From the NCBI RefSeq assembly GCF_002914585.1, contig NZ_PDDM01000001.1, positions 434,001 to 498,000 on the forward strand: a stretch of DNA of 64,000 nucleotides. The letters run 5' to 3'. The notes beneath the pieces were generated by a model, which did not search any database, was not told the DNA's origin, and was given only the letters and a program-made list of their open reading frames with translations. Position numbers and translations under genes: made by a program. This document shows, in pieces, positions 1 to 64,000 of the stretch. This stretch comes from Pseudanabaena sp. BC1403. Its GTDB lineage: Bacteria; Cyanobacteriota; Cyanobacteriia; Pseudanabaenales; Pseudanabaenaceae. Each line of letters starts with the position of its first letter. Positions within the stretch are counted from its first letter, which is position 1.

Positions 1-2
1 GT

Positions 3-227
3 TTCTCAAATCTGAGCCGAGCCAATCTTACTGGCGCAAATCTCAGCCATGTCAACTTTAAACGCACCAAGATGTTGCTAGCCAACTTTACCAACGCTAT
101 CTTAGATAAAGCAGACCTTACTGAAGCGGATCTCACTAGTGCAAATATTTCAGATGCACAGTTAGTTAATGCAAAGCTCTGTAAGACAGTTTTATCAAAC
201 GGATTAACCTCAAATCGTGATTGTTAA
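3..227 (+). CDS. Pentapeptide repeat protein, C-terminal part (5' end outside window)
   Basis: The reading frame is open from the window edge to a TAA at 225-227 and encodes about 74 residues. It shows the A(D/N)LxX periodicity of pentapeptide repeats (units such as LSRAN, LTGAN, LSHVN, LDKAD, LTEAD, LTSAN). Such repeats fold as a right-handed quadrilateral beta-helix; the molecular role of most cyanobacterial members is unknown. The last 14 residues lose the repeat and form a cap-like tail. A hairpin directly follows the stop. The start is not visible, so total length and any additional domains are unknown. Confidence 0.85.
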   Translation, partial: FSNLSRANLTGANLSHVNFKRTKMLLANFTNAILDKADLTEADLTSANISDAQLVNAKLCKTVLSNGLTSNRDC

Positions 228-229
228 AT

Positions 230-254
230 AAAGGCGGCGCTTCGCGCCGCCTTT
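230..254. terminator. Bidirectional hairpin terminator
   Basis: Perfect 11-bp inverted repeat with a TTC loop (arms 230-240 and 244-254), A-rich on one side and T-rich on the other. It lies between two convergent genes and its right arm enters the stop codon of the minus-strand acetyltransferase gene. Confidence 0.75.
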
Positions 255-747
255 ACTGGTTAGCCAGTCTTTCTAATGCGTCACCATTAACTCGACAGAT
301 TCGCCAATCTGGAAGGATTTCTGCACCAATACGAGTATAAAATGCGATCGCAGGTTCATTCCAATCTAAAACCGACCATTCAAAACGTCCATATTCTCGC
401 GATACAGCAATTTGAGCAAGATTGGTGATTAGGGCTTTGCCAATACCCATACCGCGATATTCCGATAGTACAAACAGATCTTCTAAATAGATGCCACGCC
501 GAGTTAAGAAGGTGGAATAGCTCGTAAAAAATAGCGCAAATCCAACAATTTGTTGATTCGGTTCTATCTCTGCGACGATCGCTTCGATACAAGGCTTTGC
601 GCCAAACAAATCTTCTTGTAGGGATTCAATATTGCCTGTAACTTTATTTGTGAGATTTTCATAGTCGGCAAGTGCCAAAATCAACGAAAAAACGGCATCA
701 GTATCAGCAATTGTCGCATGGCGAATCGTAAATTGAACTTGAGTCAT
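253..747 (-). CDS. GNAT family N-acetyltransferase (diamine acetyltransferase-like)
   Basis: A 164-residue protein with the GNAT fold. An acceptor-side N-terminus (residues 1-60) is followed by the acetyl-CoA pyrophosphate-binding loop, visible as the Arg/Gly-rich segment YRGMGIGKAL near residues 97-106. The C-terminal segment W-x-V-L-D-W-N-x-P-A-x-x-F-Y resembles the spermidine/spermine and thialysine acetyltransferase subgroup, so polyamines or related amines are reasonable substrates, but the substrate cannot be read from sequence. The ATG at 747 gives a normal family length. The gene is convergent with the pentapeptide gene and is preceded by a long hairpin at 768-812. Confidence 0.85.
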   Translation of the reverse strand: MTQVQFTIRHATIADTDAVFSLILALADYENLTNKVTGNIESLQEDLFGAKPCIEAIVAEIEPNQQIVGFALFFTSYSTFLTRRGIYLEDLFVLSEYRGMGIGKALITNLAQIAVSREYGRFEWSVLDWNEPAIAFYTRIGAEILPDWRICRVNGDALERLANQ

Positions 748-767
748 AGATTGTAAATACTCTCTTT

Positions 768-812
768 GAATAATTATATGTGCGCGGCTTTGCCGCGCAC
801 ATATAATTATTC
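768..812. terminator. Perfect 21-bp hairpin with TTT loop
   Basis: Arms 768-788 and 792-812 are perfectly complementary around a 3-nt loop. It ends three bases before the stop codon of the next minus-strand gene, so it can terminate that gene. It also lies just upstream of the acetyltransferase start. Confidence 0.65.
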
Positions 813-814
813 AG

Positions 815-1639
815 CTAAAACAGACGGACTGGAAGTGGTCGAGAGGATTTAAAACGCTCGATTTCATCATCTATTTGCGCAGAGATTTCCTCATTGCTTT
901 TTGAAGGTGGAGCAGAAGACTGCATCATATTGAGCTTGAGCGTTACCTGTTTGATCATTAACTGTTGAGCATCAACGTCGATATCTAGATTTACTGCATC
1001 ACTGCCGAGGATTTTAGCGAGTTCATTTTCTACCAGAGATTCGGTTACATTCTCAAGGGTGTGATTGATTAAGTCCTGATTTCCCAAAAGCGAATCTTGT
1101 AATAACTTCTCTAGGTTCTCAAACTTTAATAATTGCACTAATTTTTCTGCATTCGCCAGAGATTTGGGATCAATGACCTGCGCTAACGCATTAGTCAAAT
1201 TAAATTTTGATTTTACCTGCTGAATTAAAGACTCAGCTTCTGCTTTGCGCAGTTGAGCGCTCTCCACTAAAGGGAGAATAGATAAAATCGTATCTGGCAA
1301 TAAATTCAACAATTTCTCTGGCTGTACCTTCTGAGCGTAGCCATTGAGCGTATTGAGAACCTGATTTTCTAATGACTGCCGCCATTGATTTACTTCTTGA
1401 ACCAATGTATCAGTATTTGCTGCAATAACAGAAGATCCAGTTTCTGCTTTGAACTGATCGACAACCTGCTGGATTAAAGCTTCAGCTTGATTGGGCGCGA
1501 TCGCAATGCTTGCTTGTTTTTGCTGAAATGTCAAAATCGAACTCGCGATCGCAAGGAGATCTTCGCGAGAATTAGGTGTTTCAAAGCGATTTACATAAGC
1601 TTGAAGACTAGCCAACAGCGATCGCTCTGTAACAATCAT
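815..1639 (-). CDS. Conserved hypothetical protein, all-helical
   Basis: A 274-residue protein I do not recognise by function. It is predicted almost entirely helical, rich in Gln, Glu, Leu and Lys with heptad-like spacing, and has no signal peptide or membrane segment. The N-terminus (ERSLLASLQAYVNRFE) and the Asn/Gln-rich middle suggest a soluble structural or scaffold protein. The C-terminal tail, after a Ser/Pro-rich stretch, ends in a basic and aromatic motif (SSRPLPVRLF). The ATG at 1639 follows an AAGGAG ribosome binding site (plus-strand CTCCTT at 1647-1652), which supports this start. Codon use and HIP1 density match the neighbours, so there is no sign of recent transfer. Confidence 0.7.
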   Translation of the reverse strand: MIVTERSLLASLQAYVNRFETPNSREDLLAIASSILTFQQKQASIAIAPNQAEALIQQVVDQFKAETGSSVIAANTDTLVQEVNQWRQSLENQVLNTLNGYAQKVQPEKLLNLLPDTILSILPLVESAQLRKAEAESLIQQVKSKFNLTNALAQVIDPKSLANAEKLVQLLKFENLEKLLQDSLLGNQDLINHTLENVTESLVENELAKILGSDAVNLDIDVDAQQLMIKQVTLKLNMMQSSAPPSKSNEEISAQIDDEIERFKSSRPLPVRLF

Positions 1640-1699
1640 GGAATACTCCTTGCAAAGCCTTTATTTCCTAGCTGTTTTATATCATAAGCTTTAGCTTAT

Positions 1700-1750
1700 A
1701 TCCCAAAAGATAAGTGATAGCGCAAAGCGCTATCACTTATCTTTTGGGAT
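1700..1750. repeat. Perfect 24-bp inverted repeat with AAA loop
   Basis: Arms 1700-1723 and 1727-1750 are perfectly complementary around a 3-nt loop. It lies between the divergent helical protein and MAPEG genes, where a terminator is not needed for either. It is therefore recorded as a structural repeat, possibly active in the 5' leader of the MAPEG mRNA. Confidence 0.7.
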
Positions 1751-1808
1751 CTTGCATTGCTATAGCTCTAAAATAGAAAAGGTTTTAGATTGGTTGATCA
1801 AACGCACA

Positions 1809-2213
1809 ATGAATTTGACTTTTTCTCCTTCACAGATATTGCTTTATGGTATTGCGATCGCAGCAGGGCTTATATATTTTCCATATATATTTGTCGCATT
1901 TGGGCGGGTGAGTATTGGCTACGACATGAATTCGCCAAGAGCGATGTTCGATCGCTTGCCTGACTATGCAAAACGGGCAACATGGGCGCATCAAAATTCT
2001 TTTGAAGTATTTGCACTCTTTGCAGCAGCGGCACTTACAGCCTATGTTAGCAATGTTGCTTCCGATAAAACTTCTCTTTATGTACTAGTCTTTTTAGCAG
2101 CAAGATTTTTATTTAGCTTGTTTTATATTCTCGATTTACCTTGGTTGCGATCGCCAATGTGGGGGGTCAGTATGGCATGTATAGGCAGCCTCTTTATTGC
2201 CAGCCTCACCTAA
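1809..2213 (+). CDS. MAPEG family membrane protein
   Basis: A 134-residue integral membrane protein with four hydrophobic helices. The conserved loop R-A-x-x-A-H-x-N-x-x-E is visible as RATWAHQNSFEVF, the signature of the MAPEG superfamily (membrane-associated eicosanoid and glutathione metabolism proteins). Bacterial members are trimers that may have glutathione transferase or peroxidase activity; here that is inference. I chose the ATG at 1809 because the upstream in-frame ATG at 1752 would add 19 unconserved residues lying directly against the hairpin. The stop is embedded in the arm of the following terminator. Confidence 0.85.
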   Translation: MNLTFSPSQILLYGIAIAAGLIYFPYIFVAFGRVSIGYDMNSPRAMFDRLPDYAKRATWAHQNSFEVFALFAAAALTAYVSNVASDKTSLYVLVFLAARFLFSLFYILDLPWLRSPMWGVSMACIGSLFIASLT

Positions 2214-2251
2214 GAAAAAAGCGGCGCAAAGCGCCGCTTTTTTCTTAGGTG
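2207..2251. terminator. Rho-independent terminator with arms including the MAPEG stop codon
   Basis: Perfect 21-bp arms (2207-2227, 2231-2251) around an AAA loop with A6/T6 flanks. The left arm contains the last two sense codons and stop of the MAPEG gene, so the right arm is an inverted copy of coding sequence. Confidence 0.8.
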
Positions 2252-2271
2252 AATTTACCATTGTGCTATTG

Positions 2272-2406
2272 CTATGTGTTTAGCCAATCAATCAACCTAA
2301 CTGTGATACGTTTCAATCTATCCAGTGAAATATTCCCAAGACGAGCGCTAATAACCGATGATTCAGCTTGAGGAAACCGAACTAGAACAATATCTCCCGA
2401 TTTCAT
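2272..2406 (-). pseudogene. PemK/MazF-type toxin remnant (internally deleted)
   Basis: A 44-codon frame from ATG at 2406 to TAG at 2272. It begins MKSGDIVLVRFPQ, the typical N-terminus of MazF/PemK endoribonuclease toxins, and then jumps directly to a segment resembling their C-terminal helix (SSVISARLGNISLDRL through IDWL). Intact members are about 110 residues, so roughly the central 60-70 residues with most of the RNase fold are missing, yet the frame is kept. The start overlaps the stop of the upstream antitoxin gene by four bases (ATGA), the usual layout of translationally coupled toxin-antitoxin pairs. It is probably inactive as an RNase; whether the short peptide is made is unknown. 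Confidence 0.7.
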
Positions 2407-2633
2407 GATTTATAGACTTCCTTAGCATCTTCTAAGAAGTACTCGATTTCGTCATCTTCACTAAAAAATTGGGCAAGTGAAAACTCCTGCCATTGACCAC
2501 TTTCCCAATCACTATATTCTGAAATTTCTTGCTTACTCGTCAATCTTTGAGTAAATTTAGCGATTTGTTCGATGATGTGATCTGGCAAACTGTCAATTTG
2601 TTGATGGAGTTGTGTGCGAGTGTTTACTGACAT
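2403..2633 (-). CDS. DUF2281-type antitoxin
   Basis: A 76-residue acidic protein. Its N-terminus, containing QLHQQIDSLPDHIIEQIAKF, matches the small cyanobacterial antitoxins (DUF2281) that precede PemK/MazF-type toxins or PIN toxins. The C-terminal half is disordered and acidic, as expected for a segment that wraps around and neutralises a toxin. It overlaps the start of the toxin remnant by four bases. With the toxin deleted, it would be a solitary antitoxin and could still act as a repressor or neutralise related toxins elsewhere. That role is inference. Confidence 0.7.
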   Translation of the reverse strand: MSVNTRTQLHQQIDSLPDHIIEQIAKFTQRLTSKQEISEYSDWESGQWQEFSLAQFFSEDDEIEYFLEDAKEVYKS

Positions 2634-2696
2634 GTGGCAATTACCTCATCGATTTTCGAGAACAAGCAAAACAAGATATTGCTAATCGATTCGCTG

Positions 2697-2727
2697 AAGC
2701 AAGAGTGCGCTATGCGCACTCTTGCTT
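2697..2727. terminator. Hairpin downstream of the ferredoxin gene
   Basis: Perfect 14-bp arms (2697-2710, 2714-2727) around a TAT loop, nine bases past the ferredoxin stop on the minus strand and before the antitoxin gene. A likely terminator separating the two units. Confidence 0.6.
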
Positions 2728-2735
2728 GAAAAATT

Positions 2736-3065
2736 TTAGGCGCTAGATCCAAATCGAATCGAGTATACGTCCTGTTCTTTGTCGGTGTAGATTTCGACAT
2801 CGGACTTAGGATGCGATACACATAGGAGAATATAGCCTTTAGCATCTAGCTCTTCACCCATGCCGCCAATGCCCATACCTTGGCTTTGATCTACTTCACC
2901 TTTGACAATTTGAGCTGCACAAGTCGTACATACACCTGCATAGCAAGAACATGGCAAATCTAGCCCTTGCTCGATCGCAGCATCAAGGATCGATTGATTT
3001 TCAGGGACAGACACCGTAAATGTTTGTCCTTGATGATGAAGTGTGGCTGTAAAAGTCTGAGTCAT
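2736..3065 (-). CDS. Plant-type [2Fe-2S] ferredoxin
   Basis: A 109-residue soluble electron carrier. The cluster ligands follow the plant-type pattern C-x4-C-x2-C...C at Cys41, Cys46, Cys49 and Cys82 (motif CSCYAGVCTTC, then LLCVSHP). Cys39 is an extra cysteine, common in this loop. The insertion GMGIGGMGEELDAKGY between the third and fourth ligands and the C-terminal extension resemble the minor cyanobacterial ferredoxins rather than the main photosynthetic PetF. It probably serves a specialised reductase or stress role in the cytoplasm; the partner is unknown. The ATG at 3065 gives a normal length. Confidence 0.9.
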   Translation of the reverse strand: MTQTFTATLHHQGQTFTVSVPENQSILDAAIEQGLDLPCSCYAGVCTTCAAQIVKGEVDQSQGMGIGGMGEELDAKGYILLCVSHPKSDVEIYTDKEQDVYSIRFGSSA

Positions 3066-3191
3066 TTTTCTAAAAATTAGTTGGTTGTTGTTGATGGGTA
3101 AGGTGTTGAGCTTTGCGCCACACTTTACTTATTTAATGATTGTGCAAAGAGAATGATACGATGTTCAATTGGCTTAATTTTATCTCCTCCT

Positions 3192-3833
3192 ATGCAACCT
3201 CGTCACATCGCCCGCGAACTCGCACTCTTTAGTATCAACCAATTACCCAGTCAACCTCAAAAGCTAGAAACGAAAACCCTAGATGACATTGTGACGGCAG
3301 TTGTGCGATCGCTGCACGATGAGACCAAAGAATTATTGCAAACTGCTAGCGCTGAGTTGCAACGCGGTCAAGAGCGTGTATCTTCTAGCGAAACTCGCAC
3401 TGGTGACATTCGGCAAGATATCCAAGCTGTCGAGGGCATGGTGCGCGAAGCGATCGAATTAACAAAAAACGCGATTAACAATATTGGTGCAGCTTTAGAA
3501 TATCCTGTTACGTTGGTGTTGGCTCAACGTGCTGAGGTGCGTAACTATGCGATCGATATCCTTAAAACTGTCAACGGTAAGCGCACTGAAATCGATGAGA
3601 TGATTAGCAGCGCTTTAGTTAATTGGCAAATCGATCGCCTTGCTCAAGTAGATAAAGATATTTTGCGGATTGCCACGGCGGAGATGATGTTTATGAGTGT
3701 GGCTAGCAAAGTTGCGATCGATGAGGCGGTTGAATTAGCCAAACGTTACAGCAGTGAAGACGGATATAGATTTATCAATGGTGTTTTGCGACGCATTGAC
3801 GATCAACTTAAAGAATTACGCAAATCACAATGA
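3192..3833 (+). CDS. nusB: Transcription antitermination factor NusB
   Basis: A 213-residue protein with NusB domains at both ends. The N-terminus MQPRHIARELALFSINQL is the first helix, and the C-terminal half contains the conserved W-x-x-x-R-L-x-x-x-D-x-x-I-L-R-I-A and V-A-I-D-E-A-V-x-L-A-K-x-Y segments. NusB binds boxA RNA with ribosomal protein S10 (NusE) to support antitermination of rRNA operons. The protein is longer than the E. coli form (139 residues) because of a charged helical insert after residue 35, as in other cyanobacteria. I chose the ATG at 3192 because the conserved sequence begins there; upstream in-frame codons add only a short unconserved stretch. Confidence 0.92.
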   Translation: MQPRHIARELALFSINQLPSQPQKLETKTLDDIVTAVVRSLHDETKELLQTASAELQRGQERVSSSETRTGDIRQDIQAVEGMVREAIELTKNAINNIGAALEYPVTLVLAQRAEVRNYAIDILKTVNGKRTEIDEMISSALVNWQIDRLAQVDKDILRIATAEMMFMSVASKVAIDEAVELAKRYSSEDGYRFINGVLRRIDDQLKELRKSQ

Positions 3834-3972
3834 GGCTCTTGCAATCAAACAGCCCTACACTCAAGCGCGGACTAAAAGCTCACCCCCAAAAAGCGGGCTA
3901 AGAGTATTCTGTAGTCCACTTCAGTGGACTTGAGCTTTTAGCCAAGAACTTGAGTTCTTGGTTTATTGGCTT
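3834..3972. repeat. Intergenic hairpin cluster related to the MITE at 60.4 kb
   Basis: This gap contains at least two small hairpins, one with arms TAGTCCACT/AGTGGACT (about 3913-3929) and one with CCAAGAACT/AGTTCTTGG (about 3942-3961), linked by GAGCTTTTAGCC. The same CCAAGAAC hairpin and GCTTTTAGCCC motif occur inside the element at 60383-60536, so the stretch looks like a degenerate relative that has lost its terminal repeats. Confidence 0.5.
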
Positions 3973-4527
3973 TTATAGAAACTTGTCATCTAGAGATGTT
4001 TTTACAAAAAACATACAGCCTGCGATCGCAATGGGTGTATGAACAGATCCAGCCTTGGAGTAGAGATAGTCCCCTGCTTTATAAGTAACCCCGCGATCGA
4101 TTAACTCACCTTCAAGCATAAAAATTTCTTCCCCCGTAGCATGTTGATGAGATGGATAATCAACAGTCACCTCAGCGCGAATTAATGCTGATATCTCTCT
4201 TCGTTCTTGATTAATTTGCAACACTGCCATCATCAGTCCTTTCACAGGATGAGGCTTCCACTTTAGCTCGCCCGATCGCAAAGCGACAAAATCCACAACT
4301 TCTGTTTCCTGTTGAATGCGGTTAAAGAGTCTCTGTTTGAGACGAGCAGGAACATCTAAAGGTGTTTCAGTATAGGCAAGAGTGGCAGCAGTCTCGCGTA
4401 GCGATCGTAATTCTTTCTCTATTTCTGGAGAGGAACCTGCCATTTCTTCTACGGATTGGCTCTCTTCAGGAGCGATCGCTGTGATGGCTGTTAATGCTAA
4501 TAGATTATTAATTTCTTCTTGGTTCAT
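3973..4527 (-). CDS. ChrR-like cupin anti-sigma factor
   Basis: A 184-residue protein. The N-terminal 75 residues have the anti-sigma pattern L-R-x-x-A-x-x-L-A-x-x-x-x-P-x-x-x-P-x-x-L-K-x-R-L. The C-terminal half is a cupin barrel with metal-ligand spacing H-x-H-x(4)-E-x(6)-E (YPSHQHATGEEIFMLEGEL) and a later His in GSVHTP. In Rhodobacter, ChrR holds its sigma factor inactive until singlet oxygen is sensed; by analogy this protein may sense photo-oxidative stress. No CxxC or HxxxCxxC zinc motif is seen in the anti-sigma part, unlike classical ChrR. It lies 101 bp downstream of the ECF sigma gene in the same orientation, so the pair is probably co-transcribed. Confidence 0.82.
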   Translation of the reverse strand: MNQEEINNLLALTAITAIAPEESQSVEEMAGSSPEIEKELRSLRETAATLAYTETPLDVPARLKQRLFNRIQQETEVVDFVALRSGELKWKPHPVKGLMMAVLQINQERREISALIRAEVTVDYPSHQHATGEEIFMLEGELIDRGVTYKAGDYLYSKAGSVHTPIAIAGCMFFVKTSLDDKFL

Positions 4528-4628
4528 GCAGTTTAGATCCTGATTTTTTAGCTTTTGGCTTTTAGCCCGTCGCTTCTATTAATTTAACTTTGGCTTTTTA
4601 TTTTTTTGATGGATGTTACTAGCATTCC

Positions 4629-5231
4629 CTAAAAACTAAACCACTCATCGCCGATCGCTTCCCGTAATTTTTTTAATCCAAGCCGAATGCGAGTTTTGAC
4701 AGTGCCAAGGGAAAGCCCTGTTTTGGCAGCAATTTCACTATGGCTAAGTCCACCGAAATAGGCAAGTTCTAAAGCTAAACGTTGCTCGTTAGGAAGTTCA
4801 GCAAGACAAGCCTTAATATAAGAACTTCGCTCTTGCATTAGGACATCTGCTTCTGGACTATCAACATACGAATGCATCTTTAACAGATCTTCTGAAGCAG
4901 CAACAGCTTTGCCAAACCTTGTATGACTGCGTAAGCGATCTAAGGCGCGACTGCGGGTGAGCATAAACAGCCATGTATCTACTCTACCTTTTTGGAAATT
5001 GTAATTTTTAGCAATTCTCCATACTTGAGTAAATACGTCTAAAACGATCTCTTCGGATTCTTCTGACGAATTAAGAATTTTATAGGCGATTGTATAAATC
5101 ACTCTGGAGTAGCGATCGTACAGCAACGACAGGGCAGTTTGATCCATTTCAGCAATTCGGCTAATTAGTGAAATTTCGTCAACCTTGCTGTCACTGTCAA
5201 TTTTAAGAAATTTGCGATCGCATGAATCCAA
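4629..5231 (-). CDS. ECF RNA polymerase sigma factor (SigK/RpoE-like)
   Basis: A 200-residue group IV sigma factor. Region 2 is seen at about residues 27-95 (LLYDRYSRVIYTIAYKIL, then the acidic EESEEIVLDVFTQVW and WLFMLTRSRALDRLR). Region 4 is at about 140-193 (LPNEQRLALELAYFGGLS, HSEIAAKTGLSLGTVKTRI). It directs RNA polymerase to a small stress regulon. The start is a TTG at 5231; no in-frame ATG lies before region 2. The gene is divergent from the ferritin-like gene, which makes the 122-bp gap between them the obvious place for a self-recognised promoter, and it is followed by its ChrR-like anti-sigma gene. Singlet oxygen as the signal is inference. Confidence 0.88.
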   Translation of the reverse strand: MDSCDRKFLKIDSDSKVDEISLISRIAEMDQTALSLLYDRYSRVIYTIAYKILNSSEESEEIVLDVFTQVWRIAKNYNFQKGRVDTWLFMLTRSRALDRLRSHTRFGKAVAASEDLLKMHSYVDSPEADVLMQERSSYIKACLAELPNEQRLALELAYFGGLSHSEIAAKTGLSLGTVKTRIRLGLKKLREAIGDEWFSF

Positions 5232-5353
5232 AATCAGATCCTCTTCGTATTTCTATTTGAATCAGCGATTTCAATAATCTCTAAGATCATTTGTATTTGC
5301 GATCGCTGACTAGCCACAACTGATTTTTAACTATATATCATCTGGTAAAAACC

Positions 5354-6001
5354 ATGTCTAGAACAGAAAGATTTTCTCGTTCCGCTTCGCGCCGCGAATT
5401 AATCAAAGCAGGCTTATTTGGGGCTATGGGAATTGCAAGTGTCGCAGTTGTCCCTGAAGTCATGGCAATGCCCAAGAAAAACGATGTTATGAATGACATC
5501 AAGGTTCTTAATAACGCTTTGTTCTATGAGCATCAAGCAATCTGGGCTTATGGGTTTGCGGCAGGTAAACTCACTGGAAGCAATGTTGGTAAAGCCGTAT
5601 TAGCGATCGCCTTAGCCAACCAAGCTGATCACAAAGCGCATCGTGACTTGCTGACTGCGGTAGTAAAGAAACTCGGTGGTAGCCCTGTAATGGCGAAGGC
5701 TGAGTATCTAAAGACGGTCACACCTTATATCGAAAAGGGAGAAGGCAATCTCGAATCAGATGTGAATATTGCGAAGCTTGCCCTTGCGTTAGAGGTAGAT
5801 GCTGCGATCGCCTATGGACGTGAGGTCGCCACTCTCAAAAGCCCTGAGCTGATTACCGCAGGGGCAAGTATTGGTTCCACTGAGGCTTCCCATGCCACCG
5901 TAATTCGGGCTGCATTCCAATCCTTGGGCGTTGCTCTGAATGTGGTTCCTGCTGCTTTTGTCAGCAAAGACACCCGCGATGCTTGGATTCTCAAGGTCTA
6001 A
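5354..6001 (+). CDS. Tat-exported ferritin-like domain protein
   Basis: A 215-residue protein. Residues 12-35 form a twin-arginine signal (S-R-R-E-L-I-K followed by a hydrophobic stretch and AMA), predicting folded export to the periplasm or thylakoid lumen. The mature part is a helical bundle with Glu and His at ferritin-like positions: FYEHQAIWAY, ANQADHKAHRDLL, ALEVDAAIAYGRE and STEASHATVIRAA. Such proteins may bind iron or manganese and act against oxidants; the activity here is not proven. Its position opposite the ECF sigma/anti-sigma pair suggests it is a target of that regulator, fitting a photo-oxidative stress module. A strong hairpin terminator follows. Confidence 0.8.
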   Translation: MSRTERFSRSASRRELIKAGLFGAMGIASVAVVPEVMAMPKKNDVMNDIKVLNNALFYEHQAIWAYGFAAGKLTGSNVGKAVLAIALANQADHKAHRDLLTAVVKKLGGSPVMAKAEYLKTVTPYIEKGEGNLESDVNIAKLALALEVDAAIAYGREVATLKSPELITAGASIGSTEASHATVIRAAFQSLGVALNVVPAAFVSKDTRDAWILKV

Positions 6002-6003
6002 TT

Positions 6004-6044
6004 AATATGCAAAAAGCCTTGCTTTGCAAGGCTTTTTGCATATT
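6004..6044. terminator. Perfect 19-bp terminator hairpin
   Basis: Arms 6004-6022 and 6026-6044 around a TTT loop, with A5/T5 runs inside the stem, three bases after the stop of the ferritin-like gene. Confidence 0.8.
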
Positions 6045-6070
6045 GTTTTTTCTTCGCTCTTTATAAAGCA

Positions 6071-7300
6071 ATGAATGTCGTGACTAATGTTCAAACTAAT
6101 TCTTTCCCAAATGCCCCTACGAAAATTATGTGGCAACAGGTTTGGGGATTGGCAGCATTATTAGCTGCGATTACCTTTAGTTGGATCGCTTATGGATTTT
6201 ACCAGCCAAGAATTTTGGCGCGGATTGGGTTTGTTGATTTAGCAATATGGCTAGGGATTTTTCAGGGGCTACTCGGCGCGATCGTGGAGCCGATTGTCGG
6301 TTGGTTTTCTGATCGCATTCTTGGTCGATTCGGTAGCCGCTTGCCACAGGTAGTCGTGGGCGTGACTCTTGCAGGACTAATTTTTGTGATTGCTTCGTGG
6401 CTGGTCGAAACGCAGCTATCAGAGGGAATGCGCTGGATTGTCCCAGTGATGATGACAATGTGGGTAATTGCGATGATTATTTTTCGAGGGCCAGCGATCG
6501 CTTTACTCCAAGGCTTTGCGCCAACTAATCAGTTACCTCAAGCAAATGCAATTTTGGCTCTGGTCTTAGCAATCACTAGCGCTACTAGCCCAATATTAGG
6601 CTTAATACTTAAACAGATTGGCGCATCCATGACTTTTATCTTGGGAGCGATCGCCTTATTAATTGGTTCAGTACTATTATGGGTCTCGATGCCACGCCAT
6701 CTAGTCACAGCAACGAGCCCCGAAGTCTCAGCCACAAAATTAACCGCAAAATCAGTAGTCAAGTACGCTTTGCCATTTTTCGTAGGCTTAGGATCTGGCT
6801 TAGAAATTAATTTGCTGCTTCATATTCTCCCTCGGCATCTTTCCCAAGAATTAGGCAGTCTCTCAGTTGAATATATCCAGTCAGGAATCCTATTAATTGC
6901 AGGGGTCACGACATTACCTTTGCGATCGCTATTTCCCAGACAAAAAGTAACCTTTGGCATGGGATTAGGTTTAGCGTCGATCGCAGTTTGTCTCACATTG
7001 ACAGTGTTAAGCCAAAATGGCGTTTATTTGATATTAATTAGTGCGATCGCGGCTATGGCTCTAGGCTTAGTTTTGACAAATACTATTCCCCTAGCTTTAG
7101 CAATGGTTCCACCTAATCAAGCAGGATTTGGGACAGGCTTATATTTTGGTGGTAATGGCATGGCGACTGCCATGTTTGCCGCATTAGTCGTAACTCAAGG
7201 CGAAATCTCAGCAATGAATGGAGCACTATTAAGCTTATTAGCTTTAGCGATCGCCATTATCAGTCTCAAAAAATTTGCATATGTAACTCAGCATAATTAA
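6071..7300 (+). CDS. MFS transporter
   Basis: A 409-residue integral membrane protein with about 12 hydrophobic helices. The cytoplasmic loop between helices 2 and 3 carries the major facilitator motif in a modified form (GWFSDRILGRFGSR, resembling G-x-x-x-D-R-x-G-R-R). The arrangement, with a short N-terminal tail and a GxxSGLEIN segment in the second half, resembles the glycoside/sucrose-type branch of the superfamily, but the substrate cannot be assigned. It lies between the ferritin-like gene and the gas vesicle operon and is bounded by hairpins on both sides, so it appears to be transcribed alone. Confidence 0.85.
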   Translation: MNVVTNVQTNSFPNAPTKIMWQQVWGLAALLAAITFSWIAYGFYQPRILARIGFVDLAIWLGIFQGLLGAIVEPIVGWFSDRILGRFGSRLPQVVVGVTLAGLIFVIASWLVETQLSEGMRWIVPVMMTMWVIAMIIFRGPAIALLQGFAPTNQLPQANAILALVLAITSATSPILGLILKQIGASMTFILGAIALLIGSVLLWVSMPRHLVTATSPEVSATKLTAKSVVKYALPFFVGLGSGLEINLLLHILPRHLSQELGSLSVEYIQSGILLIAGVTTLPLRSLFPRQKVTFGMGLGLASIAVCLTLTVLSQNGVYLILISAIAAMALGLVLTNTIPLALAMVPPNQAGFGTGLYFGGNGMATAMFAALVVTQGEISAMNGALLSLLALAIAIISLKKFAYVTQHN

Positions 7301-7353
7301 AGCCGCAAAAAAATGTATCGCCAGCTTCGTGGCGATACATTTTTTGCGGCTTT
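7299..7353. terminator. Long hairpin between the MFS gene and gvpJ
   Basis: Arms of about 24 bp around an 8-nt loop, with A7/T6 runs. The left arm begins in the MFS stop codon. A second imperfect hairpin (about 7357-7389) abuts the stop of gvpJ on the other strand. Together they separate two convergent genes. Confidence 0.75.
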
Positions 7354-7388
7354 TAAGAGCTAGTGGAAGCGCGTAGCGCTCTCACTAG

Positions 7389-7718
7389 TTAATTCTCGGT
7401 TAGTTGCTTTGTCGCAGCTAGTTCTCTTTCTAAAAGATTTACACGCTCCAGTAACTGCTGATTAGAAGCAAGTAACTCTTGAGTCCTCGATGACAAATAG
7501 GGATCGGACTCCCACCAGTTAATTCCAATTTCCTTGGCTTTATCCACAGACGCAACTAGCAAGCGAATTCTGATGCTCAGTAACTCCACACTACCTACGG
7601 AAACCGTGATATCACCTGCAATGACAATTCCCTTGTCCAAAACTCTTTCGAGAATATCTGCAAGGGAAGAGCCAGTTGTGCTGGTTTTTATTGCTTGAGG
7701 TCTAAGCGCTTGAGACAT
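7389..7718 (-). CDS. gvpJ: Gas vesicle protein GvpJ
   Basis: A 109-residue member of the GvpA/GvpJ family. Residues 16-68 match the gas vesicle core (SSLADILERVLDKGIVIAGD, VGSVELLSIRIRLLVASVDK). Unlike GvpA it continues with GINWWESDPYL and a coiled-coil tail of about 30 residues, the usual sign of GvpJ, a minor protein needed to nucleate vesicle assembly. It is the last of four co-directional genes (gvpA, C, N, J), and its ATG shares a base with the gvpN stop (position 7718), implying translational coupling. The remaining assembly genes (gvpK, F, G, V, W) are not in this window, since the next gene is an unrelated convergent transporter. Confidence 0.93.
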   Translation of the reverse strand: MSQALRPQAIKTSTTGSSLADILERVLDKGIVIAGDITVSVGSVELLSIRIRLLVASVDKAKEIGINWWESDPYLSSRTQELLASNQQLLERVNLLERELAATKQLTEN

Positions 7719-8599
7719 TAAGGTATCTGATCCAATAATTTAGCGAGTCCAAGTTCTGACTCAGGCTTTCCATCACCATAGCGAGAAATAAGCACATCAA
7801 AGCAAAGATCCCGAAAATCATCATCTTTGCCAGAGACGGGAATCTCATGCTCATGACAAATTTTACCAATCAGAAGACAAGCTCTTAAGCTAGAAGCTTT
7901 ACTAGATTGCACTTGACGGCGGAATCCACGGATCAAATTGATGAGTTTTAGAGCCTCAGTACGCTCTAGCCCAACTCGATTTACCAAAATTTGCTTTTCG
8001 GTTTCTACATCGGCTTCGCCAATGTTAATTGTGATCATCCGATCAAGTAGTGCATCTTGAGTAGCATGTACTCCTGCATATTCATCAGGATTAGATGTAA
8101 AGATCGCCCGAAACATAGGATGTACGCGCACATATTCTGTTTGTGAGCTATCTGGCGGTAGCACAATCAGCTTTTCTTCGAGAGCACTAAGCAAAACATT
8201 ATTTACTTCAGGACGCGATCGGTTGAACTCATCATAAATCAGCGTAAACCCTTCTTTCGCAGCCAATGTAAGGCGTGAATCAGTCCAGCTTTGGCGAAGG
8301 TCATCTTCAACCTTTAAAACTGAATGTATATAGTTATCAACAACTTTTTTGCGCGTATAACCAGAGTTAGAACCAATCAATTGTGACGATCGCAGATCTT
8401 CGTCACCATAAATCAACACCATTGGTCGCCCGACTAACCCAGCAAGATGCATCGCTAAAGTGGTTTTGCCAGTACCCGCAGGCCCACGCAAATGGATCGC
8501 AAAGCCTGATTGTAAATAGCGAAGTGCCCTACGGACTATTTGCTTCGTGAAGTCAGTACTAACAAACTGACGTGCATTGGCATGGAGAACAGTGGTCAT
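7718..8599 (-). CDS. gvpN: Gas vesicle AAA+ ATPase GvpN
   Basis: A 293-residue MoxR-type AAA+ ATPase. It has Walker A GPAGTGKT at residues 39-46, Walker B LIYDEFNRS, and a sensor segment IFTSNPDEYAG. GvpN is needed for vesicles to grow to full width and probably remodels GvpC or GvpA during assembly. The gene overlaps the end of gvpC by four bases (ATGA) and touches gvpJ, so C-N-J form a tightly coupled unit. Length and motifs are complete. Confidence 0.95.
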   Translation of the reverse strand: MTTVLHANARQFVSTDFTKQIVRRALRYLQSGFAIHLRGPAGTGKTTLAMHLAGLVGRPMVLIYGDEDLRSSQLIGSNSGYTRKKVVDNYIHSVLKVEDDLRQSWTDSRLTLAAKEGFTLIYDEFNRSRPEVNNVLLSALEEKLIVLPPDSSQTEYVRVHPMFRAIFTSNPDEYAGVHATQDALLDRMITINIGEADVETEKQILVNRVGLERTEALKLINLIRGFRRQVQSSKASSLRACLLIGKICHEHEIPVSGKDDDFRDLCFDVLISRYGDGKPESELGLAKLLDQIP

Positions 8600-9639
8600 G
8601 TTGAGGAGCCTTCTGCCATTTGCAGCAGGGTATTAAGAATATCCGAGGGATCAACTTTTAAAGTGTTTGCCCCTTGAGCTAGTAAATCTCTAACCGTATC
8701 GCGATCATTGACTACTGCTAACAAACTAGAGTTTGTAGACAATTGGGAAACATAGTCAATCACAAATTGCTCGATTTTGCCTGAAGGTTTGGGAGTTTCT
8801 TTCGGAGCCTCTTTTACTTCAACGGACTTAGCGATCGCAGGTTCGGGTGCTGGAGCAGCTACACTTTCTACTTTAGTGGTTTTCTTTTTTTGCTTAGAGC
8901 TAAAACTGCTAGAGACTTCGGTGGACTTTGTAGCAAGATCTGGTTGTGGAGCGGGTGGAGTACCAGCAGCGACAGACCGAGAACCTGACCAAACTGAGTC
9001 ACTTAACTCAGCACGAAAAGCTTTTAATTTCAGAGCTTGGGCTTCAGCTTCAGCAATCCGAATGGCCTCAATTTGCTCTAACGATGTTTTGACATTAGCA
9101 GCGCGATCGCTAAATTCTTGCGCTCTTTGCTGAGCATCAACAGTAGCATTGGCAAGACGAGCTGTATTGATCTCTTCGAGCTGCATTTGCGTCAAAGCAG
9201 CTCTCTCCTGCACAAGTTGTTGGCGTTGCACTTGATCAGCTTGACCTGCTCGAATACGTGCTTTATGAATATGTTTAAGCTGCGATCGCGTTTTAAAAGT
9301 ACGGGTTCTTACTTCTTGAGCGCGTTGATCACTGGCTTCAATGGCTTGCTCAGTGCGCGTAGTATTTAAATCTTGTAAGTACTCGGCTACCTGCTCAGCA
9401 CGATTTTGAATTTCTTCCTTACGAGCTTCCAAAGCATTTTCAGCGATCGCCTGTCTCCCTTGTTCCCATGCAAGACGAGTTTGCTCAGAATGAGCCAAAT
9501 ACTTGGCAGTTTCCTCTGATTGGGCTTGTAAATCTCTTTCCCTTTGTTCCCGTGCTAGCTGTTGTTCAGCCAAAAAATCTGCCCTGTCTTGTAATCGTCT
9601 CTGTCTTGCTTCTGCAAACTCTTGCATCAAAGAAGCCAT
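8596..9639 (-). CDS. gvpC: Gas vesicle outer protein GvpC with long C-terminal extension
   Basis: A 347-residue protein. Residues 1 to about 205 consist of the 33-residue amphipathic helical repeats typical of GvpC (recurring A-x-x-R...F/Y-L...L...R-x-x-x-A spacing), which strap the outside of the gas vesicle and raise its collapse pressure. Residues of about 210-285 form a Ser/Ala/Pro/Lys-rich linker. The last 60 residues (from IEQFVIDYVSQL to the end) form a predicted helical domain. GvpC of Anabaena is about 193 residues, so the linker and terminal domain are an addition of unknown role, perhaps a docking site for other proteins on the vesicle surface. The ATG at 9639 is followed by the expected MASLMQEFAEARQ. 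Confidence 0.92.
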   Translation of the reverse strand: MASLMQEFAEARQRRLQDRADFLAEQQLAREQRERDLQAQSEETAKYLAHSEQTRLAWEQGRQAIAENALEARKEEIQNRAEQVAEYLQDLNTTRTEQAIEASDQRAQEVRTRTFKTRSQLKHIHKARIRAGQADQVQRQQLVQERAALTQMQLEEINTARLANATVDAQQRAQEFSDRAANVKTSLEQIEAIRIAEAEAQALKLKAFRAELSDSVWSGSRSVAAGTPPAPQPDLATKSTEVSSSFSSKQKKKTTKVESVAAPAPEPAIAKSVEVKEAPKETPKPSGKIEQFVIDYVSQLSTNSSLLAVVNDRDTVRDLLAQGANTLKVDPSDILNTLLQMAEGSST

Positions 9640-9752
9640 AACGTTAACCTCAAATTAACTCATTCAAATCAAAATCAATAAAACTTTTCAAAACGCCGCA
9701 AGTTTCATAAAGTAATCCCCCCTTCCCACCGTATTACTACCCTGCCGAAAAT

Positions 9753-9786
9753 CTATCGCCTTGTCAGCAAGATACCGACAAGATAG
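9753..9786 (-). promoter_or_regulatory. Hairpin in the gvpA-gvpC intergenic region (possible attenuator)
   Basis: An imperfect hairpin (CTATC...GATAG ends, TTGTC/GACAA inner pairs) lies in the 239-bp gap between gvpA and gvpC. It is enclosed by complementary C-rich and G-rich runs at about 9714-9730 and 9788-9796. In gas vesicle operons gvpA mRNA greatly exceeds gvpC mRNA, and a hairpin here could reduce read-through. That role is inferred from position. Confidence 0.45.
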
Positions 9787-9878
9787 TTTTTAGTGAGAAA
9801 GGGGGTAGAAAAGAAATCGGTAGGACAATAATCTATTGTTTAGTGACTCACTGCTAGCGATATGCTAGAAATAAATGA

Positions 9879-10097
9879 CTAAGCAGCAGGTACTGCCGCC
9901 GATGCTGTTAGACCAACTGCTTCAGCATACTTAAGATATGTTTCTACCGAGGCGATAACAACACGAGCTTCGATTGACAATAGTTCGATTCCCACAAGAG
10001 AGACTCTTACCCATGCATCAATGACAATGCCCTTATCCAAAATGCGATCAATGACTTCCGCTAGACTAGAGGAAGAGTTGACTTTTTCGACTGCCAT
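9879..10097 (-). CDS. gvpA: Major gas vesicle structural protein GvpA
   Basis: A 72-residue protein, nearly identical in pattern to cyanobacterial Gvp[21 protein letters not shown], then [20 protein letters not shown] and [20 protein letters not shown], with an Ala-rich end. GvpA polymerises into the ribbed wall of the gas vesicle and sets its hydrophobic inner face. Only one copy is present, although many gas-vacuolate cyanobacteria carry tandem copies. It is the first gene of the operon. An AGGAG Shine-Dalgarno sequence (plus-strand CTCCT at 10108-10112) lies ahead of the ATG, and a 378-bp AT-rich region upstream should hold the promoter. Confidence 0.97.
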
Positions 10098-10475
10098 AGT
10101 AATATTCTCCTTGAGTTAACTATGTTAGGCATGTAAATTCTGCCTTTTCAAACTGTACTATACAACAGCAAAATTACTTATAATTATTCTACATTAGTTA
10201 TTTTGCATTTGATAATCTTTTAGTTTAAAAACTACCTTTTTAATTCTATAAGGTGTCAGGGATATTGATGATAAACTTTCTTTAAGAAATTAAAATACTA
10301 AGACTGTTTTTCTATTAATTACCTAAGATGATGGTTGACGGTTGAAATTAGTTGACCAACATAAATCAATCAATTGATTGATTTATGTATATGAAGACTA
10401 CATCTTGCTAGAATTCAAGATTTTTTGGTCTGTTTTGAAATTACTGTTGAATATACGTCGATCACCTAGAAACCC
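10098..10475. promoter_or_regulatory. Divergent regulatory region of gvpA with a 30-bp perfect palindrome
   Basis: This AT-rich gap separates gvpA (minus) from a small membrane protein gene (plus). It contains a perfect palindrome at 10359-10388 without a loop (half-site ACATAAATCAATCAA), longer than chance would readily give and suited to a dimeric regulator. No gene is seen in the gap. The promoter of gvpA must lie here, but I cannot place -10 and -35 boxes with confidence. Confidence 0.5.
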
Positions 10476-10703
10476 ATGAATAGCGATCCTAATATCCCAT
10501 CCAATTCCGATTTAAATAGCAGTAATAGTATTGATGACAACAACCAAAACACAACCGCCAAAAATCTAAAAGAGCAAGATGGTTTTGTAAAACTTGCAAT
10601 GCGAAATATGGTAAAAAAAGGAAGCACATCTCTATTCCATTTTGCGCTTACAATTTGTGGAGTGATTGGATCATTGATAGGATTAGCGATCATCTTTCAT
10701 TAG
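10476..10703 (+). CDS. Small single-pass membrane protein (DUF3285-like)
   Basis: A 75-residue protein. Residues 1-34 are polar, Asn/Ser-rich and likely disordered. Residues 36-50 carry a conserved basic motif (FVKLAMRNMVKKGSTSLFHF), followed by a single hydrophobic helix (ALTICGVIGSLIGLAIIF). This arrangement matches a family of small cyanobacterial membrane proteins of unknown function that I recall as DUF3285. The N-terminus would face the cytoplasm by the positive-inside rule. The gene is divergent from gvpA. No role can be assigned. Confidence 0.7.
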   Translation: MNSDPNIPSNSDLNSSNSIDDNNQNTTAKNLKEQDGFVKLAMRNMVKKGSTSLFHFALTICGVIGSLIGLAIIFH

Positions 10704-10973
10704 ATTATTTACAACTACTATAGCAATGCTAATTAATTGGTAGTCCTAAAATTGAAAGGATTTATATGTTAAGGATAAGCTGCGCAAAGCATCGCCTATT
10801 TTTAATTGTTCTTATGTCCATACAGCAGATCCAGCAATTTGCTTTCAAACTCGCCACAAACAAAGATATAAAACCAATTGCGGGGCTTCGCCTTGCGAAC
10901 CTTCTTTTGGTGGGTTAGAACGAACACTGCTACAAAAAAAATTTGTCTCTTTAGCCTATGGGGTTACAAAGCA

Positions 10974-11465
10974 TTGAGTATTGATTTGTACTGTGAAATC
11001 TATCCTGAAGTTGCCGATCGCCATCCGATCTCACTGAAGCAATGGCAAGAATGGTTTGAAAAGTGGGAGGTATATCTCCAATCTGAGCAGGCGATCGCAG
11101 ATGGAGAATACGAGCTATCACTAGCAATTACCGATGATTTAACAATTCAAAAATTAAATTTGCAATATCGGCAACTGGATCGCCCCACTGATGTTTTGTC
11201 TTTTGCTGCTTTAGAGTCAGATGTGCCAGAGATTCCCAGTGATGACTCTGACTATATTGAACCCATTTATTTGGGAGATATCATCATTTCTCAGACTACG
11301 GCAATTAGGCAAGCGGAGGAACGTAGTCATTCACTAACCTATGAATTAGCTTGGCTAGCGGCTCACGGTTTGTTGCATTTATTAGGATGGGATCACCCTG
11401 ACGATGAAAGCCTAGAGGCGATGCTAAAACAGCAAGACCTAATGTTGCAGCTAGTTTCACTATAA
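10974..11465 (+). CDS. ybeY: Endoribonuclease YbeY (rRNA maturation factor)
   Basis: The protein contains the zinc signature H-x3-H-x5-H as [12 protein letters not shown] near residues 131-142, with the upstream Q-x-L-N-x-x-Y-R-x-x-D-x-x-T-D-V-L-S-F segment. YbeY is a metal-dependent endoribonuclease required for maturation of the 16S rRNA 3' end and for ribosome quality control. I place the start at the TTG of 10974 because the conserved sequence ([11 protein letters not shown]) begins right after it. The frame stays open upstream to another TTG at 10878, but those residues look unrelated to the family and no in-frame ATG exists. The gene is followed by dgkA, the common cyanobacterial order. 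Confidence 0.88.
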
Positions 11466-11518
11466 ACCCCAAGAATATTGCGACGGGCGTAGCCCGCCGC
11501 AATATTCTTGGGGTTTAT
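11462..11518. terminator. Perfect 21-bp hairpin after ybeY
   Basis: Arms 11462-11482 and 11498-11518 with a 15-nt GC-rich loop. The left arm starts in the ybeY stop codon. Confidence 0.65.
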
Positions 11519-11634
11519 TTAATTTGCGATCCTTAAGTATTTGTGTGCGTAATTTGAGTAAACTGATTTCCTAGCGTTAAAATCTTTAAAGTTTTTGGCA
11601 ATTGCGTAGCAAAGTCTCTTGGGAAATAATAACC

Positions 11635-12126
11635 ATGAACAATGATTTATCGCTATCAAGACTATTTTTGTTTAAATCGACTTTATCCCAGCCAATGACA
11701 AAGACTGATAACTTAGAAACATCTGAACAGGATGCAGCCCAACGCAACGATTCTTTTCAAATTGCCACAAATTTGCTGCTTAGTTTCAAATATGCTGGTC
11801 AGGGTGTTGGCTATGCTTTTCGGACACAGCGCAATTTTCGGATTCATCTGATCATTGGCGTGACTGCATTGTCTCTAAGTCTTTATTTCCACCTATCAGC
11901 CGTCGCCTGCTCGATTATTAGCTTGACGATCGCCCTAGTACTAGTGTTGGAATTATTGAATACAGCTCTGGAAGCAGTGGTTGATTTGACTGTGGGGCGA
12001 GAGTTTCATCAGTTAGCTAAAATTGCCAAGGATTGCGCTGCTGGAGCAGTACTAATTGCAGCGATTGCCGCTTTGCTAATTGCTAGCGTGCTATTATTGC
12101 CCAATATCTTGAAAGCGTTATTTTGA
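11635..12126 (+). CDS. dgkA: Diacylglycerol (undecaprenol) kinase, DgkA family
   Basis: A 163-residue protein. About 45 polar residues precede the kinase core, which has three membrane helices. The signature E-L-L-N-T-A-x-E-x-x-V-D is present as LELLNTALEAVVDLTV, followed by the conserved A-K-D-x-x-A-G-A-V. In Gram-positive bacteria and cyanobacteria such enzymes phosphorylate undecaprenol or diacylglycerol to recycle lipid carriers. The ATG at 11635 is preferred over an in-frame codon at 11602, which lies in unconserved sequence. Confidence 0.9.
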   Translation: MNNDLSLSRLFLFKSTLSQPMTKTDNLETSEQDAAQRNDSFQIATNLLLSFKYAGQGVGYAFRTQRNFRIHLIIGVTALSLSLYFHLSAVACSIISLTIALVLVLELLNTALEAVVDLTVGREFHQLAKIAKDCAAGAVLIAAIAALLIASVLLLPNILKALF

Positions 12127-12203
12127 AATTATTTTTGTAAGATGATTACAGCAGTCAGTAGCTAGGCTTACTTCCGAAACTCTTAATTCTTATATCTCTG
12201 CCC

Positions 12204-15200
12204 ATGCTGCTATCAATCTCTGACTTTTTCATCAGACGACCTGTATTTGCCACAGTTTGTTCTGTTGTGATCACCCTATTGGGAACGGCTTGTATCTTCC
12301 TGTTGCCCGTTGCCCAATATCCTGAAATTACTCCACCTAAAGTCACTGTTACCGCTAACTATGTTGGTGCGAATGCAGAAGTTGTAGAGTCCACAGTTAC
12401 AAATATTCTTGAAAGAGAACTCAATGGAATTGAAGGGGTTCGATATATTACTTCAACTAGTTCTAATAATGGAAATAGTACAGTTGATTTAGTTTTTGAT
12501 TTAGGCAAAGACAAAGATATTGCCGCCGTTGATGTCCAAAATCGAGTCTCTTCGGTAGAGTCACAGTTGCCGGGACCAGTGCAGCAAACGGGCGTACGTG
12601 TTAGTAAAGAATCTTCAGGATTTCTTTTTGCGATCGGTGTATATTCTGAAAAGGGAGAATATGACGATCTGTATTTGAGTAACTATGCCGATTTGTATAT
12701 TGTTGACTCGATTAAGAAGGTCAAGGGTGTTGGCAACGTTGTTATTTTTGGCGAACGCAAATATGCTATGCGTGTTTGGCTAGATCCTAATCGCTTGTCA
12801 TCTAGAGGATTAACGGCTCAAGATGTTGTATCTGCAATTCAGCAGCAAAACTTGCAGGTTGGGGTGGGGCAAATTGGGCAACAGCCCAACCTACCTAATC
12901 AACAATATCAACTTTCGATTTCGGCAAGTGGAAGATTAAAAAGTACAGAAGAGTTTGCTGAAATAGTAATTAGAACGGCAAGTGACGGATCGCCGATAAA
13001 GCTGCGTGATGTCGGACGTGTGGAATTAGGTGCTGAGAATTATGGCTCATCGCTAAGATTTAACGGAACTAGAGGCATTGGCTTAGGGATTTCCCAGTTG
13101 CCTGATGCTAATGCCTTGGATGTGGCTCATGCGGTTAAAAAGGTATTGCAAGAATTGAAGCCTAGCTTTCCTCCTGGGTTAAATTATGAGGTTGCCTTTG
13201 ATACCACTACTTTCATTGAATCTGGCACTGAAGAGGTAATTATTTCACTTTTGATTGCGATCGTCTTAGTCATCGTAATTATCTTTTTGTTTCTGCAAAA
13301 TTGGCGTTCGACCTTAATTCCTGCGATCGCAATTCCAGTTGCCCTAGTTGGTACATTCATTTTTATCAAGCTGCTCAATTTTAATATCAATACTCTGACT
13401 CTGTTCGGTTTGACGCTGGCTACAGGACTAGTGGTTGATGATGCGATCGTTGTGGTTGAAGATATTAGCCGCCGTATTCAAGAAAACGGTGAGAATCCTT
13501 TGGAAGCTGCGATCGCAGCCATGAATGAATTGCAGGGTGCAGTAATCGCTAGCTCTTTGGTACTGATTGCTGTATTTGTCCCTGTTGCTTTTTTCCCTGG
13601 GACGACTGGGCAATTGTATAAACAATTTGCGTTGACGATCGCCTTTTCGATTGTAGTTTCCACTTTTAATGCGTTAACACTTTCGCCAACCCTAGCCGCA
13701 TTGTTGCTCAAGCAAGAACAGCCAAGTAACAATTGGTTTTTTAATCGGGTGAATTGGGTAATTGATGGGACAAGGAACAACTATCAGCGGTTAGTTGCTA
13801 AGTCAACTAACTTCAAAGGATTTTTGATCATCCTATTTGCAATTTCACTCTTCATGACTTATTGGGTGTATACAATCGTACCTAGAGGCTTCCTACCGCA
13901 GGAAGATCAAGGCTATTTTATTACTATTGTTCAGGCTCCTGAAGGTGTTTCTCTTAATTACACAGAAAAGGTGCTAGAGAATATTGAAGGAATTATGCGA
14001 CGTAAGGATGAAAAAGGTGAACCCGTTTATCCTGAAATTGCCAATATTTTTGCAATTGGTGGATTTAGCTTTAGTGGCAACACTCCCAACAACGGGATTG
14101 TCTTTGCGACGTTAAAGCCTTGGAAAGAAAGATCGCGATCGGCTGACGGGATTATCGGTGGGATGGCTCCTAAACCTTTTGGGTTGATGCCTGAATTGCT
14201 CTCCATTAAGGATGCGTTTGTGATTCCGTTTCCACCACCAGCGATTCAAGGATTAAGCAACTATGGTGGTTTTGAGTTCCAATTGCAGGACAAAGCAAAT
14301 CAAGGTTTCCCCGTGATCGAACAGACAATGGGAGCCTTACTAGGTAAAGCAAGTACCTATCCTGATCCCAGTCGTCCGATTTTGTCAGGATTGCGCCCTA
14401 ACTTCAATGGCAATACTCCACAGTTGACCGTGGAAGTCGATCGCGTCAGAGCCAATGCTTTGCAAGTCTCTTTACAAGATATTTATAGTACTTTGCAGAC
14501 CCTTCTCGGTTCGCAGTATGTCAATGATTTCAATACCTTTGGGCGAACTTATCGAGTTTATGTCCAAGCCGATGCTCAGTTCCGTTCCAATCCTGACGAT
14601 ATCAATAAACTCTATGTGCGATCGCAAACAGGACAGAGCATTCCACTCAGTAATTTGGTAAAAGTTACCCAAACCGTTGGGCCCTCGATCATCAATCATT
14701 ATAATCTTTTCCGCTCTGTCCAAATCACAGGTAACACTGCCCCTGGGGTCAGTTCTGGACAAGCGATCGATGCGATTAGTAAGATTGCCAGCGAAGTTCT
14801 GCCTAAGAGCTTTGGTTATGAGTGGGCGGGATTATCCCTCGAAGAAATTGGCTCTGGTAATAGTGCCTTCTTTATCTTCGGACTAGGAGTAGTATTTGTA
14901 TTCCTAGTTCTCGCGGCTCAGTACGAGAATTATATCGATCCGATTATCATTATGCTGACCGTACCGTTAGCAGTATTGGGCGCTCTTTTGGCAGTAATGT
15001 TTCGAGGGCTATTAAATCCTAGTTTTGCCAATGATGTCTATACTCAAATTGGTTTAGTGATGTTAATTGGGATGGCAAGTAAAAATGCTATTTTGATTGT
15101 GGAATTTGCCAATCAATTGAGAGAACAGGGCTTAAGCATTACTAAAGCCGTAATCGAGGCTTCACAGCAAAGGTTGCGTCCAATTCTGATGACTGCCTTC

Positions 15201-15389
15201 TCGACAATTATCGGGATCTTCCCGCTTGTGATTGCCACAGGAGCAGGAGCGTCAGCGCGTCAGTCGATTGGTACTGCGGTAATGGGTGGTATGTGTGTAG
15301 CTACATTTCTGAGTCTGTTCATCGTTCCTATTCTTTACATCGTTATCAAGAATATCGAAGAGCGGATGAAGATTAGTTTACAAAAATAA
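12204..15389 (+). CDS. RND multidrug efflux transporter, HAE1 (AcrB-like)
   Basis: A 1061-residue inner membrane pump of normal family length with 12 predicted helices and two large periplasmic loops. The N-terminus SDFFIRRPVFATVCSVVI is characteristic. The proton-relay aspartates of helix 4 are visible in GLVVDDAIVVVEDISRR, and the duplicated helix 10 segment is MLIGMASKNAILIVEFANQL. It would export hydrophobic drugs or metabolites by proton antiport with a membrane fusion protein and an outer membrane channel. Neither partner gene is adjacent, so the pump must use unlinked partners. Ends of the gene are intact. Confidence 0.95.
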   Translation: MLLSISDFFIRRPVFATVCSVVITLLGTACIFLLPVAQYPEITPPKVTVTANYVGANAEVVESTVTNILERELNGIEGVRYITSTSSNNGNSTVDLVFDLGKDKDIAAVDVQNRVSSVESQLPGPVQQTGVRVSKESSGFLFAIGVYSEKGEYDDLYLSNYADLYIVDSIKKVKGVGNVVIFGERKYAMRVWLDPNRLSSRGLTAQDVVSAIQQQNLQVGVGQIGQQPNLPNQQYQLSISASGRLKSTEEFAEIVIRTASDGSPIKLRDVGRVELGAENYGSSLRFNGTRGIGLGISQLPDANALDVAHAVKKVLQELKPSFPPGLNYEVAFDTTTFIESGTEEVIISLLIAIVLVIVIIFLFLQNWRSTLIPAIAIPVALVGTFIFIKLLNFNINTLTLFGLTLATGLVVDDAIVVVEDISRRIQENGENPLEAAIAAMNELQGAVIASSLVLIAVFVPVAFFPGTTGQLYKQFALTIAFSIVVSTFNALTLSPTLAALLLKQEQPSNNWFFNRVNWVIDGTRNNYQRLVAKSTNFKGFLIILFAISLFMTYWVYTIVPRGFLPQEDQGYFITIVQAPEGVSLNYTEKVLENIEGIMRRKDEKGEPVYPEIANIFAIGGFSFSGNTPNNGIVFATLKPWKERSRSADGIIGGMAPKPFGLMPELLSIKDAFVIPFPPPAIQGLSNYGGFEFQLQDKANQGFPVIEQTMGALLGKASTYPDPSRPILSGLRPNFNGNTPQLTVEVDRVRANALQVSLQDIYSTLQTLLGSQYVNDFNTFGRTYRVYVQADAQFRSNPDDINKLYVRSQTGQSIPLSNLVKVTQTVGPSIINHYNLFRSVQITGNTAPGVSSGQAIDAISKIASEVLPKSFGYEWAGLSLEEIGSGNSAFFIFGLGVVFVFLVLAAQYENYIDPIIIMLTVPLAVLGALLAVMFRGLLNPSFANDVYTQIGLVMLIGMASKNAILIVEFANQLREQGLSITKAVIEASQQRLRPILMTAFSTIIGIFPLVIATGAGASARQSIGTAVMGGMCVATFLSLFIVPILYIVIKNIEERMKISLQK

Positions 15390-15420
15390 AAGAAGGGGCG
15401 CAAAGCGCCCCTTCTTTTAT
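15386..15420. terminator. Bidirectional terminator between RND gene and pdxJ
   Basis: Perfect 16-bp arms (15386-15401, 15405-15420) with an AAA loop. The arms contain the stop codons of both convergent genes. Confidence 0.85.
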
Positions 15421-16133
15421 GGATTTATCAATTCTTTCATTTCACGAATCGCTCTTTCTAAGCCAACTAATACCGCACGGCTGATAATGCTATGTCCAAT
15501 ATTTAGCTCCTCCATTCCTGCAATTTGAGAAACTGCACGGGTATTCCAATAGGTTAAGCCATGTCCTGAATTAAGCCTTAATCCTAACTCGATCGCTAAA
15601 GCTCCGTTTTTAGTTAAGGCTGCCAACTCACGTTTAAGCTCTTCGTCATTTTTGGCATTGGCATAAGTTCCTGTATGTAACTCCACAAATTTTGCACCCG
15701 TTCGCGCTGAAGCCTGAATTTGCTCCGTTTCTGCATCGACAAATAAACTTACAGGAATACCTGCGCCCTGTAATTGATGCACAAATTTACCTAAGCGATC
15801 GCATTGAGCCTTAACATTCAAGCCGCCTTCAGTCGTAACTTCTTCGCGGCGTTCAGGTACGAGCGTAATATAGTCGGGTTTAACATCAAGAGCGATCGCC
15901 ACCATTTCAGGAGTTGCTGCCATTTCTAGATTTAGACGAGTCCGAACAGTTTGCCTCAACAGACGTACATCACGCTCTTGGATATGACGACGATCTTCGC
16001 GTAAATGTACTGTGATCCCATCAGCGCCAGCTAACTCGGCAATCACGGCAGCTGCCACGGGATCTGGTTCAGTCCCTCGACGAGCTTGGCGAATGGTGGC
16101 AATATGATCGATATTTACTCCGAGTGTAGGCAA
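15417..16133 (-). CDS. pdxJ: Pyridoxine 5'-phosphate synthase PdxJ
   Basis: A 238-residue TIM-barrel enzyme that condenses 3-amino-2-oxopropyl phosphate with 1-deoxy-D-xylulose 5-phosphate to give pyridoxine 5'-phosphate (the DXP-dependent vitamin B6 pathway). Typical motifs are [17 protein letters not shown] at the N-terminus, [24 protein letters not shown], and GHGLTYWN near the C-terminus. The start is a TTG at 16133 with a GAGG-type ribosome binding site upstream on the minus strand. Complete and normal length. Confidence 0.97.
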
Positions 16134-16460
16134 AACTTTTTCCTCACAATATTTAAAAATTATCTATAGCAATCCTAAATCATCTATAGCAATCCCATAT
16201 GTTTTATAAGTGAGTACCCTTCGGTGCAATTTCTTACCAAACATTTAATCTCAGAAATTAGGATTGCTATCTGTGAGAAGCTTTTTTCTACTGAAATCAA
16301 ATAGGACTGCTATGTATTTCTACTTATATGATACTAGAATAAATTCAAGCCTAGAAAGCAAAAATGGCGGTTTTTGTCTCTTTTTACTATTTAACTTTGC
16401 TAGACAAAATCACTCATATTCGCATACGATCATGAACCGCCAAAAAAATCCTAAGCATAA
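16134..16460. other. Non-coding gap, 327 bp
   Basis: No gene is seen. Two direct copies of ATCTATAGCAATCC lie close together near 16160-16197 and an inverted copy of part of it (GGATTGCTAT) at 16261-16270. The rest is AT-rich sequence upstream of two divergent genes. Confidence 0.5.
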
Positions 16461-17717
16461 ATGACCTCTGACAAAATGAAGTTGCTGGTTGCAGAAGCCG
16501 TTACCGCCCTTGCACCAACATTTACCCAAATCGATCTCCATGTAAAGAAAAACCTCGAACGGGTTTTGCAGGCTTTTCGCGATCGCCGTGTGGGGGCGCA
16601 TCATTTCGCCAGCGTGTCAGGATACGGGCATGGTGATATGGGACGCGATGTTTTAGATCAGGTCTTCGCGCAAATAATGGGCGCAGAATCTGCTGCCGTG
16701 CGCGTACAATTTGTCTCAGGAACCCACGCGATCGCCTGTTGTTTATTTGGGATTTTACGACCCCTTGACGAACTTTTATCAGTTGCGGGTGCACCCTACG
16801 ACACTCTCGAAGAAGTAATCGGCTATCCTCTCACATCTGATAGTCAAGGAACAGCTTATGCAGGCTCACTCAAGGATTTTGGAATCACCTATCGACAGGT
16901 GGAACTAACTCCCGCAGGAGGTATGAATTGGGAAGCCTTGGCAACAGCCGTCAAACCACAGACTCGCATGGTCTTGATTCAGCGATCATGTGGCTATGCA
17001 TGGAGAGAGAGTTTATCCATTGCCGATATTGAACGCATCATTAAATTGGTAAAACAGCAAAATCCAAATACGGTCTGCTTTGTGGATAACTGTTATGGTG
17101 AATTTATTAGCGATCGCGAACCAACTGCGATCGGAGCGGATATTATCGCAGGTTCTCTAATTAAAAATCCTGGTGGCACGATCGCTACTGCTGGCGGATA
17201 TATAGCTGGTAAAGCTGAATATGTAGAGCTAGCAGCCCAACGACTTACCGCACCTGGGATTGGGCGTGAAGGCGGTGCAACTTTTGATCTCAATCGTTTA
17301 CTCTTTCAAGGTCTATTTCTTGCGCCACAAATGGTTGGCGAAGCGATGAAAAGTAGCCACCTTGCTGCCTATGTGTTTGATCAACTAGGCTACAAAGTCA
17401 AACCACTTCCCTTTGAGACACGTCGCGATATTATTCAAGCGATTCAACTTGGTGATTCCAAAAAGTTGATTGAATTCTGCCGTAATCTCCAACGTTTCTC
17501 TCCCATAGATTCCTATGTCGATCCTATCCCAGGAGAAATGCCAGGATATGTCAGTCAGTTAGTTATGGCAGGCGGAACTTTTATCGATGGCAGCACCTTA
17601 GAACTCTCAGCCGATGGGCCATTGCGTGAACCTTACACGGTATTTTTACAAGGTGGAACTCATTGGACGCATCTAGCGATCGCTCTCGAAAATTTCCAGA
17701 TTGAAGATTTATCGTAA
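16461..17717 (+). CDS. PLP-dependent methionine gamma-lyase family protein (YnbB-like)
   Basis: A 418-residue enzyme of the fold-type I PLP family often annotated as aluminium resistance protein or cystathionine beta-lyase family. Visible features are the N-terminal SVSGYGHGDMGRD, the cofactor-binding VSGTHAIACCLFGIL, the aspartate region CFVDNCYGEF, and the lysine segment IAGSLIKNPGG that would hold the Schiff base. It probably acts on sulfur amino acids, but the exact substrate is not known for this subgroup. The ATG at 16461 gives normal length. Two hairpins follow the gene. Confidence 0.85.
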   Translation: MTSDKMKLLVAEAVTALAPTFTQIDLHVKKNLERVLQAFRDRRVGAHHFASVSGYGHGDMGRDVLDQVFAQIMGAESAAVRVQFVSGTHAIACCLFGILRPLDELLSVAGAPYDTLEEVIGYPLTSDSQGTAYAGSLKDFGITYRQVELTPAGGMNWEALATAVKPQTRMVLIQRSCGYAWRESLSIADIERIIKLVKQQNPNTVCFVDNCYGEFISDREPTAIGADIIAGSLIKNPGGTIATAGGYIAGKAEYVELAAQRLTAPGIGREGGATFDLNRLLFQGLFLAPQMVGEAMKSSHLAAYVFDQLGYKVKPLPFETRRDIIQAIQLGDSKKLIEFCRNLQRFSPIDSYVDPIPGEMPGYVSQLVMAGGTFIDGSTLELSADGPLREPYTVFLQGGTHWTHLAIALENFQIEDLS

Positions 17718-17719
17718 TA

Positions 17720-17783
17720 CAACGCTTTGCGCTCAAACTCGAACCAAAAAAATCATTAAAAGTGTTGCTTTACAACACTTTTA
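17720..17783 (+). repeat. Dispersed hairpin repeat, copy 1
   Basis: A leader beginning ACAACGCTTTGCGCTCAAAC is followed by a hairpin (outer limits 17757-17783) with a TTGCTTTACAA core. The whole unit aligns with 29213-29289 and, inverted, with 33309-33388. It probably also serves as terminator of the upstream lyase gene. Confidence 0.65.
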
Positions 17784-17786
17784 TAC

Positions 17787-17819
17787 AAAGCACAAAATGG
17801 CGTAGCCATTTTGTGCTTT
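17787..17819. terminator. Perfect 15-bp hairpin with GTA loop
   Basis: Arms 17787-17801 and 17805-17819, followed by a T run, between the convergent lyase and response regulator genes. Confidence 0.7.
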
Positions 17820-17855
17820 TAAAACCCTTGATGGGTTTGATTTTAAATTAACAAA

Positions 17856-19124
17856 TTACTTGTCAAATGCTTCAATTATAAAAGTTGTATTATCTGCAAG
17901 AAATTGGGAAGCAGGTTCAGTATCAAGTGGCTTTGCAAATAAATATCCTTGACCGTAGCATCTTCCTAGATAAGAGCAAAATAGGGATTTGAGCATTTCT
18001 AGTTGCCGAGGTGTCTCTATCCCTTCAACTACAACACTCTTTCCTAATGTAAAAGCTAATGTACCAATAGCTTTTACAATTATCCATTCTTCATTATTAA
18101 TAAAAGATCGGTCTATTTTTAGAATGTCTATGGGAAAGTCAGTTAGTCTTCTTAGTGATGAATAGCCTGTACCGAAGTCATCAATACAAAACTGAATTCC
18201 TAAATCTTTTAAATGATCGAGAATCTGTAAAGTGCGATCGCGATCGCCCATGACTGTACTTTCAGTTATTTCTAGCTTAAGACAATGTGGATTGATTTGA
18301 TATTCGCTTAAAATTCCGCGAATATATTCTACCAAGTTAAACTCTGAGAGTTGCTTTGTAGATACATTTACACTCATCGTCAAATCAGTATAATCAGGGA
18401 AAGTTTCTTGCCAAATTTTTAACTGTTGACAAGCAGTTCTCAACACCCACCGCCCAACTGAATAAATCAAATCTGTTTTTTCGATAATATCAATAAAATC
18501 AATAGGAGCAAGTAAGCCTTGCATTGGATGTTGCCAGCGAATTAGCGCTTCAAAGCCAGTGATTACATCGGTCTGTAAATTGACAATTGGTTGATAGAAC
18601 AATCTCAACGATTGAATCTCTATAGCCTCTTTTACCTCCGCGTATAGATCCCAATTAAATCCTGTTAGCGAAGAAATTTCTTTTTGTAAGCTAATATTTT
18701 GAATTTCTAAAAGTTTAGTTTGTTCTAAAAGTTGTGCTTGCAATGAGTTTACCCGTAAGTGAGTCTCTACTCTTGCTAGTACTTCGATTAAATGAAAAGG
18801 CTTATTAATAAAATCTATGCCACCAACTGCAAACGCTTCAACCTTCTCTTCTACATTTTCAATTGCGCTAATAAAGATTATGGGGATCTGCTGAGTTGCT
18901 GGATTATTTTTGAGATTACCACAAACTTGGTATCCATCCATCTCAGGCATTTTAATATCTAGTAAAATCAAGCTTGGCATATGGGCTTTGGCAAGATCAA
19001 TAGCATCGATTCCATTTGCAGCTTCTAAAACAGCATAGCCTTGGTTGGCTAGCATAATTGATAGAATTTGCAGGTTATATCGAGTGTCATCAACAACAAG
19101 AATGGTGATCTTACTTTTACTCAT
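17856..19124 (-). CDS. Response regulator with EAL (c-di-GMP phosphodiesterase) domain
   Basis: A 422-residue protein. Residues 6-122 form a receiver domain with acidic pocket D12-D13, phosphoacceptor D56 and Lys in NKPF (about 108). A short coiled coil follows (about 126-155). Residues 170-410 form an EAL domain with EAL at 192-194 (GFEALIRWQHP), EITES, DDFGTGYSSL (315-324), KIDRSFI and VVEGIET. All the usual metal and substrate residues are present, so active hydrolysis of cyclic di-GMP to pGpG under control of phosphorylation is expected. Such proteins tune motility, phototaxis and adhesion. No partner histidine kinase is adjacent. Confidence 0.92.
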   Translation of the reverse strand: MSKSKITILVVDDTRYNLQILSIMLANQGYAVLEAANGIDAIDLAKAHMPSLILLDIKMPEMDGYQVCGNLKNNPATQQIPIIFISAIENVEEKVEAFAVGGIDFINKPFHLIEVLARVETHLRVNSLQAQLLEQTKLLEIQNISLQKEISSLTGFNWDLYAEVKEAIEIQSLRLFYQPIVNLQTDVITGFEALIRWQHPMQGLLAPIDFIDIIEKTDLIYSVGRWVLRTACQQLKIWQETFPDYTDLTMSVNVSTKQLSEFNLVEYIRGILSEYQINPHCLKLEITESTVMGDRDRTLQILDHLKDLGIQFCIDDFGTGYSSLRRLTDFPIDILKIDRSFINNEEWIIVKAIGTLAFTLGKSVVVEGIETPRQLEMLKSLFCSYLGRCYGQGYLFAKPLDTEPASQFLADNTTFIIEAFDK

Positions 19125-19449
19125 TAGGAGCAGGAAATTTAGCGAGTCAATTAGCGATTATATAGCGTTTATAGCATCTCTCTGATCTGTTATATACAGA
19201 TTTAGAGGGTTAAGTTATTAATTTAAATAAGCTCGATGTACTAAGCTTATCCAAGAATAGGTCATTAAAAATTTAGATAGTGATCTCCGCGAAACTAAAA
19301 CCCAGAGTCATAATCCATAGATCGTCACCATGCAGCGGGGATCATGGATTATAATTCTTGGTTTTATGTTTAGCAGAGCCTACCTACTTAGTAAAATTCT
19401 TAATTTGAAATTGGTATAAAATAGGAAAGACCGATGCGATGAGAGCTTT
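19125..19449. other. Non-coding gap with an imperfect inverted repeat
   Basis: No gene is seen in this 325-bp divergent gap. An imperfect inverted repeat spans about 19297-19366 (arms containing CATAATCCAT and ATGGATTATA around a GC-rich centre). It may be regulatory for either flanking gene. Confidence 0.45.
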
Positions 19450-20973
19450 ATGGAGTCCGATCAATTGCCTGTAGAAGAAAATTTAGAGAAATCCTACCAA
19501 GACGCTGCCCCCGAGGTGATCGTAACATTAGAAAATGAATTAGACAAGGAGAACGTCGAAGCTTCTGATGAGTCAATAAATGAAAATATCCAGATAGATC
19601 GACCTCTATTTGACAATCGTGTCGAACTATCGACGGATCATAATGATGATGACATTGAATCTAAAAACTTAGAAACTGAGTCATTTATCCCAGAAACTAT
19701 CGCAGAACCTGAACTAGAGCCGCAGCTACAAGATAGTCTCAACACCTCAGCAATATTAACAAGCATTAATCAACTTAAGCAAGAAGAATCCGATCTCAGG
19801 GGAGAGCTAGAGACACTTAGAAACATTAAGTCTAAAATCCTACAAGACCAGTTAGACGACTTACAGGCAGGCATTATTCGGTTAGCTCAAGCTGATGTGG
19901 CTCGTCTCGAATATCAAAAGCAAGAACTACAGGCAGCGATCGCAGTTCTTGAAAAGCGAAAAGAGCGTCTTGACAAAGAAATGACTAGCACCTACGCAGG
20001 TACATCTCAAGACATTGCGATCCGTGTTCAAGGTTTTAAAGACTATCTGGTTGGCAGCTTACAAGACTTAGTGGCTAGCGCTGAAAAACTAAACCTTGTA
20101 GCGCCCTCTACTCAGTCTGTAGCCGAAACTGTAGCACCTACAGAAAAGCCACCAACGAAAGAAGCTGAGCCATTACGCATATCAGAGCAGACCTTTTCTG
20201 AGTATAAACAAAGAGTTGATCAGCTTTTAGAGCGTTACCGCACCTTGCCTGATTACTATGGCCCAGCATGGAAGCTCAGACGAACCTTTGAGCAAGTCCA
20301 TGCCGATCGCGTATCTAAGTGGTTTTTTGAGCAGTCTGGACGTGGCGCTATCCGCACTATGGGAACGCGCTTGCAAAATATTCTGGTCACTTCGGCAGCA
20401 ATCTCAGTTTTAAAAGCAGTTTATGGTGAAAAATTGCGGGTACTAGTCCTCGCGACCTCGCCCGAACGTCTTGGCGAATGGCGGCGAGGTTTTCAAGATT
20501 GTCTGGGCTTGACCAGAGAGCATTTTGGCTCTGATAAAGGTATTGCCCTATTTGAAGATCCTGAGCCTCTCGCCACTAAAGGCGATCGCCTTGTCAAGGA
20601 AGGTCTCAGCCCTTTAGTAGTTATCGACGAGTCTGAAGAACTAATCGCTGTAGATTTGCTGCGATTTCCACTTTTAATTGCTTTTGGCGGTGCACCTGAC
20701 GTTAAACCTGCGGCTCCATCGGCTTATATGAATCGCGACATAAATCGGGATAACAGCCGCGAAAGCTCCAACACTCGTGACTACATTCGTGAGGCTCCCC
20801 GCGATAATCCAAGAGACACGAGTCGCGATTATACACCGCCCAAAGAACGTGATAATCGTGATTATGGTGCAAGGGAATATCCGAGTCGTAATTATGGCGA
20901 TCGCGACTCTCGTGATACTAGCTACGGAAATAATCGCGGACGGAATAATCAAGATTCTGATTGGGACTGGTAA
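19450..20973 (+). CDS. DUF3086 family protein with Arg/Asp/Asn-rich tail
   Basis: A 507-residue cyanobacterial protein of unknown function. Residues 1-95 are acidic and disordered. About 100-185 form a coiled coil. About 245-425 form the conserved DUF3086 domain (LPDYYGPAWKLRRTFEQVHA, SVLKAVYGEKLRVLVLATSP, PLVVIDESEELIAVDLLRFP). The last 80 residues are a low-complexity tail built from N-R-D, S-R-E and R-D-Y units ending in DSDWDW. The tail resembles disordered RNA-binding or condensate-forming segments, which is inference only. Twin terminators follow. Confidence 0.8.
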   Translation: MESDQLPVEENLEKSYQDAAPEVIVTLENELDKENVEASDESINENIQIDRPLFDNRVELSTDHNDDDIESKNLETESFIPETIAEPELEPQLQDSLNTSAILTSINQLKQEESDLRGELETLRNIKSKILQDQLDDLQAGIIRLAQADVARLEYQKQELQAAIAVLEKRKERLDKEMTSTYAGTSQDIAIRVQGFKDYLVGSLQDLVASAEKLNLVAPSTQSVAETVAPTEKPPTKEAEPLRISEQTFSEYKQRVDQLLERYRTLPDYYGPAWKLRRTFEQVHADRVSKWFFEQSGRGAIRTMGTRLQNILVTSAAISVLKAVYGEKLRVLVLATSPERLGEWRRGFQDCLGLTREHFGSDKGIALFEDPEPLATKGDRLVKEGLSPLVVIDESEELIAVDLLRFPLLIAFGGAPDVKPAAPSAYMNRDINRDNSRESSNTRDYIREAPRDNPRDTSRDYTPPKERDNRDYGAREYPSRNYGDRDSRDTSYGNNRGRNNQDSDWDW

Positions 20974-21007
20974 AAAAAATAGGAGCGCAATGCGCTCCTA
21001 TTTTTTT
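20973..21007. terminator. Terminator after the DUF3086 gene
   Basis: A17/T17-flanked GC core (AGGAGCGC/GCGCTCCT) with a 3-nt loop; its outer arms are runs of seven A and T. Confidence 0.85.
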
Positions 21008-21040
21008 AAATAAAAGGGCGCATCGCGCCCTTTTTTATTT
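21008..21040. terminator. Terminator of the Tic22-like gene
   Basis: A second hairpin, immediately next to the previous one, with core AAAGGGCGC/GCGCCCTTT. Its right arm includes the stop codon of the minus-strand gene. The two back-to-back hairpins isolate the convergent genes. Confidence 0.8.
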
Positions 21041-21847
21041 CTTAGCAGGTGCTACCTGAGGTGTAGCGGATTGCTTTGTGTTCTTGAGAATGTACTCAAA
21101 CGAAGAACGCGAGGGTACAAACTGGAAGCGTTCGACTTCAGGGTTAGGCTTATTATCCTTGGACACCATCGAGTCTAGAACTTGGAAGAGTGAAGCAACT
21201 TGAATCTTAGTTGCCTTAGTCACATCGGGTTGATCTTTGCTAGCGCGATCGAGCAAATTTTGTAGATCAGTTTTATCAAGGAAGAAAGGCACAACTTGTT
21301 CCTTCTTGCCATTTTGATCAATGCTCATAGTTAGTAAGCCTTGGTTATTGGCTTGACCACCGATCGCAAAGAAAACAGGCACATTAGGGATTTTGTCAGC
21401 CGCAACTCCTTGCGAAGTCAAGATTGTCCTTGCTGAGTCAATACTTGCCTTAGCAGGGATAAACTGGAATACGACTTTTTTGTCTTTGTTTTCACGAATT
21501 ACTTTATAGGCATCATTCATCGATCGCACAATGATCTGCGCCTTTTTACCAACTTCAGGATTCGACTTTTGGACTTGACTGAGCATCATTTGGGCTTCGT
21601 CGGGACCAAGGAAGAAAAACAAAAGCTGGCTATCATCAGGCTTAGCATTTGGTTGCTGAGGAACTGCACCTAGAAGAGGCGAGCCTTTATCATCAGTAAT
21701 CGTGAAAATGGGAATACTGCCCAATCTCTCCAAAACTTGAGCTTCGGTGAGGGCTTCAGCTTTGAGAGTAAATATGGGACTAACAGCGATCGCCCCTGCG
21801 ACACCTGCGGTGGCTGCTAGACTAACCAACGACTTGAATACGGACAT
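21035..21847 (-). CDS. Tic22-like family protein
   Basis: A 270-residue protein. The ATG at 21847 is chosen because an AGGAGA ribosome binding site lies 3-8 bases upstream (minus strand) and a signal peptide begins there (hydrophobic residues about 5-28, cleavage likely after KAEA). The mature domain (LERLGSIPIFTITDDKGSPL, PVFFAIG, VPFFLDKTDLQNLL, QVASLFQVLDSM) matches the Tic22 family. Cyanobacterial Tic22 is a periplasmic chaperone linked to outer membrane biogenesis and is related to the plastid import component. The C-terminal 15 residues are Ala/Pro/Lys-rich. Confidence 0.88.
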   Translation of the reverse strand: MSVFKSLVSLAATAGVAGAIAVSPIFTLKAEALTEAQVLERLGSIPIFTITDDKGSPLLGAVPQQPNAKPDDSQLLFFFLGPDEAQMMLSQVQKSNPEVGKKAQIIVRSMNDAYKVIRENKDKKVVFQFIPAKASIDSARTILTSQGVAADKIPNVPVFFAIGGQANNQGLLTMSIDQNGKKEQVVPFFLDKTDLQNLLDRASKDQPDVTKATKIQVASLFQVLDSMVSKDNKPNPEVERFQFVPSRSSFEYILKNTKQSATPQVAPAKK

Positions 21848-22087
21848 ATTTCTCCTAGCTACAATACTATTTATGAGGTTTATTGGGAATTTGGGATACA
21901 CAACAGTGTGAATGAGCCTTGAAAAGTTAAAAGTCAAAGATAATCATTGTCCGAAAGTAACTTTCTGGCAACTTTAACAATATTTCACGCAAAAAGACAA
22001 CCTTTTTATACCAGCTTCAAACTAGTTTGTGCGTATATTGTTACCTTCTAAGACTCGAATATCATAAGTATAGTTCCTAAACCCCAG

Positions 22088-22124
22088 AGATGAAGTTGCG
22101 GCGCTTCGCGCCGCAACTTCATCT
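22088..22124. repeat. Perfect 17-bp hairpin with TTC loop
   Basis: Arms 22088-22104 and 22108-22124 lie in a gap between divergent genes, where a terminator is not required. It carries the GCGGCGC-TTC-GCGCCGC core seen at several other sites in the window. Confidence 0.65.
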
Positions 22125-22131
22125 TTCGGTT

Positions 22132-22226
22132 TTGCGTTAGTGCAATTAACGTAGGATGAGTTAGCGATCGCGTAACCCATCATTTTTGATTAATAGATGC
22201 GTTACGTTGCACTAACGCATCCTACA
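22132..22226. repeat. Inverted repeat of the TGCGTTAGTGCAA type
   Basis: TGCGTTAGTGCAA and its complement TTGCACTAACGCA enclose GTAGGATG and GCGTAAC motifs. It belongs to the scattered family whose short relative lies at 49470-49502. No gene is seen in 21848-22260. Confidence 0.5.
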
Positions 22227-22260
22227 AATAATTAAGCCTTCTTACTTAACTAGCGATGTT

Positions 22261-23682
22261 ATGCCACAAGACGAAAACTTTCTTAGCTTTGATGAGATTT
22301 TTGAGGAGCTAAATTATCGCCAAGCACAGCGCACATTACGAGATATTGTCGCAAATCTAGACTTGTCAGAACGAGAGCGACGTGGACTAGAGGAACCGCT
22401 AGAAGAGCTGCAACAAATGCTAGATAAGCTAGAGCGCCAAGTTTTGCAAATAGCAGTATTTGGCATGGTGGGGCGTGGCAAATCGTCGGTACTTAATGCG
22501 CTAATGGGTGGTCAAGTTTTTGAGACTGGCCCCTTGCATGGTGTGACTACAAGTCGGCAAGCCGCAGAGTGGCAAATATCACGAGAGGCGATGCAAACTA
22601 ATGGCGATCGCACGATTCTCAAAGCATCATTTCAGGGACGAGGTGAGGCAAGAATCGAGTTGATTGATACCCCTGGGATCGATGAGGTGGATGGCGAAGG
22701 CAGGGCAGAACTAGCGAAACGGATTGCTCAACAAGCAGATTTAATTTTATTTATCGTCGCGGGCGATATCACTAAAGTTGAATATGATGCGCTGTCGGAA
22801 CTGAGAGGGGCGAGTAAACCGATTTTGCTAGTCTTCAACAAAATCGACCAATATCCGCCTGAAGACCGCATCGCTATATACGCGAAAATTCGCGATGAGC
22901 GGGTGCGTGAGTTATTAACTGAAGATGAAATTGTGATGACTGCTGCTTCACCATTGGTCGCCAAAGCGATCCGTCAGCCCGATGGCTCCTTTGAAGCCGA
23001 ACTGGTCAATGGGAAGCCCCAAATCGAAGATTTAAAGCTAAAAATTTTGGAGGTGCTCGATCGCGAAGGCAAATCTCTGATCGCTTTAAACACAATGATG
23101 TTTGCGGATATGGTGCAGGAGCGAGTGGTACAGCGCAAAATGTTTGTGCGCGATCGCCAAGCCAATCGCATCATCTGGAATTGTGTAATTACCCAAGCTG
23201 TGGCGATCGCCGTTAACCCATTCACTGTAATTGATGTCATCAGTGCCGCAATTATCGATATTTCAATGATCGTGGCGCTATCTAAGCTTTATGGCATCAA
23301 CATGAGCAATCGTGGCGCAATTTCACTGATGCAAAAAATTGCGATCGGCATGGGCGGCATTAGTGCCAGTGAATTTCTTGCCACATTCGGATTGAGTTCT
23401 CTCAAAGGCTTACTGGGCATTGCTGCGCCTGTGACTGGTGGTTTAACTTTGGGTGGGTATGTGTCAGTTGCGATCGCCCAAGCAGGTGTGGCAGGATTCT
23501 CCACCTACGCCCTTGGACTAGTCACCAAGGAATATCTCGCTAACGGTGCATCATGGGGAGCAGATGGGCCAAAAGCAGTTGTTAAAAGGATATTGGACAC
23601 CATCGATGAAGACTCAATCCTAGCCAGAATCAAAGATGAACTCCGCGCCAAAATCGATCTACGTAGACTGAGAAAAACTTAG
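22261..23682 (+). CDS. Membrane-associated GTPase with DUF697 domain
   Basis: A 473-residue protein. A GTPase domain has P-loop GMVGRGKSS (68-76), G3 DTPG (from D136) and G4 NKID (from N193). The C-terminal part (about 300-440) is hydrophobic with several helices and Gly-rich segments, matching the DUF697 region of Era/dynamin-like cyanobacterial GTPases. It likely acts at a membrane; the process is unknown. An N-terminal helical segment (residues 15-65) may mediate oligomerisation. The gene appears monocistronic. Confidence 0.85.
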   Translation: MPQDENFLSFDEIFEELNYRQAQRTLRDIVANLDLSERERRGLEEPLEELQQMLDKLERQVLQIAVFGMVGRGKSSVLNALMGGQVFETGPLHGVTTSRQAAEWQISREAMQTNGDRTILKASFQGRGEARIELIDTPGIDEVDGEGRAELAKRIAQQADLILFIVAGDITKVEYDALSELRGASKPILLVFNKIDQYPPEDRIAIYAKIRDERVRELLTEDEIVMTAASPLVAKAIRQPDGSFEAELVNGKPQIEDLKLKILEVLDREGKSLIALNTMMFADMVQERVVQRKMFVRDRQANRIIWNCVITQAVAIAVNPFTVIDVISAAIIDISMIVALSKLYGINMSNRGAISLMQKIAIGMGGISASEFLATFGLSSLKGLLGIAAPVTGGLTLGGYVSVAIAQAGVAGFSTYALGLVTKEYLANGASWGADGPKAVVKRILDTIDEDSILARIKDELRAKIDLRRLRKT

Positions 23683-23963
23683 ATTTGTAATAAATTATTC
23701 TCAATCTCTGCCCCTCTAAGGCGCTGGTTCCGCCCAGTGAGGAGCAGAAAGTCTTATTAAGCAAGGAATGTAGGAATCTGTTGTCAAAGCTGGTTAACGT
23801 GGTTTTTGAGCAAAAGTGCGTGTACACCCTGTTTTTGTGTTAGGTTACTGCCATACAAGATTCTTTTAATTAAAACCATAACCCTTACTATGCTTGGCTT
23901 TTACTTCCTCATATGGCGGAACCAGTGCCGACTTGTGTGACTAATACTATATTGAAATTCCAA
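23683..23963. other. Non-coding gap, 281 bp
   Basis: No recognisable gene or RNA. One frame is open for about 60 codons but has no start or family resemblance. Confidence 0.4.
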
Positions 23964-24383
23964 ATGTCTAGAAGAGATAGTTTGCATTTTGCATTACGTC
24001 ACACACTCGAAAAAGACGGGTGGACAATTACGGATGATCCCTTGATTTTAGTTTTGGAACAAACACTTTTGAAGGCCGATCTAGGAGCCGAAAAGTTTTT
24101 AACTGCGGAAAAAGAAAATCGTAAAATTGCGGTAGAGGTCAAAGACTTTGATGCTGTTTCGGTGATTAGCGAGCTCGAAAAAACGATGGGACAGATTCAA
24201 CTTTATCAATGGGCTTTAGATGTACAAGAGCCAGAACGGGAATTATTCCTAGCCGTGAGCCAATCCGTTTATATTAAGCACTTTCAAAAGCCCATTTTTC
24301 AGCTAGCCATCCAACGCAATAAAATCAATTTACTAGTTTACGAACCCGATCAGGAGGCAATTCTGCAATGGATAACCTATTAA
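23964..24383 (+). CDS. xisH: XisH family protein (fdxN element excision controlling factor-like)
   Basis: A 139-residue protein with the XisH pattern: an N-terminal helical segment, then a PD-(D/E)xK-like core visible as DLGAEKFLTAEKENRKIAVE with E-V-K (VEVKDF), and GQIQLYQWAL. XisH was first found in Anabaena as a factor needed with XisF and XisI for excision of the fdxN element. Many cyanobacteria carry xisH-xisI pairs without that element, as here, so the real role is probably different. I chose the ATG at 23964, where the family sequence starts. Its 3' end overlaps xisI by 16 bases. Confidence 0.9.
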   Translation: MSRRDSLHFALRHTLEKDGWTITDDPLILVLEQTLLKADLGAEKFLTAEKENRKIAVEVKDFDAVSVISELEKTMGQIQLYQWALDVQEPERELFLAVSQSVYIKHFQKPIFQLAIQRNKINLLVYEPDQEAILQWITY

Positions 24384-24679
24384 GCCATGTAGATATTCTT
24401 AAAAAGACTCTACAAGAAGCAACGATCGCTCAACCCCGCTTACAAGCAATTAAACTTTATCCTGTCTGCGATATCGAATCTGGTCATTTTCTCGTTCTCG
24501 CTACTGGCTGGGACAAACAGCGCTGGATGGACACAATTTTATTTCACGCCCGTTTAGTCGAAGATAAAATCATCATCGAAGAAGATAACTTTGAAGAAGG
24601 CTTAACCACTGCTCTGATTGCCGCAGGGATTAGAAAAGAAGATATTATTAACAGTCTGGAAGCAGCGATCGCCGTTTGA
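24368..24679 (+). CDS. xisI: XisI family protein
   Basis: A 103-residue partner of XisH. It contains the family features LYPVCDIESGHFLVLATGW and the segment IIIEEDNFEEGLTTALIAAGI. It is translationally coupled to xisH by a 16-base overlap, which argues that the two proteins work as a complex. No recombinase gene (xisF) is near. Confidence 0.92.
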   Translation: MDNLLSHVDILKKTLQEATIAQPRLQAIKLYPVCDIESGHFLVLATGWDKQRWMDTILFHARLVEDKIIIEEDNFEEGLTTALIAAGIRKEDIINSLEAAIAV

Positions 24680-24711
24680 TTTTAAGATCAAAAAATCACT
24701 TCATCATTTTT

Positions 24712-25491
24712 ATGGCAAAGCTCAGTAAAATCCTTATTTTCCCAATTAAATCCCTCGATCCAATCGCTTTAGATGCAGTCGAGATATCTGACGGTGGGGC
24801 ATTAAAAGGCGATCGCGAATTTGCCATGTTTGATAAAAACGGAAAATACATCAATGCCAAGCGCTATTCTAAGATTCATTTAATTAGAGCAAAGTACGAA
24901 TTAAGCAATCGACTAGTGCATTTGCAAATCCAAGAGCAGCAAGAAGTATCCACTTTTCATTTAGATCGCGATCGCATTGCGCTTACTAACTGGCTAAGCA
25001 AATTTTTTGAGCAACCTGTAGAACTTCGTCAAAATGTTAGTAATGGATTCCCTGATGATCCTGAAGCATGGGGTGCAACTGTAATCTCAGAGGCAACTCT
25101 TAGCAGTGTACAGAGTTGGTATGCAAGCCCCCAAATCAGTCTTGAGCAAATTCGCGATCGCTTCCGCACTAACTTAGAAATTGCTGATACCGAACCGTTT
25201 TGGGAAGATCATTTATTTGCTAAAGCTGGTGAAACAGTTCCCTTTAAAATTGGCGATGTTCAGTTTTTCGGCACAAATCCCTGTCAACGTTGTCCTGTGC
25301 CCACCCGTGATACATTAACTGGCGAAGTTTATCCCGAATTTCAAAAAATTTTCACTCGCCAAAGAGAAGCATCTTTACCAGCAAACATAGTGCGATCGCG
25401 TTTCAATCATTTTTATCGTCTTGCTCTAAATACACGCATTCCCATAATAGAGGCTGGCAAAGTTCTTAAAATAGGTGATATAGCTCTCTAA
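24712..25491 (+). CDS. MOSC domain protein
   Basis: A 259-residue protein. An N-terminal beta-barrel domain (residues 1-85, with IFPIKSLDPIALDAVEIS) precedes a MOSC domain with the key segment FGTNPCQRCPVPTRDTLTGE. MOSC proteins bind molybdenum cofactor sulfur or related ligands and carry out sulfuration or N-hydroxylated substrate reduction. Two Cys sit in this motif, either of which could be the cofactor-contact residue. The ATG at 24712 is preferred because an earlier in-frame codon overlaps xisI and adds unconserved residues. Confidence 0.85.
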   Translation: MAKLSKILIFPIKSLDPIALDAVEISDGGALKGDREFAMFDKNGKYINAKRYSKIHLIRAKYELSNRLVHLQIQEQQEVSTFHLDRDRIALTNWLSKFFEQPVELRQNVSNGFPDDPEAWGATVISEATLSSVQSWYASPQISLEQIRDRFRTNLEIADTEPFWEDHLFAKAGETVPFKIGDVQFFGTNPCQRCPVPTRDTLTGEVYPEFQKIFTRQREASLPANIVRSRFNHFYRLALNTRIPIIEAGKVLKIGDIAL

Positions 25492-25538
25492 CTTAAAAGT
25501 GAGTGGTGGCGCGAAACGCCGCCACTCACTTTTAAGTT
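25490..25538. terminator. 22-bp hairpin terminator with one mismatch
   Basis: Arms 25490-25511 and 25517-25538 with a 5-nt loop, between the convergent MOSC and ycf46 genes. The arms begin in one stop codon and reach the base before the other. Confidence 0.8.
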
Positions 25539-27044
25539 TCACTTATTGAATACATTCTGTCGAGAAGCAAGCCTTGCTTTACCTGACGCAGCCCATTCTT
25601 GGAGAACTTGAATTTCCTGCTGGGCAGTTTGCGCTAAGGGCACAATTTGACTAGCAGCTTCGAGAATGTCATCGGTGGTAAAGTCGCGATTTTGACTGAA
25701 GCCGATATGCATTGCTTCGATAATGCCCTGCTCGATTTCTGCACCTGAGAAATCTGGCGTTTCGTAGGCGAGGCGATCGATATCGTAGGCGCGAGTATTG
25801 TGAGGGCGATATTTGCTTACATGCACCGAGAAAATCTGCGATCGCTCTTCTTGATTGGGTAAACCCACAAAAAACACCTCATCAAATCTGCCCTTTCGCA
25901 ATAATTCGGGCGGCAAGGTGCGAATATTATTTGCAGTCGCTACCACGAATACAGGTGAAGTCTTTTCTGCCATCCATGTGAGGAACGTGCCGAATACACG
26001 ATTAGTTGTCCCTGAATCACCTCTGCCATCAGTTCCCGCAAACGCCTTATCGATTTCATCAATCCATAATACGCAAGGAGAAAGAGCTTCAGCCAACTGA
26101 ATCATTTGACGGGTGCGGGATTCGCTCTCACCGACTAGACCAGCGAAGAGACGACCAACATCTAGGCGCAATAATGGTAAATGCCAATGATGGGAAATCG
26201 CCTTAGCCGTGAGGGATTTGCCAGTACCTTGAATTCCTGCAAGAAGTAATCCGCGTGGATGGGGAAGTCCATACTTTCTGGCGCGATCGCTAAAGGCACT
26301 ACCTCGACGCAGCAACCATTCTTTAAGATTATCTAAACCACCGATATCGTTGATTTCTGTTGTCGATGGATAGAATTCTAAAATCTGAGTTTGACGAATA
26401 CTTTGGCGTTTTTCTTCGAGAATTAGATCCACATCATCAGGACGTAAGCGACCATTTTCAGCGATCGCCTTTGCTAGCACACGCCGCATTTTCTCCAAAG
26501 ATAAGCCTTGTCCAGCCCGAACTAAATCATCGATCGCTTGTTTATCTAGTTGAATATCGCAAGTCGGATTAGAATAACTAACAGAACAGGCAATTTGTTC
26601 GATTTCTGTTCTTAATTCACGAGGATTCGGAAGTGGAAATTCTAAAATCGAGAAAAATTCACTGAGGCTATCGGGAATATTAATCTGTGAGGCAAGCACA
26701 ATAATATTTTGAGCTTCACTTTTGAGCCTACGGGCAAGATTTTTGAGCTTGCGTGCGATCGCAACATCGTCAAGAAAGCGATCGAAATCTCGCAATACAA
26801 ACACTGCACCTTTGGGGATTTTATCTACAAATTCTAGAGCCTGCAAAGGATTACGCTTACCCATCCCTGCATCAGTGGGATTGGACTGATAACCATCGAC
26901 AAAATCCCAGACAAATATGCTGCGACCAAGAGATTTTGCCACGTTGGTAATTACAGCTTCAACTCGCTCTTCCTCCGCTGAAGGTATATAAATCAAAGGA
27001 TATCGGGCACGGAGTGTCAGATTTAAGTCAGCTTCAAAATTCAT
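25539..27044 (-). CDS. ycf46: Ycf46 AAA+ ATPase
   Basis: A 501-residue protein conserved in cyanobacteria and red algal plastids. The N-terminal half (1-200) is a degenerate AAA-like domain without a P-loop. The C-terminal half is an active FtsH/CDC48-type AAA domain with Walker A GIQGTGKS (270-277), Walker B VLWIDEID (D329-E330), sensor 1 ATANN and arginine-finger segment ELLRKGRFDEV. In Synechocystis, Ycf46 (Slr0374) has been linked to the response to inorganic carbon limitation. Complete and of normal length. Confidence 0.95.
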   Translation of the reverse strand: MNFEADLNLTLRARYPLIYIPSAEEERVEAVITNVAKSLGRSIFVWDFVDGYQSNPTDAGMGKRNPLQALEFVDKIPKGAVFVLRDFDRFLDDVAIARKLKNLARRLKSEAQNIIVLASQINIPDSLSEFFSILEFPLPNPRELRTEIEQIACSVSYSNPTCDIQLDKQAIDDLVRAGQGLSLEKMRRVLAKAIAENGRLRPDDVDLILEEKRQSIRQTQILEFYPSTTEINDIGGLDNLKEWLLRRGSAFSDRARKYGLPHPRGLLLAGIQGTGKSLTAKAISHHWHLPLLRLDVGRLFAGLVGESESRTRQMIQLAEALSPCVLWIDEIDKAFAGTDGRGDSGTTNRVFGTFLTWMAEKTSPVFVVATANNIRTLPPELLRKGRFDEVFFVGLPNQEERSQIFSVHVSKYRPHNTRAYDIDRLAYETPDFSGAEIEQGIIEAMHIGFSQNRDFTTDDILEAASQIVPLAQTAQQEIQVLQEWAASGKARLASRQNVFNK

Positions 27045-27281
27045 TGATCAGCAAGCCGTGAATAAAACGCTAAAATGTCTAGAAACTATAATCTACAGCA
27101 AACTATAGCAATAATTGCAACAGTGATGGTTCAAAAAGATCTAGACTGTTTTCTGGCTAAGCGTCTAGATTTATTTGGTAGTGATTTGGTAGTGTTACAG
27201 TTGATACGAGCATCGTAAAGTGCTAACCATTCTCCACTATGTAGATCAAGGTTTGTAAGGTTTATCAAAGGTTTATTAACA

Positions 27282-29207
27282 ATGTTGCAAGAGATTCAAT
27301 TACCTGTTGTTGCAGATGCAAAAAAGTGGACTATTCAAGACAGCGAATCACTTTATCGTATCAATGGCTGGGGAGAACCTTATTTCAGTATTAACGAAGC
27401 AGGACATGTGACCGTATCCCCCAAAGGCGATCGCGGTGGTTGCATTGACCTCTTTGATTTGGTGAACGATCTGAAGCAGAGAGGGTTACGTCTGCCCATA
27501 TTAGTGAGATTTTCGGATATCTTGGCCGATCGCATTGAGCGGATTAATTCTACCTTTGCCAAGGCGATCGCACGCTATAACTACAATGGCGTTTATCGTG
27601 GCGTTTTCCCTGTCAAAGTCAATCAACAACGTCAATTGGTTGAAGAAATTGCCAAATATGGTAAACCGTTTCAGTTTGGTCTAGAAGCAGGTTCTAAGCC
27701 CGAATTATTGATTGCTCTTGCTACTTTACGCACCCCTGGCTCGTTACTAATCTGCAATGGCTACAAGGATGCTGAATATATTGAAACGGCTTTACTAGCG
27801 CGAAAGCTGGGGCAAAATACGATCATTGTGATCGAGCAACTGGAAGAAGTGGAAATGATCATCCGCGCTGCGACTAAGTTGGGAATTGCCCCCGTGGTTG
27901 GCGTAAGAGCAAAACTGAGTGCCAAAGGTCTAGGTCATTGGGAAGACTCGACAGGCGATCGCGCAAAGTTTGGGTTGAGTATGTGGGAAATCCTAGAAAC
28001 CTTTGAACAATTGGAAGCGGCAAATATGCTGGATTCCCTGAAATTGTTGCATTTCCATATCGGTTCCCAAATTAGCAATATCAGCACGATCAAAGATGCC
28101 TTACGCGAAGCAGGACAAATCTACGTGCAGCTTGCGGAAATGGGTGCACCGATGGGACATCTCGATGTTGGTGGTGGTTTAGGCGTTGACTACGATGGTT
28201 CCAAAACCAATTTCTATGCCTCTAAAAACTATAGTATGCAGAACTATGCCTACGATATCGTAGCGGCAATTAAGGATGCCTGCGCGGAAAAAGGCGTACC
28301 TGTGCCAACTTTGACCAGTGAAAGCGGTCGCGCGATCGCATCCCATCAATCGGTTCTAGTCTTCGATGTAGTTGGCATTAGCGGTATTCCTAATCAGGCG
28401 ATCGAGCCGCTAAAAGAGGATGAGCATCTAATCGTCCGTAATCTTTTTGAAGCATTGGAAAACATCAACGAGAATAATTACCAAGAGATTTATCACGATG
28501 CCGTCCAGTTCAATCAAGAAGCAGTTAGCCTCTTTACCTTTGGATATCTCAGCCTCAAGCAACGCGCCAGAGTTGAACGTCTATTTTGGGAATGTTGCGA
28601 TCGCATTCTCAAGGTAACCCGCAAACTGAATTATGTACCTGACGATCTTGAAGATCTGGAACGGGCTATGGCGCTAACTTATTACTGTAATTTCTCAGTA
28701 TTTCAGTCTGCTCCCGATAGTTGGGCGATCGACCAATTGTTCCCAATTATGCCAATCCATCGCCTGAATGAAGAACCAAACTGTCGCGGCACGATCGCTG
28801 ATCTTACCTGTGACAGCGATGGCAAAATTGATCGTTTCATCGATTTACGCGATGTCAAGTCTGTACTTGAGTTACATCCTTTTATTTCTGAAGAGCCTTA
28901 CTTTCTAGCTTTGTTTCTAGGTGGAGCCTATCAAGAGATTCTTGGCGATTTGCATAATCTCTTTGGTGACACTGATGCAGTTCATATTCATGCAACTCCT
29001 AATGGTTATAAGGTTGAGCATGTAATCAAGGGTGATTCGATGACCGAAGTTCTCGAATATGTGCAGTACAATCGTGATGCGATGCTGGAAAATATTCGTC
29101 AAGAGACAGAACGCTCTCTCCAAGAGAAGCAAATTACTCTGGATGAAGCAAGGTTGTTTTTACAAAAATATGAACATTGCTTGAATGGTTATACCTACTT
29201 AAGCTGA
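27282..29207 (+). CDS. speA: Arginine decarboxylase SpeA
   Basis: A 641-residue PLP enzyme of the alanine racemase fold (group IV) that converts arginine to agmatine, the entry to putrescine and spermidine synthesis. The PLP lysine is K112 in FPVKVNQQR. The substrate-side segment LTSESGRAI and the GGGLGVDYDGS phosphate-binding loop are present. The N-terminus WTIQDSESLYRINGWGEPYF is typical. Length equals the biosynthetic family. The leader upstream is about 240 bp and shows no clear regulatory motif. Confidence 0.97.
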   Translation: MLQEIQLPVVADAKKWTIQDSESLYRINGWGEPYFSINEAGHVTVSPKGDRGGCIDLFDLVNDLKQRGLRLPILVRFSDILADRIERINSTFAKAIARYNYNGVYRGVFPVKVNQQRQLVEEIAKYGKPFQFGLEAGSKPELLIALATLRTPGSLLICNGYKDAEYIETALLARKLGQNTIIVIEQLEEVEMIIRAATKLGIAPVVGVRAKLSAKGLGHWEDSTGDRAKFGLSMWEILETFEQLEAANMLDSLKLLHFHIGSQISNISTIKDALREAGQIYVQLAEMGAPMGHLDVGGGLGVDYDGSKTNFYASKNYSMQNYAYDIVAAIKDACAEKGVPVPTLTSESGRAIASHQSVLVFDVVGISGIPNQAIEPLKEDEHLIVRNLFEALENINENNYQEIYHDAVQFNQEAVSLFTFGYLSLKQRARVERLFWECCDRILKVTRKLNYVPDDLEDLERAMALTYYCNFSVFQSAPDSWAIDQLFPIMPIHRLNEEPNCRGTIADLTCDSDGKIDRFIDLRDVKSVLELHPFISEEPYFLALFLGGAYQEILGDLHNLFGDTDAVHIHATPNGYKVEHVIKGDSMTEVLEYVQYNRDAMLENIRQETERSLQEKQITLDEARLFLQKYEHCLNGYTYLS

Positions 29208-29212
29208 GTTTT

Positions 29213-29289
29213 ACAGTGCTTTGTGCCCAAACCAGAACCAATAAATTTTTTAAAATTGTTGCTTTGCAACAATTTTAAAAAATTTATTG
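29213..29289 (+). repeat. Dispersed hairpin repeat, copy 2
   Basis: The leader ACAGTGCTTTGTGCCCAAAC is followed by a perfect 24-bp hairpin (29239-29262 and 29266-29289, TTT loop). It aligns with the copies at 17720 and 33309. It follows the speA stop and can act as its terminator. Confidence 0.7.
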
Positions 29290-29430
29290 TGTTTCGTTCG
29301 ATCGAAAATTGCTGTAAGCATAATGTCGCAGTTTCTACTAAAGTTACATTAGCTCACAATAATGATTTGCTGTGCCAAGAGTAGAGCAAATCATTAATTT
29401 AGAATTGCACATTTGATTTTTTGGTAAAAC

Positions 29431-30642
29431 GTGGAAATTTTATGTATCAGTAACGGACATGGTGAAGATATCATCGCTGCCCGTATCTGCATTGAACTAG
29501 AAAAATTAGGATTTTCTGCGATCGCCTTGCCACTTGTGGGGGTGGGACATGCCTATACTAAAGCAAATATACCGATTGTCGAAAAGTTTGCTCAGTCGAT
29601 GCCATCGGGAGGATTTGTCCGCATGGATAGCCGCCAATTAGCGCGTGATGTCAAAGGTGGATTGGTGGGGCTAACTCGTAAACAATTGGGCTTTGCATGG
29701 AATTGGTCACGCGAAAACCGCAGGACTAAAAGGCTGATTTTAGCGGTAGGTGATATTGTGCCATTACTGTTTGCATGGCTACCGTCTCAGTTTGGCGGTT
29801 GTAATTTTGCATTTGTTGCCACGGCTAAATCAGAATATTATTGGCGCGATCGCAAAAGTAGTTTGCCCCATGTCAAAAAACCTTTTGGCGGCTCCATTTT
29901 TTTTCCTTGGGAACGCGCTTTGATGAATAGCGATCGCTGCAAGGCGATATTTGTCCGCGATCTTTTGACCGCAGAGATCTTGAATCGAGATTTTAAACTG
30001 CCTGCGATCTATCTGGGCAACTCGATGATGGATGGGCTAGAAACAAAGGGCATGAATTTTGGTATTGGCGAAGATGAATGGGCAGTGGCAATTCTGCCTG
30101 GTTCGAGATCGCCTGAAGCCTATGAAAACTGGATGACATTAATGCTTTGCGCCCAAGTTGTTTCCCGTGCGATTCCCCATAATGTCCATTTTTTAGTAGC
30201 GATCGCTCCCGATCTAGATCTAGAAATTATTGGACAGAGCATTATTCAAAAAGGTTGGCAACGTATTGATGAAACTACTTTTAAGGTGCAGAATGCGCGG
30301 CTAATTTTGTTGCAAGATGGCTTTGGTGATTGTCTGCATCAATGTCATTTAGGATTGGCGATGGCAGGCACGGCGACGGAACAGATGGTAGGTTTAGGCA
30401 AACCTGTAATTACGATCGCAGGAAATGGCCCACAATTTACGCGCAAGTTTGCTGAAGAACAGGCAGATTTATTAGGATGTTCAATTAATTTAATCGAAAA
30501 ACCTGCTCAAGTTGCGGATGTGCTAAATGAGATTTTGCAAGATCCTGATTACTTTCAAGAAGTAAGCCGCAATGGTGAGGAGCGCATGGGAAAAGCAGGA
30601 GCATCTGCCCGAATTGCTAAATATATCGCTGAGAAAATCTAA
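29431..30642 (+). CDS. Lipid-A-disaccharide synthase-related protein
   Basis: A 403-residue GT-B-like protein. The N-terminus ILCISNGHGEDIIAARICIE and the C-terminal donor-binding region with AGTATEQMVGLGKPVITI match the cyanobacterial LpxB-related family (as in TIGR03492), not LpxB itself. It is probably a glycosyltransferase, with an unknown acceptor. The start is a GTG at 29431, giving the conserved first residues. A hairpin containing its stop codon follows. Confidence 0.85.
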   Translation: MEILCISNGHGEDIIAARICIELEKLGFSAIALPLVGVGHAYTKANIPIVEKFAQSMPSGGFVRMDSRQLARDVKGGLVGLTRKQLGFAWNWSRENRRTKRLILAVGDIVPLLFAWLPSQFGGCNFAFVATAKSEYYWRDRKSSLPHVKKPFGGSIFFPWERALMNSDRCKAIFVRDLLTAEILNRDFKLPAIYLGNSMMDGLETKGMNFGIGEDEWAVAILPGSRSPEAYENWMTLMLCAQVVSRAIPHNVHFLVAIAPDLDLEIIGQSIIQKGWQRIDETTFKVQNARLILLQDGFGDCLHQCHLGLAMAGTATEQMVGLGKPVITIAGNGPQFTRKFAEEQADLLGCSINLIEKPAQVADVLNEILQDPDYFQEVSRNGEERMGKAGASARIAKYIAEKI

Positions 30643-30680
30643 CAAAAAAGGTTCGCTTAGCGAACCTTTTTTGTTAGATT
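30636..30680. terminator. Terminator hairpin, 22-bp arms
   Basis: Arms 30636-30657 and 30659-30680 with A6/T6 runs. The left arm includes the last codon and stop of the upstream gene. Confidence 0.8.
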
Positions 30681-30693
30681 GATCGCAAAAATG

Positions 30694-33243
30694 TTATGAA
30701 AACAAATCTTTGAGAAAGAGAGATATCTCTAACCGATCGCTGACATTAAAGAAATCAAGAGGAACCACTCCATCTAAGTGCCGACTGACTACACTAAAGC
30801 CCAATCTAGCCCTGCGATAGTTAACCACTAAAGGACTATTTGCTGGTAAAGGTAAACGAAACCAAGCATCAAAATTAGGGGCTTGCGCCATGAGATCGCT
30901 CATTGCTTTTACAGTTGCTGCCGAGCGTTCATCGGGCAAACTACTCGTAGCAAATACATAGGCGCGTTCCAGTAACTTATCACGCAAATTAGGATTTAGC
31001 CATGCGGAAATCACCATCTCTAGAGGGGTTTGGGGATTTTGCTTGACTGATTGCAAGGCGCTAGCATCATTAGCGATCGCATTGGCTAGTAAAACTGCCG
31101 TGGAATTGCCTGTTTGCTTGAGTTCAGCAACTGCATTAGGATTGCCATTCCACCATCTTAAGGCAGCAAGACTTATCGCTTTACTAGGATTATTGCGATA
31201 GCTACTTTCCAGATTAGCTAATACTTGTGGGTAAAGACTCTGAAAAGGAGCATCTTTCCAAATTGGACTCGTAATGAAAATAGGATCGTTAATTACTTCC
31301 GTAGTCATCGAATTGATGGCTTCATTGGTCTTACCTTGACGCAATAAACTCAATCCCAAGCCAAAGAAAAGCGATCGCTTATTGGGAACTAGTTCTAAAC
31401 CCCGACGGAAATAAATCTCAGCTTCTTGAGCAGAACTGGGCGAGGATTCTCGGATACTCAGCCATGCGGCAGCGTTGTATCCTGCTTCATTATTAGGATT
31501 GACTGCGATCGCCGTTTTAATCCATGCCAAACCATCTTTTTGCCAAGCTTGTGACTGCGGAAAATTAGGATAGTTAAGCGCGAGATCGGCTAAATTCCAA
31601 CCCAATTGATAGGGATAGTATGGTTCCCAAGGTGCAAATTGATGGGCGAATTTGAGTCTATCTTGAAATTTTTCGATCGCGGCGATCGCTTCAGGTAAAA
31701 CTTCCTGTTTTGCAGTCGCCAAATCTTCTCTTGCTCTTGATAAATAGATAAAGCCTACACTTGAAGCCTGCCAAGCCATATTTACAGGAACGAGCCATGC
31801 GATCGCGGCTACTAAATAGACCGTGGCAATAGATGCTAACCAGAGGCGCGGCTGTTTTTGATGACCGAGGCTAATCAATTCCCCCGTATGCCTTTGCCCT
31901 AAATAGGCTAAACATGCAAATACAATTACTAAGCTGCCACTTATCGCAGGAACATCAAGCTGATAGTCAGTAATCGCTAACATCCCATAACCAATCAAAC
32001 TGCCAAACAATCCATAGGTGATCACCTGATCCTGTGAATTAGCTTGCCAAGTTGAGGATTTGTGTAATTTGATAAATAGGGTAATGAGCGCCACTAATAA
32101 AAATACAAAGGTAATTACTGCGCCGATCCCCAGTTCTGCCCAAAGATGTATGGGTGTACTATGTAACTGAAATAAAAGCTCAGCTTCCCGCCCTGCCCAT
32201 TGCGGACGATATTGCTGATAGAGCATAATCGCTGAGCCTGCTCCTGCCCCAAACAGCCAATGATCTAGGCCAATCCTCCAGCCCACATCCGCCGCGATCA
32301 CTCTAAATAGCAATTCACCTGATCCTTGAGTAGGATTTGCAGAACTAGTAATTAATCCTGAAATTAGCGATCGCAAGCGATTGTTTGTAGAAATTAAAAA
32401 TGCTAACAAAGCGATCGCGCCACCACCAGCAAAAGTAACTAACCAACGATTTCCCCTGCTATAGAATAAAGCCACAATAATTCCATACGCAACAATTGCC
32501 CCCAGCCCCAAAAAACCGCCCCGTGAACTGGTAGTGTACAAATCAATTAAGCCTAAACCGATCGCCATTAGCCATAGGGATCGCCACATTCCCTTTTGGG
32601 CGATCGCCAAACTTGCAAAAATCGGTACAACCAACATCAGAAATCCCGCCACATAATTTTGATGTCCCATTGGAGCCCAATTGCGAGATTGCAAATCCGA
32701 AAAATCGTAATTAAGATTTAGACCCCATTGATTCAGCTTGGCAAAATTATTTAATTGTGGCAACCATGTCTGAGTGATCCACAAAAATAAACTTTCAAGA
32801 ATCACCACCAATCCTAATAAGCCTTGAAAGCGCAAAATGGGTAAAATTTTTGAATCAAGACTTTTTTTCTCTTGATATTTGCCTTGATGGAGATCAGGGG
32901 GATCTCTATGCAAGAAGTTGTTAGTTACATACAACGCAATGAAATAGCCAAAAGCAGTCAGGCTATACCACATACCTTGATTGGGGAACCGTGAAAACAT
33001 TGTCGATAAGCACAGTGTTACCAAACCAGAACCGATCGCCCAGTCAAAGCCACTACCTAATAAATAAAATGGGTTCTCACGCCGCCATAAATTTAGCAAG
33101 CCCGCGATCGCAAAGCATAACAATCCCACTTGCCATAACAACACCCAAGGAAAAGCCACCATCTGCGTACTACTATCAGGCAGTAAGGTGAATAAAATAT
33201 AGGCGGCGATGCCTAACTGGACGATTAACCGACCTGTACTCAT
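30694..33243 (-). CDS. O-antigen ligase family membrane protein with C-terminal TPR-like region
   Basis: An 849-residue protein. About 11-12 membrane helices occupy residues 1-490. A large loop near residues 330-370 and the short motif SSRGGFLGLG fit the Wzy/WaaL (O-antigen ligase/polymerase) family. The C-terminal 350 residues are soluble helical repeats of TPR type (for example WIKTAIAVNPNNEAGYNAAAW). Likely functions are polymerisation or ligation of surface polysaccharide, but some family members are transporters or glycosylate proteins. Cyanobacterial IctB belongs to the same superfamily but is shorter. No other glycan genes are adjacent. Confidence 0.82.
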   Translation of the reverse strand: MSTGRLIVQLGIAAYILFTLLPDSSTQMVAFPWVLLWQVGLLCFAIAGLLNLWRRENPFYLLGSGFDWAIGSGLVTLCLSTMFSRFPNQGMWYSLTAFGYFIALYVTNNFLHRDPPDLHQGKYQEKKSLDSKILPILRFQGLLGLVVILESLFLWITQTWLPQLNNFAKLNQWGLNLNYDFSDLQSRNWAPMGHQNYVAGFLMLVVPIFASLAIAQKGMWRSLWLMAIGLGLIDLYTTSSRGGFLGLGAIVAYGIIVALFYSRGNRWLVTFAGGGAIALLAFLISTNNRLRSLISGLITSSANPTQGSGELLFRVIAADVGWRIGLDHWLFGAGAGSAIMLYQQYRPQWAGREAELLFQLHSTPIHLWAELGIGAVITFVFLLVALITLFIKLHKSSTWQANSQDQVITYGLFGSLIGYGMLAITDYQLDVPAISGSLVIVFACLAYLGQRHTGELISLGHQKQPRLWLASIATVYLVAAIAWLVPVNMAWQASSVGFIYLSRAREDLATAKQEVLPEAIAAIEKFQDRLKFAHQFAPWEPYYPYQLGWNLADLALNYPNFPQSQAWQKDGLAWIKTAIAVNPNNEAGYNAAAWLSIRESSPSSAQEAEIYFRRGLELVPNKRSLFFGLGLSLLRQGKTNEAINSMTTEVINDPIFITSPIWKDAPFQSLYPQVLANLESSYRNNPSKAISLAALRWWNGNPNAVAELKQTGNSTAVLLANAIANDASALQSVKQNPQTPLEMVISAWLNPNLRDKLLERAYVFATSSLPDERSAATVKAMSDLMAQAPNFDAWFRLPLPANSPLVVNYRRARLGFSVVSRHLDGVVPLDFFNVSDRLEISLFLKDLFS

Positions 33244-33308
33244 AAAATTTGGTAGAACAATTTCGTAAAATAATTAGTATTTGACCGAGTAAATGGCATA
33301 AAGCACCT

Positions 33309-33388
33309 CAATAAATGTTTTAAAAGTGTTACTAAGCAACACTTTTAAAACATTTATTGGTTCTGGGTTAAGCGCAAAGTTCTGTAAG
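33309..33388 (-). repeat. Dispersed hairpin repeat, copy 3 (inverted orientation)
   Basis: The hairpin at 33309-33359 (22 paired bases per arm) plus the leader read on the minus strand (ACAGAACTTTGCGCTTAACC) match copies at 17720 and 29213. It lies upstream of two divergent genes, so it is not simply a terminator. Confidence 0.65.
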
Positions 33389-33517
33389 TCAGCAAGATAG
33401 ACTTAAATTATGTCAGCTATGTCAGCAATTCTTATTATGAAATCGAATTTAAGATTTTACAGGTACAGAAAATCCTAAAATGGTGGCATTATGTAGATTG
33501 CTGTTACTTTACAACTT

Positions 33518-34693
33518 ATGAACGGGGCTTCCACATTTTTTGATCCTAGTGACAAGATAGAGAGTGGATCAATTGCTACAGAAATGTTTTCCAGCAATAG
33601 TCCTGAAGAATTATTAAAAATTTTTTTAACTAACTTAGGCAATCGCCTAGCTGTTAGCAGAGTCGCAATTTATCAATTCATCAATCAGGATGAAGGAATT
33701 GTATTAGTAGAAGCAATTTCACCTAATATCCAGAGCATTAAAAAGCAAATATATCCAATTTCTTGTTTTGGAGTGGATTCTCTCCAAAACTACCGTCGAA
33801 GTCACGCTTTAGCATTGTCAGATATCGTTCAAATATCTGGAGCCATAAACTTACATCAATGTTGGCAAAAGACTCAGGTTACGGCAATGATGTCTGTCCC
33901 GATTTTGTTCAATTCCATTACATCATTTGACACAATCTGGGGATTAGCATTTGTTCAACAATGCGATTGCCCAAGACAATGGCAACCTCAAGAAGCTTAT
34001 TTCTTGTATGAGCTATCTCAATTTTTAGGTCAGTGTTTACAGTCTTGGGAATTAAGGTTGCGATCGGCTATATTCCCTCAACCAGTACTTGCAGATGTAC
34101 AGCCTTGGGATAAATCACATGATAAAGAAGAATTTGTCGTTAGAAGAGTGAAACTATCTAAAGACCTAAAAGTTAAACCAGATCTACAGAATCCAATTAC
34201 AGATGGGATTGCAGTATTCAAAGACTTCATTTTGTCCGATATTGAAGAAAATGAAGTTCTGGATAGAAGTCTTATCAAAAATGGTGAAACCTCGATCAAT
34301 CGAGCCATTAATATTGCCATGCAAAGACTAGATCAAAGAATCCAAAATAGCACTGATTCTTATCCTCGTGATTTCTTGCAAATAGATGTACCACAAGATA
34401 TCTATGGCGTTGATTTAGAATCCATTACCCTAGAAGATGTACTAGAAAGTTGTGCACAAGATGCAAGCCCAGATCAATCATGGTCAAAAGCAGATTATTT
34501 ACAACAAAGAGTTGGTGAACTAATAGAAAATATGCAAGAAAAACTAGATGAAATTGCAGTACTTCAGCAGCAAGTTCAAGAGTTAACTGCATCCCAACAA
34601 GAATTTCGACAGATACTACTGGATTTACAATCAGAAAATTTAACTCAAAGTATAAGAGATACGGTTATCGAAATGTATCGATCGCTTTCATAA
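33518..34693 (+). CDS. GAF domain protein with C-terminal coiled coil
   Basis: A 391-residue protein. Residues of about 25-180 form a GAF domain (LAVSRVAIYQFINQDEGIVL, then MMSVPILF and WGLAFVQQCDCPRQWQPQE). The chromophore-binding Cys-His pair of phytochromes is not present at the expected place; the nearby segment reads NLHQCWQKTQ. A linker follows, and residues of about 325-385 form a coiled coil rich in Gln and Glu. There is no kinase or output domain, so it may act by protein contacts. The ligand is unknown. Confidence 0.75.
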   Translation: MNGASTFFDPSDKIESGSIATEMFSSNSPEELLKIFLTNLGNRLAVSRVAIYQFINQDEGIVLVEAISPNIQSIKKQIYPISCFGVDSLQNYRRSHALALSDIVQISGAINLHQCWQKTQVTAMMSVPILFNSITSFDTIWGLAFVQQCDCPRQWQPQEAYFLYELSQFLGQCLQSWELRLRSAIFPQPVLADVQPWDKSHDKEEFVVRRVKLSKDLKVKPDLQNPITDGIAVFKDFILSDIEENEVLDRSLIKNGETSINRAINIAMQRLDQRIQNSTDSYPRDFLQIDVPQDIYGVDLESITLEDVLESCAQDASPDQSWSKADYLQQRVGELIENMQEKLDEIAVLQQQVQELTASQQEFRQILLDLQSENLTQSIRDTVIEMYRSLS

Positions 34694-34694
34694 A

Positions 34695-34733
34695 AACCAG
34701 AAGAGACGGCTCAAAGCGCCGTCTCTTCTGGTT
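34695..34733. terminator. Perfect 16-bp terminator hairpin
   Basis: Arms 34695-34710 and 34718-34733, between convergent genes; the right arm touches the stop of the small gene on the minus strand. Confidence 0.75.
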
Positions 34734-34929
34734 AATTGTGAGTTACAACTGCCTCAATATTGGCAGTCTGAGTTTTGATGTTTGTCGCTGCATCAACTTT
34801 GCTTTCAACAGATGCGATCGCCCAACGCAATGGTTCGCCATGTTTAGCTAGCTCTTGCTCGACATTTTTGACGATCTGATCTTGATTTTCATTAATCTCA
34901 ATTTCCGCAGTAATAAAATGGGTAGTCAT
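34732..34929 (-). CDS. Small conserved cyanobacterial hypothetical protein
   Basis: A 65-residue protein with no signal or membrane segment. It starts MTTHFITAEIEINENQD and carries the segment AKHGEPLRWAIASVE, a pattern I recognise from short cyanobacterial hypothetical proteins. Alternating beta and helix suggests a small alpha/beta fold. Function unknown. It ends at the terminator shared with the GAF gene. Confidence 0.7.
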   Translation of the reverse strand: MTTHFITAEIEINENQDQIVKNVEQELAKHGEPLRWAIASVESKVDAATNIKTQTANIEAVVTHN

Positions 34930-34981
34930 TCTGTTTACTTTTTTTAATTTAATTTGATGGATAGAATTTTACAAGTAAAGG

Positions 34982-35130
34982 CAACCCAAACAGCAGTTCT
35001 CATTATAAAAATTGGTTGTTTGAAAGCCCGCCGTTGGCGGGCTTTCAAACAACCAATTTTGGTGTTTCCAGCGCCGAAGGCGCTGGAAACACCAAAATTG
35101 GTTTCATAATGAGAATTGCTGCAACCCAAA
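34982..35130. mobile_element. 131-bp MITE-like element with target duplication and two overlapping hairpins
   Basis: The element at 34991-35121 has 16-bp terminal inverted repeats with one mismatch (CAGCAGTTCTCATTAT against the complement of the right end) and is flanked by 9-bp direct repeats CAACCCAAA (34982-34990 and 35122-35130). Inside are two perfect 25-bp hairpins: 35008-35032 with 35036-35060, and 35051-35075 with 35079-35103. They share bases 35051-35060, so only one can fully form at a time. It encodes no protein; movement would need a transposase in trans. Confidence 0.7.
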
Positions 35131-35144
35131 TTAAAAACCTAGAG

Positions 35145-35203
35145 CCAAAATCTGTACTGTCCGCTACGCGGGAGGTACAGATTTTGGGGCTTTATATTTA
35201 ATT
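35145..35203 (+). repeat. Dispersed repeat with hairpin, copy 1 (pair at 37686)
   Basis: Hairpin CCAAAATCTGTAC/GTACAGATTTTGG (35145-35187) and a 30-bp block (35174-35203) that is identical to 37713-37742. It lies in the 364-bp gap before pdhA, which otherwise holds the MITE and no gene. Confidence 0.7.
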
Positions 35204-35293
35204 TTGCTTGTCTACTTATGAAACCAAGCTATCGACATTCACTGCTAGACTAAATAAAAGAAAAATTTAACGATTAGTACACCTATTGAATCG

Positions 35294-36322
35294 ATGCCTC
35301 AAGACACTGTTGCGACTGTTTCGACTTCTGCACCCAATATCACCACAGACGAAGCCCTAATTGTCTACGAAGACATGGTACTGGGGCGTACTTTTGAAGA
35401 TAAGTGCGCTGAAATGTATTATCGCGGAAAAATGTTTGGGTTTGTGCATTTGTATAACGGTCAAGAAGCCGTTGCTAGCGGCATAATTAAGGCGATGCGC
35501 CCCGATGACTATGTATGCAGCACTTACCGCGACCATGTTCATGCTTTGAGTGCAGGTGTCACAGCAAACGAAGTCATGGCAGAGCTATTTGGTAAAGAAA
35601 CAGGATGTAGTAAGGGTCGTGGCGGCTCGATGCATATTTTCTCGGCCAAGAATAACTTTTTGGGTGGATATGCCTTTGTTGCTGAAGGAATTCCCGTCGC
35701 ATCTGGTGCAGCATTTCAGTCAAAATATCGTCGCGAAGTGATGGGCGATCCTAACGCTGACCAAGTAACGGCTTGCTTCTTTGGTGATGGTGCAAGCAAC
35801 AATGGTCAATTTTTTGAGACCTTGAACATGGCGGCTTTGTGGAAGTTGCCAATTATTTTTGTAATTGAAAATAATGATTGGGCGATCGGCATGAAACATC
35901 ATCGTGCTACCTCTGATGTCAGGATTCACAAGAAAGCTGAAGCATTTGGAATCCCTGGGTTTGAAGTGGATGGGATGGATGTCATGGCAGTCCGTGAACA
36001 TGCTCAAGAGGCAATCCGTCGTGGTCGTGCTGGTGAGGGCCCTACAGTTTTAGAATGTATGACCTATCGCTTTAGAGGTCACTCTCTGGCTGACCCCGAT
36101 GAGCTGCGCAGCAAGGAAGACAAGGACAAATGGTTTGGACGCGATCCGATCAAAATCTTTGCGAGCCGTCTTCTGGAGCATGGCTTGGTGGAAGAGAGTC
36201 AATTAAAAGCGATCGACAAGAAGATCCGTGATGTGGTCGAAGAATGTGTTCGCTTTGCAGAAACTTCCCCTGAGCCCGATCCTAAGGATCTATTCCGCTA
36301 TCAGTTTGCCGAAGACGAATAA
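35294..36322 (+). CDS. pdhA: Pyruvate dehydrogenase E1 component, alpha subunit
   Basis: A 342-residue thiamine diphosphate enzyme subunit. The TPP-binding motif runs from GDGASNNG (164-171) to NN (193-194). Other typical segments are [28 protein letters not shown] and [16 protein letters not shown]. With the beta subunit (not in the window) it decarboxylates pyruvate and acetylates the E2 lipoyl group, feeding acetyl-CoA to fatty acid synthesis and the TCA pathway. Cyanobacteria often keep pdhA and pdhB apart, as here. Confidence 0.97.
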
Positions 36323-36354
36323 AAAAAGGAGCGCTGAGCGCTCCTTTTTTTATT
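36318..36354. terminator. Perfect 18-bp terminator after pdhA
   Basis: Arms 36318-36335 and 36337-36354 with A7/T7 runs; the left arm contains the last codon and stop of pdhA. Confidence 0.85.
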
Positions 36355-36421
36355 TGAACTAAGAGGGTAAATACCCCACCGCTCTGCGGTGTGAGTATAT
36401 TCTAATAAAAAAGAATTTGAT

Positions 36422-36444
36422 ACCCCGTCCGCTTGCGGCGGGGT
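36422..36444. repeat. GC-rich hairpin downstream of the coiled-coil gene
   Basis: ACCCCG and CGGGGT arms with a short GC-rich centre, nine bases beyond the stop of the minus-strand gene at 36453. A similar weaker hairpin with a CCGC/GCGG core lies near 36376-36392. Confidence 0.5.
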
Positions 36445-36452
36445 GATTCATT

Positions 36453-36773
36453 TTAAAATTCATCGTCGGCTAGTCCAAATACCCTTTGCAAGATACGGCG
36501 ATTTTCAACTTGTAGCCCCCTCACTTCAGTTTGCATCTCTCTAACATCTGATTGCATCTCTCTAATTGCTTGCCATTGAGTTTCTTGACTTTGAGTTAGC
36601 CTTGTAACTGCTTGAAGCAAAGTTTCTGTAGCTGCATCATTACGAGATTGGCTTTCACCAAGTTTAGCGAATAGGCGTGATGATTCAAAGATGAAGCTAT
36701 CTAACTTAGCGCTAGTGCTTTCAACTGTAGTAGCTAAGCGATCTAATCTTTCATCAGTCCATGTTTCTGGCAT
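36453..36773 (-). CDS. Small coiled-coil protein
   Basis: A 106-residue soluble protein, helical throughout. The N-terminus (ETWTDERLDRLATTVESTSA) and the long heptad stretch (IREMQSDVREMQTEVRGLQV) are typical of small cyanobacterial coiled-coil proteins of unknown function that occur in many paralogous copies. It ends RVFGLADDEF. No partner can be inferred. Confidence 0.65.
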   Translation of the reverse strand: MPETWTDERLDRLATTVESTSAKLDSFIFESSRLFAKLGESQSRNDAATETLLQAVTRLTQSQETQWQAIREMQSDVREMQTEVRGLQVENRRILQRVFGLADDEF

Positions 36774-36824
36774 TTATTTCTCTCTTTTTATTCACTTTCA
36801 TTTTTCATTAAAACATAAAACTTC

Positions 36825-36861
36825 AAAAGGAGATGGGGCACTTTGCGCCCTATCTCCTTTG
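36825..36861. terminator. Imperfect hairpin after the pentapeptide membrane protein gene
   Basis: AAAGGAGATGGGGC against GCCCTATCTCCTTT with a few mismatches, abutting the stop at 36862. Confidence 0.55.
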
Positions 36862-37620
36862 TTATAACTTGCAGCGCGATATTTGAGCTTGTTCCCAATC
36901 AACCTCATTAGTAATTGCATGGGAAAAATCGCAATTAACTAAGTTTGCTTTGTGAAAAGAGGCTTTAGTTAGGTTTGCATACTGAAATCTAGTACCGATC
37001 ATTGTTCGCGATGCATTAATTGTGAGGCGAAATAAATAAAGACTGCCAAAAATTTGTAATGGCTCGATCGCTAAAAATGTCAGCAGTGCTGTAAAGCTAT
37101 TAAACCTTAATAAGCCAATAATCGCATTAAATGCACCAGCAACTAATATTTTTGTGAATGATGAGCCAAAAAAACCAAATCCAAAGGCAATAAGCAAGGA
37201 GATGCCAGTCGCAATCAAAGTTCCTCTTCTGCCAGTGAAGGTAAAGCTAGCTGTGAAAGCGATCGCAAAACAAACAGAAAATACAACGATCGCGATGATC
37301 GCGACCCAATATACTGTTGTCCGATCAATTTTTGCTGCCCCAAAAATGAAAGTAATCACAAAGGTAATCAGCAAGATTGTGGCAATCATAGCCGTACCAG
37401 CAAACATTAGCGCCATTACAAACGATGCCATACTGGCGATTACATTTTGACGTTGGCTTGCCCCCGCTCGTACGTTCGCAAAATTAGCAGCTTTAAGTTG
37501 AGAACGACAAAAATTGCATCCACGAATATCTGCGCCGCTAAAGTCAGCACCGACCAAATTTTTACCTTTAAATGAGCGATCGCGCAAATCTTGATTTGCA
37601 AAGTTGAGGCTTTGACTCAT
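36862..37620 (-). CDS. Membrane protein with split pentapeptide repeats
   Basis: A 252-residue protein. Residues 5-50 carry pentapeptide repeats (DLRDR, NLVGA, DFSGA, DIRGC, NFCRS, QLKAA, NFANV). Residues of about 60-200 contain four to six hydrophobic helices. Residues 213-250 resume pentapeptide units (RFQYA, NLTKA, SFHKA, NLVNC, DFSHA). The two half-repeats at both ends of a membrane domain could meet to make one small beta-helix on the cytoplasmic side. Function unknown. The layout is complete and the frame intact, so it is not a fusion artefact. Confidence 0.8.
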   Translation of the reverse strand: MSQSLNFANQDLRDRSFKGKNLVGADFSGADIRGCNFCRSQLKAANFANVRAGASQRQNVIASMASFVMALMFAGTAMIATILLITFVITFIFGAAKIDRTTVYWVAIIAIVVFSVCFAIAFTASFTFTGRRGTLIATGISLLIAFGFGFFGSSFTKILVAGAFNAIIGLLRFNSFTALLTFLAIEPLQIFGSLYLFRLTINASRTMIGTRFQYANLTKASFHKANLVNCDFSHAITNEVDWEQAQISRCKL

Positions 37621-37685
37621 AGCGCCATTGATAAACTTATATAAAGTCTAGATAAGTACATCAACATAATTAAAATCCCATGTCT

Positions 37686-37742
37686 AAAATCTGTACCGCC
37701 CGCTTAGCAAACGGTACAGATTTTGGGGCTTTATATTTAATT
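37686..37742 (+). repeat. Dispersed repeat with hairpin, copy 2 (pair at 35145)
   Basis: Hairpin AAAATCTGTACC/GGTACAGATTTT (37686-37724) followed by the same 30-bp block as 35174-35203. The loop sequences differ between the copies while the stems are kept. Confidence 0.7.
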
Positions 37743-37790
37743 GTTCGTAGGTACTTAAATACCATGCATTCATCTAAACCTTTATGAATT

Positions 37791-38708
37791 TTAAGTCAAT
37801 TCGCCCGAGGTTGGCTTAGAAATATGTGGCAGTCCCCAACCTAACTTTTCACGCAAGACCTTAAAGAACTCGCCTTTCTGTAAGCGGATAAACCTTGCAG
37901 GGTATTGCGATCGCTCAACTTCAACGCGATAGTCAGGATAGACATAACATCCAGCATTGCCATCGACAACTAACACCAAACGATGACTATTAGCGGGGGT
38001 GACGACAGTTTTCTCAGTATTGGCAAATACTAAAGCTCGTGATGCCATCGAGTGAGCGCAAATAGGAATCAGCTGAAATACAGGAATTCCTGGCTCGATC
38101 ACAGGGCCGCCTGCGGAGAGGGCATAAGCCGTTGAGCCTGTGGGTGTGGAAATAATCACACCATCCGCCGCAATATCTACGGGCATATGACGACCAATCT
38201 GGACTTCAAAATGACACATACTGGTCAATGGTTCACGATGAAGTACCATTTCGTTGAGTGATAAGGCTTCCCAGAGCAAGCCTTGGTTATCGTAGACACG
38301 CACCGTCATCATCGATCGCTGCTCAACTACATAGTTGCCTTCGACGACTTGGGCGATCGCTTCTTCCCAATCAGTCAGGTAAGTTTCAGTTAAAAAGCCC
38401 ATATGCCCTGTATTCACATTTAGCACTGGCAAACTGAGAGGGGCGATTTGACGACAAGCGGATAGTACAGTGCCATCGCCGCCCAAAGCTACTGCAAACA
38501 TGACATCGTGATCAAACCCTAAGGGTACTAAGCTTTCGATCAAGGTGTGACATACAGGAGCGTCTGGCTTGCCGTAGCCCAAAATTCCGCCATTTCCCGT
38601 CGCCATAACAGTCTGGATGCCACGTTTTTCTAGCCATAACTTCATATCCAACGCTACGCGCTCAGCGACAGGTTTTGCGTCGTTATATATAATCCCGACC
38701 TTTGGCAC
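37791..38708 (-). CDS. nadK: NAD kinase
   Basis: About 305 residues. It phosphorylates NAD to NADP with ATP. The signature GGDGT is at about residues 76-80, followed by [10 protein letters not shown], the substrate-binding NE in LNEMVLHRE and the glycine-rich [21 protein letters not shown] prefer the GTG at 38708, which yields the family N-terminus (M)PKVGIIYND; a TTG two codons upstream (38714) is possible. Cyanobacteria usually carry two NAD kinases; the other is not here. Confidence 0.93.
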
Positions 38709-38795
38709 GCTCAATGACTACCTAGACTATTCAAAAAAAATTTGTCAGTTTTGTAATTATATAGCAATCCAAGTTTTGCTTGGTACATAAAACCT

Positions 38796-38838
38796 AAATA
38801 ACAGAAAGGCGGCGCTTCGCGCCGCCTTTCTGTTATTT
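38796..38838. terminator. Perfect 20-bp hairpin with TTC loop
   Basis: Arms 38796-38815 and 38819-38838 with the GGCGGCGC-TTC-GCGCCGCC core, seven bases past the stop of the SPFH gene (minus strand) and upstream of nadK. Confidence 0.75.
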
Positions 38839-38844
38839 GGTTTT

Positions 38845-40848
38845 TTACGGAAGCTTTGGCAGACTATCAGCTTTAGCTTCTTTGGCTTCTTTATTTTGAT
38901 TCCAAAGCAACATTCCTAATACACCATCGAGCAAACCGCCACCACGATCGCCACCATTGACCGCCACATCTGGCACAACCCGTACATTGCGATCGCCGAT
39001 GGTTTGCATCAATTGCAACGCCACATAGGAGTTACCACCAAGGGCATCGACCCCAGCCCGATAAGCATCAGCCTTGGCTTCACCAGTAACTCTGATCGCT
39101 TCGGCTTCACCACTTGCTTCTTTAACTTTGGCATTGGCTTGCAATTCAGCAATTCGCACACCTTGTTCAGCCGTGACCACATCTCTTTGGATATCGGCAA
39201 GAGATGTCTCGCGGACGAGTTCTTGCCGTTGTGTTTGGGAAATACGCTGCACTTCGTAGGTTTTGCGTTGTTCTTCAGCAATCTTGCGATCGGTGAGGGT
39301 TTGCATCAGGGTTTCAGGTGGTTCAATCTGACCAAGTAATGTATCGACAGCTTGAACATCATAGGAGTGCATCGCGTTACGAATAAAATCAGCCGCTTCA
39401 GCTTGGCGATCGCTACGAGCAATCAAGAAATCTAGAACTGTATAAGCCTGCGCTGAGTTACGGAAGTAATTACCGACGGTAGGACGCAACACATGATCGA
39501 CCAGATTTTGCATTGAGCCGACTCGCGAAATCACTCTTGGTGCATCCAGAGAACCAACATGGATGATTTGGGCTACTTCTAGATTAAAGGCAAATCCGTC
39601 GATAGAACGCACATTTAAAGCCCTGAGTTTGGAATCATAGCCATGTTCTTCAGTGCGATCGCTAAAGTTCAATACAATATTAGTAGTGGGAACTAGTTCT
39701 ACTTTCATAATATGTGTATTTAATGGATGCTTTCCAGGATAAAGTGGCTCGATCCAGACACCTTTATCGCCGACGTTCACCAAGTGTCCGTGCGTGAACA
39801 AAGCACCACTGACATCATCTTGAGCGCCACCCACAAAGGAGATAACCACACCGACATAGCCGATGGGAATCTCAGTCATTTTTACCTGTTCAATTTGGGC
39901 AAACCAAGGATTGATATTCCATGATCCTGATAGAATTACCTGCTCTTGCAAGCCACGACGACCGCCACCGTTGATGAATAGCTGTGCATTTTGGAAATTA
40001 TCATGCTCAGGAATAATCGCACCTGCGATCGCACCAGCCTCAATGGGAATTCCATCCAGAGCTGTAACGATACCAACTTTTTCAGTCGCTACGGAATAGA
40101 GTCTTAATTCTGAAGGAGACATGCCATTTGCGGCGGCAGTAGCAGAAGTGATGATCGTAAATAGCGCCGTATTAATTCGATAGGTTCCAGCAGTAAGGAT
40201 ACCAAGCTGCCTCCCTTTTTCGCCTCCAGCTAAAAGGAACTCTCTAGAGTTCTGGAAGTTATCACAGGGTACAGTTTTACCCAGAATGCGATCTGGTGGA
40301 ATTGACTTACCATCGTTAGCAATAATCAACCCGATTTCACCTTGAGGAACCACGATTACCGATTCCTTACGAATCCCATATTGCCAAGGATAAAAGCCAA
40401 AGTGCCACCCTGGAGCGAGAGTATCCGCTTGATAGCCAGCTTCACCATTGAGAGCTACTAATTGCCCAGGAGGTAAGTCGCCTTTCAGTGAGAATTTCTT
40501 GACGACAATGCCAACTTCCCTCTCTCCGACAACGATCAGTCCTAAAATCCAACCCATCTGTGGCAAAAAGATAAATACAACCACTACGCCGCCAATCACC
40601 CATACCCACAATGGAAAGTTGAAATCGCCAGCTTGCATCATTTGTACAGGTTGCGATCGCGTTTGAGTTTGATCTTGCTGAGCTACTTTCTGCGAAATTT
40701 GCTGAGCGATCGCCGATCCATTACCCGTGACAGCAGGCAATGTGACAGCACCAAGCATCGCGATCGCTGCGCCTGAGACAAGCGATCGCTGCCAAAATTT
40801 CTTGCTAAAGTTTTGACTAATATCCTGAATATTAATTAATTTCTTCAC
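38845..40848 (-). CDS. SPFH/flotillin-like membrane protein
   Basis: A 667-residue protein. Two hydrophobic segments lie at about residues 25-50 (signal-anchor like) and 78-107 (FPLWVWVIGGVVVVFIFLPQ). An SPFH/band 7 domain follows (about 105-470: VGEREVGIVVKKF, VIVVPQGEIGLIIANDGKSI, GFAFNLEVAQIIHV), then a flotillin-type coiled coil with EAEAIRVTGEAKADAYRAG (about 530-620). Such proteins form oligomeric rings at membranes and organise microdomains or regulate proteases. The start is a GTG at 40848. The C-terminus has a Gly-rich stretch, then Lys/Ala-rich residues. Confidence 0.85.
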   Translation of the reverse strand: MKKLINIQDISQNFSKKFWQRSLVSGAAIAMLGAVTLPAVTGNGSAIAQQISQKVAQQDQTQTRSQPVQMMQAGDFNFPLWVWVIGGVVVVFIFLPQMGWILGLIVVGEREVGIVVKKFSLKGDLPPGQLVALNGEAGYQADTLAPGWHFGFYPWQYGIRKESVIVVPQGEIGLIIANDGKSIPPDRILGKTVPCDNFQNSREFLLAGGEKGRQLGILTAGTYRINTALFTIITSATAAANGMSPSELRLYSVATEKVGIVTALDGIPIEAGAIAGAIIPEHDNFQNAQLFINGGGRRGLQEQVILSGSWNINPWFAQIEQVKMTEIPIGYVGVVISFVGGAQDDVSGALFTHGHLVNVGDKGVWIEPLYPGKHPLNTHIMKVELVPTTNIVLNFSDRTEEHGYDSKLRALNVRSIDGFAFNLEVAQIIHVGSLDAPRVISRVGSMQNLVDHVLRPTVGNYFRNSAQAYTVLDFLIARSDRQAEAADFIRNAMHSYDVQAVDTLLGQIEPPETLMQTLTDRKIAEEQRKTYEVQRISQTQRQELVRETSLADIQRDVVTAEQGVRIAELQANAKVKEASGEAEAIRVTGEAKADAYRAGVDALGGNSYVALQLMQTIGDRNVRVVPDVAVNGGDRGGGLLDGVLGMLLWNQNKEAKEAKADSLPKLP

Positions 40849-40932
40849 AGGTAAAACCCCTCTTTCAGAACTGCTGCTAATCTAGCGCAGTTCTCAGGAA
40901 ATCCTCTAAATCCACCAAGAAAATTAACACGC

Positions 40933-40981
40933 GAACCAAATTTTTATGGCACAGCTAAGCTGTGCCATAAAAATTTGGTTC
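40933..40981. terminator. Hairpin of about 23 bp after the sugar-binding lipoprotein gene
   Basis: GAACCAAATTTTTATGGCAC and its complement with a short AGCTAAGCT-type centre. It is 12 bases past the stop of the minus-strand gene at 40994 and fits a terminator. Confidence 0.7.
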
Positions 40982-40993
40982 TTTACCTTTGTT

Positions 40994-42277
40994 CTAAAGC
41001 GAGTTCCACCGTTCAGCAGCTGAAGCGATCGCTTTGTCGCTGGGTTTCTCTTTGAGCATTGCAAGTTGTAATTCTTCGTAAATAATCTTGCGCAGTTTCT
41101 CGATATCTTTAGCAGGAGGAATCAAGACTTCGGATTGAGGCAATTGCGAAGCACTGATTAATCTAGCGCGATCAAGGATTGAGGCATCTTTGGCGGCTTC
41201 AGTGAAATAGCGATCGCTAGAACTCTTGACGGTGGAAGGCAGAAGATTCTCTACTTTCGTAAAGACTAATTGATTTTCAGCATTGGTTAAATACAATGCG
41301 AATTTTACGGCGAGAGCTTGATTTGTGGATGTGGTCGGTACGGCGACATTCATCACGGCGGCGCTCTTTTTACCAGTTGAACCAGTGATTTGTGAGCCAA
41401 TATCGGTTACTTTGGCGGTTTCGGGTGCATTCTGAGCCACCGTTTGTAGAAATTGTGGGCCAGTCAATAAAATCGCCAATTCACCTGCTTGATAAAGTTC
41501 TACTGCCTTGCGATGTCCTTCTGTTAAGATTTCGCGAGGAATCAATTGTTTCTCAAATAGATTTACCCAATAGTCAAAGGCTGCTTTGCCAGCCGCATCA
41601 TTAAAAGCCGCTTTGCCATTAGCATCCAGCAGCTTCATGCCCATCTGTACCATCGCCTCTAGGACTTGTCCACCATCCATCGTCAGCATAAAAGCATATT
41701 TACCAGTCTTTGCTTTAATCTGTTCCGAAACCTTGGTGAGTTCTTCAAATGTTTTCGGTGGTTTGGCGGGATCTAATCCAGCTTTTTCAAATAGCGATCG
41801 GTTGTAAATTGTAATATCAGTTGCCACATACCAAGGCAGCCCGAATGTAACGTTATCAAGTTGGTTGGCTTTCCAAATGTTCGGGAAATAGCTTGCCTTG
41901 TCAGCATCAGATATGGCTTTGCCCATATCTACTAGTGCTTTTTTCTCGGCTAGTTTTGATGCGAATTGGGGATTTAGATTCACGACATCAGGGGCAGTTT
42001 TTGCTGCTACTGAACTCAAAATCTTGGTTTCCATCTCTCCCCAAGGAATATCTACCCATTCTACTTCCGCAGTCGGATTCTCTTTCACAAATCCCGCAAT
42101 CAAATCCGTCATGTATTTGTCAAACTGCGGTTTTAATTGCATTGTCCAGAAGACAATTTTGGTTTTGCCTGAAGCTGTGGTTTGTGTGGTTTGCGCTCCA
42201 CAGGCTCCGAGCAGAAACAGAGTGGAGAGTCCGATAAATTTGCGGCGATTGAGGTTTGAGAAGAGATTAGGTGTCAT
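40994..42277 (-). CDS. ABC transporter sugar-binding lipoprotein
   Basis: A 427-residue periplasmic protein. The ATG at 42277 starts a lipoprotein signal (NRRKFIGLSTLFLLGAC) with the lipobox LGAC. The mature part matches family 1 extracellular solute-binding proteins (IVFWTMQLKPQFDKYMTDLI, VEWVDIPWGEMETKILSSVA, FGLPWYVATDITIYNRSLFE). It would deliver a sugar, glucosylglycerol or a related solute to an ABC permease. No permease or ATPase gene is adjacent, so it is an orphan component. An earlier in-frame start (42361) would hide the signal peptide and is rejected. Confidence 0.9.
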   Translation of the reverse strand: MTPNLFSNLNRRKFIGLSTLFLLGACGAQTTQTTASGKTKIVFWTMQLKPQFDKYMTDLIAGFVKENPTAEVEWVDIPWGEMETKILSSVAAKTAPDVVNLNPQFASKLAEKKALVDMGKAISDADKASYFPNIWKANQLDNVTFGLPWYVATDITIYNRSLFEKAGLDPAKPPKTFEELTKVSEQIKAKTGKYAFMLTMDGGQVLEAMVQMGMKLLDANGKAAFNDAAGKAAFDYWVNLFEKQLIPREILTEGHRKAVELYQAGELAILLTGPQFLQTVAQNAPETAKVTDIGSQITGSTGKKSAAVMNVAVPTTSTNQALAVKFALYLTNAENQLVFTKVENLLPSTVKSSSDRYFTEAAKDASILDRARLISASQLPQSEVLIPPAKDIEKLRKIIYEELQLAMLKEKPSDKAIASAAERWNSL

Positions 42278-42385
42278 ATCAAGGTTTCTAACTTGAGCTT
42301 GATTATATATCAAAGTAGAATGGCTGTCTGATTTGCGATCGCCTGTAATTGATATTCGCAAAAAGGGCGATCGCAGGTTGAGTTG

Positions 42386-42631
42386 CTACTTTTTCCCTGA
42401 TGAGGGGCTGATGATGACGCGCACCAAAACTGCAAAGGCGAGAATTATGCTGACTGTTGGGTTGCTGACGATCGCAGGAATGGTGTTGGATGCGTCAATG
42501 GGTGTTGTTGATGGTGTGGATGCGATCGCAGTTTGTTTGTTGTTTGCTGGTGAGTTATTTGCTTGGGGGACTTGTGCGATCGCTTGAGTTGCAACTTGCT
42601 TTTGAACTTGGGCTTGATTTGGGGCTGACAT
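42386..42631 (-). CDS. Small putative membrane protein
   Basis: An 81-residue frame whose ATG at 42631 is preceded by an AGAGG ribosome binding sequence. Residues 1-50 are Gln/Ala/Thr/Pro-rich and disordered. A single hydrophobic helix follows (TVSIILAFAVLVRVIIS), then a basic end SSGKK. The opposite strand has an open frame as well, but without a ribosome binding site. No family recognised. Orientation would place the long N-terminus outside or in the cytoplasm; this cannot be decided. Confidence 0.55.
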   Translation of the reverse strand: MSAPNQAQVQKQVATQAIAQVPQANNSPANNKQTAIASTPSTTPIDASNTIPAIVSNPTVSIILAFAVLVRVIISPSSGKK

Positions 42632-42698
42632 AATTAAAAACCTCTGTGATTTGAATAAAGCTATCGTCCCTCGAAATTTTTAAAAGCAAGTCAGAGTA

Positions 42699-42731
42699 TG
42701 ATGTTAAACTCATGTTAGCTTCATGTTAGGA
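42699..42731 (+). promoter_or_regulatory. Three direct repeats with 11-bp period upstream of the NACHT gene
   Basis: TGATGTTAAAC, TCATGTTAGCT and TCATGTTAGGA follow each other at 42699, 42710 and 42721. The 11-bp spacing is one helical turn, so equal protein contacts would lie on one face of the DNA. They end ten bases before the ATG of the NACHT gene, whose product starts with a predicted DNA-binding domain. Confidence 0.5.
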
Positions 42732-42741
42732 ATGCGATTAC

Positions 42742-45066
42742 ATGGCAAAGCCAACATATACTGCTTCGATTGAGGGCAAAGAAAAAGCAAATGCAGCTTT
42801 TAAACGCTCAGGCAAAACACAAGAATTTATTGCTGGTACTTCTGGTACAACGCGACAATTAGTTGGCAATTTTTTAAAGGGGCTTAGTGTTGAGCAGCCC
42901 AAATTCATTGCTATCTGTGAAGCTCTAGAACTGAGATGGCAGGAAATTGCTGAATTAGATGAAGTTGAGGTTACAGACGATAGCAATCGAAAAAAGCTAG
43001 AGCTTTTAGTCCAAGAGGTGAAGCAAAAAATAGCGGCGGATGTGACCGAGCGCTGTGGAACGATGCGGGTGTTGGATATGACGCAACCTGTGGATCTGGA
43101 TCGGATTTATACCGATGTGAATATTCTTGAAAAAATTTCTGGCGAGGATCGTATAGATTGTGACGATGTTTTACAAATTGGAAGTAGGGAAAACTTTGAA
43201 CATTGGATGATGGGCAAGATTCAGCATCGTATTACTGGCTTAAAGGCGATCGAGAAGCATCAAAAACTGGTGGTGTTAGGCAAACCGGGGGCAGGGAAAA
43301 CGACATTTATGAAATATTTGGCAATGTCTTGTCTTAGTGGTAAGTTTTATGGCGAACTTGTTCCGATATTTGTGACCCTAAAAGCTTATGCAGAAGAAGA
43401 TGGGCAACCATCTTTACAAGATTATATTTTTGGGGAATTCCGAAAACGCAAGACTAGTCCAATGACTCTAGTAAGATTGTTAGAAGAAGGTAAAGCATTA
43501 ATCTTGCTAGATGGGTTGGATGAGGTAAAGAAAGAAGATGATCAACGTATCAAGAGAGACATTGATAAATTCTCGAGATATTGGCTTCAGAATCGCTTTG
43601 CGATCACCTGTCGAATTGCGGCGAGAGAATATCAGTTTGAGAGGTTTACCGAAGTGGAGGTTGCGGATTTTGATCAGCAACAGATTGAAACCTTTGTCAA
43701 CAATTGGTTTCGGGAGAAAGATTCGTCAAAAGCGAACCGTTTGTTAGAAAGGTTGAAAGGTAAGAAACCTGTTAAGGAATTAGCAAAAAGCCCTTTGTTA
43801 CTGACGTTGTTGTGCTTGGTGTTTGGAGAGCGCAACGATTTACCACCAAAGCGCTCAGAACTGTATAAGGAAGGTTTGGAAGTATTAATGAAAAAGTGGG
43901 ATGCGAAGCGAAACATCGAACGAGAACAAATTTATAAACTGCTTTCACCACAAAATAAGGAAGACATGCTAGGGCTAATTGCCTTTAATACCTTTGTAAA
44001 TGGTGAATATTTCTTTAGAAAAGAGGATTTGCAAAGACAAATTAAGGACTATATCTGCAATCTCCCTGAAGCTTCCGCCGATCCTGATGTATTGCGTCTC
44101 GATAGTGAGGTTGTACTAAAGGCGATCGAGCATCATCATGGATTATTAGTGGAAAGAGCAAGAAATATTTATTCTTTTTCCCATTTGACTTTTCAAGAAT
44201 ATTTTACAGCGCGGGAAATTGAGAGAGAAAGATATTTTGAAAGATTGATCGAAAATATTTCTAATCCAAGATGGAAGGAAGTTTTTTATCTAACAGCGGA
44301 AATATTGAGGCGATCGGACGACTTTTTAAAAATGATGAAAGATAGCATTGATGAAATGTTGGCAAATGATGAGAAGTTACAAGCATTTCTGGAATGGGTA
44401 AATCAAAAAACAAATTCTGTGGAATTCAGCTATAAAAGTGTTTCTGTTAGAGCATTTTACTCATATGTTGAAGCCTCTGCCCGAGCCCTCTCGCTCGCCC
44501 AATCCCTCGACATCGACATCAGCATCGATATTGACCGCTCTTTTGCCCTCGACCGAGACCGCACACTTATACGAGATCATCCACATACTCAATTCCGAGA
44601 CCGAGAACTCGCCCGAGAACTTGCCCTCGACAGAGAACTCGCCCATGCCCGTAGTCTCGCTCTCAACCGAGGGAGAGAACGAGACCGCTTCATCGAAATC
44701 GCCCTCGATCTCGTTCTCTCCCTCGCCCGAGCCCGAAGGCTAGCTCGCTCATCTGAGCTTGGAGCTGATGTATTACGTCAAGCATTGCAATCACTGCAAG
44801 CTCAGATACCCAGTAAACAAGCAGATATAGATATCGATCAATGGTGGAGAAATCATGGAGAGAAATTAAGTAATGAATTGCGTCAGATATGTATTAATCA
44901 TCGCAATATTGGTTACAATTGGAAATTTACTGATGATCAAGTAGAACTTCTCAATCAATATTACACAGCCAATCTCTTCCTTGTCGAGATCATGAACCGC
45001 AGCTACGTCAGCAAACAAGTCCGCGAAGAAATCGAAGCAACGATGCTGTTGCCAAGGAAAAAGTAG
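42742..45066 (+). CDS. HTH-NACHT NTPase (bacterial NLR-like), with low-complexity repeat segment
   Basis: A 774-residue STAND-type protein. Residues of about 10-70 resemble a helix-turn-helix domain (GTTRQLVGNFLKG, FIAICEALELRWQEIAEL). Residues 175-340 form a NACHT NTPase: Walker A GKPGAGKTTF (from about 180) and Walker B LILLDGLDEV (from about 253). A helical winged region follows (KSPLLLTLLCLVFGER, HLTFQEYFTAREI), as in NLRs. Residues of about 575-675 are a low-complexity stretch of R, D, E, A, L and S (such as RDRELARELALDRELAHARS). The last 90 residues are helical. Bacterial NACHT proteins (bNACHT) can protect against phages; that role is inferred for this one. Confidence 0.88.
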   Translation: MAKPTYTASIEGKEKANAAFKRSGKTQEFIAGTSGTTRQLVGNFLKGLSVEQPKFIAICEALELRWQEIAELDEVEVTDDSNRKKLELLVQEVKQKIAADVTERCGTMRVLDMTQPVDLDRIYTDVNILEKISGEDRIDCDDVLQIGSRENFEHWMMGKIQHRITGLKAIEKHQKLVVLGKPGAGKTTFMKYLAMSCLSGKFYGELVPIFVTLKAYAEEDGQPSLQDYIFGEFRKRKTSPMTLVRLLEEGKALILLDGLDEVKKEDDQRIKRDIDKFSRYWLQNRFAITCRIAAREYQFERFTEVEVADFDQQQIETFVNNWFREKDSSKANRLLERLKGKKPVKELAKSPLLLTLLCLVFGERNDLPPKRSELYKEGLEVLMKKWDAKRNIEREQIYKLLSPQNKEDMLGLIAFNTFVNGEYFFRKEDLQRQIKDYICNLPEASADPDVLRLDSEVVLKAIEHHHGLLVERARNIYSFSHLTFQEYFTAREIERERYFERLIENISNPRWKEVFYLTAEILRRSDDFLKMMKDSIDEMLANDEKLQAFLEWVNQKTNSVEFSYKSVSVRAFYSYVEASARALSLAQSLDIDISIDIDRSFALDRDRTLIRDHPHTQFRDRELARELALDRELAHARSLALNRGRERDRFIEIALDLVLSLARARRLARSSELGADVLRQALQSLQAQIPSKQADIDIDQWWRNHGEKLSNELRQICINHRNIGYNWKFTDDQVELLNQYYTANLFLVEIMNRSYVSKQVREEIEATMLLPRKK
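44478..44760 (+). repeat. Low-complexity coding tract in the NACHT gene
   Basis: A GC-rich stretch built from short units such as CTCGCCCGAG, GACCGAGA and GAGAACTCGCC, unlike the AT-rich surrounding gene. The number and order of units give the Arg/Asp/Glu/Leu repeats. Such tracts expand and contract by slippage or recombination. Confidence 0.65.
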
Positions 45067-45603
45067 AAAGGAAAAAGGAAAATTATCGCCATATTTTCCC
45101 GTAGGGGTTAAGCATTTGCGCCACAATTTTTAAAGCGATCGCAGAGACATCCTTCCGCAAATGCTTAACCATCTTTGCTTTCACCGATCGCTTGTCCCTG
45201 CGTTGCGAGGTTTAGGGCATAGCATTCCCAAATGAAGGGAATCGGTGAAATCATTAATTTCTGCGGGAATGCTATGCCCCTACGAAATTTTGGAATTTTG
45301 ACGATACTTCTCTGTAGATAAATTGCGATCGCCATCACCACAAACGATAAAACCACTTTGCTTTAACAGGAAATCAGGTCGCGCCTTTGATCTTGAAGAT
45401 ATTGATAATAATAAGAGATCGCGAGGGCGATGGTTAATTTACGGAGCCAGCGATGTGAGGTGTTTTTTTGGAGTATTTTTCATAACTACTAAGAATATAT
45501 GAGAACAGTGCTTGCCCAATAATTTTGCGTTTTCTGGAATAAATGGCAAAAGTGCGATCTCTATACGATCAAAACACTATGACGAAGTGCTTAACACTAA
45601 GCA
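45067..45603. other. Non-coding gap with two nested inverted repeats
   Basis: No gene recognised. One inverted repeat has arms GGTTAAGCATTTGCG (45106-45120) and its complement (45156-45170). Another has arms GGGCATAGCATTCCC (45215-45229) and its complement (45265-45279). Both have 35-nt centres and resemble interspersed repeats. The remainder (45280-45603) shows no feature I can name. Confidence 0.5.
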
Positions 45604-45777
45604 ATGATGATTGAAAAGATCCCCCAAATGCAACCCAAAAAGAAATTATCGGGATACAGAATATTTTGGCGCATATTTGTTTTAAGATTGATTTTAGATA
45701 TTATTTGGATTGTAGTTTCTCACAAGATGCCTACCTTAGAGGCTAAAGTGCCAAATTCACAATCTGAAATTGATTAG
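45604..45777 (+). CDS. Small basic single-pass membrane peptide upstream of the Roco gene
   Basis: A 57-codon frame (ATG ATG at 45604/45607 to TAG at 45775). A basic N-terminus (KIPQMQPKKKLSGYRIFWR) is followed by a hydrophobic helix (IFVLRLILDIIWIVV) and a polar tail SHKMPTLEAKVPNSQSEID. By charge, the N-terminus would stay in the cytoplasm. It is 69 bp upstream of the Roco start and in the same direction, so it could be co-transcribed. No clear Shine-Dalgarno sequence and no family match, hence moderate confidence. Confidence 0.45.
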   Translation: MMIEKIPQMQPKKKLSGYRIFWRIFVLRLILDIIWIVVSHKMPTLEAKVPNSQSEID

Positions 45778-45846
45778 GTCTAGCTCTGAGTAAAAACTGT
45801 TAATCGTCCAATCCCCAACCCACTTTTTATCATTTCTTTGAAAATC

Positions 45847-48800
45847 ATGACCCCTTCGGAAATTGAAGAAATTATTTCGCGGGCTACAAGAGAGCAATGG
45901 GAAGAGCTCGATCTTTCTGGGAGGGACCTAACAGATTTACCGTCTTCGATTGGAAAACTAAAAAACCTTAAAAGATTAATTTTGGGTAAATGGGACTCTG
46001 CACAACGTAAATATATTGGTAATAATCTAACTACACTTCCTTTAGAGATATCGGAATTGACTAATCTAAAAAGTCTGGGATTTGCTGGCAATAAAATAAA
46101 GTCTTTTCCAAACGCATTCGAGCGATTGACTAGACTTCAGTTTCTTGACATGAGCAACAATCAAATAAGCCTAATTCAAAATTCGATTTTGCGTCTGAGT
46201 AGTCTTCAGTTTCTTCATTTACGGAACAATCAAATAACTGAGATACCAAATGATATCTGGCGATTAACTAGACTCCAGTCGCTTGACTTAAGTGACAACC
46301 TGATCAGTCAGATAAATTCAGCAATTGCTAGATTGACAAATCTTGAAACCCTTGATTTAAGCAACAACCAAATACAAGATATTCCTGATGCAATTTCGCG
46401 GCGAATTATGTCGATTAGTCTAAGAGATAATCAGATAAAAGAGATCCCACAATCGATAGGATGTTTGGCGAATCTTCAATCTCTTGATCTAAGTGGGAAC
46501 AACATATCAAAGATACTAGAAGAGATCAATCAGTTGACCAAGCTTGAATACCTTAATCTAAGTGCAAATAATATATCAAAGATACCAGAAAGCATCAATT
46601 ATTTGACTAAGCTTGAGTACCTTAATCTAAGCGGAAATAATATATCAAAGATACCAGAAGGTATTGGGAGATTAACCAAGCTTGAGTATTTTTATCTAAG
46701 TGCAAATAATATATATGAGATAGCAGTAGCAATAACTCGATTAATAAATCTTCAATCTCTTGATCTGAGTGGAAATAATATAACGAAGATACCTGAAAAT
46801 ATCGTGCGTTTGACAGCTCTTCAAGCTCTTAAACTCAGCGAAAACAAACTAAGTGATATACCAGAAGGGATCATGCGTTTGACAAATCTTAAGGTTCTTG
46901 ACCTTAGCGGGAACAACTTAACGAAGATACCCAAATCGATTATACAGTTAACCAATCTTATATCTCTTGACTTAAGTAGAAATAGTCTATATGAGATAAC
47001 AGAAGTAATAACCCGATTGATCAGTCTTAAGTGTCTTGCAATAAGTAAAATTGATTTGAGCGAGATACCGGAAGCGATTACCCAATTAACAAATCTCCAA
47101 ACTCTAGACTTAAGTAGGAACAACATAAGCGAGATACCAGAAGCGATTACCCAGTTAACAAATCTCCAAACTCTAGACTTAAGCAAGAACAACATAAGCG
47201 AGATACCAGAATCAATTACCCAGTTAACAAATCTCCAATTCCTTGGCTTAGAAAGAAATGATATAACGAAAATATCAGATGCAATCGTAAAAATACCCAA
47301 TCTTTCCGATCTAGATTTAAGGAATAATCCTCTCTCTAGCCCACCATTAGAAGTTGCTGAAAAAGGCATTGTAGCTATTAGAGAGTATTTTCAACAACTA
47401 GAGGTTGAAGGGAAAGACTATCTCTATGAGGCAAAACTATTGATTGTAGGGGAAGGGGGCGCAGGGAAAACTACCCTTGCGAATAAGATGATTGATCCAA
47501 ACTACAAACTTCGTGAAGAAGAAGAAACAACCAAAGGCATTGATGTAATACGCTGTTCATTTAGCTTTGAAGATGGGAAAAAGAGCTTTTCAGTAAATAT
47601 TTGGGACTTTGGTGGACAGGAAATATATCATGCCACTCATCAATATTTTCTGACCAAGCGCTCCGTTTATGCTCTCGTTGCTGACACTCGCAACGAAGAT
47701 ACCCCCTTTTACTATTGGCTGAATGTTGTTGAACTACTTAGTGACAAAAGCCCTATCTTAATTGTCAATAATGAGAAGCAAGACCGCAAGCGCGAAATCA
47801 ACATTAACCAACTAAAAGTAGAATTTGACAATCTTGAAGGAATCATTGCAGTTAATCTTAAAACTGGTCGAGGTTTCAGGAAACTCATTAGAGCTTTCCA
47901 ATACTACCTCACGGAACTTCCTCACATTGGTACGGTTCTTCCTAAAACATGGATAAAGGTTCGCCAAACCCTCGAAAATAGTCCAATAAATTATATAAGC
48001 CTTGACACATACATAAATCTCTGTGCAAAAAATGGTTTCAAACAACGCAAAGACGCACTTCAACTCAGTGGATACCTCCACGATTTAGGCATATGTCTAC
48101 ACTTTCAAGATGATCCTCTCCTCTCCAAAACTGTAATCCTAAACCCAAAATGGGGCACAGATGCTGCCTACGCTGTTTTGGATAATAAGAGAGTTATTGA
48201 CAACCATGGGTGCTTCAGTCATCAAGACCTAACCAATATCTGGAGTGACAAAGAATACGCAGGAATGCACGATGAACTACTGCAACTCATGATGAAATTC
48301 CAGCTATGCTACGAAATCCCACGGAATAAAGGCAGCTATATCGCTCCTCAACTCCTCACCGAAAACCAACCAACATATGATTGGAATGAATCTGAAAACC
48401 TTATTCTCCGATACAATTACGACTTCATGCCTAAAGGCATAGTTAGACAATTTATCGTCGCTATGCATCAAGATATCGAATTTAAAGAAAATGTCTGGCA
48501 CGTCTGGCGTAGTGGGGTAACTATCCGATCTCAAGCCATTAATAACACCAGAGCAGAAGTCATCGAAAATTACGATAAGCGCGAAATCAAAATACGAATC
48601 TCAGGTAAAAACAAAAAGGAACTCTTAGCCATAGTCCTCCACGAACTCGACAAAATCCACGATCTTTATCCCCGACTTAAAGAAAAATATCAAAAGCTCA
48701 TTCCATGCAACTGCTCGACATGCAAAGGTAGTCAATCCCCACATTTTTACAAATTCTCCGATCTAAAACGCCGCTACGAAAAGCGTGTGCCTACAGTTCA

Positions 48801-49341
48801 ATGTGAAATTAGCTATGAAAATGTCGATGTATTAGGCTTAATCGATGATGTAGGTGAAAGATCGCAACTTCAAGATTCAAGAAGAAATCTCGATTTAGAA
48901 TACTCAATAGATAACGATCCAACTAATAAGCCTAACTTCGTTAACAAGATTTACATAAAAAACCAACAACAGCAGCAAGGCAGCACAATGGATAACCAAC
49001 AGCAACGGCAAATCAATTCAGACAACGCCCAACAACAGCAACAATTCAGTCAACCAAAATACATCAAAAGCGCATGGGCAAACGGATCTTTTTATCTCTT
49101 TCTCTTTGTCGTTGTCGTCGGTGGCATAGGATATTTAGCAGGCACACTTAAACTTCTTAACCTAATTGCTGTAATTGTTGCTGGCATAGTCTTTATCCCC
49201 CTCGTGGGAGCACTTCAACTAAGGCAAGACGATCGTCTCTCCGAGAAAAACTTTATGGAATTAATCAAGCTTGTAATTGCGCAACTCCCATTAATTGGCA
49301 ATATCTTTAAGCCATTTATGAAGAACAATGATGACAAGTAG
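45847..49341 (+). CDS. LRR-Roc-COR (Roco) protein with C-terminal membrane helices
   Basis: A 1164-residue protein. Residues of about 18-510 are some 20 leucine-rich repeats of 23 residues (L-x-x-L-x-x-L-x-L-S-x-N-x-I-x-x-I-P). The Roc GTPase follows: P-loop VGEGGAGKTT (from G535), G3 WDFGGQE (D587), G4 variant NNEKQD. A COR domain (about 690-900) and a Cys motif IPCNCSTCKGS come next, then a Gln-rich linker (two poly-Q runs) and two membrane helices near 1080-1125. Roco proteins are dimeric GTPase switches related to human LRRK2. The ATG at 45847 is preferred over a TTG three codons upstream. It may sense a ligand through its LRRs at a membrane. Confidence 0.9.
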   Translation: MTPSEIEEIISRATREQWEELDLSGRDLTDLPSSIGKLKNLKRLILGKWDSAQRKYIGNNLTTLPLEISELTNLKSLGFAGNKIKSFPNAFERLTRLQFLDMSNNQISLIQNSILRLSSLQFLHLRNNQITEIPNDIWRLTRLQSLDLSDNLISQINSAIARLTNLETLDLSNNQIQDIPDAISRRIMSISLRDNQIKEIPQSIGCLANLQSLDLSGNNISKILEEINQLTKLEYLNLSANNISKIPESINYLTKLEYLNLSGNNISKIPEGIGRLTKLEYFYLSANNIYEIAVAITRLINLQSLDLSGNNITKIPENIVRLTALQALKLSENKLSDIPEGIMRLTNLKVLDLSGNNLTKIPKSIIQLTNLISLDLSRNSLYEITEVITRLISLKCLAISKIDLSEIPEAITQLTNLQTLDLSRNNISEIPEAITQLTNLQTLDLSKNNISEIPESITQLTNLQFLGLERNDITKISDAIVKIPNLSDLDLRNNPLSSPPLEVAEKGIVAIREYFQQLEVEGKDYLYEAKLLIVGEGGAGKTTLANKMIDPNYKLREEEETTKGIDVIRCSFSFEDGKKSFSVNIWDFGGQEIYHATHQYFLTKRSVYALVADTRNEDTPFYYWLNVVELLSDKSPILIVNNEKQDRKREININQLKVEFDNLEGIIAVNLKTGRGFRKLIRAFQYYLTELPHIGTVLPKTWIKVRQTLENSPINYISLDTYINLCAKNGFKQRKDALQLSGYLHDLGICLHFQDDPLLSKTVILNPKWGTDAAYAVLDNKRVIDNHGCFSHQDLTNIWSDKEYAGMHDELLQLMMKFQLCYEIPRNKGSYIAPQLLTENQPTYDWNESENLILRYNYDFMPKGIVRQFIVAMHQDIEFKENVWHVWRSGVTIRSQAINNTRAEVIENYDKREIKIRISGKNKKELLAIVLHELDKIHDLYPRLKEKYQKLIPCNCSTCKGSQSPHFYKFSDLKRRYEKRVPTVQCEISYENVDVLGLIDDVGERSQLQDSRRNLDLEYSIDNDPTNKPNFVNKIYIKNQQQQQGSTMDNQQQRQINSDNAQQQQQFSQPKYIKSAWANGSFYLFLFVVVVGGIGYLAGTLKLLNLIAVIVAGIVFIPLVGALQLRQDDRLSEKNFMELIKLVIAQLPLIGNIFKPFMKNNDDK
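47062..47268 (+). repeat. Near-identical 69-bp leucine-rich repeat units
   Basis: Units starting GAGATACC at 47062, 47131 and 47200 are almost identical at DNA level; the first two and the first half of the third differ at very few sites. Each encodes one 23-residue LRR. Neighbouring LRRs are far more diverged, so this part was recently amplified. Confidence 0.75.
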
Positions 49342-49469
49342 GGCTTAAAAACCTTGAAAACGCAGAGATTAAGATCCCCGATTTTTTCTTTGCGATCGCA
49401 GATCACTTCTACATAATCACAAAAAAAATCGCGGATCTGGGCATTTTAAAGAAGTCAAAAATCCTTGCA

Positions 49470-49502
49470 TAGGGTGCGTTACGCTTTCGCTAACACACCC
49501 TA
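49470..49502. repeat. TAGGGTGCGTTA-type interspersed hairpin
   Basis: TAGGGTGCGTTA and TAACACACCCTA around CGCTTTCGC. The motif is related to the larger repeat at 22132-22226. Confidence 0.55.
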
Positions 49503-49527
49503 CAGATTCTAAGTTCCAAATAGAAAC

Positions 49528-50511
49528 TTAGCGGACAAACGCAGGCATCACCTCAGCCGCAGTCATCAACCCATAAATACCGCGTTGATGGAACTGCTTC
49601 CCAGCCTTAAGATAGCCAAACGCTGGCCCACACACATTCGCCGCCATACTCGTCTCATCGCCAAGCGTGAAAGTATGCGTCGAGATCTTGCCCTCAAAAG
49701 TACGACCTGTCAGCTTCATATTCGTGCTCAGAGGCTTCTTCGGATTGCGCGTATCGACTACACCACCCACAGTCACCCGATCGCGATCGCAAATACCCAC
49801 ACGCTCTAGCATGATGTCATCAGCATGTTCCATATTTTCCAACGCGATTAAACCATTGGTCTTTTCAAGCAGAGCTTCCACTTCCGCATCAGTCATCGCC
49901 TGAGCCATATCCACCGTATAGCCCGACATATGCGCAATATCTTCACGAATCGTAGCGCGATAGGCATTCCAGTTCGCAATGCCTACCCCAAAAGTAATCT
50001 CGACCTTGTGAACTTCCGCAAAGCTCTGAGCTGCGATCGCCGCCGCCGCAGTCAACAACCCTGGGGTTGCGCCACAACCAGACATATAAGTAATTCCTGC
50101 TGCCGAAAGTTCAGGAGCAAGAGCAATCATCTGCTCAACGGCACTAGTGCGCTTGATCGCATCAACTAGCACACCCTTCCAACCTGAAGCAATAAATTGC
50201 TTGGCAACACTTGCCATGAAAGTATTGGGTAGATTTGGTAATGCCAAGAAATAGCCATCAACATCTTTGGCTGTAGCGATCGCCTCAGCAATACTATCTT
50301 GGGTCAAAATGCCCGATGGTTCGAGATAACCGAGCGAACCTTTACTTTGATAGGCAGCGATCGCATCTGCGGCGTTGAGTCCATTGCGATCGTAAGCAAA
50401 GCCTTCCTTATCAGCGGCTACGACCAACTGCATTTCTTGCTTGGCGCTGAGCAACTTTGCCGCCGCCTGACCTAATCCGCCAAATCCTAAAATTCCAACT
50501 TTTAATGTCAT
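49528..50511 (-). CDS. Saccharopine dehydrogenase-like oxidoreductase
   Basis: A 327-residue protein with an N-terminal Rossmann fold ([17 protein letters not shown]) and a C-terminal domain of the saccharopine/homospermidine dehydrogenase type ([35 protein letters not shown]). It is conserved in cyanobacteria. It should bind NAD(P), but the substrate is unknown. It sits between the Roco gene and the toxin-antitoxin pair without sharing an operon with either, and looks like a core gene. Confidence 0.8.
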
Positions 50512-50644
50512 TAATTTAAACTTCGTTTATCGAGGTAATTTTTAACTATGCTGCGATCCTCTAATTTGACATATTTTTGGACTCATTGCTACATAGGATT
50601 AAAGTGATGATTGGGCGAAAACTTGACTTTTTATAATAATTACC

Positions 50645-50690
50645 TAAACCCGCAAGGTTGAGCCCCGCAGCGTCACAACCTTACGGGTTT
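50645..50690. repeat. Hairpin of the AACCCGCAAGGTTG type
   Basis: TAAACCCGCAAGGTTG and CAACCTTACGGGTTT with a GC-rich loop, 69 bp upstream of the DUF433 gene. It shares the AAGGTTG...CAACCTT core with 51529-51579, the hairpin at the other end of the same gene pair. Confidence 0.6.
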
Positions 50691-50757
50691 GGGTTTGGGA
50701 CTTAAGTTATAATTCAGGATAGGTATCAAGTAAAGATAAAAGCCATGAGGTTTCAAT

Positions 50758-51132
50758 ATGGTTGCATCACCCATTCAACAGCCAGAAATCATCCGCACAG
50801 AGCGTGGACTGACGATCTCTGGTACGCGCATCACTCTTTACGATGTGATGGACTATGTAACGGCTCAATACCCGCGTAAATTTATTCAAGGATTATTCGA
50901 TCTAACAGAAGAGCAAATTAAAATTGCCTTAGATTATATTGACAAAAATCGCGCAGAAGTTGAATTAGAGTATCAAAGAGTTCTTAGAGAAACAGAAGAA
51001 CTGCGACAATATTACGAAGAGCAAAATCGCGAACTAATTAATCGAATTGCAAAATTACCACCCAAGACTGGAACTGAAGCAGCTTGGGCAAAACTACATG
51101 CTTTAAAAGCAAGTCGTGAAGCCAAAGTATGA
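50758..51132 (+). CDS. DUF433 antitoxin
   Basis: A 124-residue protein. The N-terminus holds the DUF433 winged-helix domain (RTERGLTISGTRITLYDVMD, YPRKFIQGLFDLTEEQIKIA). A charged coiled coil follows (about 60-105), which likely wraps the toxin. DUF433 proteins are antitoxins of PIN-like toxins. The stop overlaps the start of the next gene by four bases (ATGA), so expression is coupled. Confidence 0.85.
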   Translation: MVASPIQQPEIIRTERGLTISGTRITLYDVMDYVTAQYPRKFIQGLFDLTEEQIKIALDYIDKNRAEVELEYQRVLRETEELRQYYEEQNRELINRIAKLPPKTGTEAAWAKLHALKASREAKV

Positions 51133-51524
51133 TTTTCTTGATTGATCACAACCTCAAAGGTCATGCTCTAGTGTTCTTTGGCGCGATCGCTAGTCAAGGT
51201 TGGCTTGATATTATTCCGATCCAATTTTTCACATTTACAGAAATCAATTTACCAATTGATAGCGATGATAGGGTTGTGTGGCGATTAGCTCAAAAGAATC
51301 AGATGATTCTACTTACTGCAAATCGCAGTATGAAAGGTAAGGATTCTTTAGAGCAAGTCATGCGTGATGAAAACACTTCAGAATCATTGCCTGTAATCAC
51401 AATTAGCAATGCTGATCGGCTACTAAATGAGTCTGAATATCGAAATCGCTGTGTTGAAAAGCTGATTGAAATTGCGCTTGATGTTGATAATTATCGAGGC
51501 GCAAAGCGAATCTTTTTACCATAA
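51129..51524 (+). CDS. PIN-like (DUF5615-type) toxin
   Basis: A 131-residue protein starting MIFLIDHNLKGHALVFFGAI, the DUF5615-like PIN start with the first catalytic Asp in IDHN. A second acidic region is IDSDDRVVWRLAQ, and TANRSMKGKDSLEQVM follows. It would be a metal-dependent RNase toxin held in check by the DUF433 protein just upstream. The length and frame look intact, so the pair is probably active. Confidence 0.82.
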   Translation: MIFLIDHNLKGHALVFFGAIASQGWLDIIPIQFFTFTEINLPIDSDDRVVWRLAQKNQMILLTANRSMKGKDSLEQVMRDENTSESLPVITISNADRLLNESEYRNRCVEKLIEIALDVDNYRGAKRIFLP

Positions 51525-51528
51525 ATTA

Positions 51529-51579
51529 CCCAAATTTGTAAGGTTGCGGCTCGCAGGGACGCAACCTTACAAATTTGGG
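51529..51579. terminator. 20-bp hairpin after the toxin gene
   Basis: Arms 51529-51548 and 51560-51579 around a GC-rich loop, five bases after the toxin stop. Confidence 0.7.
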
Positions 51580-51674
51580 ATTGATTCGTGCTATCAGCTA
51601 CAGTCACAATGTCATCTATAGCTCACAATAATTACGATAGTTCTATGGGTAGCGATCGCGATCGCGCATAAGCA

Positions 51675-53366
51675 ATGAAACCCCGCATTATCATCTGTGG
51701 TTTAGACCGAACAGGTTATAAGATTTTGAGCCTGCTGAAGCAGCAAGGCTGTCTTGTGGTCGGTATTCACGATCGCCCAATACACCATCCCGATGCCGAA
51801 ATTGTGATTGGCGATCTGGCGGCGGCGGATACTTTGATTGCCGCAGGAATTAGAGACGCGCAAACCTTGATTTTGGCGGGAGCCGATGAAACCCGCAACC
51901 TCACAATTTTGATGCAAGCGCGAGTACTTAATCCCCATGTCAGGATTATTAATCGCTTGTTTAACTCCAGCTTGGGCGTGCGTCTCGACTTAACTCTGCC
52001 CAACCACTTGACCATGAGTGTGGCAGCCCTAGCTGCACCAGTATTTGCCTTTAGTGCGATGGGTAGTGAAGCGATCGGGCAATTGCGCCTATTTAATCAG
52101 ACTTGGCCGATCCATGAAGAATATATCGACGATCGCCATCCTTGGTTAGGTAAGCCACTATCAGAATTTTGGGAAGATCGCACTCGCATGTTGATCTATT
52201 ACTTGCCCTATGACGAGAGCAAAGTCGATCTGGTAAGTGCTGTTCTCAATGGTCGAACATTACAAAGAGGCGATCGCCTATTACTTGGTACACAGCCCAG
52301 TGTGCGCACTGCATCACGCCCGATTTTACAGAAAATATCGAAGCTCTTCATGAGCATTCGACACTTTCATGTGCATGGAAGAGCCGTGTTATTTACAGCG
52401 ATCGCTCTATTACTAACAATTTTTTCGGCAACGGTGGTATATACCAGTTTCCAGATGAAAGTTTCGTTAGTAGATGCGCTGTATTTCTCGGTAGGGATGA
52501 TTACAGGAGCAGGTGGCAACGAGCAGGTTGTGGAACATTCTGCTGATAGCATCAAAGTTTTTACGATTGTAATGATGCTGGTTGGTACGGCGGTAGTTGG
52601 GATTTTTTACGCAATCTTAAATGATTTTATTCTCGGCTCCAGACTGAGAAACTTTTGGGATGCGGCGCGAGTCCCACAGCGAAATCATATTGTGGTTTGC
52701 GGTTTAGGAAGTGTCGGCGTGCAAACAGCATTGCAACTAGTCAGCTATGGCTACGAAGTTTTGGTGATAGAACGCGACCTCAATAATCGCTTTTTAGATA
52801 CCGTGCGATCAAATGGTATTCCTGTTATTCATGGTGATGCGAGCCTACCAACTACGCTCAAAGCCGCTAATCTCGAAAAAGCTGAAAGTATCCTTGCCGT
52901 TACTAGTAATGACACATCCAATCTGGAAATCGCTCTCAATGCTAAGGGCATTGCGCCCCGATGTCGGGTGGTGGTGCGCTATGACGATCCTTACTATGCC
53001 AGCATGGCGCAAGAAGTATTTGATTTCGAGTCAGTTCTCAGTCCTCCCGAAATTGCGGCTCCTGCCTTTGCATCCTCGGCATTAGGTGGACGTATTCTCG
53101 GCAATGGTATTGTCGCTGATAGTCTCTGGGTCGCGATCGCAACGATGATTACCCCCAATCATCCATTCTGCGGAAAACCCGTGTGTGAAGCTTCAATGAC
53201 AGCAGATTTTGTCCCGCTTTATATCGAGACTTCTTGCCAAACAATTCATGGATGGAATTTATTAGAGGCTTCACTAAGCGCAGGTGATATTCTTTATTTG
53301 ACGATGCCTGCGGCAAAGTTAGAACAACTCTGGCGTGTTGCTCCTTTTCAAGTAGCGGTTAGCTAG
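51675..53366 (+). CDS. Two-RCK ion channel or TrkA-type protein with atypical pore
   Basis: A 563-residue protein. Residues 1-115 form a TrkA-N (RCK) NAD-binding domain (PRIIICGLDRTGYKILSLL). A TrkA-C-like part follows to about 215. Residues of about 235-315 hold two membrane helices with a pore loop between them (SLVDALYFSVGMITGAGGNE). Residues of about 335-450 form a second RCK domain (HIVVCGLGSVGVQTALQLV), then a TrkA-C domain. The pore reads T277-G-A-G-G where potassium channels have TVGYG, so ion selectivity may differ. Two RCK domains around one channel unit resemble BK-like gating, but here one is N-terminal to the pore. Confidence 0.85.
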   Translation: MKPRIIICGLDRTGYKILSLLKQQGCLVVGIHDRPIHHPDAEIVIGDLAAADTLIAAGIRDAQTLILAGADETRNLTILMQARVLNPHVRIINRLFNSSLGVRLDLTLPNHLTMSVAALAAPVFAFSAMGSEAIGQLRLFNQTWPIHEEYIDDRHPWLGKPLSEFWEDRTRMLIYYLPYDESKVDLVSAVLNGRTLQRGDRLLLGTQPSVRTASRPILQKISKLFMSIRHFHVHGRAVLFTAIALLLTIFSATVVYTSFQMKVSLVDALYFSVGMITGAGGNEQVVEHSADSIKVFTIVMMLVGTAVVGIFYAILNDFILGSRLRNFWDAARVPQRNHIVVCGLGSVGVQTALQLVSYGYEVLVIERDLNNRFLDTVRSNGIPVIHGDASLPTTLKAANLEKAESILAVTSNDTSNLEIALNAKGIAPRCRVVVRYDDPYYASMAQEVFDFESVLSPPEIAAPAFASSALGGRILGNGIVADSLWVAIATMITPNHPFCGKPVCEASMTADFVPLYIETSCQTIHGWNLLEASLSAGDILYLTMPAAKLEQLWRVAPFQVAVS

Positions 53367-53447
53367 ACAACCCATATTGTCATCGCCTCATTAACCTTAT
53401 TAATCTTCTGTTATTTTGGATGCCAAACTGGCGAAATATCTTTATCA

Positions 53448-53504
53448 TAATCTAGAGGATATGAGGGGCGGCGCTTTGCGCCGCCCCTCATATCCTCTAG
53501 ATTA
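53448..53504. repeat. Perfect 27-bp inverted repeat with TTT loop upstream of cbiM
   Basis: Arms 53448-53474 and 53478-53504, the longest perfect hairpin in the window. It ends 25 bp before the cbiM start. It can end transcripts from the channel gene or act in the cbiM leader; no cobalamin riboswitch or NikR-like site is seen. Confidence 0.75.
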
Positions 53505-53529
53505 CTATCCAAATACTTACGAGGCATTG

Positions 53530-54231
53530 ATGCTTTCTTTCCCAGTTTATTTGGCGATGCATATTCCCGATGGGTATCTGAGTTTACCTGTAAGTTTAGT
53601 CACAGGGGGCATTGCGATCGCCCTAATTGCCCTCTCTCTTAATCGAGTTCAGTCAGAATATAAGGAACGCACCGTTCCACTTATGGGCGTGAGTGCTGCT
53701 TTTATATTTGCTGCGCAGATGATTAATTTCCCAATTGTGGGTGGTACATCTGGACATTTGATGGGTGGAACTCTAGCTGGGATCTTGCTTGGCCCTTGGG
53801 CAGGTTCGTTAGTAATGTCAGTGGTCTTCATCGTGCAGTCCGTAATGTTTCAGGATGGGGGACTGACGGCTCTAGGCGCAAACATCACGATCATGGGATT
53901 AATTGGAACCTTTGGCGGTTATTATTTATATCGAGTGATTAGATTTTTGATTGGACGCAATACTTGGTTAGGCATGAGTGTTGGCACTGCGATCGCTTCA
54001 TGGACAAGTGTAGTTGTGGCGGCGGCAGTTTGTGCGTTGCTGTTGGCTCTTTCAGATACCGTTCCCTTGGCTCTAGGAATGACAGCTATGCTCTCTTGGC
54101 ATTTCATGATCGGCATTGGCGAAGCATTTATCACTCTCTCTGTAACTAGTTTTATCTGGAAGACTCGTCCTGAACTAATTTATGATGCACCTCTATCCGC
54201 AATTAAACAAACCGAATCAGATCATTTTTAG
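53530..54231 (+). CDS. cbiM: Cobalt/nickel ECF transporter substrate-binding subunit CbiM
   Basis: A 233-residue membrane protein with about six helices. It carries the metal-binding M-H-I-P-D-G-Y-L-S segment. In the family, the N-terminal Met-His coordinates the metal, so either a short leader (MLSFPVYLA) is removed or translation begins at the ATG of 53557. I list 53530 because GAGG lies just before it. Further signatures are GGTSGHLMGGTLAGILLGP and FMIGIGEAFIT. It heads a run of four genes (M, PDGLE, Q, O). Substrate: Co or Ni, not decided. Confidence 0.9.
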   Translation: MLSFPVYLAMHIPDGYLSLPVSLVTGGIAIALIALSLNRVQSEYKERTVPLMGVSAAFIFAAQMINFPIVGGTSGHLMGGTLAGILLGPWAGSLVMSVVFIVQSVMFQDGGLTALGANITIMGLIGTFGGYYLYRVIRFLIGRNTWLGMSVGTAIASWTSVVVAAAVCALLLALSDTVPLALGMTAMLSWHFMIGIGEAFITLSVTSFIWKTRPELIYDAPLSAIKQTESDHF

Positions 54232-54254
54232 GTTGCCATAAAAGCCATAAACAA

Positions 54255-54578
54255 ATGCATAAAAATCGTATTTTTCTATTCTCAGGATTAGCTCTAGCTC
54301 TAAGTATTGCTGCATTCATCTCACCTTTTGCTAGCAAAGATCCAGATGGATTAGATCGAGTTTCTCAAGATCTAAAATTTGAAGAAAAAGCTATTGAGAA
54401 CCCACCAACAAAACAACTTCCCTTTGCTAATATTTTTGATGAATATTCTGTCAAGACAGTTCCCGATCAGAAAGTATCCACAGCGATCGCAGGTATTACA
54501 GGGACATTAGTTGTATTTGGCTTGGCTTGGGGAGTTGGCAAACTCGCAGTACGAAAATCTGAACCAAAACAGAAATAG
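54255..54578 (+). CDS. PDGLE domain protein (CbiN/NikN-like subunit)
   Basis: A 107-residue protein with two membrane helices (4-24 and about 78-95) and a lumenal or periplasmic loop. The segment SKDPDGLDRVSQDLKFEEKA is the PDGLE signature found in NikN/CbiN-like accessory subunits of nickel and cobalt ECF transporters. It replaces a classic CbiN in this operon. It would help load metal onto CbiM. Confidence 0.85.
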   Translation: MHKNRIFLFSGLALALSIAAFISPFASKDPDGLDRVSQDLKFEEKAIENPPTKQLPFANIFDEYSVKTVPDQKVSTAIAGITGTLVVFGLAWGVGKLAVRKSEPKQK

Positions 54579-54588
54579 AGGACGAAAC

Positions 54589-54647
54589 ACAGTAAGTAGC
54601 TAGGTTGGGGGCACGCTGCGCGTATCCCCAACCTAGCTACTTACTGT
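54589..54647. repeat. Perfect 22-bp hairpin inside the metal transporter operon
   Basis: Arms 54589-54610 and 54626-54647, between the PDGLE gene and cbiQ. Since all genes run the same way, it may attenuate expression of cbiQ-cbiO or shield the 3' end of the upstream message. Confidence 0.65.
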
Positions 54648-54662
54648 TATGAAACTAAATCT

Positions 54663-55475
54663 ATGCTATTACATATTCACCTCATCGAGTCAAGTAATCA
54701 TCTATCTCAACCAAAGAGCGATCGCTTAAATTTATGGAATCGCTTAGCTGTACATACACGCTTGATCTGCATATTTCTATTGGTGTTTGCGATCGCCCTA
54801 ACTCCAATGGGTCGATGGTGGACTTGGGCAGTATATGGAGTTACTGTTTTGCCAATTCTCTACTGGAGTAAAGTTAGTTTAGGAATTCTCGCCAAACGTA
54901 TGGCGATCGAATTAGCCTTTATTAGCGTGATTCTATTAGGAACGCTCTTCCGTGGTGGTGGACAGATACTTTGGCAATGGGGATGGTTACAAATAACTAC
55001 CAATGGATTAATAATTTTAGGAAGTGTAAGTATCAAAGCATTTTTATCTTTACTACTATTAAATATTCTCACCCTCAGTACTTCCATTCCATTATTACTC
55101 CAAGCTCTAGTTACTCTCAAAATGCCTCCACTGTTAGTTAGCATTCTCGCCTCAATGTATCGCTACATTGGAGTCTTAACTAACGAATTTAATGCTATGC
55201 ATCGTGCGGCAACTGCCCGCAATTTTGCGCCACAAAACCTCTATAATCCCCAACGACATGATCGACCGTGGCAACGACAGGTACTAGGCAATATGTTAGG
55301 AGTTCTGTTTATCCGCACTTACGATCGCGGCGATCGCATTTATCAGGCGATGTTAGCACGCGGCTATCAAGGTACTCCAATCATGCTCGAATCAGTTACG
55401 AGCACATGGAGCGATCGCATGGCAATTGGTTGCGTTATGATTTTGATTATAGTCGGTCAAGTTTTTATTAGTTAA
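54663..55475 (+). CDS. cbiQ: ECF transporter transmembrane subunit CbiQ
   Basis: A 270-residue integral membrane protein with about five helices. The coupling helices that contact the ATPase contain A-x-x-A-R-N (AATARNFAPQNL) and A-R-G (AMLARGYQGTP), typical of CbiQ/EcfT. The ATG at 54663 is used; GC-rich hairpin sequence precedes it. The gene ends six bases before cbiO. Confidence 0.92.
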   Translation: MLLHIHLIESSNHLSQPKSDRLNLWNRLAVHTRLICIFLLVFAIALTPMGRWWTWAVYGVTVLPILYWSKVSLGILAKRMAIELAFISVILLGTLFRGGGQILWQWGWLQITTNGLIILGSVSIKAFLSLLLLNILTLSTSIPLLLQALVTLKMPPLLVSILASMYRYIGVLTNEFNAMHRAATARNFAPQNLYNPQRHDRPWQRQVLGNMLGVLFIRTYDRGDRIYQAMLARGYQGTPIMLESVTSTWSDRMAIGCVMILIIVGQVFIS

Positions 55476-55481
55476 AGCGCT

Positions 55482-56216
55482 TTGCATCACAATCCTATTT
55501 CTATTGAAAACCTCAGTTATTGCTATCCTGATGGTATTCAGGCGCTAAAAGGGATTAATCTCCAGATCGCTGCAACCGAGAGGGTGGGACTCATTGGAGC
55601 CAATGGTTCTGGAAAGTCAACATTACTTTTGCATCTGAACGGTATTCTCATGCCACAACAGGGCGAAATCGTGGTCGGTGAGATGGTCGTCAAGCCCAGC
55701 AATTTCGCCGCAATTCGGAATTTTGTTGGGCTAGTGTTTCAAAATCCAGATGATCAATTATTTATGCCAACGGTTTGGGAAGATGTTGCCTTTGGTTTAA
55801 TGAATCAAGGACTCCGAGGAGATGAGCTAAAAACAAGGGTAGCAGAGGCTTTGGTGGCAGTCGGGCTAGATGTTGCAAAATATCGAGAGAGGCTATCTCA
55901 TAATCTTTCTGGTGGTGAAAAGAAGAGAGTTGCGATCGCAGGGGTTTTAGCGATGCAGCCGCAGGTCTTAGTATTTGATGAGCCATCTGCCCAGCTCGAT
56001 CCGCGATCGCGCCGTCAGTTAATCCAGCTTTTGCATACTTTGCCCGAAACTCAATTAATTGCTACTCACGATTTGGACTTAGTTCTAGAGCTATGCGATC
56101 GCACTGTCGTCTTGAGTGAGGGTAAAATTGTCTATGATGGTGCGACAAAGAAGGTGTTATGCGATCGGGAATTTTTGTTGGAGCATTCTCTCGAAATGCC
56201 ATTAAGTCTAGGATAG
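55482..56216 (+). CDS. cbiO: ECF transporter ATPase CbiO
   Basis: A 244-residue ABC ATPase. Walker A GANGSGKS is at 39-46, the Q-loop in VFQNPDDQLF, the signature LSGGEKKRVA near 143, Walker B VLVFDEPSAQLD and the switch His in IATHDLDL. The QNPDDQLF segment and adjacent Q-helix are typical of the CbiO/EcfA group. The start is a TTG at 55482, six bases after cbiQ. It would form the engine of the CbiMQO-PDGLE transporter. Confidence 0.95.
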   Translation: MHHNPISIENLSYCYPDGIQALKGINLQIAATERVGLIGANGSGKSTLLLHLNGILMPQQGEIVVGEMVVKPSNFAAIRNFVGLVFQNPDDQLFMPTVWEDVAFGLMNQGLRGDELKTRVAEALVAVGLDVAKYRERLSHNLSGGEKKRVAIAGVLAMQPQVLVFDEPSAQLDPRSRRQLIQLLHTLPETQLIATHDLDLVLELCDRTVVLSEGKIVYDGATKKVLCDREFLLEHSLEMPLSLG

Positions 56217-56237
56217 TGTGAAAACCTTCGGCAAGGC

Positions 56238-56867
56238 TTATCCTGCAACCTCAATAGCAGCTTGAAAAATTGCATCAGTCATCAAATTTAGTTCGGGGAA
56301 AATATCCGATTCAATCCTTTGACCAGCAGTAAATAGAAATAGCTGATACTCTCCTTCGATTAATTTGCAAACTGTCACCGTTGGCTGCTTCGGTTTACCA
56401 ATATGACGCACTGCTCCTAAAGCTAAATAGTCCACAATCCAATATTCGGCAATTCCCATTGCCTCATATTCTGTCAACTTCACCGCATAGTCATTGCGCC
56501 AATTTGTACTCACCACCTCAATAACCAGAGGCACAGTCTTTCCACTTTGAATTACTGAAGACTTCTGCCAAAGAGGTTCATTTACCAATTCCCGCCGATC
56601 GAGGACCACCACATCAGGAATAAAACCTGTCTCAGCCATTTCTGGTTTTAATAGACAGGCTCTAGGAATTGAGAATGGCAAGCTACATCTCCGAATTTCA
56701 AAATTTAATTCGGCAACAAAAAAACCGCTAGTATCTTCATGTGTACCCGTGGTCATAATTTCTCTAACTGCTCCTCTATATAGCTCATAGCGTCTACCAT
56801 CTTCGGGATACCAATCGATAAACTCTTCAAAAGTCATGCGATCGCAGTTAACTAATGCTTGCACCAT
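56238..56867 (-). CDS. Uma2 family (DUF820) putative endonuclease
   Basis: A 209-residue protein of the PD-(D/E)xK-like Uma2 family. Key parts are MTFEEFIDWYPEDGRRYELY, the acidic site in GFIPDVVVLD, the LVIEVVS segment and AEYWIVDY. These families are greatly expanded in cyanobacteria; their function is not settled. The ATG at 56867 follows an AGAGGTG sequence and begins the conserved region. Earlier in-frame codons run into the divergent glycosyltransferase gene and are rejected. Confidence 0.88.
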   Translation of the reverse strand: MVQALVNCDRMTFEEFIDWYPEDGRRYELYRGAVREIMTTGTHEDTSGFFVAELNFEIRRCSLPFSIPRACLLKPEMAETGFIPDVVVLDRRELVNEPLWQKSSVIQSGKTVPLVIEVVSTNWRNDYAVKLTEYEAMGIAEYWIVDYLALGAVRHIGKPKQPTVTVCKLIEGEYQLFLFTAGQRIESDIFPELNLMTDAIFQAAIEVAG

Positions 56868-56968
56868 TGCCACACCTCTATCTTTGGGGTTTTGACTTGC
56901 CTCAATTATAACTGCTATAACTATGTTCAATTTGCTGACAGCATAGCAAAAAGTAATTGTCATATACA

Positions 56969-58069
56969 GTGAAAAAACACATTTTATTCATTCTTCCCTA
57001 CCTCAATCAAGGTGGCACAGAAAAGCAAGCCCTTAGCCTCATTGAAGGACTACGAGATCGCTACAAAATATCGCTATTAGCCCCAGATGGCAAAGGTGCA
57101 CCCAAATTTCGAGCTTTACCAATTTCGCAGCGTGAATATACAAAGTGGGAGATTAATGTATTTAAAGGCTTTCCAGAACTGATCGCAAGAATCAAGGAAA
57201 TCCAAAGAGAACAGGCGATCGATCTTGTGCATGTTCACGGCGCTCACGAATTAATGCTAGCTGTATATTTAGTATTAAAAAAAGTTCCTATTCTCTATAC
57301 TGTACATGGCTTTCATGGACTAGGAGCAAGATTTAGTTATCAAATGTCATGCTGGTTTAGCAATTGGTTTGCCGATCGCGTAATTTGTGTTTGTGAAGCT
57401 GAATATAATCTTTTACGGGAATTGGGATTAAGTGAAAAAAAGCTCCATTTGATTTACAACGGAGTCAAAGAGCCAATTCTCGATTCTGATAAATCATTAG
57501 AACTCACCAAGAAATTTCAACTAGACCCAGCAAATCAAATCATCCTTGGGACAGCAGCTCGACTAGATGAGGCAAAAGGGCTAACCTATTTACTTCAGGC
57601 TTTTGCAAAATTGCAAGGAGAAAACCTGCGTTTAGTAATTGCAGGAAACGGTGATTTAGAAGCTTCTCTTAAACAAGAAGCTCAAGATTTAGATATAGGC
57701 GATCGCGTGATTTTCACGGGCTATCTTGATGGTTTACCGAACTTGATGCAACTGTTTGACATTTTTGTATTGCCTTCGCTCCAAGAAGCTTGCAGTCTTG
57801 CTTGTGCAGAAGCAATGTCTCAAGGAAAGCCAGTAGTCGGAACTCGTGTGGGTGGTATTGCTGAACAAGTAAGCGATTGCCAAACAGGTTTTATCGTCAT
57901 GCCTCGCGATCCTGACAGTTTGGCGGCTAAGCTTGCCGAACTAATTGCTGATCAAGATCTACGCGATCGCTTTGCAAAAGATGGTTATAGTCGCTATCGT
58001 CAACTTTTTTCAAGCGAAATCATGCTTGAAAAAACGGCTCAACTATACGATCAGATGATTGCAACATAA
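56969..58069 (+). CDS. Glycosyltransferase family 4
   Basis: About 366 residues. It has two Rossmann-like domains (GT-B). The N-terminus HILFILPYLNQGGTEKQAL and the donor-binding motif PSLQEACSLACAEAMSQGKP with later GGIAEQV match GT4 retaining enzymes. It uses a nucleotide sugar; donor and acceptor are unknown. I prefer the GTG at 56969; a TTG at 56957 is possible. It is a solitary glycan gene here and ends in a perfect hairpin. Confidence 0.9.
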   Translation: MKKHILFILPYLNQGGTEKQALSLIEGLRDRYKISLLAPDGKGAPKFRALPISQREYTKWEINVFKGFPELIARIKEIQREQAIDLVHVHGAHELMLAVYLVLKKVPILYTVHGFHGLGARFSYQMSCWFSNWFADRVICVCEAEYNLLRELGLSEKKLHLIYNGVKEPILDSDKSLELTKKFQLDPANQIILGTAARLDEAKGLTYLLQAFAKLQGENLRLVIAGNGDLEASLKQEAQDLDIGDRVIFTGYLDGLPNLMQLFDIFVLPSLQEACSLACAEAMSQGKPVVGTRVGGIAEQVSDCQTGFIVMPRDPDSLAAKLAELIADQDLRDRFAKDGYSRYRQLFSSEIMLEKTAQLYDQMIAT

Positions 58070-58116
58070 AAAGATGAGAGATGGTGCTTTGCACCATCTC
58101 TCATCTTTTTATGTTG
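58062..58116. terminator. Perfect 26-bp terminator hairpin
   Basis: Arms 58062-58087 and 58091-58116 around TTT. The left arm contains the last two codons and the stop of the glycosyltransferase gene. It lies between convergent genes and ends four bases before the next stop. Confidence 0.85.
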
Positions 58117-58120
58117 TGTT

Positions 58121-60307
58121 TTACGTAGGGGCAACAATAACTATCCACAAAGCGATCGCTAAAATGACCGCACTCAAATGTTGAGGTATCAGCGATCGCC
58201 AAGGCTGCTTGGCAATCTTTTGCGTTAGCACCCATGTCAAAAGCACAGAGAAAATTAATGTGGTTCCTTGCAAAAAGGAAATTACCGCAGGATGAGCAAT
58301 AAAAATCGGCAATGTCGAACCATCCAGCCCAAAAGTCGCCCAAGTAACTGGTAACACCCGACCCGCCTCTTGGAGAAATAGACGTAAATAATGCGCTAGA
58401 TTTGCACCTAGAACTAAAGGTAAATATCCATAGGCGAGCTGGATAAACGATCTGGGTTTACAGGCTGTAATACTAAAAGGAAGCTGATTGTCTTCGCAAT
58501 TCTTTCTCCAGATAATTGTGAGAAAGTAGAGCGATCGCATGATCCCATAAGTAATTAAGGGAATTGCCGCAGCGACAATCAGAATGAGTAGAGATACTGC
58601 CAAATGGGGAAAGAATGCTGCTGTAATAGTCGGCAGACCAAAAAACGAGGTGATTTCTGGTAAGCGATGCAAAAATGCACCACCAAGCAGTAACAAGAGC
58701 AAAGCAACTTCATAGGTGCGTGGTACATGGGTTGTCCATAATTCAATTGCGGGAGGACGAAGATTAAACTCCACAGACCTATGGGGGCAAGCCTTGAGGC
58801 AAGTCATACATAGCACACAGTCTCGATTGTCTTGTAGTTGAGCAGGATGAGAATAAAGCGGACATCCATTTGTCTCTAGACCTTCGCCTTTTTTTACGCC
58901 GCCTTTATAGCATTGATAGGTCGTACATTCAGCCGAACAAGTTCCTTGTTGAGCGCGTAATTCCGTCATTGAGAGTTTTGCAAATAGTCCATTCATCCCT
59001 CCAATGGGACAGAGATAGCGACACCAGTACCTGCGTTCAAAAATCAGCGAACAGATCATCGCTCCTGCCGTAATCAATAGCAATAAATATGCAGAAAGAT
59101 AGGCAGTATTTTGTAAATCCCAAAGCTCTTCCCATAAGTAGATCAGCACAAATAGACCGAATAAAAACCATCCACCCCAACGTTCAGAAACATCTCGATT
59201 CCAATGTTTAAGCTGGCGTGGAAATAGCCATAGAGAGAGCCTCTGCACTACCTCTCCATAAATCATAAACGGACAGATAGAACACCATAGTCTTCCCACA
59301 AAGGGAAAGCTAATTAAAATTAATGGCCACCACCATGCCCAAAAAAAGTTAAGCGCAATATTTTGCTCGCGAGTTTGAGGAGCTAAAAACAGCATGGCAA
59401 CTACGATCGCAAAAAAAGCGAACGTAAATCCATAGTTAAGGCGATCAGGAAACCAGTCACTACGTAGAAACCGACGCAGATTAGGATAGACATTGAGTAG
59501 ATTAAAGCGAAACTTTTTACCCTTAGGTTGGGTTGACCAAAACACTGATTCGTTTAGCGATGGCGCACCCTGTGACTGTAATATTGCTCGTTCTACCAAT
59601 AATTGTAGTTCTTTTAAATTTCCTGTGAAATCATAGCTTTGGAGGCCACGTAGAGCTTCAGCAGTAATAGTTGGTTTAGGAATACCGCGATCGCGACAGA
59701 ACAAACTTATGTAATATTCCACATGTGGTTTAATATCGGCTTTTCGCACTCTCAGCGATGGAACCTTGATCGAATGTTTAACATATGACTCACAGGTAGA
59801 TTGACGTTTTTCAGAGACCATAATGATCCGCGATTCACAGGTTAAAGGCGCATCGGTTGCATTACTTCCGACTCGTCTAAAAGTTCCGTTTTTTAGAAGC
59901 TGCACAATCTGGGGGCGCAATTCATTGGGTAGCTCTTGGATGTTATTTAAAACTAGAGTTCCTTTTCCCAAATATGTTAATAGTCCATGATTGCCATCTG
60001 CACGTCCAAATAAATCTGCACCACTGGTTTGGACAAGGCTGCAATTTACTTTTGCGATCGCTTCCCGTCTATATGCCGAATTAAAATGAATCAAAGCCGC
60101 AATATTATCTTTATCCAGTCCAGGTTCGCCAAGAATCAATACTGGCTGCCGATCTTCACTGGCACTTTTAATCTCTTGACGAAGCCTCATCGCATAGCGA
60201 CTCTTTCCAATAATTCCTCGCTCAGCCTTGGTAATTAGATAGGGCTGCAAAACCTGCGATCGATCTTGTATCCACTCTAAAGAAATTTCAGAATAATTGG
60301 AAGACAT
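58121..60307 (-). CDS. Degenerate NtrC-type AAA+ domain fused to a membrane polyferredoxin
   Basis: A 728-residue fusion. Residues of about 30-250 align with the AAA+ domain of sigma-54 activators, but the P-loop reads GEPGLDKD (60-67) instead of G-E-x-G-T-G-K-E, Walker B reads LVLNNIQEL (N121-N122 for D-E), and the GAFTGA loop is absent. There is no DNA-binding domain. From about 290 on there are multiple membrane helices and Cys motifs: WCSICPF, YWCRYLCPIGG, CSAECTTYQCYKGG and the ferredoxin-type CVLCMTCLKACPH. This part resembles NapH/NosR/CcoG-type 4Fe-4S proteins. Likely a membrane redox sensor or electron conduit with a pseudo-ATPase cap. The ATG at 60307 is the start. Confidence 0.82.
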   Translation of the reverse strand: MSSNYSEISLEWIQDRSQVLQPYLITKAERGIIGKSRYAMRLRQEIKSASEDRQPVLILGEPGLDKDNIAALIHFNSAYRREAIAKVNCSLVQTSGADLFGRADGNHGLLTYLGKGTLVLNNIQELPNELRPQIVQLLKNGTFRRVGSNATDAPLTCESRIIMVSEKRQSTCESYVKHSIKVPSLRVRKADIKPHVEYYISLFCRDRGIPKPTITAEALRGLQSYDFTGNLKELQLLVERAILQSQGAPSLNESVFWSTQPKGKKFRFNLLNVYPNLRRFLRSDWFPDRLNYGFTFAFFAIVVAMLFLAPQTREQNIALNFFWAWWWPLILISFPFVGRLWCSICPFMIYGEVVQRLSLWLFPRQLKHWNRDVSERWGGWFLFGLFVLIYLWEELWDLQNTAYLSAYLLLLITAGAMICSLIFERRYWCRYLCPIGGMNGLFAKLSMTELRAQQGTCSAECTTYQCYKGGVKKGEGLETNGCPLYSHPAQLQDNRDCVLCMTCLKACPHRSVEFNLRPPAIELWTTHVPRTYEVALLLLLLGGAFLHRLPEITSFFGLPTITAAFFPHLAVSLLILIVAAAIPLITYGIMRSLYFLTIIWRKNCEDNQLPFSITACKPRSFIQLAYGYLPLVLGANLAHYLRLFLQEAGRVLPVTWATFGLDGSTLPIFIAHPAVISFLQGTTLIFSVLLTWVLTQKIAKQPWRSLIPQHLSAVILAIALWIVIVAPT

Positions 60308-60382
60308 AATTCTTCACAGGTTTATAGCTATTGCTAGTTAGAGTATACTCCGTTTGCATTGCTATACATGTAAACAAATAAC
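60308..60382. other. Short upstream region of the fusion gene
   Basis: AT-rich leader without a gene. It contains TATACTCC-like and CATTGCTATAC sequences that could be promoter parts, not assignable. Confidence 0.3.
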
Positions 60383-60536
60383 TTTAGGACTTACGCAAAT
60401 CAACCAAGAACTAAAGTTCTTGGCTCAAAGCTCAAGTCAGTTAAAACTGACTAAAGAAAGCCTCAAACCAACCTGTTTCAACAGGTTTAAGCTTTTAGCC
60501 CGCAATTTATTGCAGGGCAGATGCGTAAGTCCTAAA
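60383..60536. mobile_element. 154-bp MITE with 15-bp terminal inverted repeats
   Basis: The ends are TTTAGGACTTACGCA (60383-60397) and its perfect complement (60522-60536). Inside lie four small hairpins: CCAAGAACT/AGTTCTTGG, AGTCAGTT/AACTGACT, AACCTGT/ACAGGTT and GCCCGCAAT/TTGCAGGGC. Terminal repeats of the AGGACTTACGCA type are common in cyanobacterial insertion elements. It has no coding capacity. Confidence 0.7.
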
Positions 60537-60702
60537 CTTCTTTTTGTTCTAGATTGAGCGAAAAGCATTGTAATAAAACTGGCGACAGCAACACCTTAAT
60601 TACTGACTTTTTCTTGTTTCGCCAAGTGATAATCAATGCGAGTATAACCCTCTAAATAAACACTACATCTAAACGAGATCATGGTGTAAAAGGAAGAGAC
60701 AT
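60537..60702. other. Leader of the pentapeptide gene
   Basis: No gene seen. An AGGAAGAG ribosome binding sequence lies at 60691-60698, just before the ATG of the next gene. Confidence 0.5.
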
Positions 60703-61707
60703 ATGGGAAACTCAGAACATCTTGCGATACTGAAACAAGGAGCAGCCAGTTGGAATAGATGGCGACTAGAAAATCCTGAGATTATCCCTAATTTGAGTGG
60801 TACTAACTTAAGACGTGCCAATCTCCGCGAAGCAGATTTGAGTGGAGTAAACTTGCGCTGGACAAATTTGAGTAATGCTAATTTATTAGGTGCGAATCTC
60901 AGTGGTTCTGATCTCGTAAAAGCAAATTTGCGAGAAGCAGATTTGTATAAAGTAAATCTTAAAGATGCTGAGGTGAGTGGAGCCTATTTGAGCAAAGCTC
61001 ATCTAAGAGAAGCTTGTTTAGAAAGATGCGATCTGAGTATGGCAAACTTACAAGGAGCCGATCTTACTAAAGCTCATTTTAATGGTGCTAATTTGAGTGG
61101 TGCAGACTTAGACGAAAGTGATTTGAGCAATGCCAATTTAAGTGAGACAAACTTAAGCAATGCCATTTTGAGCAATGTTAATCTCACAAATGCTGATCTC
61201 CACCGCAGTGATTTAACTAACGCAAATCTAGAATTTGCTGATCTTAGTAATAGCAATCTGTCAGACTCAAAGCTTTACAACGCAAATCTGAGCAATGCCA
61301 ATTTGCAAGAATGTGATTTGAGTAATGCTGCTATTAATCAGGCTAATCTTTGTCATGCTAACTTAGCTGATGCAATTCTCAGTAATGCCAATTTAAGTAA
61401 TGCTAATTTAAGGCACGCAAATTTAAAAAATGCGGTTCTGAGCAATGCAATTCTGAGCAATGCTGATCTGAGTGATAGTAATTTGGAAGATACAATCTTA
61501 AGTGATGCAATTTTAAGTAATGCAAATTTAAACGGGGCAATTTTGACAGGAGCACAACTGGTTTCAGCAAAACTAGATGCTGCATTTTTGATTGGTACTA
61601 ATTTAGTTAAAGCTAATTTACGACTTGCCAATCTGAATGGAGTTAGTTTATCTGAAGCAAATCTATTTGGAACGATTATGCCCGATGGTTCGATCCATAA
61701 TCATTAA
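60703..61707 (+). CDS. Pentapeptide repeat protein
   Basis: A 334-residue protein. Residues 1-30 form a conserved cap (HLAILKQGAASWNRWRLENP) seen in many cyanobacterial pentapeptide proteins. From residue 31 to the end it consists of about 58 consecutive pentapeptides (consensus ANLSN, with ADLSG and AILSN variants), which should fold as a quadrilateral beta-helix of some 14-15 turns. The function is not known; members may act in scaffolding, DNA mimicry or light adaptation. An AGGAAGAG ribosome binding site precedes the ATG. Confidence 0.9.
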   Translation: MGNSEHLAILKQGAASWNRWRLENPEIIPNLSGTNLRRANLREADLSGVNLRWTNLSNANLLGANLSGSDLVKANLREADLYKVNLKDAEVSGAYLSKAHLREACLERCDLSMANLQGADLTKAHFNGANLSGADLDESDLSNANLSETNLSNAILSNVNLTNADLHRSDLTNANLEFADLSNSNLSDSKLYNANLSNANLQECDLSNAAINQANLCHANLADAILSNANLSNANLRHANLKNAVLSNAILSNADLSDSNLEDTILSDAILSNANLNGAILTGAQLVSAKLDAAFLIGTNLVKANLRLANLNGVSLSEANLFGTIMPDGSIHNH

Positions 61708-61742
61708 TAAAGACGGCATAAATGCCGTCTTTATTAATGATT
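61699..61742. terminator. Perfect 21-bp hairpin including the pentapeptide stop codon
   Basis: Arms 61699-61719 and 61722-61742 with a 2-nt nominal loop. The left arm contains the last two codons and the stop. Confidence 0.8.
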
Positions 61743-61753
61743 TGTCGTTAAAT

Positions 61754-61820
61754 AAAAGAAACCTTAAAACCCGAAAAGATAAATAGCCCGCGCAGCGGGC
61801 TATTTATCTTTTTGGGTTTT
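61754..61820. repeat. Hairpin repeat flanking the small acidic protein gene, copy 1
   Basis: The block AAAAGAAACCTTAAA (61754-61768) runs into a 26-bp hairpin (61766-61791 and 61795-61820, GCA loop, one mismatch). Copy 2 at 62230-62297 has the same leader and loop, with compensatory stem changes. Confidence 0.75.
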
Positions 61821-61821
61821 A

Positions 61822-62082
61822 CTAAGCTTGTGGCTTACCACCAATATCGCCATCACCATCAATGTCACGACCAGTAAGATTCTCTAGCGCATCAACTGCT
61901 TTACCAGCAGAATCTTTAGCCATGACACCAACATCTGTGTTTAGAACATCAGAAACTTTCTTGACGTTTTCTTCGCCGATAACTCCTTCAGCCTTGTCTT
62001 TGAGTCCTTCAGCCACTTCCCCAGCTTTCTGCTGTAAGCCACTTACAAATCCACCAATCCCTGACTTTTGTTCTTCGCTCAT
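61822..62082 (-). CDS. Small acidic stress-type protein with Asp-rich C-terminal motif
   Basis: An 86-residue helical protein with repeated AGEVAEGLKDKAEGVIGEEN-like segments, as in small general stress or Rv0909-type proteins. The C-terminus holds RDIDGDGDIGG, a D-x-D-x-D-x pattern like calcium-binding loops. No membrane segment. The gene is flanked on both sides by copies of the same hairpin repeat. Function unknown; calcium binding is inference. Confidence 0.65.
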   Translation of the reverse strand: MSEEQKSGIGGFVSGLQQKAGEVAEGLKDKAEGVIGEENVKKVSDVLNTDVGVMAKDSAGKAVDALENLTGRDIDGDGDIGGKPQA

Positions 62083-62229
62083 TTTAATTACCTTCGTAAA
62101 GAGTTTTAAGGATGAATGCTATTGAATTATAGTCGGATAGGTTCAAAAAATTTTGTCTTTTGCAATACTCGGCAAAGGGTTTTGATGAAAAAAAGATAAA
62201 AAATGACACTTGGCATTAAGTTGCTAAGC

Positions 62230-62297
62230 AAAAGAAACCTTAAAGCCAGAAAAGATAAATCGCCCGCGCAGCGGGCGATTTATCTTTTCTGGCTTTA
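62230..62297. repeat. Hairpin repeat flanking the small acidic protein gene, copy 2
   Basis: AAAAGAAACCTTAAA (62230-62244) followed by perfect 27-bp arms (62241-62267, 62271-62297) with a GCA loop. It lies in the gap before the sugar transferase stop and could end that gene. Confidence 0.75.
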
Positions 62298-62318
62298 GTT
62301 TTTATGTGGAAATTTGCC

Positions 62319-63785
62319 TTAATATGCACCCTTACCAAATAAAACTAGCCTTAGAGTCTCAATGAGAATTTCCAAATCAAAATTTAGTGACCAGCGATCT
62401 ATATAGAAAAGATCTAATTTTGCCACATCATCAATTGTATCTAAATCCGATCGCCCTGAAATTTGCCATAAACCTGTAATCCCTGGCATAACTAAATGCC
62501 TTGTATGATGCCAACTGGTAAATCTTGCCACATCCCTGACGGGCAAAGGACGTGGGCCAACCAGACTCATCTGTCCAATTAGCACATTGAATAGTTGTGG
62601 AAGTTCATCCAGACTTGTAGAACGCAAAAAATGTCCAATCGGAATTATGCGTGGATCTTGTTCGATTTTGAACATGACACCATCGGAACTTTTGTTTAGG
62701 TGTTCTAGTTCTGATTGGCGGCGATCGGCATCCATAAACATGCTGCGAAACTTCCACATACGGAAAGATTGCCCCTGTAAGCCAATGCGATCTTGAGTAT
62801 AAAACACACTCCCTTTAGAGCTAGTTTTAATCGCGATCGCAACTCCAATAAATACTGGCGATAAAACTATTAACCCAAGAAAGGCAGCGACCAAATCCAA
62901 ACAGCGCTTAAAAATATATTCCCAATTCGCTAACAGCGATGACTCAATCCGAATCATGGGCATTGATGCAAAAATCTCTGGAGTACCGCGCCGATGAAGT
63001 AGCATTAAGCTAGATGGAACTAGCCTTAGTCCAATTCCCGCATTGCGAAGCTGCCAATATAATTGAGAAGCAAGTTGTGTTTCTGGCAAGCCTTCCGCAA
63101 TCACCTCTTTTGCCCCAGAACTAATAATAGATTGTATTGCGTGTGAAGTATTAGCGAGAGAAGAAGTAAGTACCCCGACAACTTTATAGCCAGTTCTTTT
63201 TTCGACAATTTTGGCTAAGTATGATAAGCGATCGCTAGGCGCAATGATAAAAACTGGCGTATGGATTCTGGCGATCGGAAACTGATCAAAGAGCAAAGTT
63301 AATAGCAAGCGTAATCCGATAATCATGACTATGCTGCCAATCCATGCTGGAAAAAACAGCGATCGCGGGGCATCAACTGTAGGGCTATAAAAATAGCTGA
63401 CCACCAAAGATGCCATGTAAACGCTGCTAATGACTTGAGCTTGCTTTACATAGTTACGCCATTGTGACTCTCCTCGATAAAAGTTGTGATAAGCAAATCC
63501 TGTGACGATCGCAGCTGCAAAAGCCCAAAACAAACCCGTAAATCCTGCAAATTCGCCCCAATTAAGTTCTGGCGGTAGGGGTGAAAAGTCTTGATTGAGT
63601 CTCCGAGAAACTTGCCATGCTATGCCCAATCCCAAGGTGTCGCTAGCAATTAGGAATAGCGATCGCAACCAGTTGCACTCGACCATTGACCATTGTTTGA
63701 TCTGGTTACCAGCTCGAATGTCGTATTTTTTTGCACATTGCTCGGTGTGCTTCTTGGTTGGTTTGCGATCGCTACTCACTCTCAT
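62319..63785 (-). CDS. Polyprenyl-phosphate sugar-1-phosphate transferase (exopolysaccharide initiation)
   Basis: About 488 residues. Four to five N-terminal membrane helices and a CoA-binding-like middle domain (IARIHTPVFIIAPSDRLSYL) precede the bacterial sugar transferase domain (about 300-488): RCLDLVAAFLGLIVLSPVF, KFRSMFMDAD, LRSTSLDELPQLFNVLIGQM, SLVGPRPLP, MPGITGLWQISGR. It transfers hexose-1-phosphate to undecaprenyl phosphate to start polysaccharide synthesis. The ATG at 63785 has an AGAGGAAT ribosome binding sequence; a TTG at 63875 is less likely. Confidence 0.9.
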   Translation of the reverse strand: MRVSSDRKPTKKHTEQCAKKYDIRAGNQIKQWSMVECNWLRSLFLIASDTLGLGIAWQVSRRLNQDFSPLPPELNWGEFAGFTGLFWAFAAAIVTGFAYHNFYRGESQWRNYVKQAQVISSVYMASLVVSYFYSPTVDAPRSLFFPAWIGSIVMIIGLRLLLTLLFDQFPIARIHTPVFIIAPSDRLSYLAKIVEKRTGYKVVGVLTSSLANTSHAIQSIISSGAKEVIAEGLPETQLASQLYWQLRNAGIGLRLVPSSLMLLHRRGTPEIFASMPMIRIESSLLANWEYIFKRCLDLVAAFLGLIVLSPVFIGVAIAIKTSSKGSVFYTQDRIGLQGQSFRMWKFRSMFMDADRRQSELEHLNKSSDGVMFKIEQDPRIIPIGHFLRSTSLDELPQLFNVLIGQMSLVGPRPLPVRDVARFTSWHHTRHLVMPGITGLWQISGRSDLDTIDDVAKLDLFYIDRWSLNFDLEILIETLRLVLFGKGAY

Positions 63786-63876
63786 ATTCCTCTTTTGCTC
63801 TTGATCTGATTGTGCATCACAAAATTTGCTTTGTTTAAGTCCCTGTTCATTATCTTGCCCAAATGCTGTCTCCAAT

Positions 63877-63931
63877 CAAAACCCAAATGAGAGTTGCGGC
63901 GCTTCGCGCCGCAACTCTCATTTGGGTTTTG
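63877..63931. repeat. Perfect 26-bp hairpin with TTC loop
   Basis: Arms 63877-63902 and 63906-63931, upstream of the sugar transferase gene. Core GCGGCGC-TTC-GCGCCGC as at 22088 and 38796. Confidence 0.7.
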
Positions 63932-63965
63932 AGTTAGAGGCGACGCTTCGCACCGCAACTCTCAA

Positions 63966-64000
63966 AAGCTAGAGGCGACGCGAAGCGTCGCCTCTAGCTT
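63966..64000. repeat. Perfect 16-bp hairpin at the window edge
   Basis: Arms 63966-63981 and 63985-64000 with a GAA loop. The sequence between the two hairpins (63932-63965) repeats parts of both arms (GAGGCGACG and GCAACTCTCA), as if arms had been copied. Confidence 0.65.

Follow-up and report, generated by a model that had tools for sequence, protein, structure and literature searches.

The window analysed here (the whole stretch of DNA, 64,000 nucleotides from Pseudanabaena sp. BC1403) contains a gene for a protein in which a catalytically degenerate AAA+ domain of the NtrC type is fused to a NapH-like membrane polyferredoxin. The AAA+ part is under strong purifying selection, and its sequence marks it as a conserved pseudo-ATPase in which the P-loop has very likely kept a ligand. 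A sigma-54 activator motor has been kept by selection in a bacterial class without sigma-54, joined to an electron-carrying membrane protein, and it is because cyanobacteria offer the motor no sigma-54 to act on that such a disabled-motor fusion matters. With its fixed NN Walker B and its modified yet fixed P-loop, the family offers a clean natural case for studying pseudo-AAA+ function. The parts, degenerate bEBPs and NapH-like polyferredoxins, are known; their combination in one protein, maintained throughout a class that has no sigma-54 system, appears to be undescribed, and we found no published description of the family in the open-access literature.

A fused protein family in cyanobacteria

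The 728-residue reading frame carries both motifs quoted in an initial annotation made from the sequence alone, namely GEPGLDKD (residues 60-67) and N121-N122 (Table 1). Both halves of the proposed fusion are recognised in the window protein: Pfam finds Sigma54_activat (1.6e-16, residues 31-166) and AAA_lid_14 (2.5e-10), which place the AAA+ domain with its lid at residues 31-246, as well as Fer4_5 (2.7e-9), and NCBIfam finds NapH/MauN (TIGR02163, 1.2e-12). A single copy of the gene is present in the host genome (5.5 Mb, 99.96% complete), and no paralogue of the membrane half was found there. A relative occurs in 104 of the 386 genomes sampled from the phylum, and all 104 belong to the class of the window's genome. 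Since full-length relatives occur in complete genomes across this class, the fusion is neither a chance event nor an assembly error.

Table 1. Features of the fusion gene, in positions of the window
Feature	Position	Strand	Remarks
Whole gene, pseudo-AAA+/NapH-like polyferredoxin fusion	58121..60307	-	728 aa
NtrC/bEBP-type AAA+, core and AAA_lid_14, catalytically degenerate; residues 30-250	59558..60220	-	Pfam, AF2, dN/dS
Modified P-loop, residues 58-68, ending G-E-P-G-L-D-K-D-N	60104..60136	-	K66 invariant; most members have D/E for the third Gly
Deletion site of the loop for sigma-54 contact (L1/GAFTGA), residues 101-116	59960..60007	-	15 residues vs 23 in NifA
Walker B, residues 117-124	59936..59959	-	N121-N122 where D-E is expected
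NapH-like membrane module TM1-TM4, residues 285-422	59042..59455	-	NapH/MauN match; AF2 helices
C-x2-C-P at the cytosolic end of TM2, residues 342-345	59273..59284	-	Invariant, 131/131
C-x3-C-P past TM4, residues 429-433	59009..59023	-	Invariant, 131/131; cf. NapH/NosR CX3CP (PMC5928378)
Soluble ferredoxin part, residues 457-507	58787..58939	-	Two predicted [4Fe-4S] clusters from C457x3Cx4Cx15CP and C497x2Cx2Cx3CP
C-terminal helices TM5-TM9, residues 531-725	58133..58717	-	AF2 helices; no solved relative found

The family set comprises 131 members, and conservation of the AAA+ domain was assessed over its 127 distinct sequences. A tree of 90 members, built from the membrane part only and so independent of the AAA+ motifs, resolves three groups: clade A, the type of the window protein, whose nearest named relatives are from Pseudanabaena; clade B, fully supported with 23 rows in the tree and about 42% identical to the window protein; and clade C, from Synechococcus/Cyanobium-type genomes. 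An N-terminal extension of at least 110 residues is present in 103 of the 131 members, and in the members tested (L010, L039 and L041) it matches cNMP_binding above the Pfam cut-off (45.7-54 bits). The usual architecture of the family, which the initial annotation did not capture, is a CRP-like sensor followed by an NtrC-type AAA+ domain and a NapH-like membrane polyferredoxin. Pfam finds no cNMP_binding domain in the window protein, and tblastn detected no CRP-like remnant upstream of its gene; the sensor is ancestral and was lost in the genus Pseudanabaena. Some members bear database names such as "nitrogen assimilation regulatory protein", which are misleading.

In two picocyanobacterial genomes, the family gene appears split into two overlapping reading frames (L051:6138-8197 and L052:6880-8860). 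The apparent split in one genome (G257) lies within the ferredoxin region, and in the other (G342) it falls between the AAA+ and membrane halves. Since the halves appear as separate reading frames in G342, the covalent link between them may be dispensable.

A pseudo-AAA+ domain without sigma-54

The predicted structure of the AAA+ domain, a check that the initial annotation had suggested, is confident (AF2, pLDDT ~93 over residues 30-250), and its best structural matches are all bEBPs. The closest are FleQ (6jdi, VIA Z 25.0) and NtrC1 (1ny5, 24.7), which superpose with an rmsd of 2.2-2.3 over 226-227 residues. As had been read from the single sequence, the sigma-54 contact loop is gone: it is 8 residues shorter than that of NifA, and a GAFTGA-like motif (G-x-F-[TSP]-G) occurs in none of the 131 members. 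The replacement of Walker B D-E by N121-N122 likewise proved to be a fixed feature, with NN in about 98% of clade A (N in 92/93 at the first position and 91/93 at the second). Aspartate occupies the first position in 16 of 27 clade B and 6 of 7 clade C sequences, and the second position is N in all 27 of clade B. Furthermore, no conserved arginine was seen in the arginine finger region, and the sensor II position is variable in clades A and B.

The P-loop had been described as lost, which is too strong, because the Walker A lysine is kept and lies in the best-conserved stretch of the domain. K66 is invariant in the 127 distinct sequences of all three clades, and residues 58-68 have the lowest entropy among the 211 eleven-residue windows of the AAA+ domain. 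The clade A pattern is G-E-P-G-L-[E/D/G/N]-K-D-N; of its 93 sequences, 59 have glutamate at the position of the third glycine, 18 glycine, 14 aspartate and 2 asparagine. An acidic residue there, as in most clade A members, could block nucleotide. Clade B, on the other hand, has a textbook GxPGTGKT. Of the features that the initial annotation had named as evidence against a disabled motor, an intact Walker A was found in clade B and a GAFTGA loop in no member. Within Pseudanabaena, dN/dS of the AAA+ part is around 0.05 (0.04-0.07), about as low as that of the membrane part or lower. The invariant lysine and the conservation of the P-loop suggest a retained ligand and no hydrolysis. Of the earlier idea of a dead nucleotide-binding cap, the non-catalytic part stands with the Walker B NN, but the invariant lysine speaks against a site that is dead throughout; given this lysine, the conservation of the P-loop over the rest of the domain and the clade B GxPGTGKT, a domain that binds nucleotide but does not hydrolyse it is the better fit.

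bEBPs usually have a C-terminal DNA-binding domain, although a few are without one. No HTH or other DNA-binding domain was found in any member tested, and by Pfam and AF2 the lid of the AAA+ domain leads straight into TM1, in agreement with the first reading of the sequence. Of the features of a bEBP, the window protein has the NtrC-type AAA+ fold and lacks the GAFTGA loop, the Walker B D-E, a C-terminal DNA-binding domain and an rpoN gene in its genome. A survey of 29 genomes reported cyanobacteria to be without sigma-54 and its activators (PMC3162934). In the present analysis, PF04552 has no match in the host genome and none above the cut-off in 384 of the 386 sampled genomes. One of the two exceptions is a fragment-like 202-aa reading frame in a cyanobacterial genome (L156:1459-2067 in G125), which matches the sigma-54 DNA-binding domain at 62 bits and has an RpoN-box-like TRRTVTKYCK, with the rest of sigma-54 absent.

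The membrane Fe-S half

The membrane half holds 12 cysteines, all present in 131 of 131 members, in the sets C342-x2-C345-P, C429-x3-C433-P, C457-x3-C461-x4-C466-x15-C482-P and C497-x2-C500-x2-C503-x3-C507-P; the initial view of a NapH-like half with intact Cys clusters is borne out by these and by the NapH/MauN match. Counts of K and R in the loops favour the cytosolic side for all 12. The ferredoxin region is the best-conserved part of the protein, with a median identity to the window protein of 90% within clade A, compared with 57% for the AAA+ domain. Its pLDDT is low over residues 455-492 (AF2), as expected for a model without metal. When a solved relative of the membrane half was sought, a sequence profile gave only ferredoxin-like fragments, and a fold search with this half alone gave nothing convincing.

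Like the window half, NapH/MauN, NosR and RdhC/PceC have a four-helix module with paired Cys-x-CP motifs, and a ferredoxin domain with two clusters comes after it (topology per PMC5928378). Quinol oxidation has been proposed for the membrane module of NapH, and function depends on the CX3CP motifs of NapH and on the first one of NosR (PMC5928378). The window protein is related to NapH/MauN but is not a member, scoring 48 bits against a TIGR02163 cut-off of 213. Whereas NapH has two CX3CP motifs, the window protein has one CX2CP (342-346) and one CX3CP (429-434), and it further differs in its first ferredoxin set (Cx3Cx4Cx15CP), in five extra C-terminal helices and in the AAA+ domain in front. 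It also lacks the N-terminal exported FMN-binding domain of NosR/RdhC and has the AAA+ N-terminus instead. FtrD of the FtrABCD iron uptake system has a NapH-like module that is 25% identical to the window half over 206 aa and shares part of the Cys pattern, but it has no AAA+ domain and no similarity to TM5-9; a relative of the FtrD type in Rhizobium lies in an ftrABCD-like gene order.

The nearest known form is a standalone "4Fe-4S binding protein" on plasmid pDFI1 of Deinococcus ficus, which aligns over the whole membrane half (30% identity over 466 aa) with all 12 cysteines but has neither an AAA+ nor a CRP-like domain. It adjoins a His-rich exported protein and DUF3105; the reading frame upstream, considered as a possible separate AAA+ part, is that His-rich protein. 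On a plasmid of Sulfurovum mangrovi (L155:6061-11291), a distant homologue of this half carries a long His-rich domain at its C-terminus; next to it come genes for another 4Fe-4S protein, a member of the 2-hydroxyacyl-CoA dehydratase family and an activase of acyl-CoA dehydratase, in that order. The gene contexts of haloarchaeal homologues were uninformative.

On the AAA+ side, VpsR, TyrR, HupR and YplP likewise have an NtrC-type AAA+ domain without GAFTGA, and VpsR also has an altered Walker B; the first three were listed as degenerate activators by Francke et al. (PMC3162934). These four are soluble DNA-binding regulators, whereas the window AAA+ has no DNA-binding domain and is tethered to an Fe-S membrane protein.

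Gene neighbourhoods of the clades

A search for conserved neighbours, suggested by the initial annotation, found none for clade A beyond close relatives over 63 loci. The context of clade B, which the earlier picture left out, points to islands related to sulfide and low oxygen. It was compared over 27 loci, and since the neighbouring gene lies beyond the end of some short contigs, the counts are lower bounds. A cysteine synthase gene (cysK, PALP family) is present in at least 18 of the 27 loci; in 17 it lies directly downstream on the same strand, in 12 of them with a gap of at most 50 bp. Other neighbours are, in at least the numbers of loci given, rhodanese (14), Rieske PetC (7), ArsR regulators (6), NUDIX (6), cydAB (5), TauE-like proteins (5), SQR-like pyridine-nucleotide-disulfide oxidoreductases (4) and psbA (4). 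Gene sets of this kind accompany sulfide-driven photosynthesis in cyanobacteria, for which PMC5061849 describes sqr with arsR and psbA variants; in PCC 7002, polysulfide induces rhod, tauE and cysK2 (PMC12466478). The present family is not mentioned in the passages searched in either source. Such islands surround clade B genes at L153, L154, L132, L129 and L041, with additional psbA and Rieske genes, and two of the islands are on plasmids, in Aulosira laxa NIES-50 and Pseudanabaena galeata.

Possible functions of the fusion

A redox sensor or electron-transfer role, as supposed from the outset, is plausible. Our leading reading, proposed tentatively and with somewhat less than even confidence, is that the protein serves in the membrane as a redox relay or sensor and that an AAA+ assembly, binding nucleotide without hydrolysing it, acts as its gate. 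Its C-terminal half is a NapH-like polyferredoxin, made of TM1-4, a cytosolic two-cluster ferredoxin domain and the helical module TM5-9, and would carry electrons from or to the quinone pool in exchange with redox partners in the cytosol. The AAA+ domain, which has lost the motifs for hydrolysis and for contact with sigma-54, would bind nucleotide and oligomerise, and nucleotide occupancy, together with the CRP-like sensor in most relatives, would be linked to how far the Fe-S chain is reduced, so as to gate electron flow or to relay this state to a cytosolic partner. The invariant cysteines, the alignment of the membrane half with the Deinococcus protein and with NapH models, the confident AAA+ fold, the invariant K66 in the best-conserved stretch, the fixed Walker B NN and the deleted GAFTGA loop argue for it, as do the low dN/dS of the AAA+ part, the sulfide/low-oxygen neighbours of clade B and the cytosolic side of the clusters; the CRP-like domain of most relatives suggests a signal input. 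Against it count the lack of a known output partner or regulated target, the lack of conserved clade A neighbours, the absence of the CRP-like domain from Pseudanabaena and the Synechococcus/Cyanobium clade, the separate halves in G342, the acidic residue in place of the third P-loop glycine in most of clade A, and the clade B operon with cysK, for which signalling alone gives no reason.

In the main rival, possible though rather unlikely, the protein would be mainly an enzyme, an electron conduit (NapH, FtrD-like) linked to quinol or ferredoxin and feeding sulfur or metal reduction, with the AAA+ domain as a structural oligomerising cap and no signalling. The gene stands directly upstream of cysteine synthase in 17 clade B loci as if supplying substrate, NapH is itself an electron conduit, the FtrD-type relative sits in an iron-uptake operon, and the 12 cysteines are strictly conserved. 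However, a mere cap needs no P-loop, and it is the P-loop rather than the fold in general that is best conserved in the AAA+ domain; moreover, the CRP-like sensor of most members points to regulation, and clade A has no enzyme neighbours. If the AAA+ domain were instead active through unusual catalytic residues and served Fe-S or metal centres as a metallochaperone or remodelling motor, much as NorQ/CbbQ do, the invariant Lys, the GxPGTGKT of clade B and the Walker B Asp in 16/27 of clade B and 6/7 of clade C would be accounted for. This is improbable given N at the Walker B Glu position in all 27 clade B sequences and in 91 of the 93 from clade A, the lack of a conserved finger arginine, the unconserved sensor II in clades A and B, and structural matches that are all bEBPs.

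Direct control of genes by a transcription regulator that is tethered to the membrane and independent of sigma-54, as in VpsR and TyrR-type proteins, is suggested by VpsR being the top PDB sequence match (2.5e-20), with a Walker B of LLLND and no GAFTGA, and by the precedent of VpsR, TyrR and HupR as degenerate activators (PMC3162934). It is very improbable because a DNA-binding domain is absent from the members tested, with the lid leading into TM1, and the Fe-S membrane half is far better conserved than the AAA+ domain. The loss of all sigma-54 functions and the standalone membrane half in Deinococcus would also suit an AAA+ domain that is a neutral relic on a working membrane protein; we reject this, with hardly any probability left to it, on the AAA+ dN/dS, and NN and K66 are fixed across the clade.

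If the redox-switch reading is true, cyanobacteria would have a way, missing from current models, of sensing or directing electron flow in the membrane, with one branch tied to sulfide-driven photosynthesis. A bolder proposal, which we consider unlikely as a whole, is a cyanobacterial signalling class in which a nucleotide-bound, non-hydrolysing bEBP-type AAA+ ring would act as the cytosolic switch of a membrane Fe-S chain, reading quinone/sulfide redox and nucleotide state jointly without a transcription factor or sigma-54, and in which the sister branch would be specialised for sulfide/anoxygenic photosynthesis and coupled to cysteine synthase.

Surroundings of the gene in Pseudanabaena

The window gene is flanked by a convergent glycosyltransferase gene and a divergent gene (60703-61707) for a 334-aa pentapeptide-repeat protein, which adjoins the family gene in several other Pseudanabaena too. 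About 2 kb past its 3' end lies a CbiM/CbiN/CbiQ/CbiO-like cobalt/nickel uptake operon (53416-56216), which among the compared loci is common only to Pseudanabaena. The glycosyltransferase and cbiMNQO were rejected as operon partners, being arrangements at the level of Pseudanabaena only. In addition, a palindromic MITE-like element with TTTAGGACTTACGCA ends (60383-60540) lies 76 bp upstream of the start codon, and its own genome contains about 40 copies of this element, about 15 of which are at least 94% identical.
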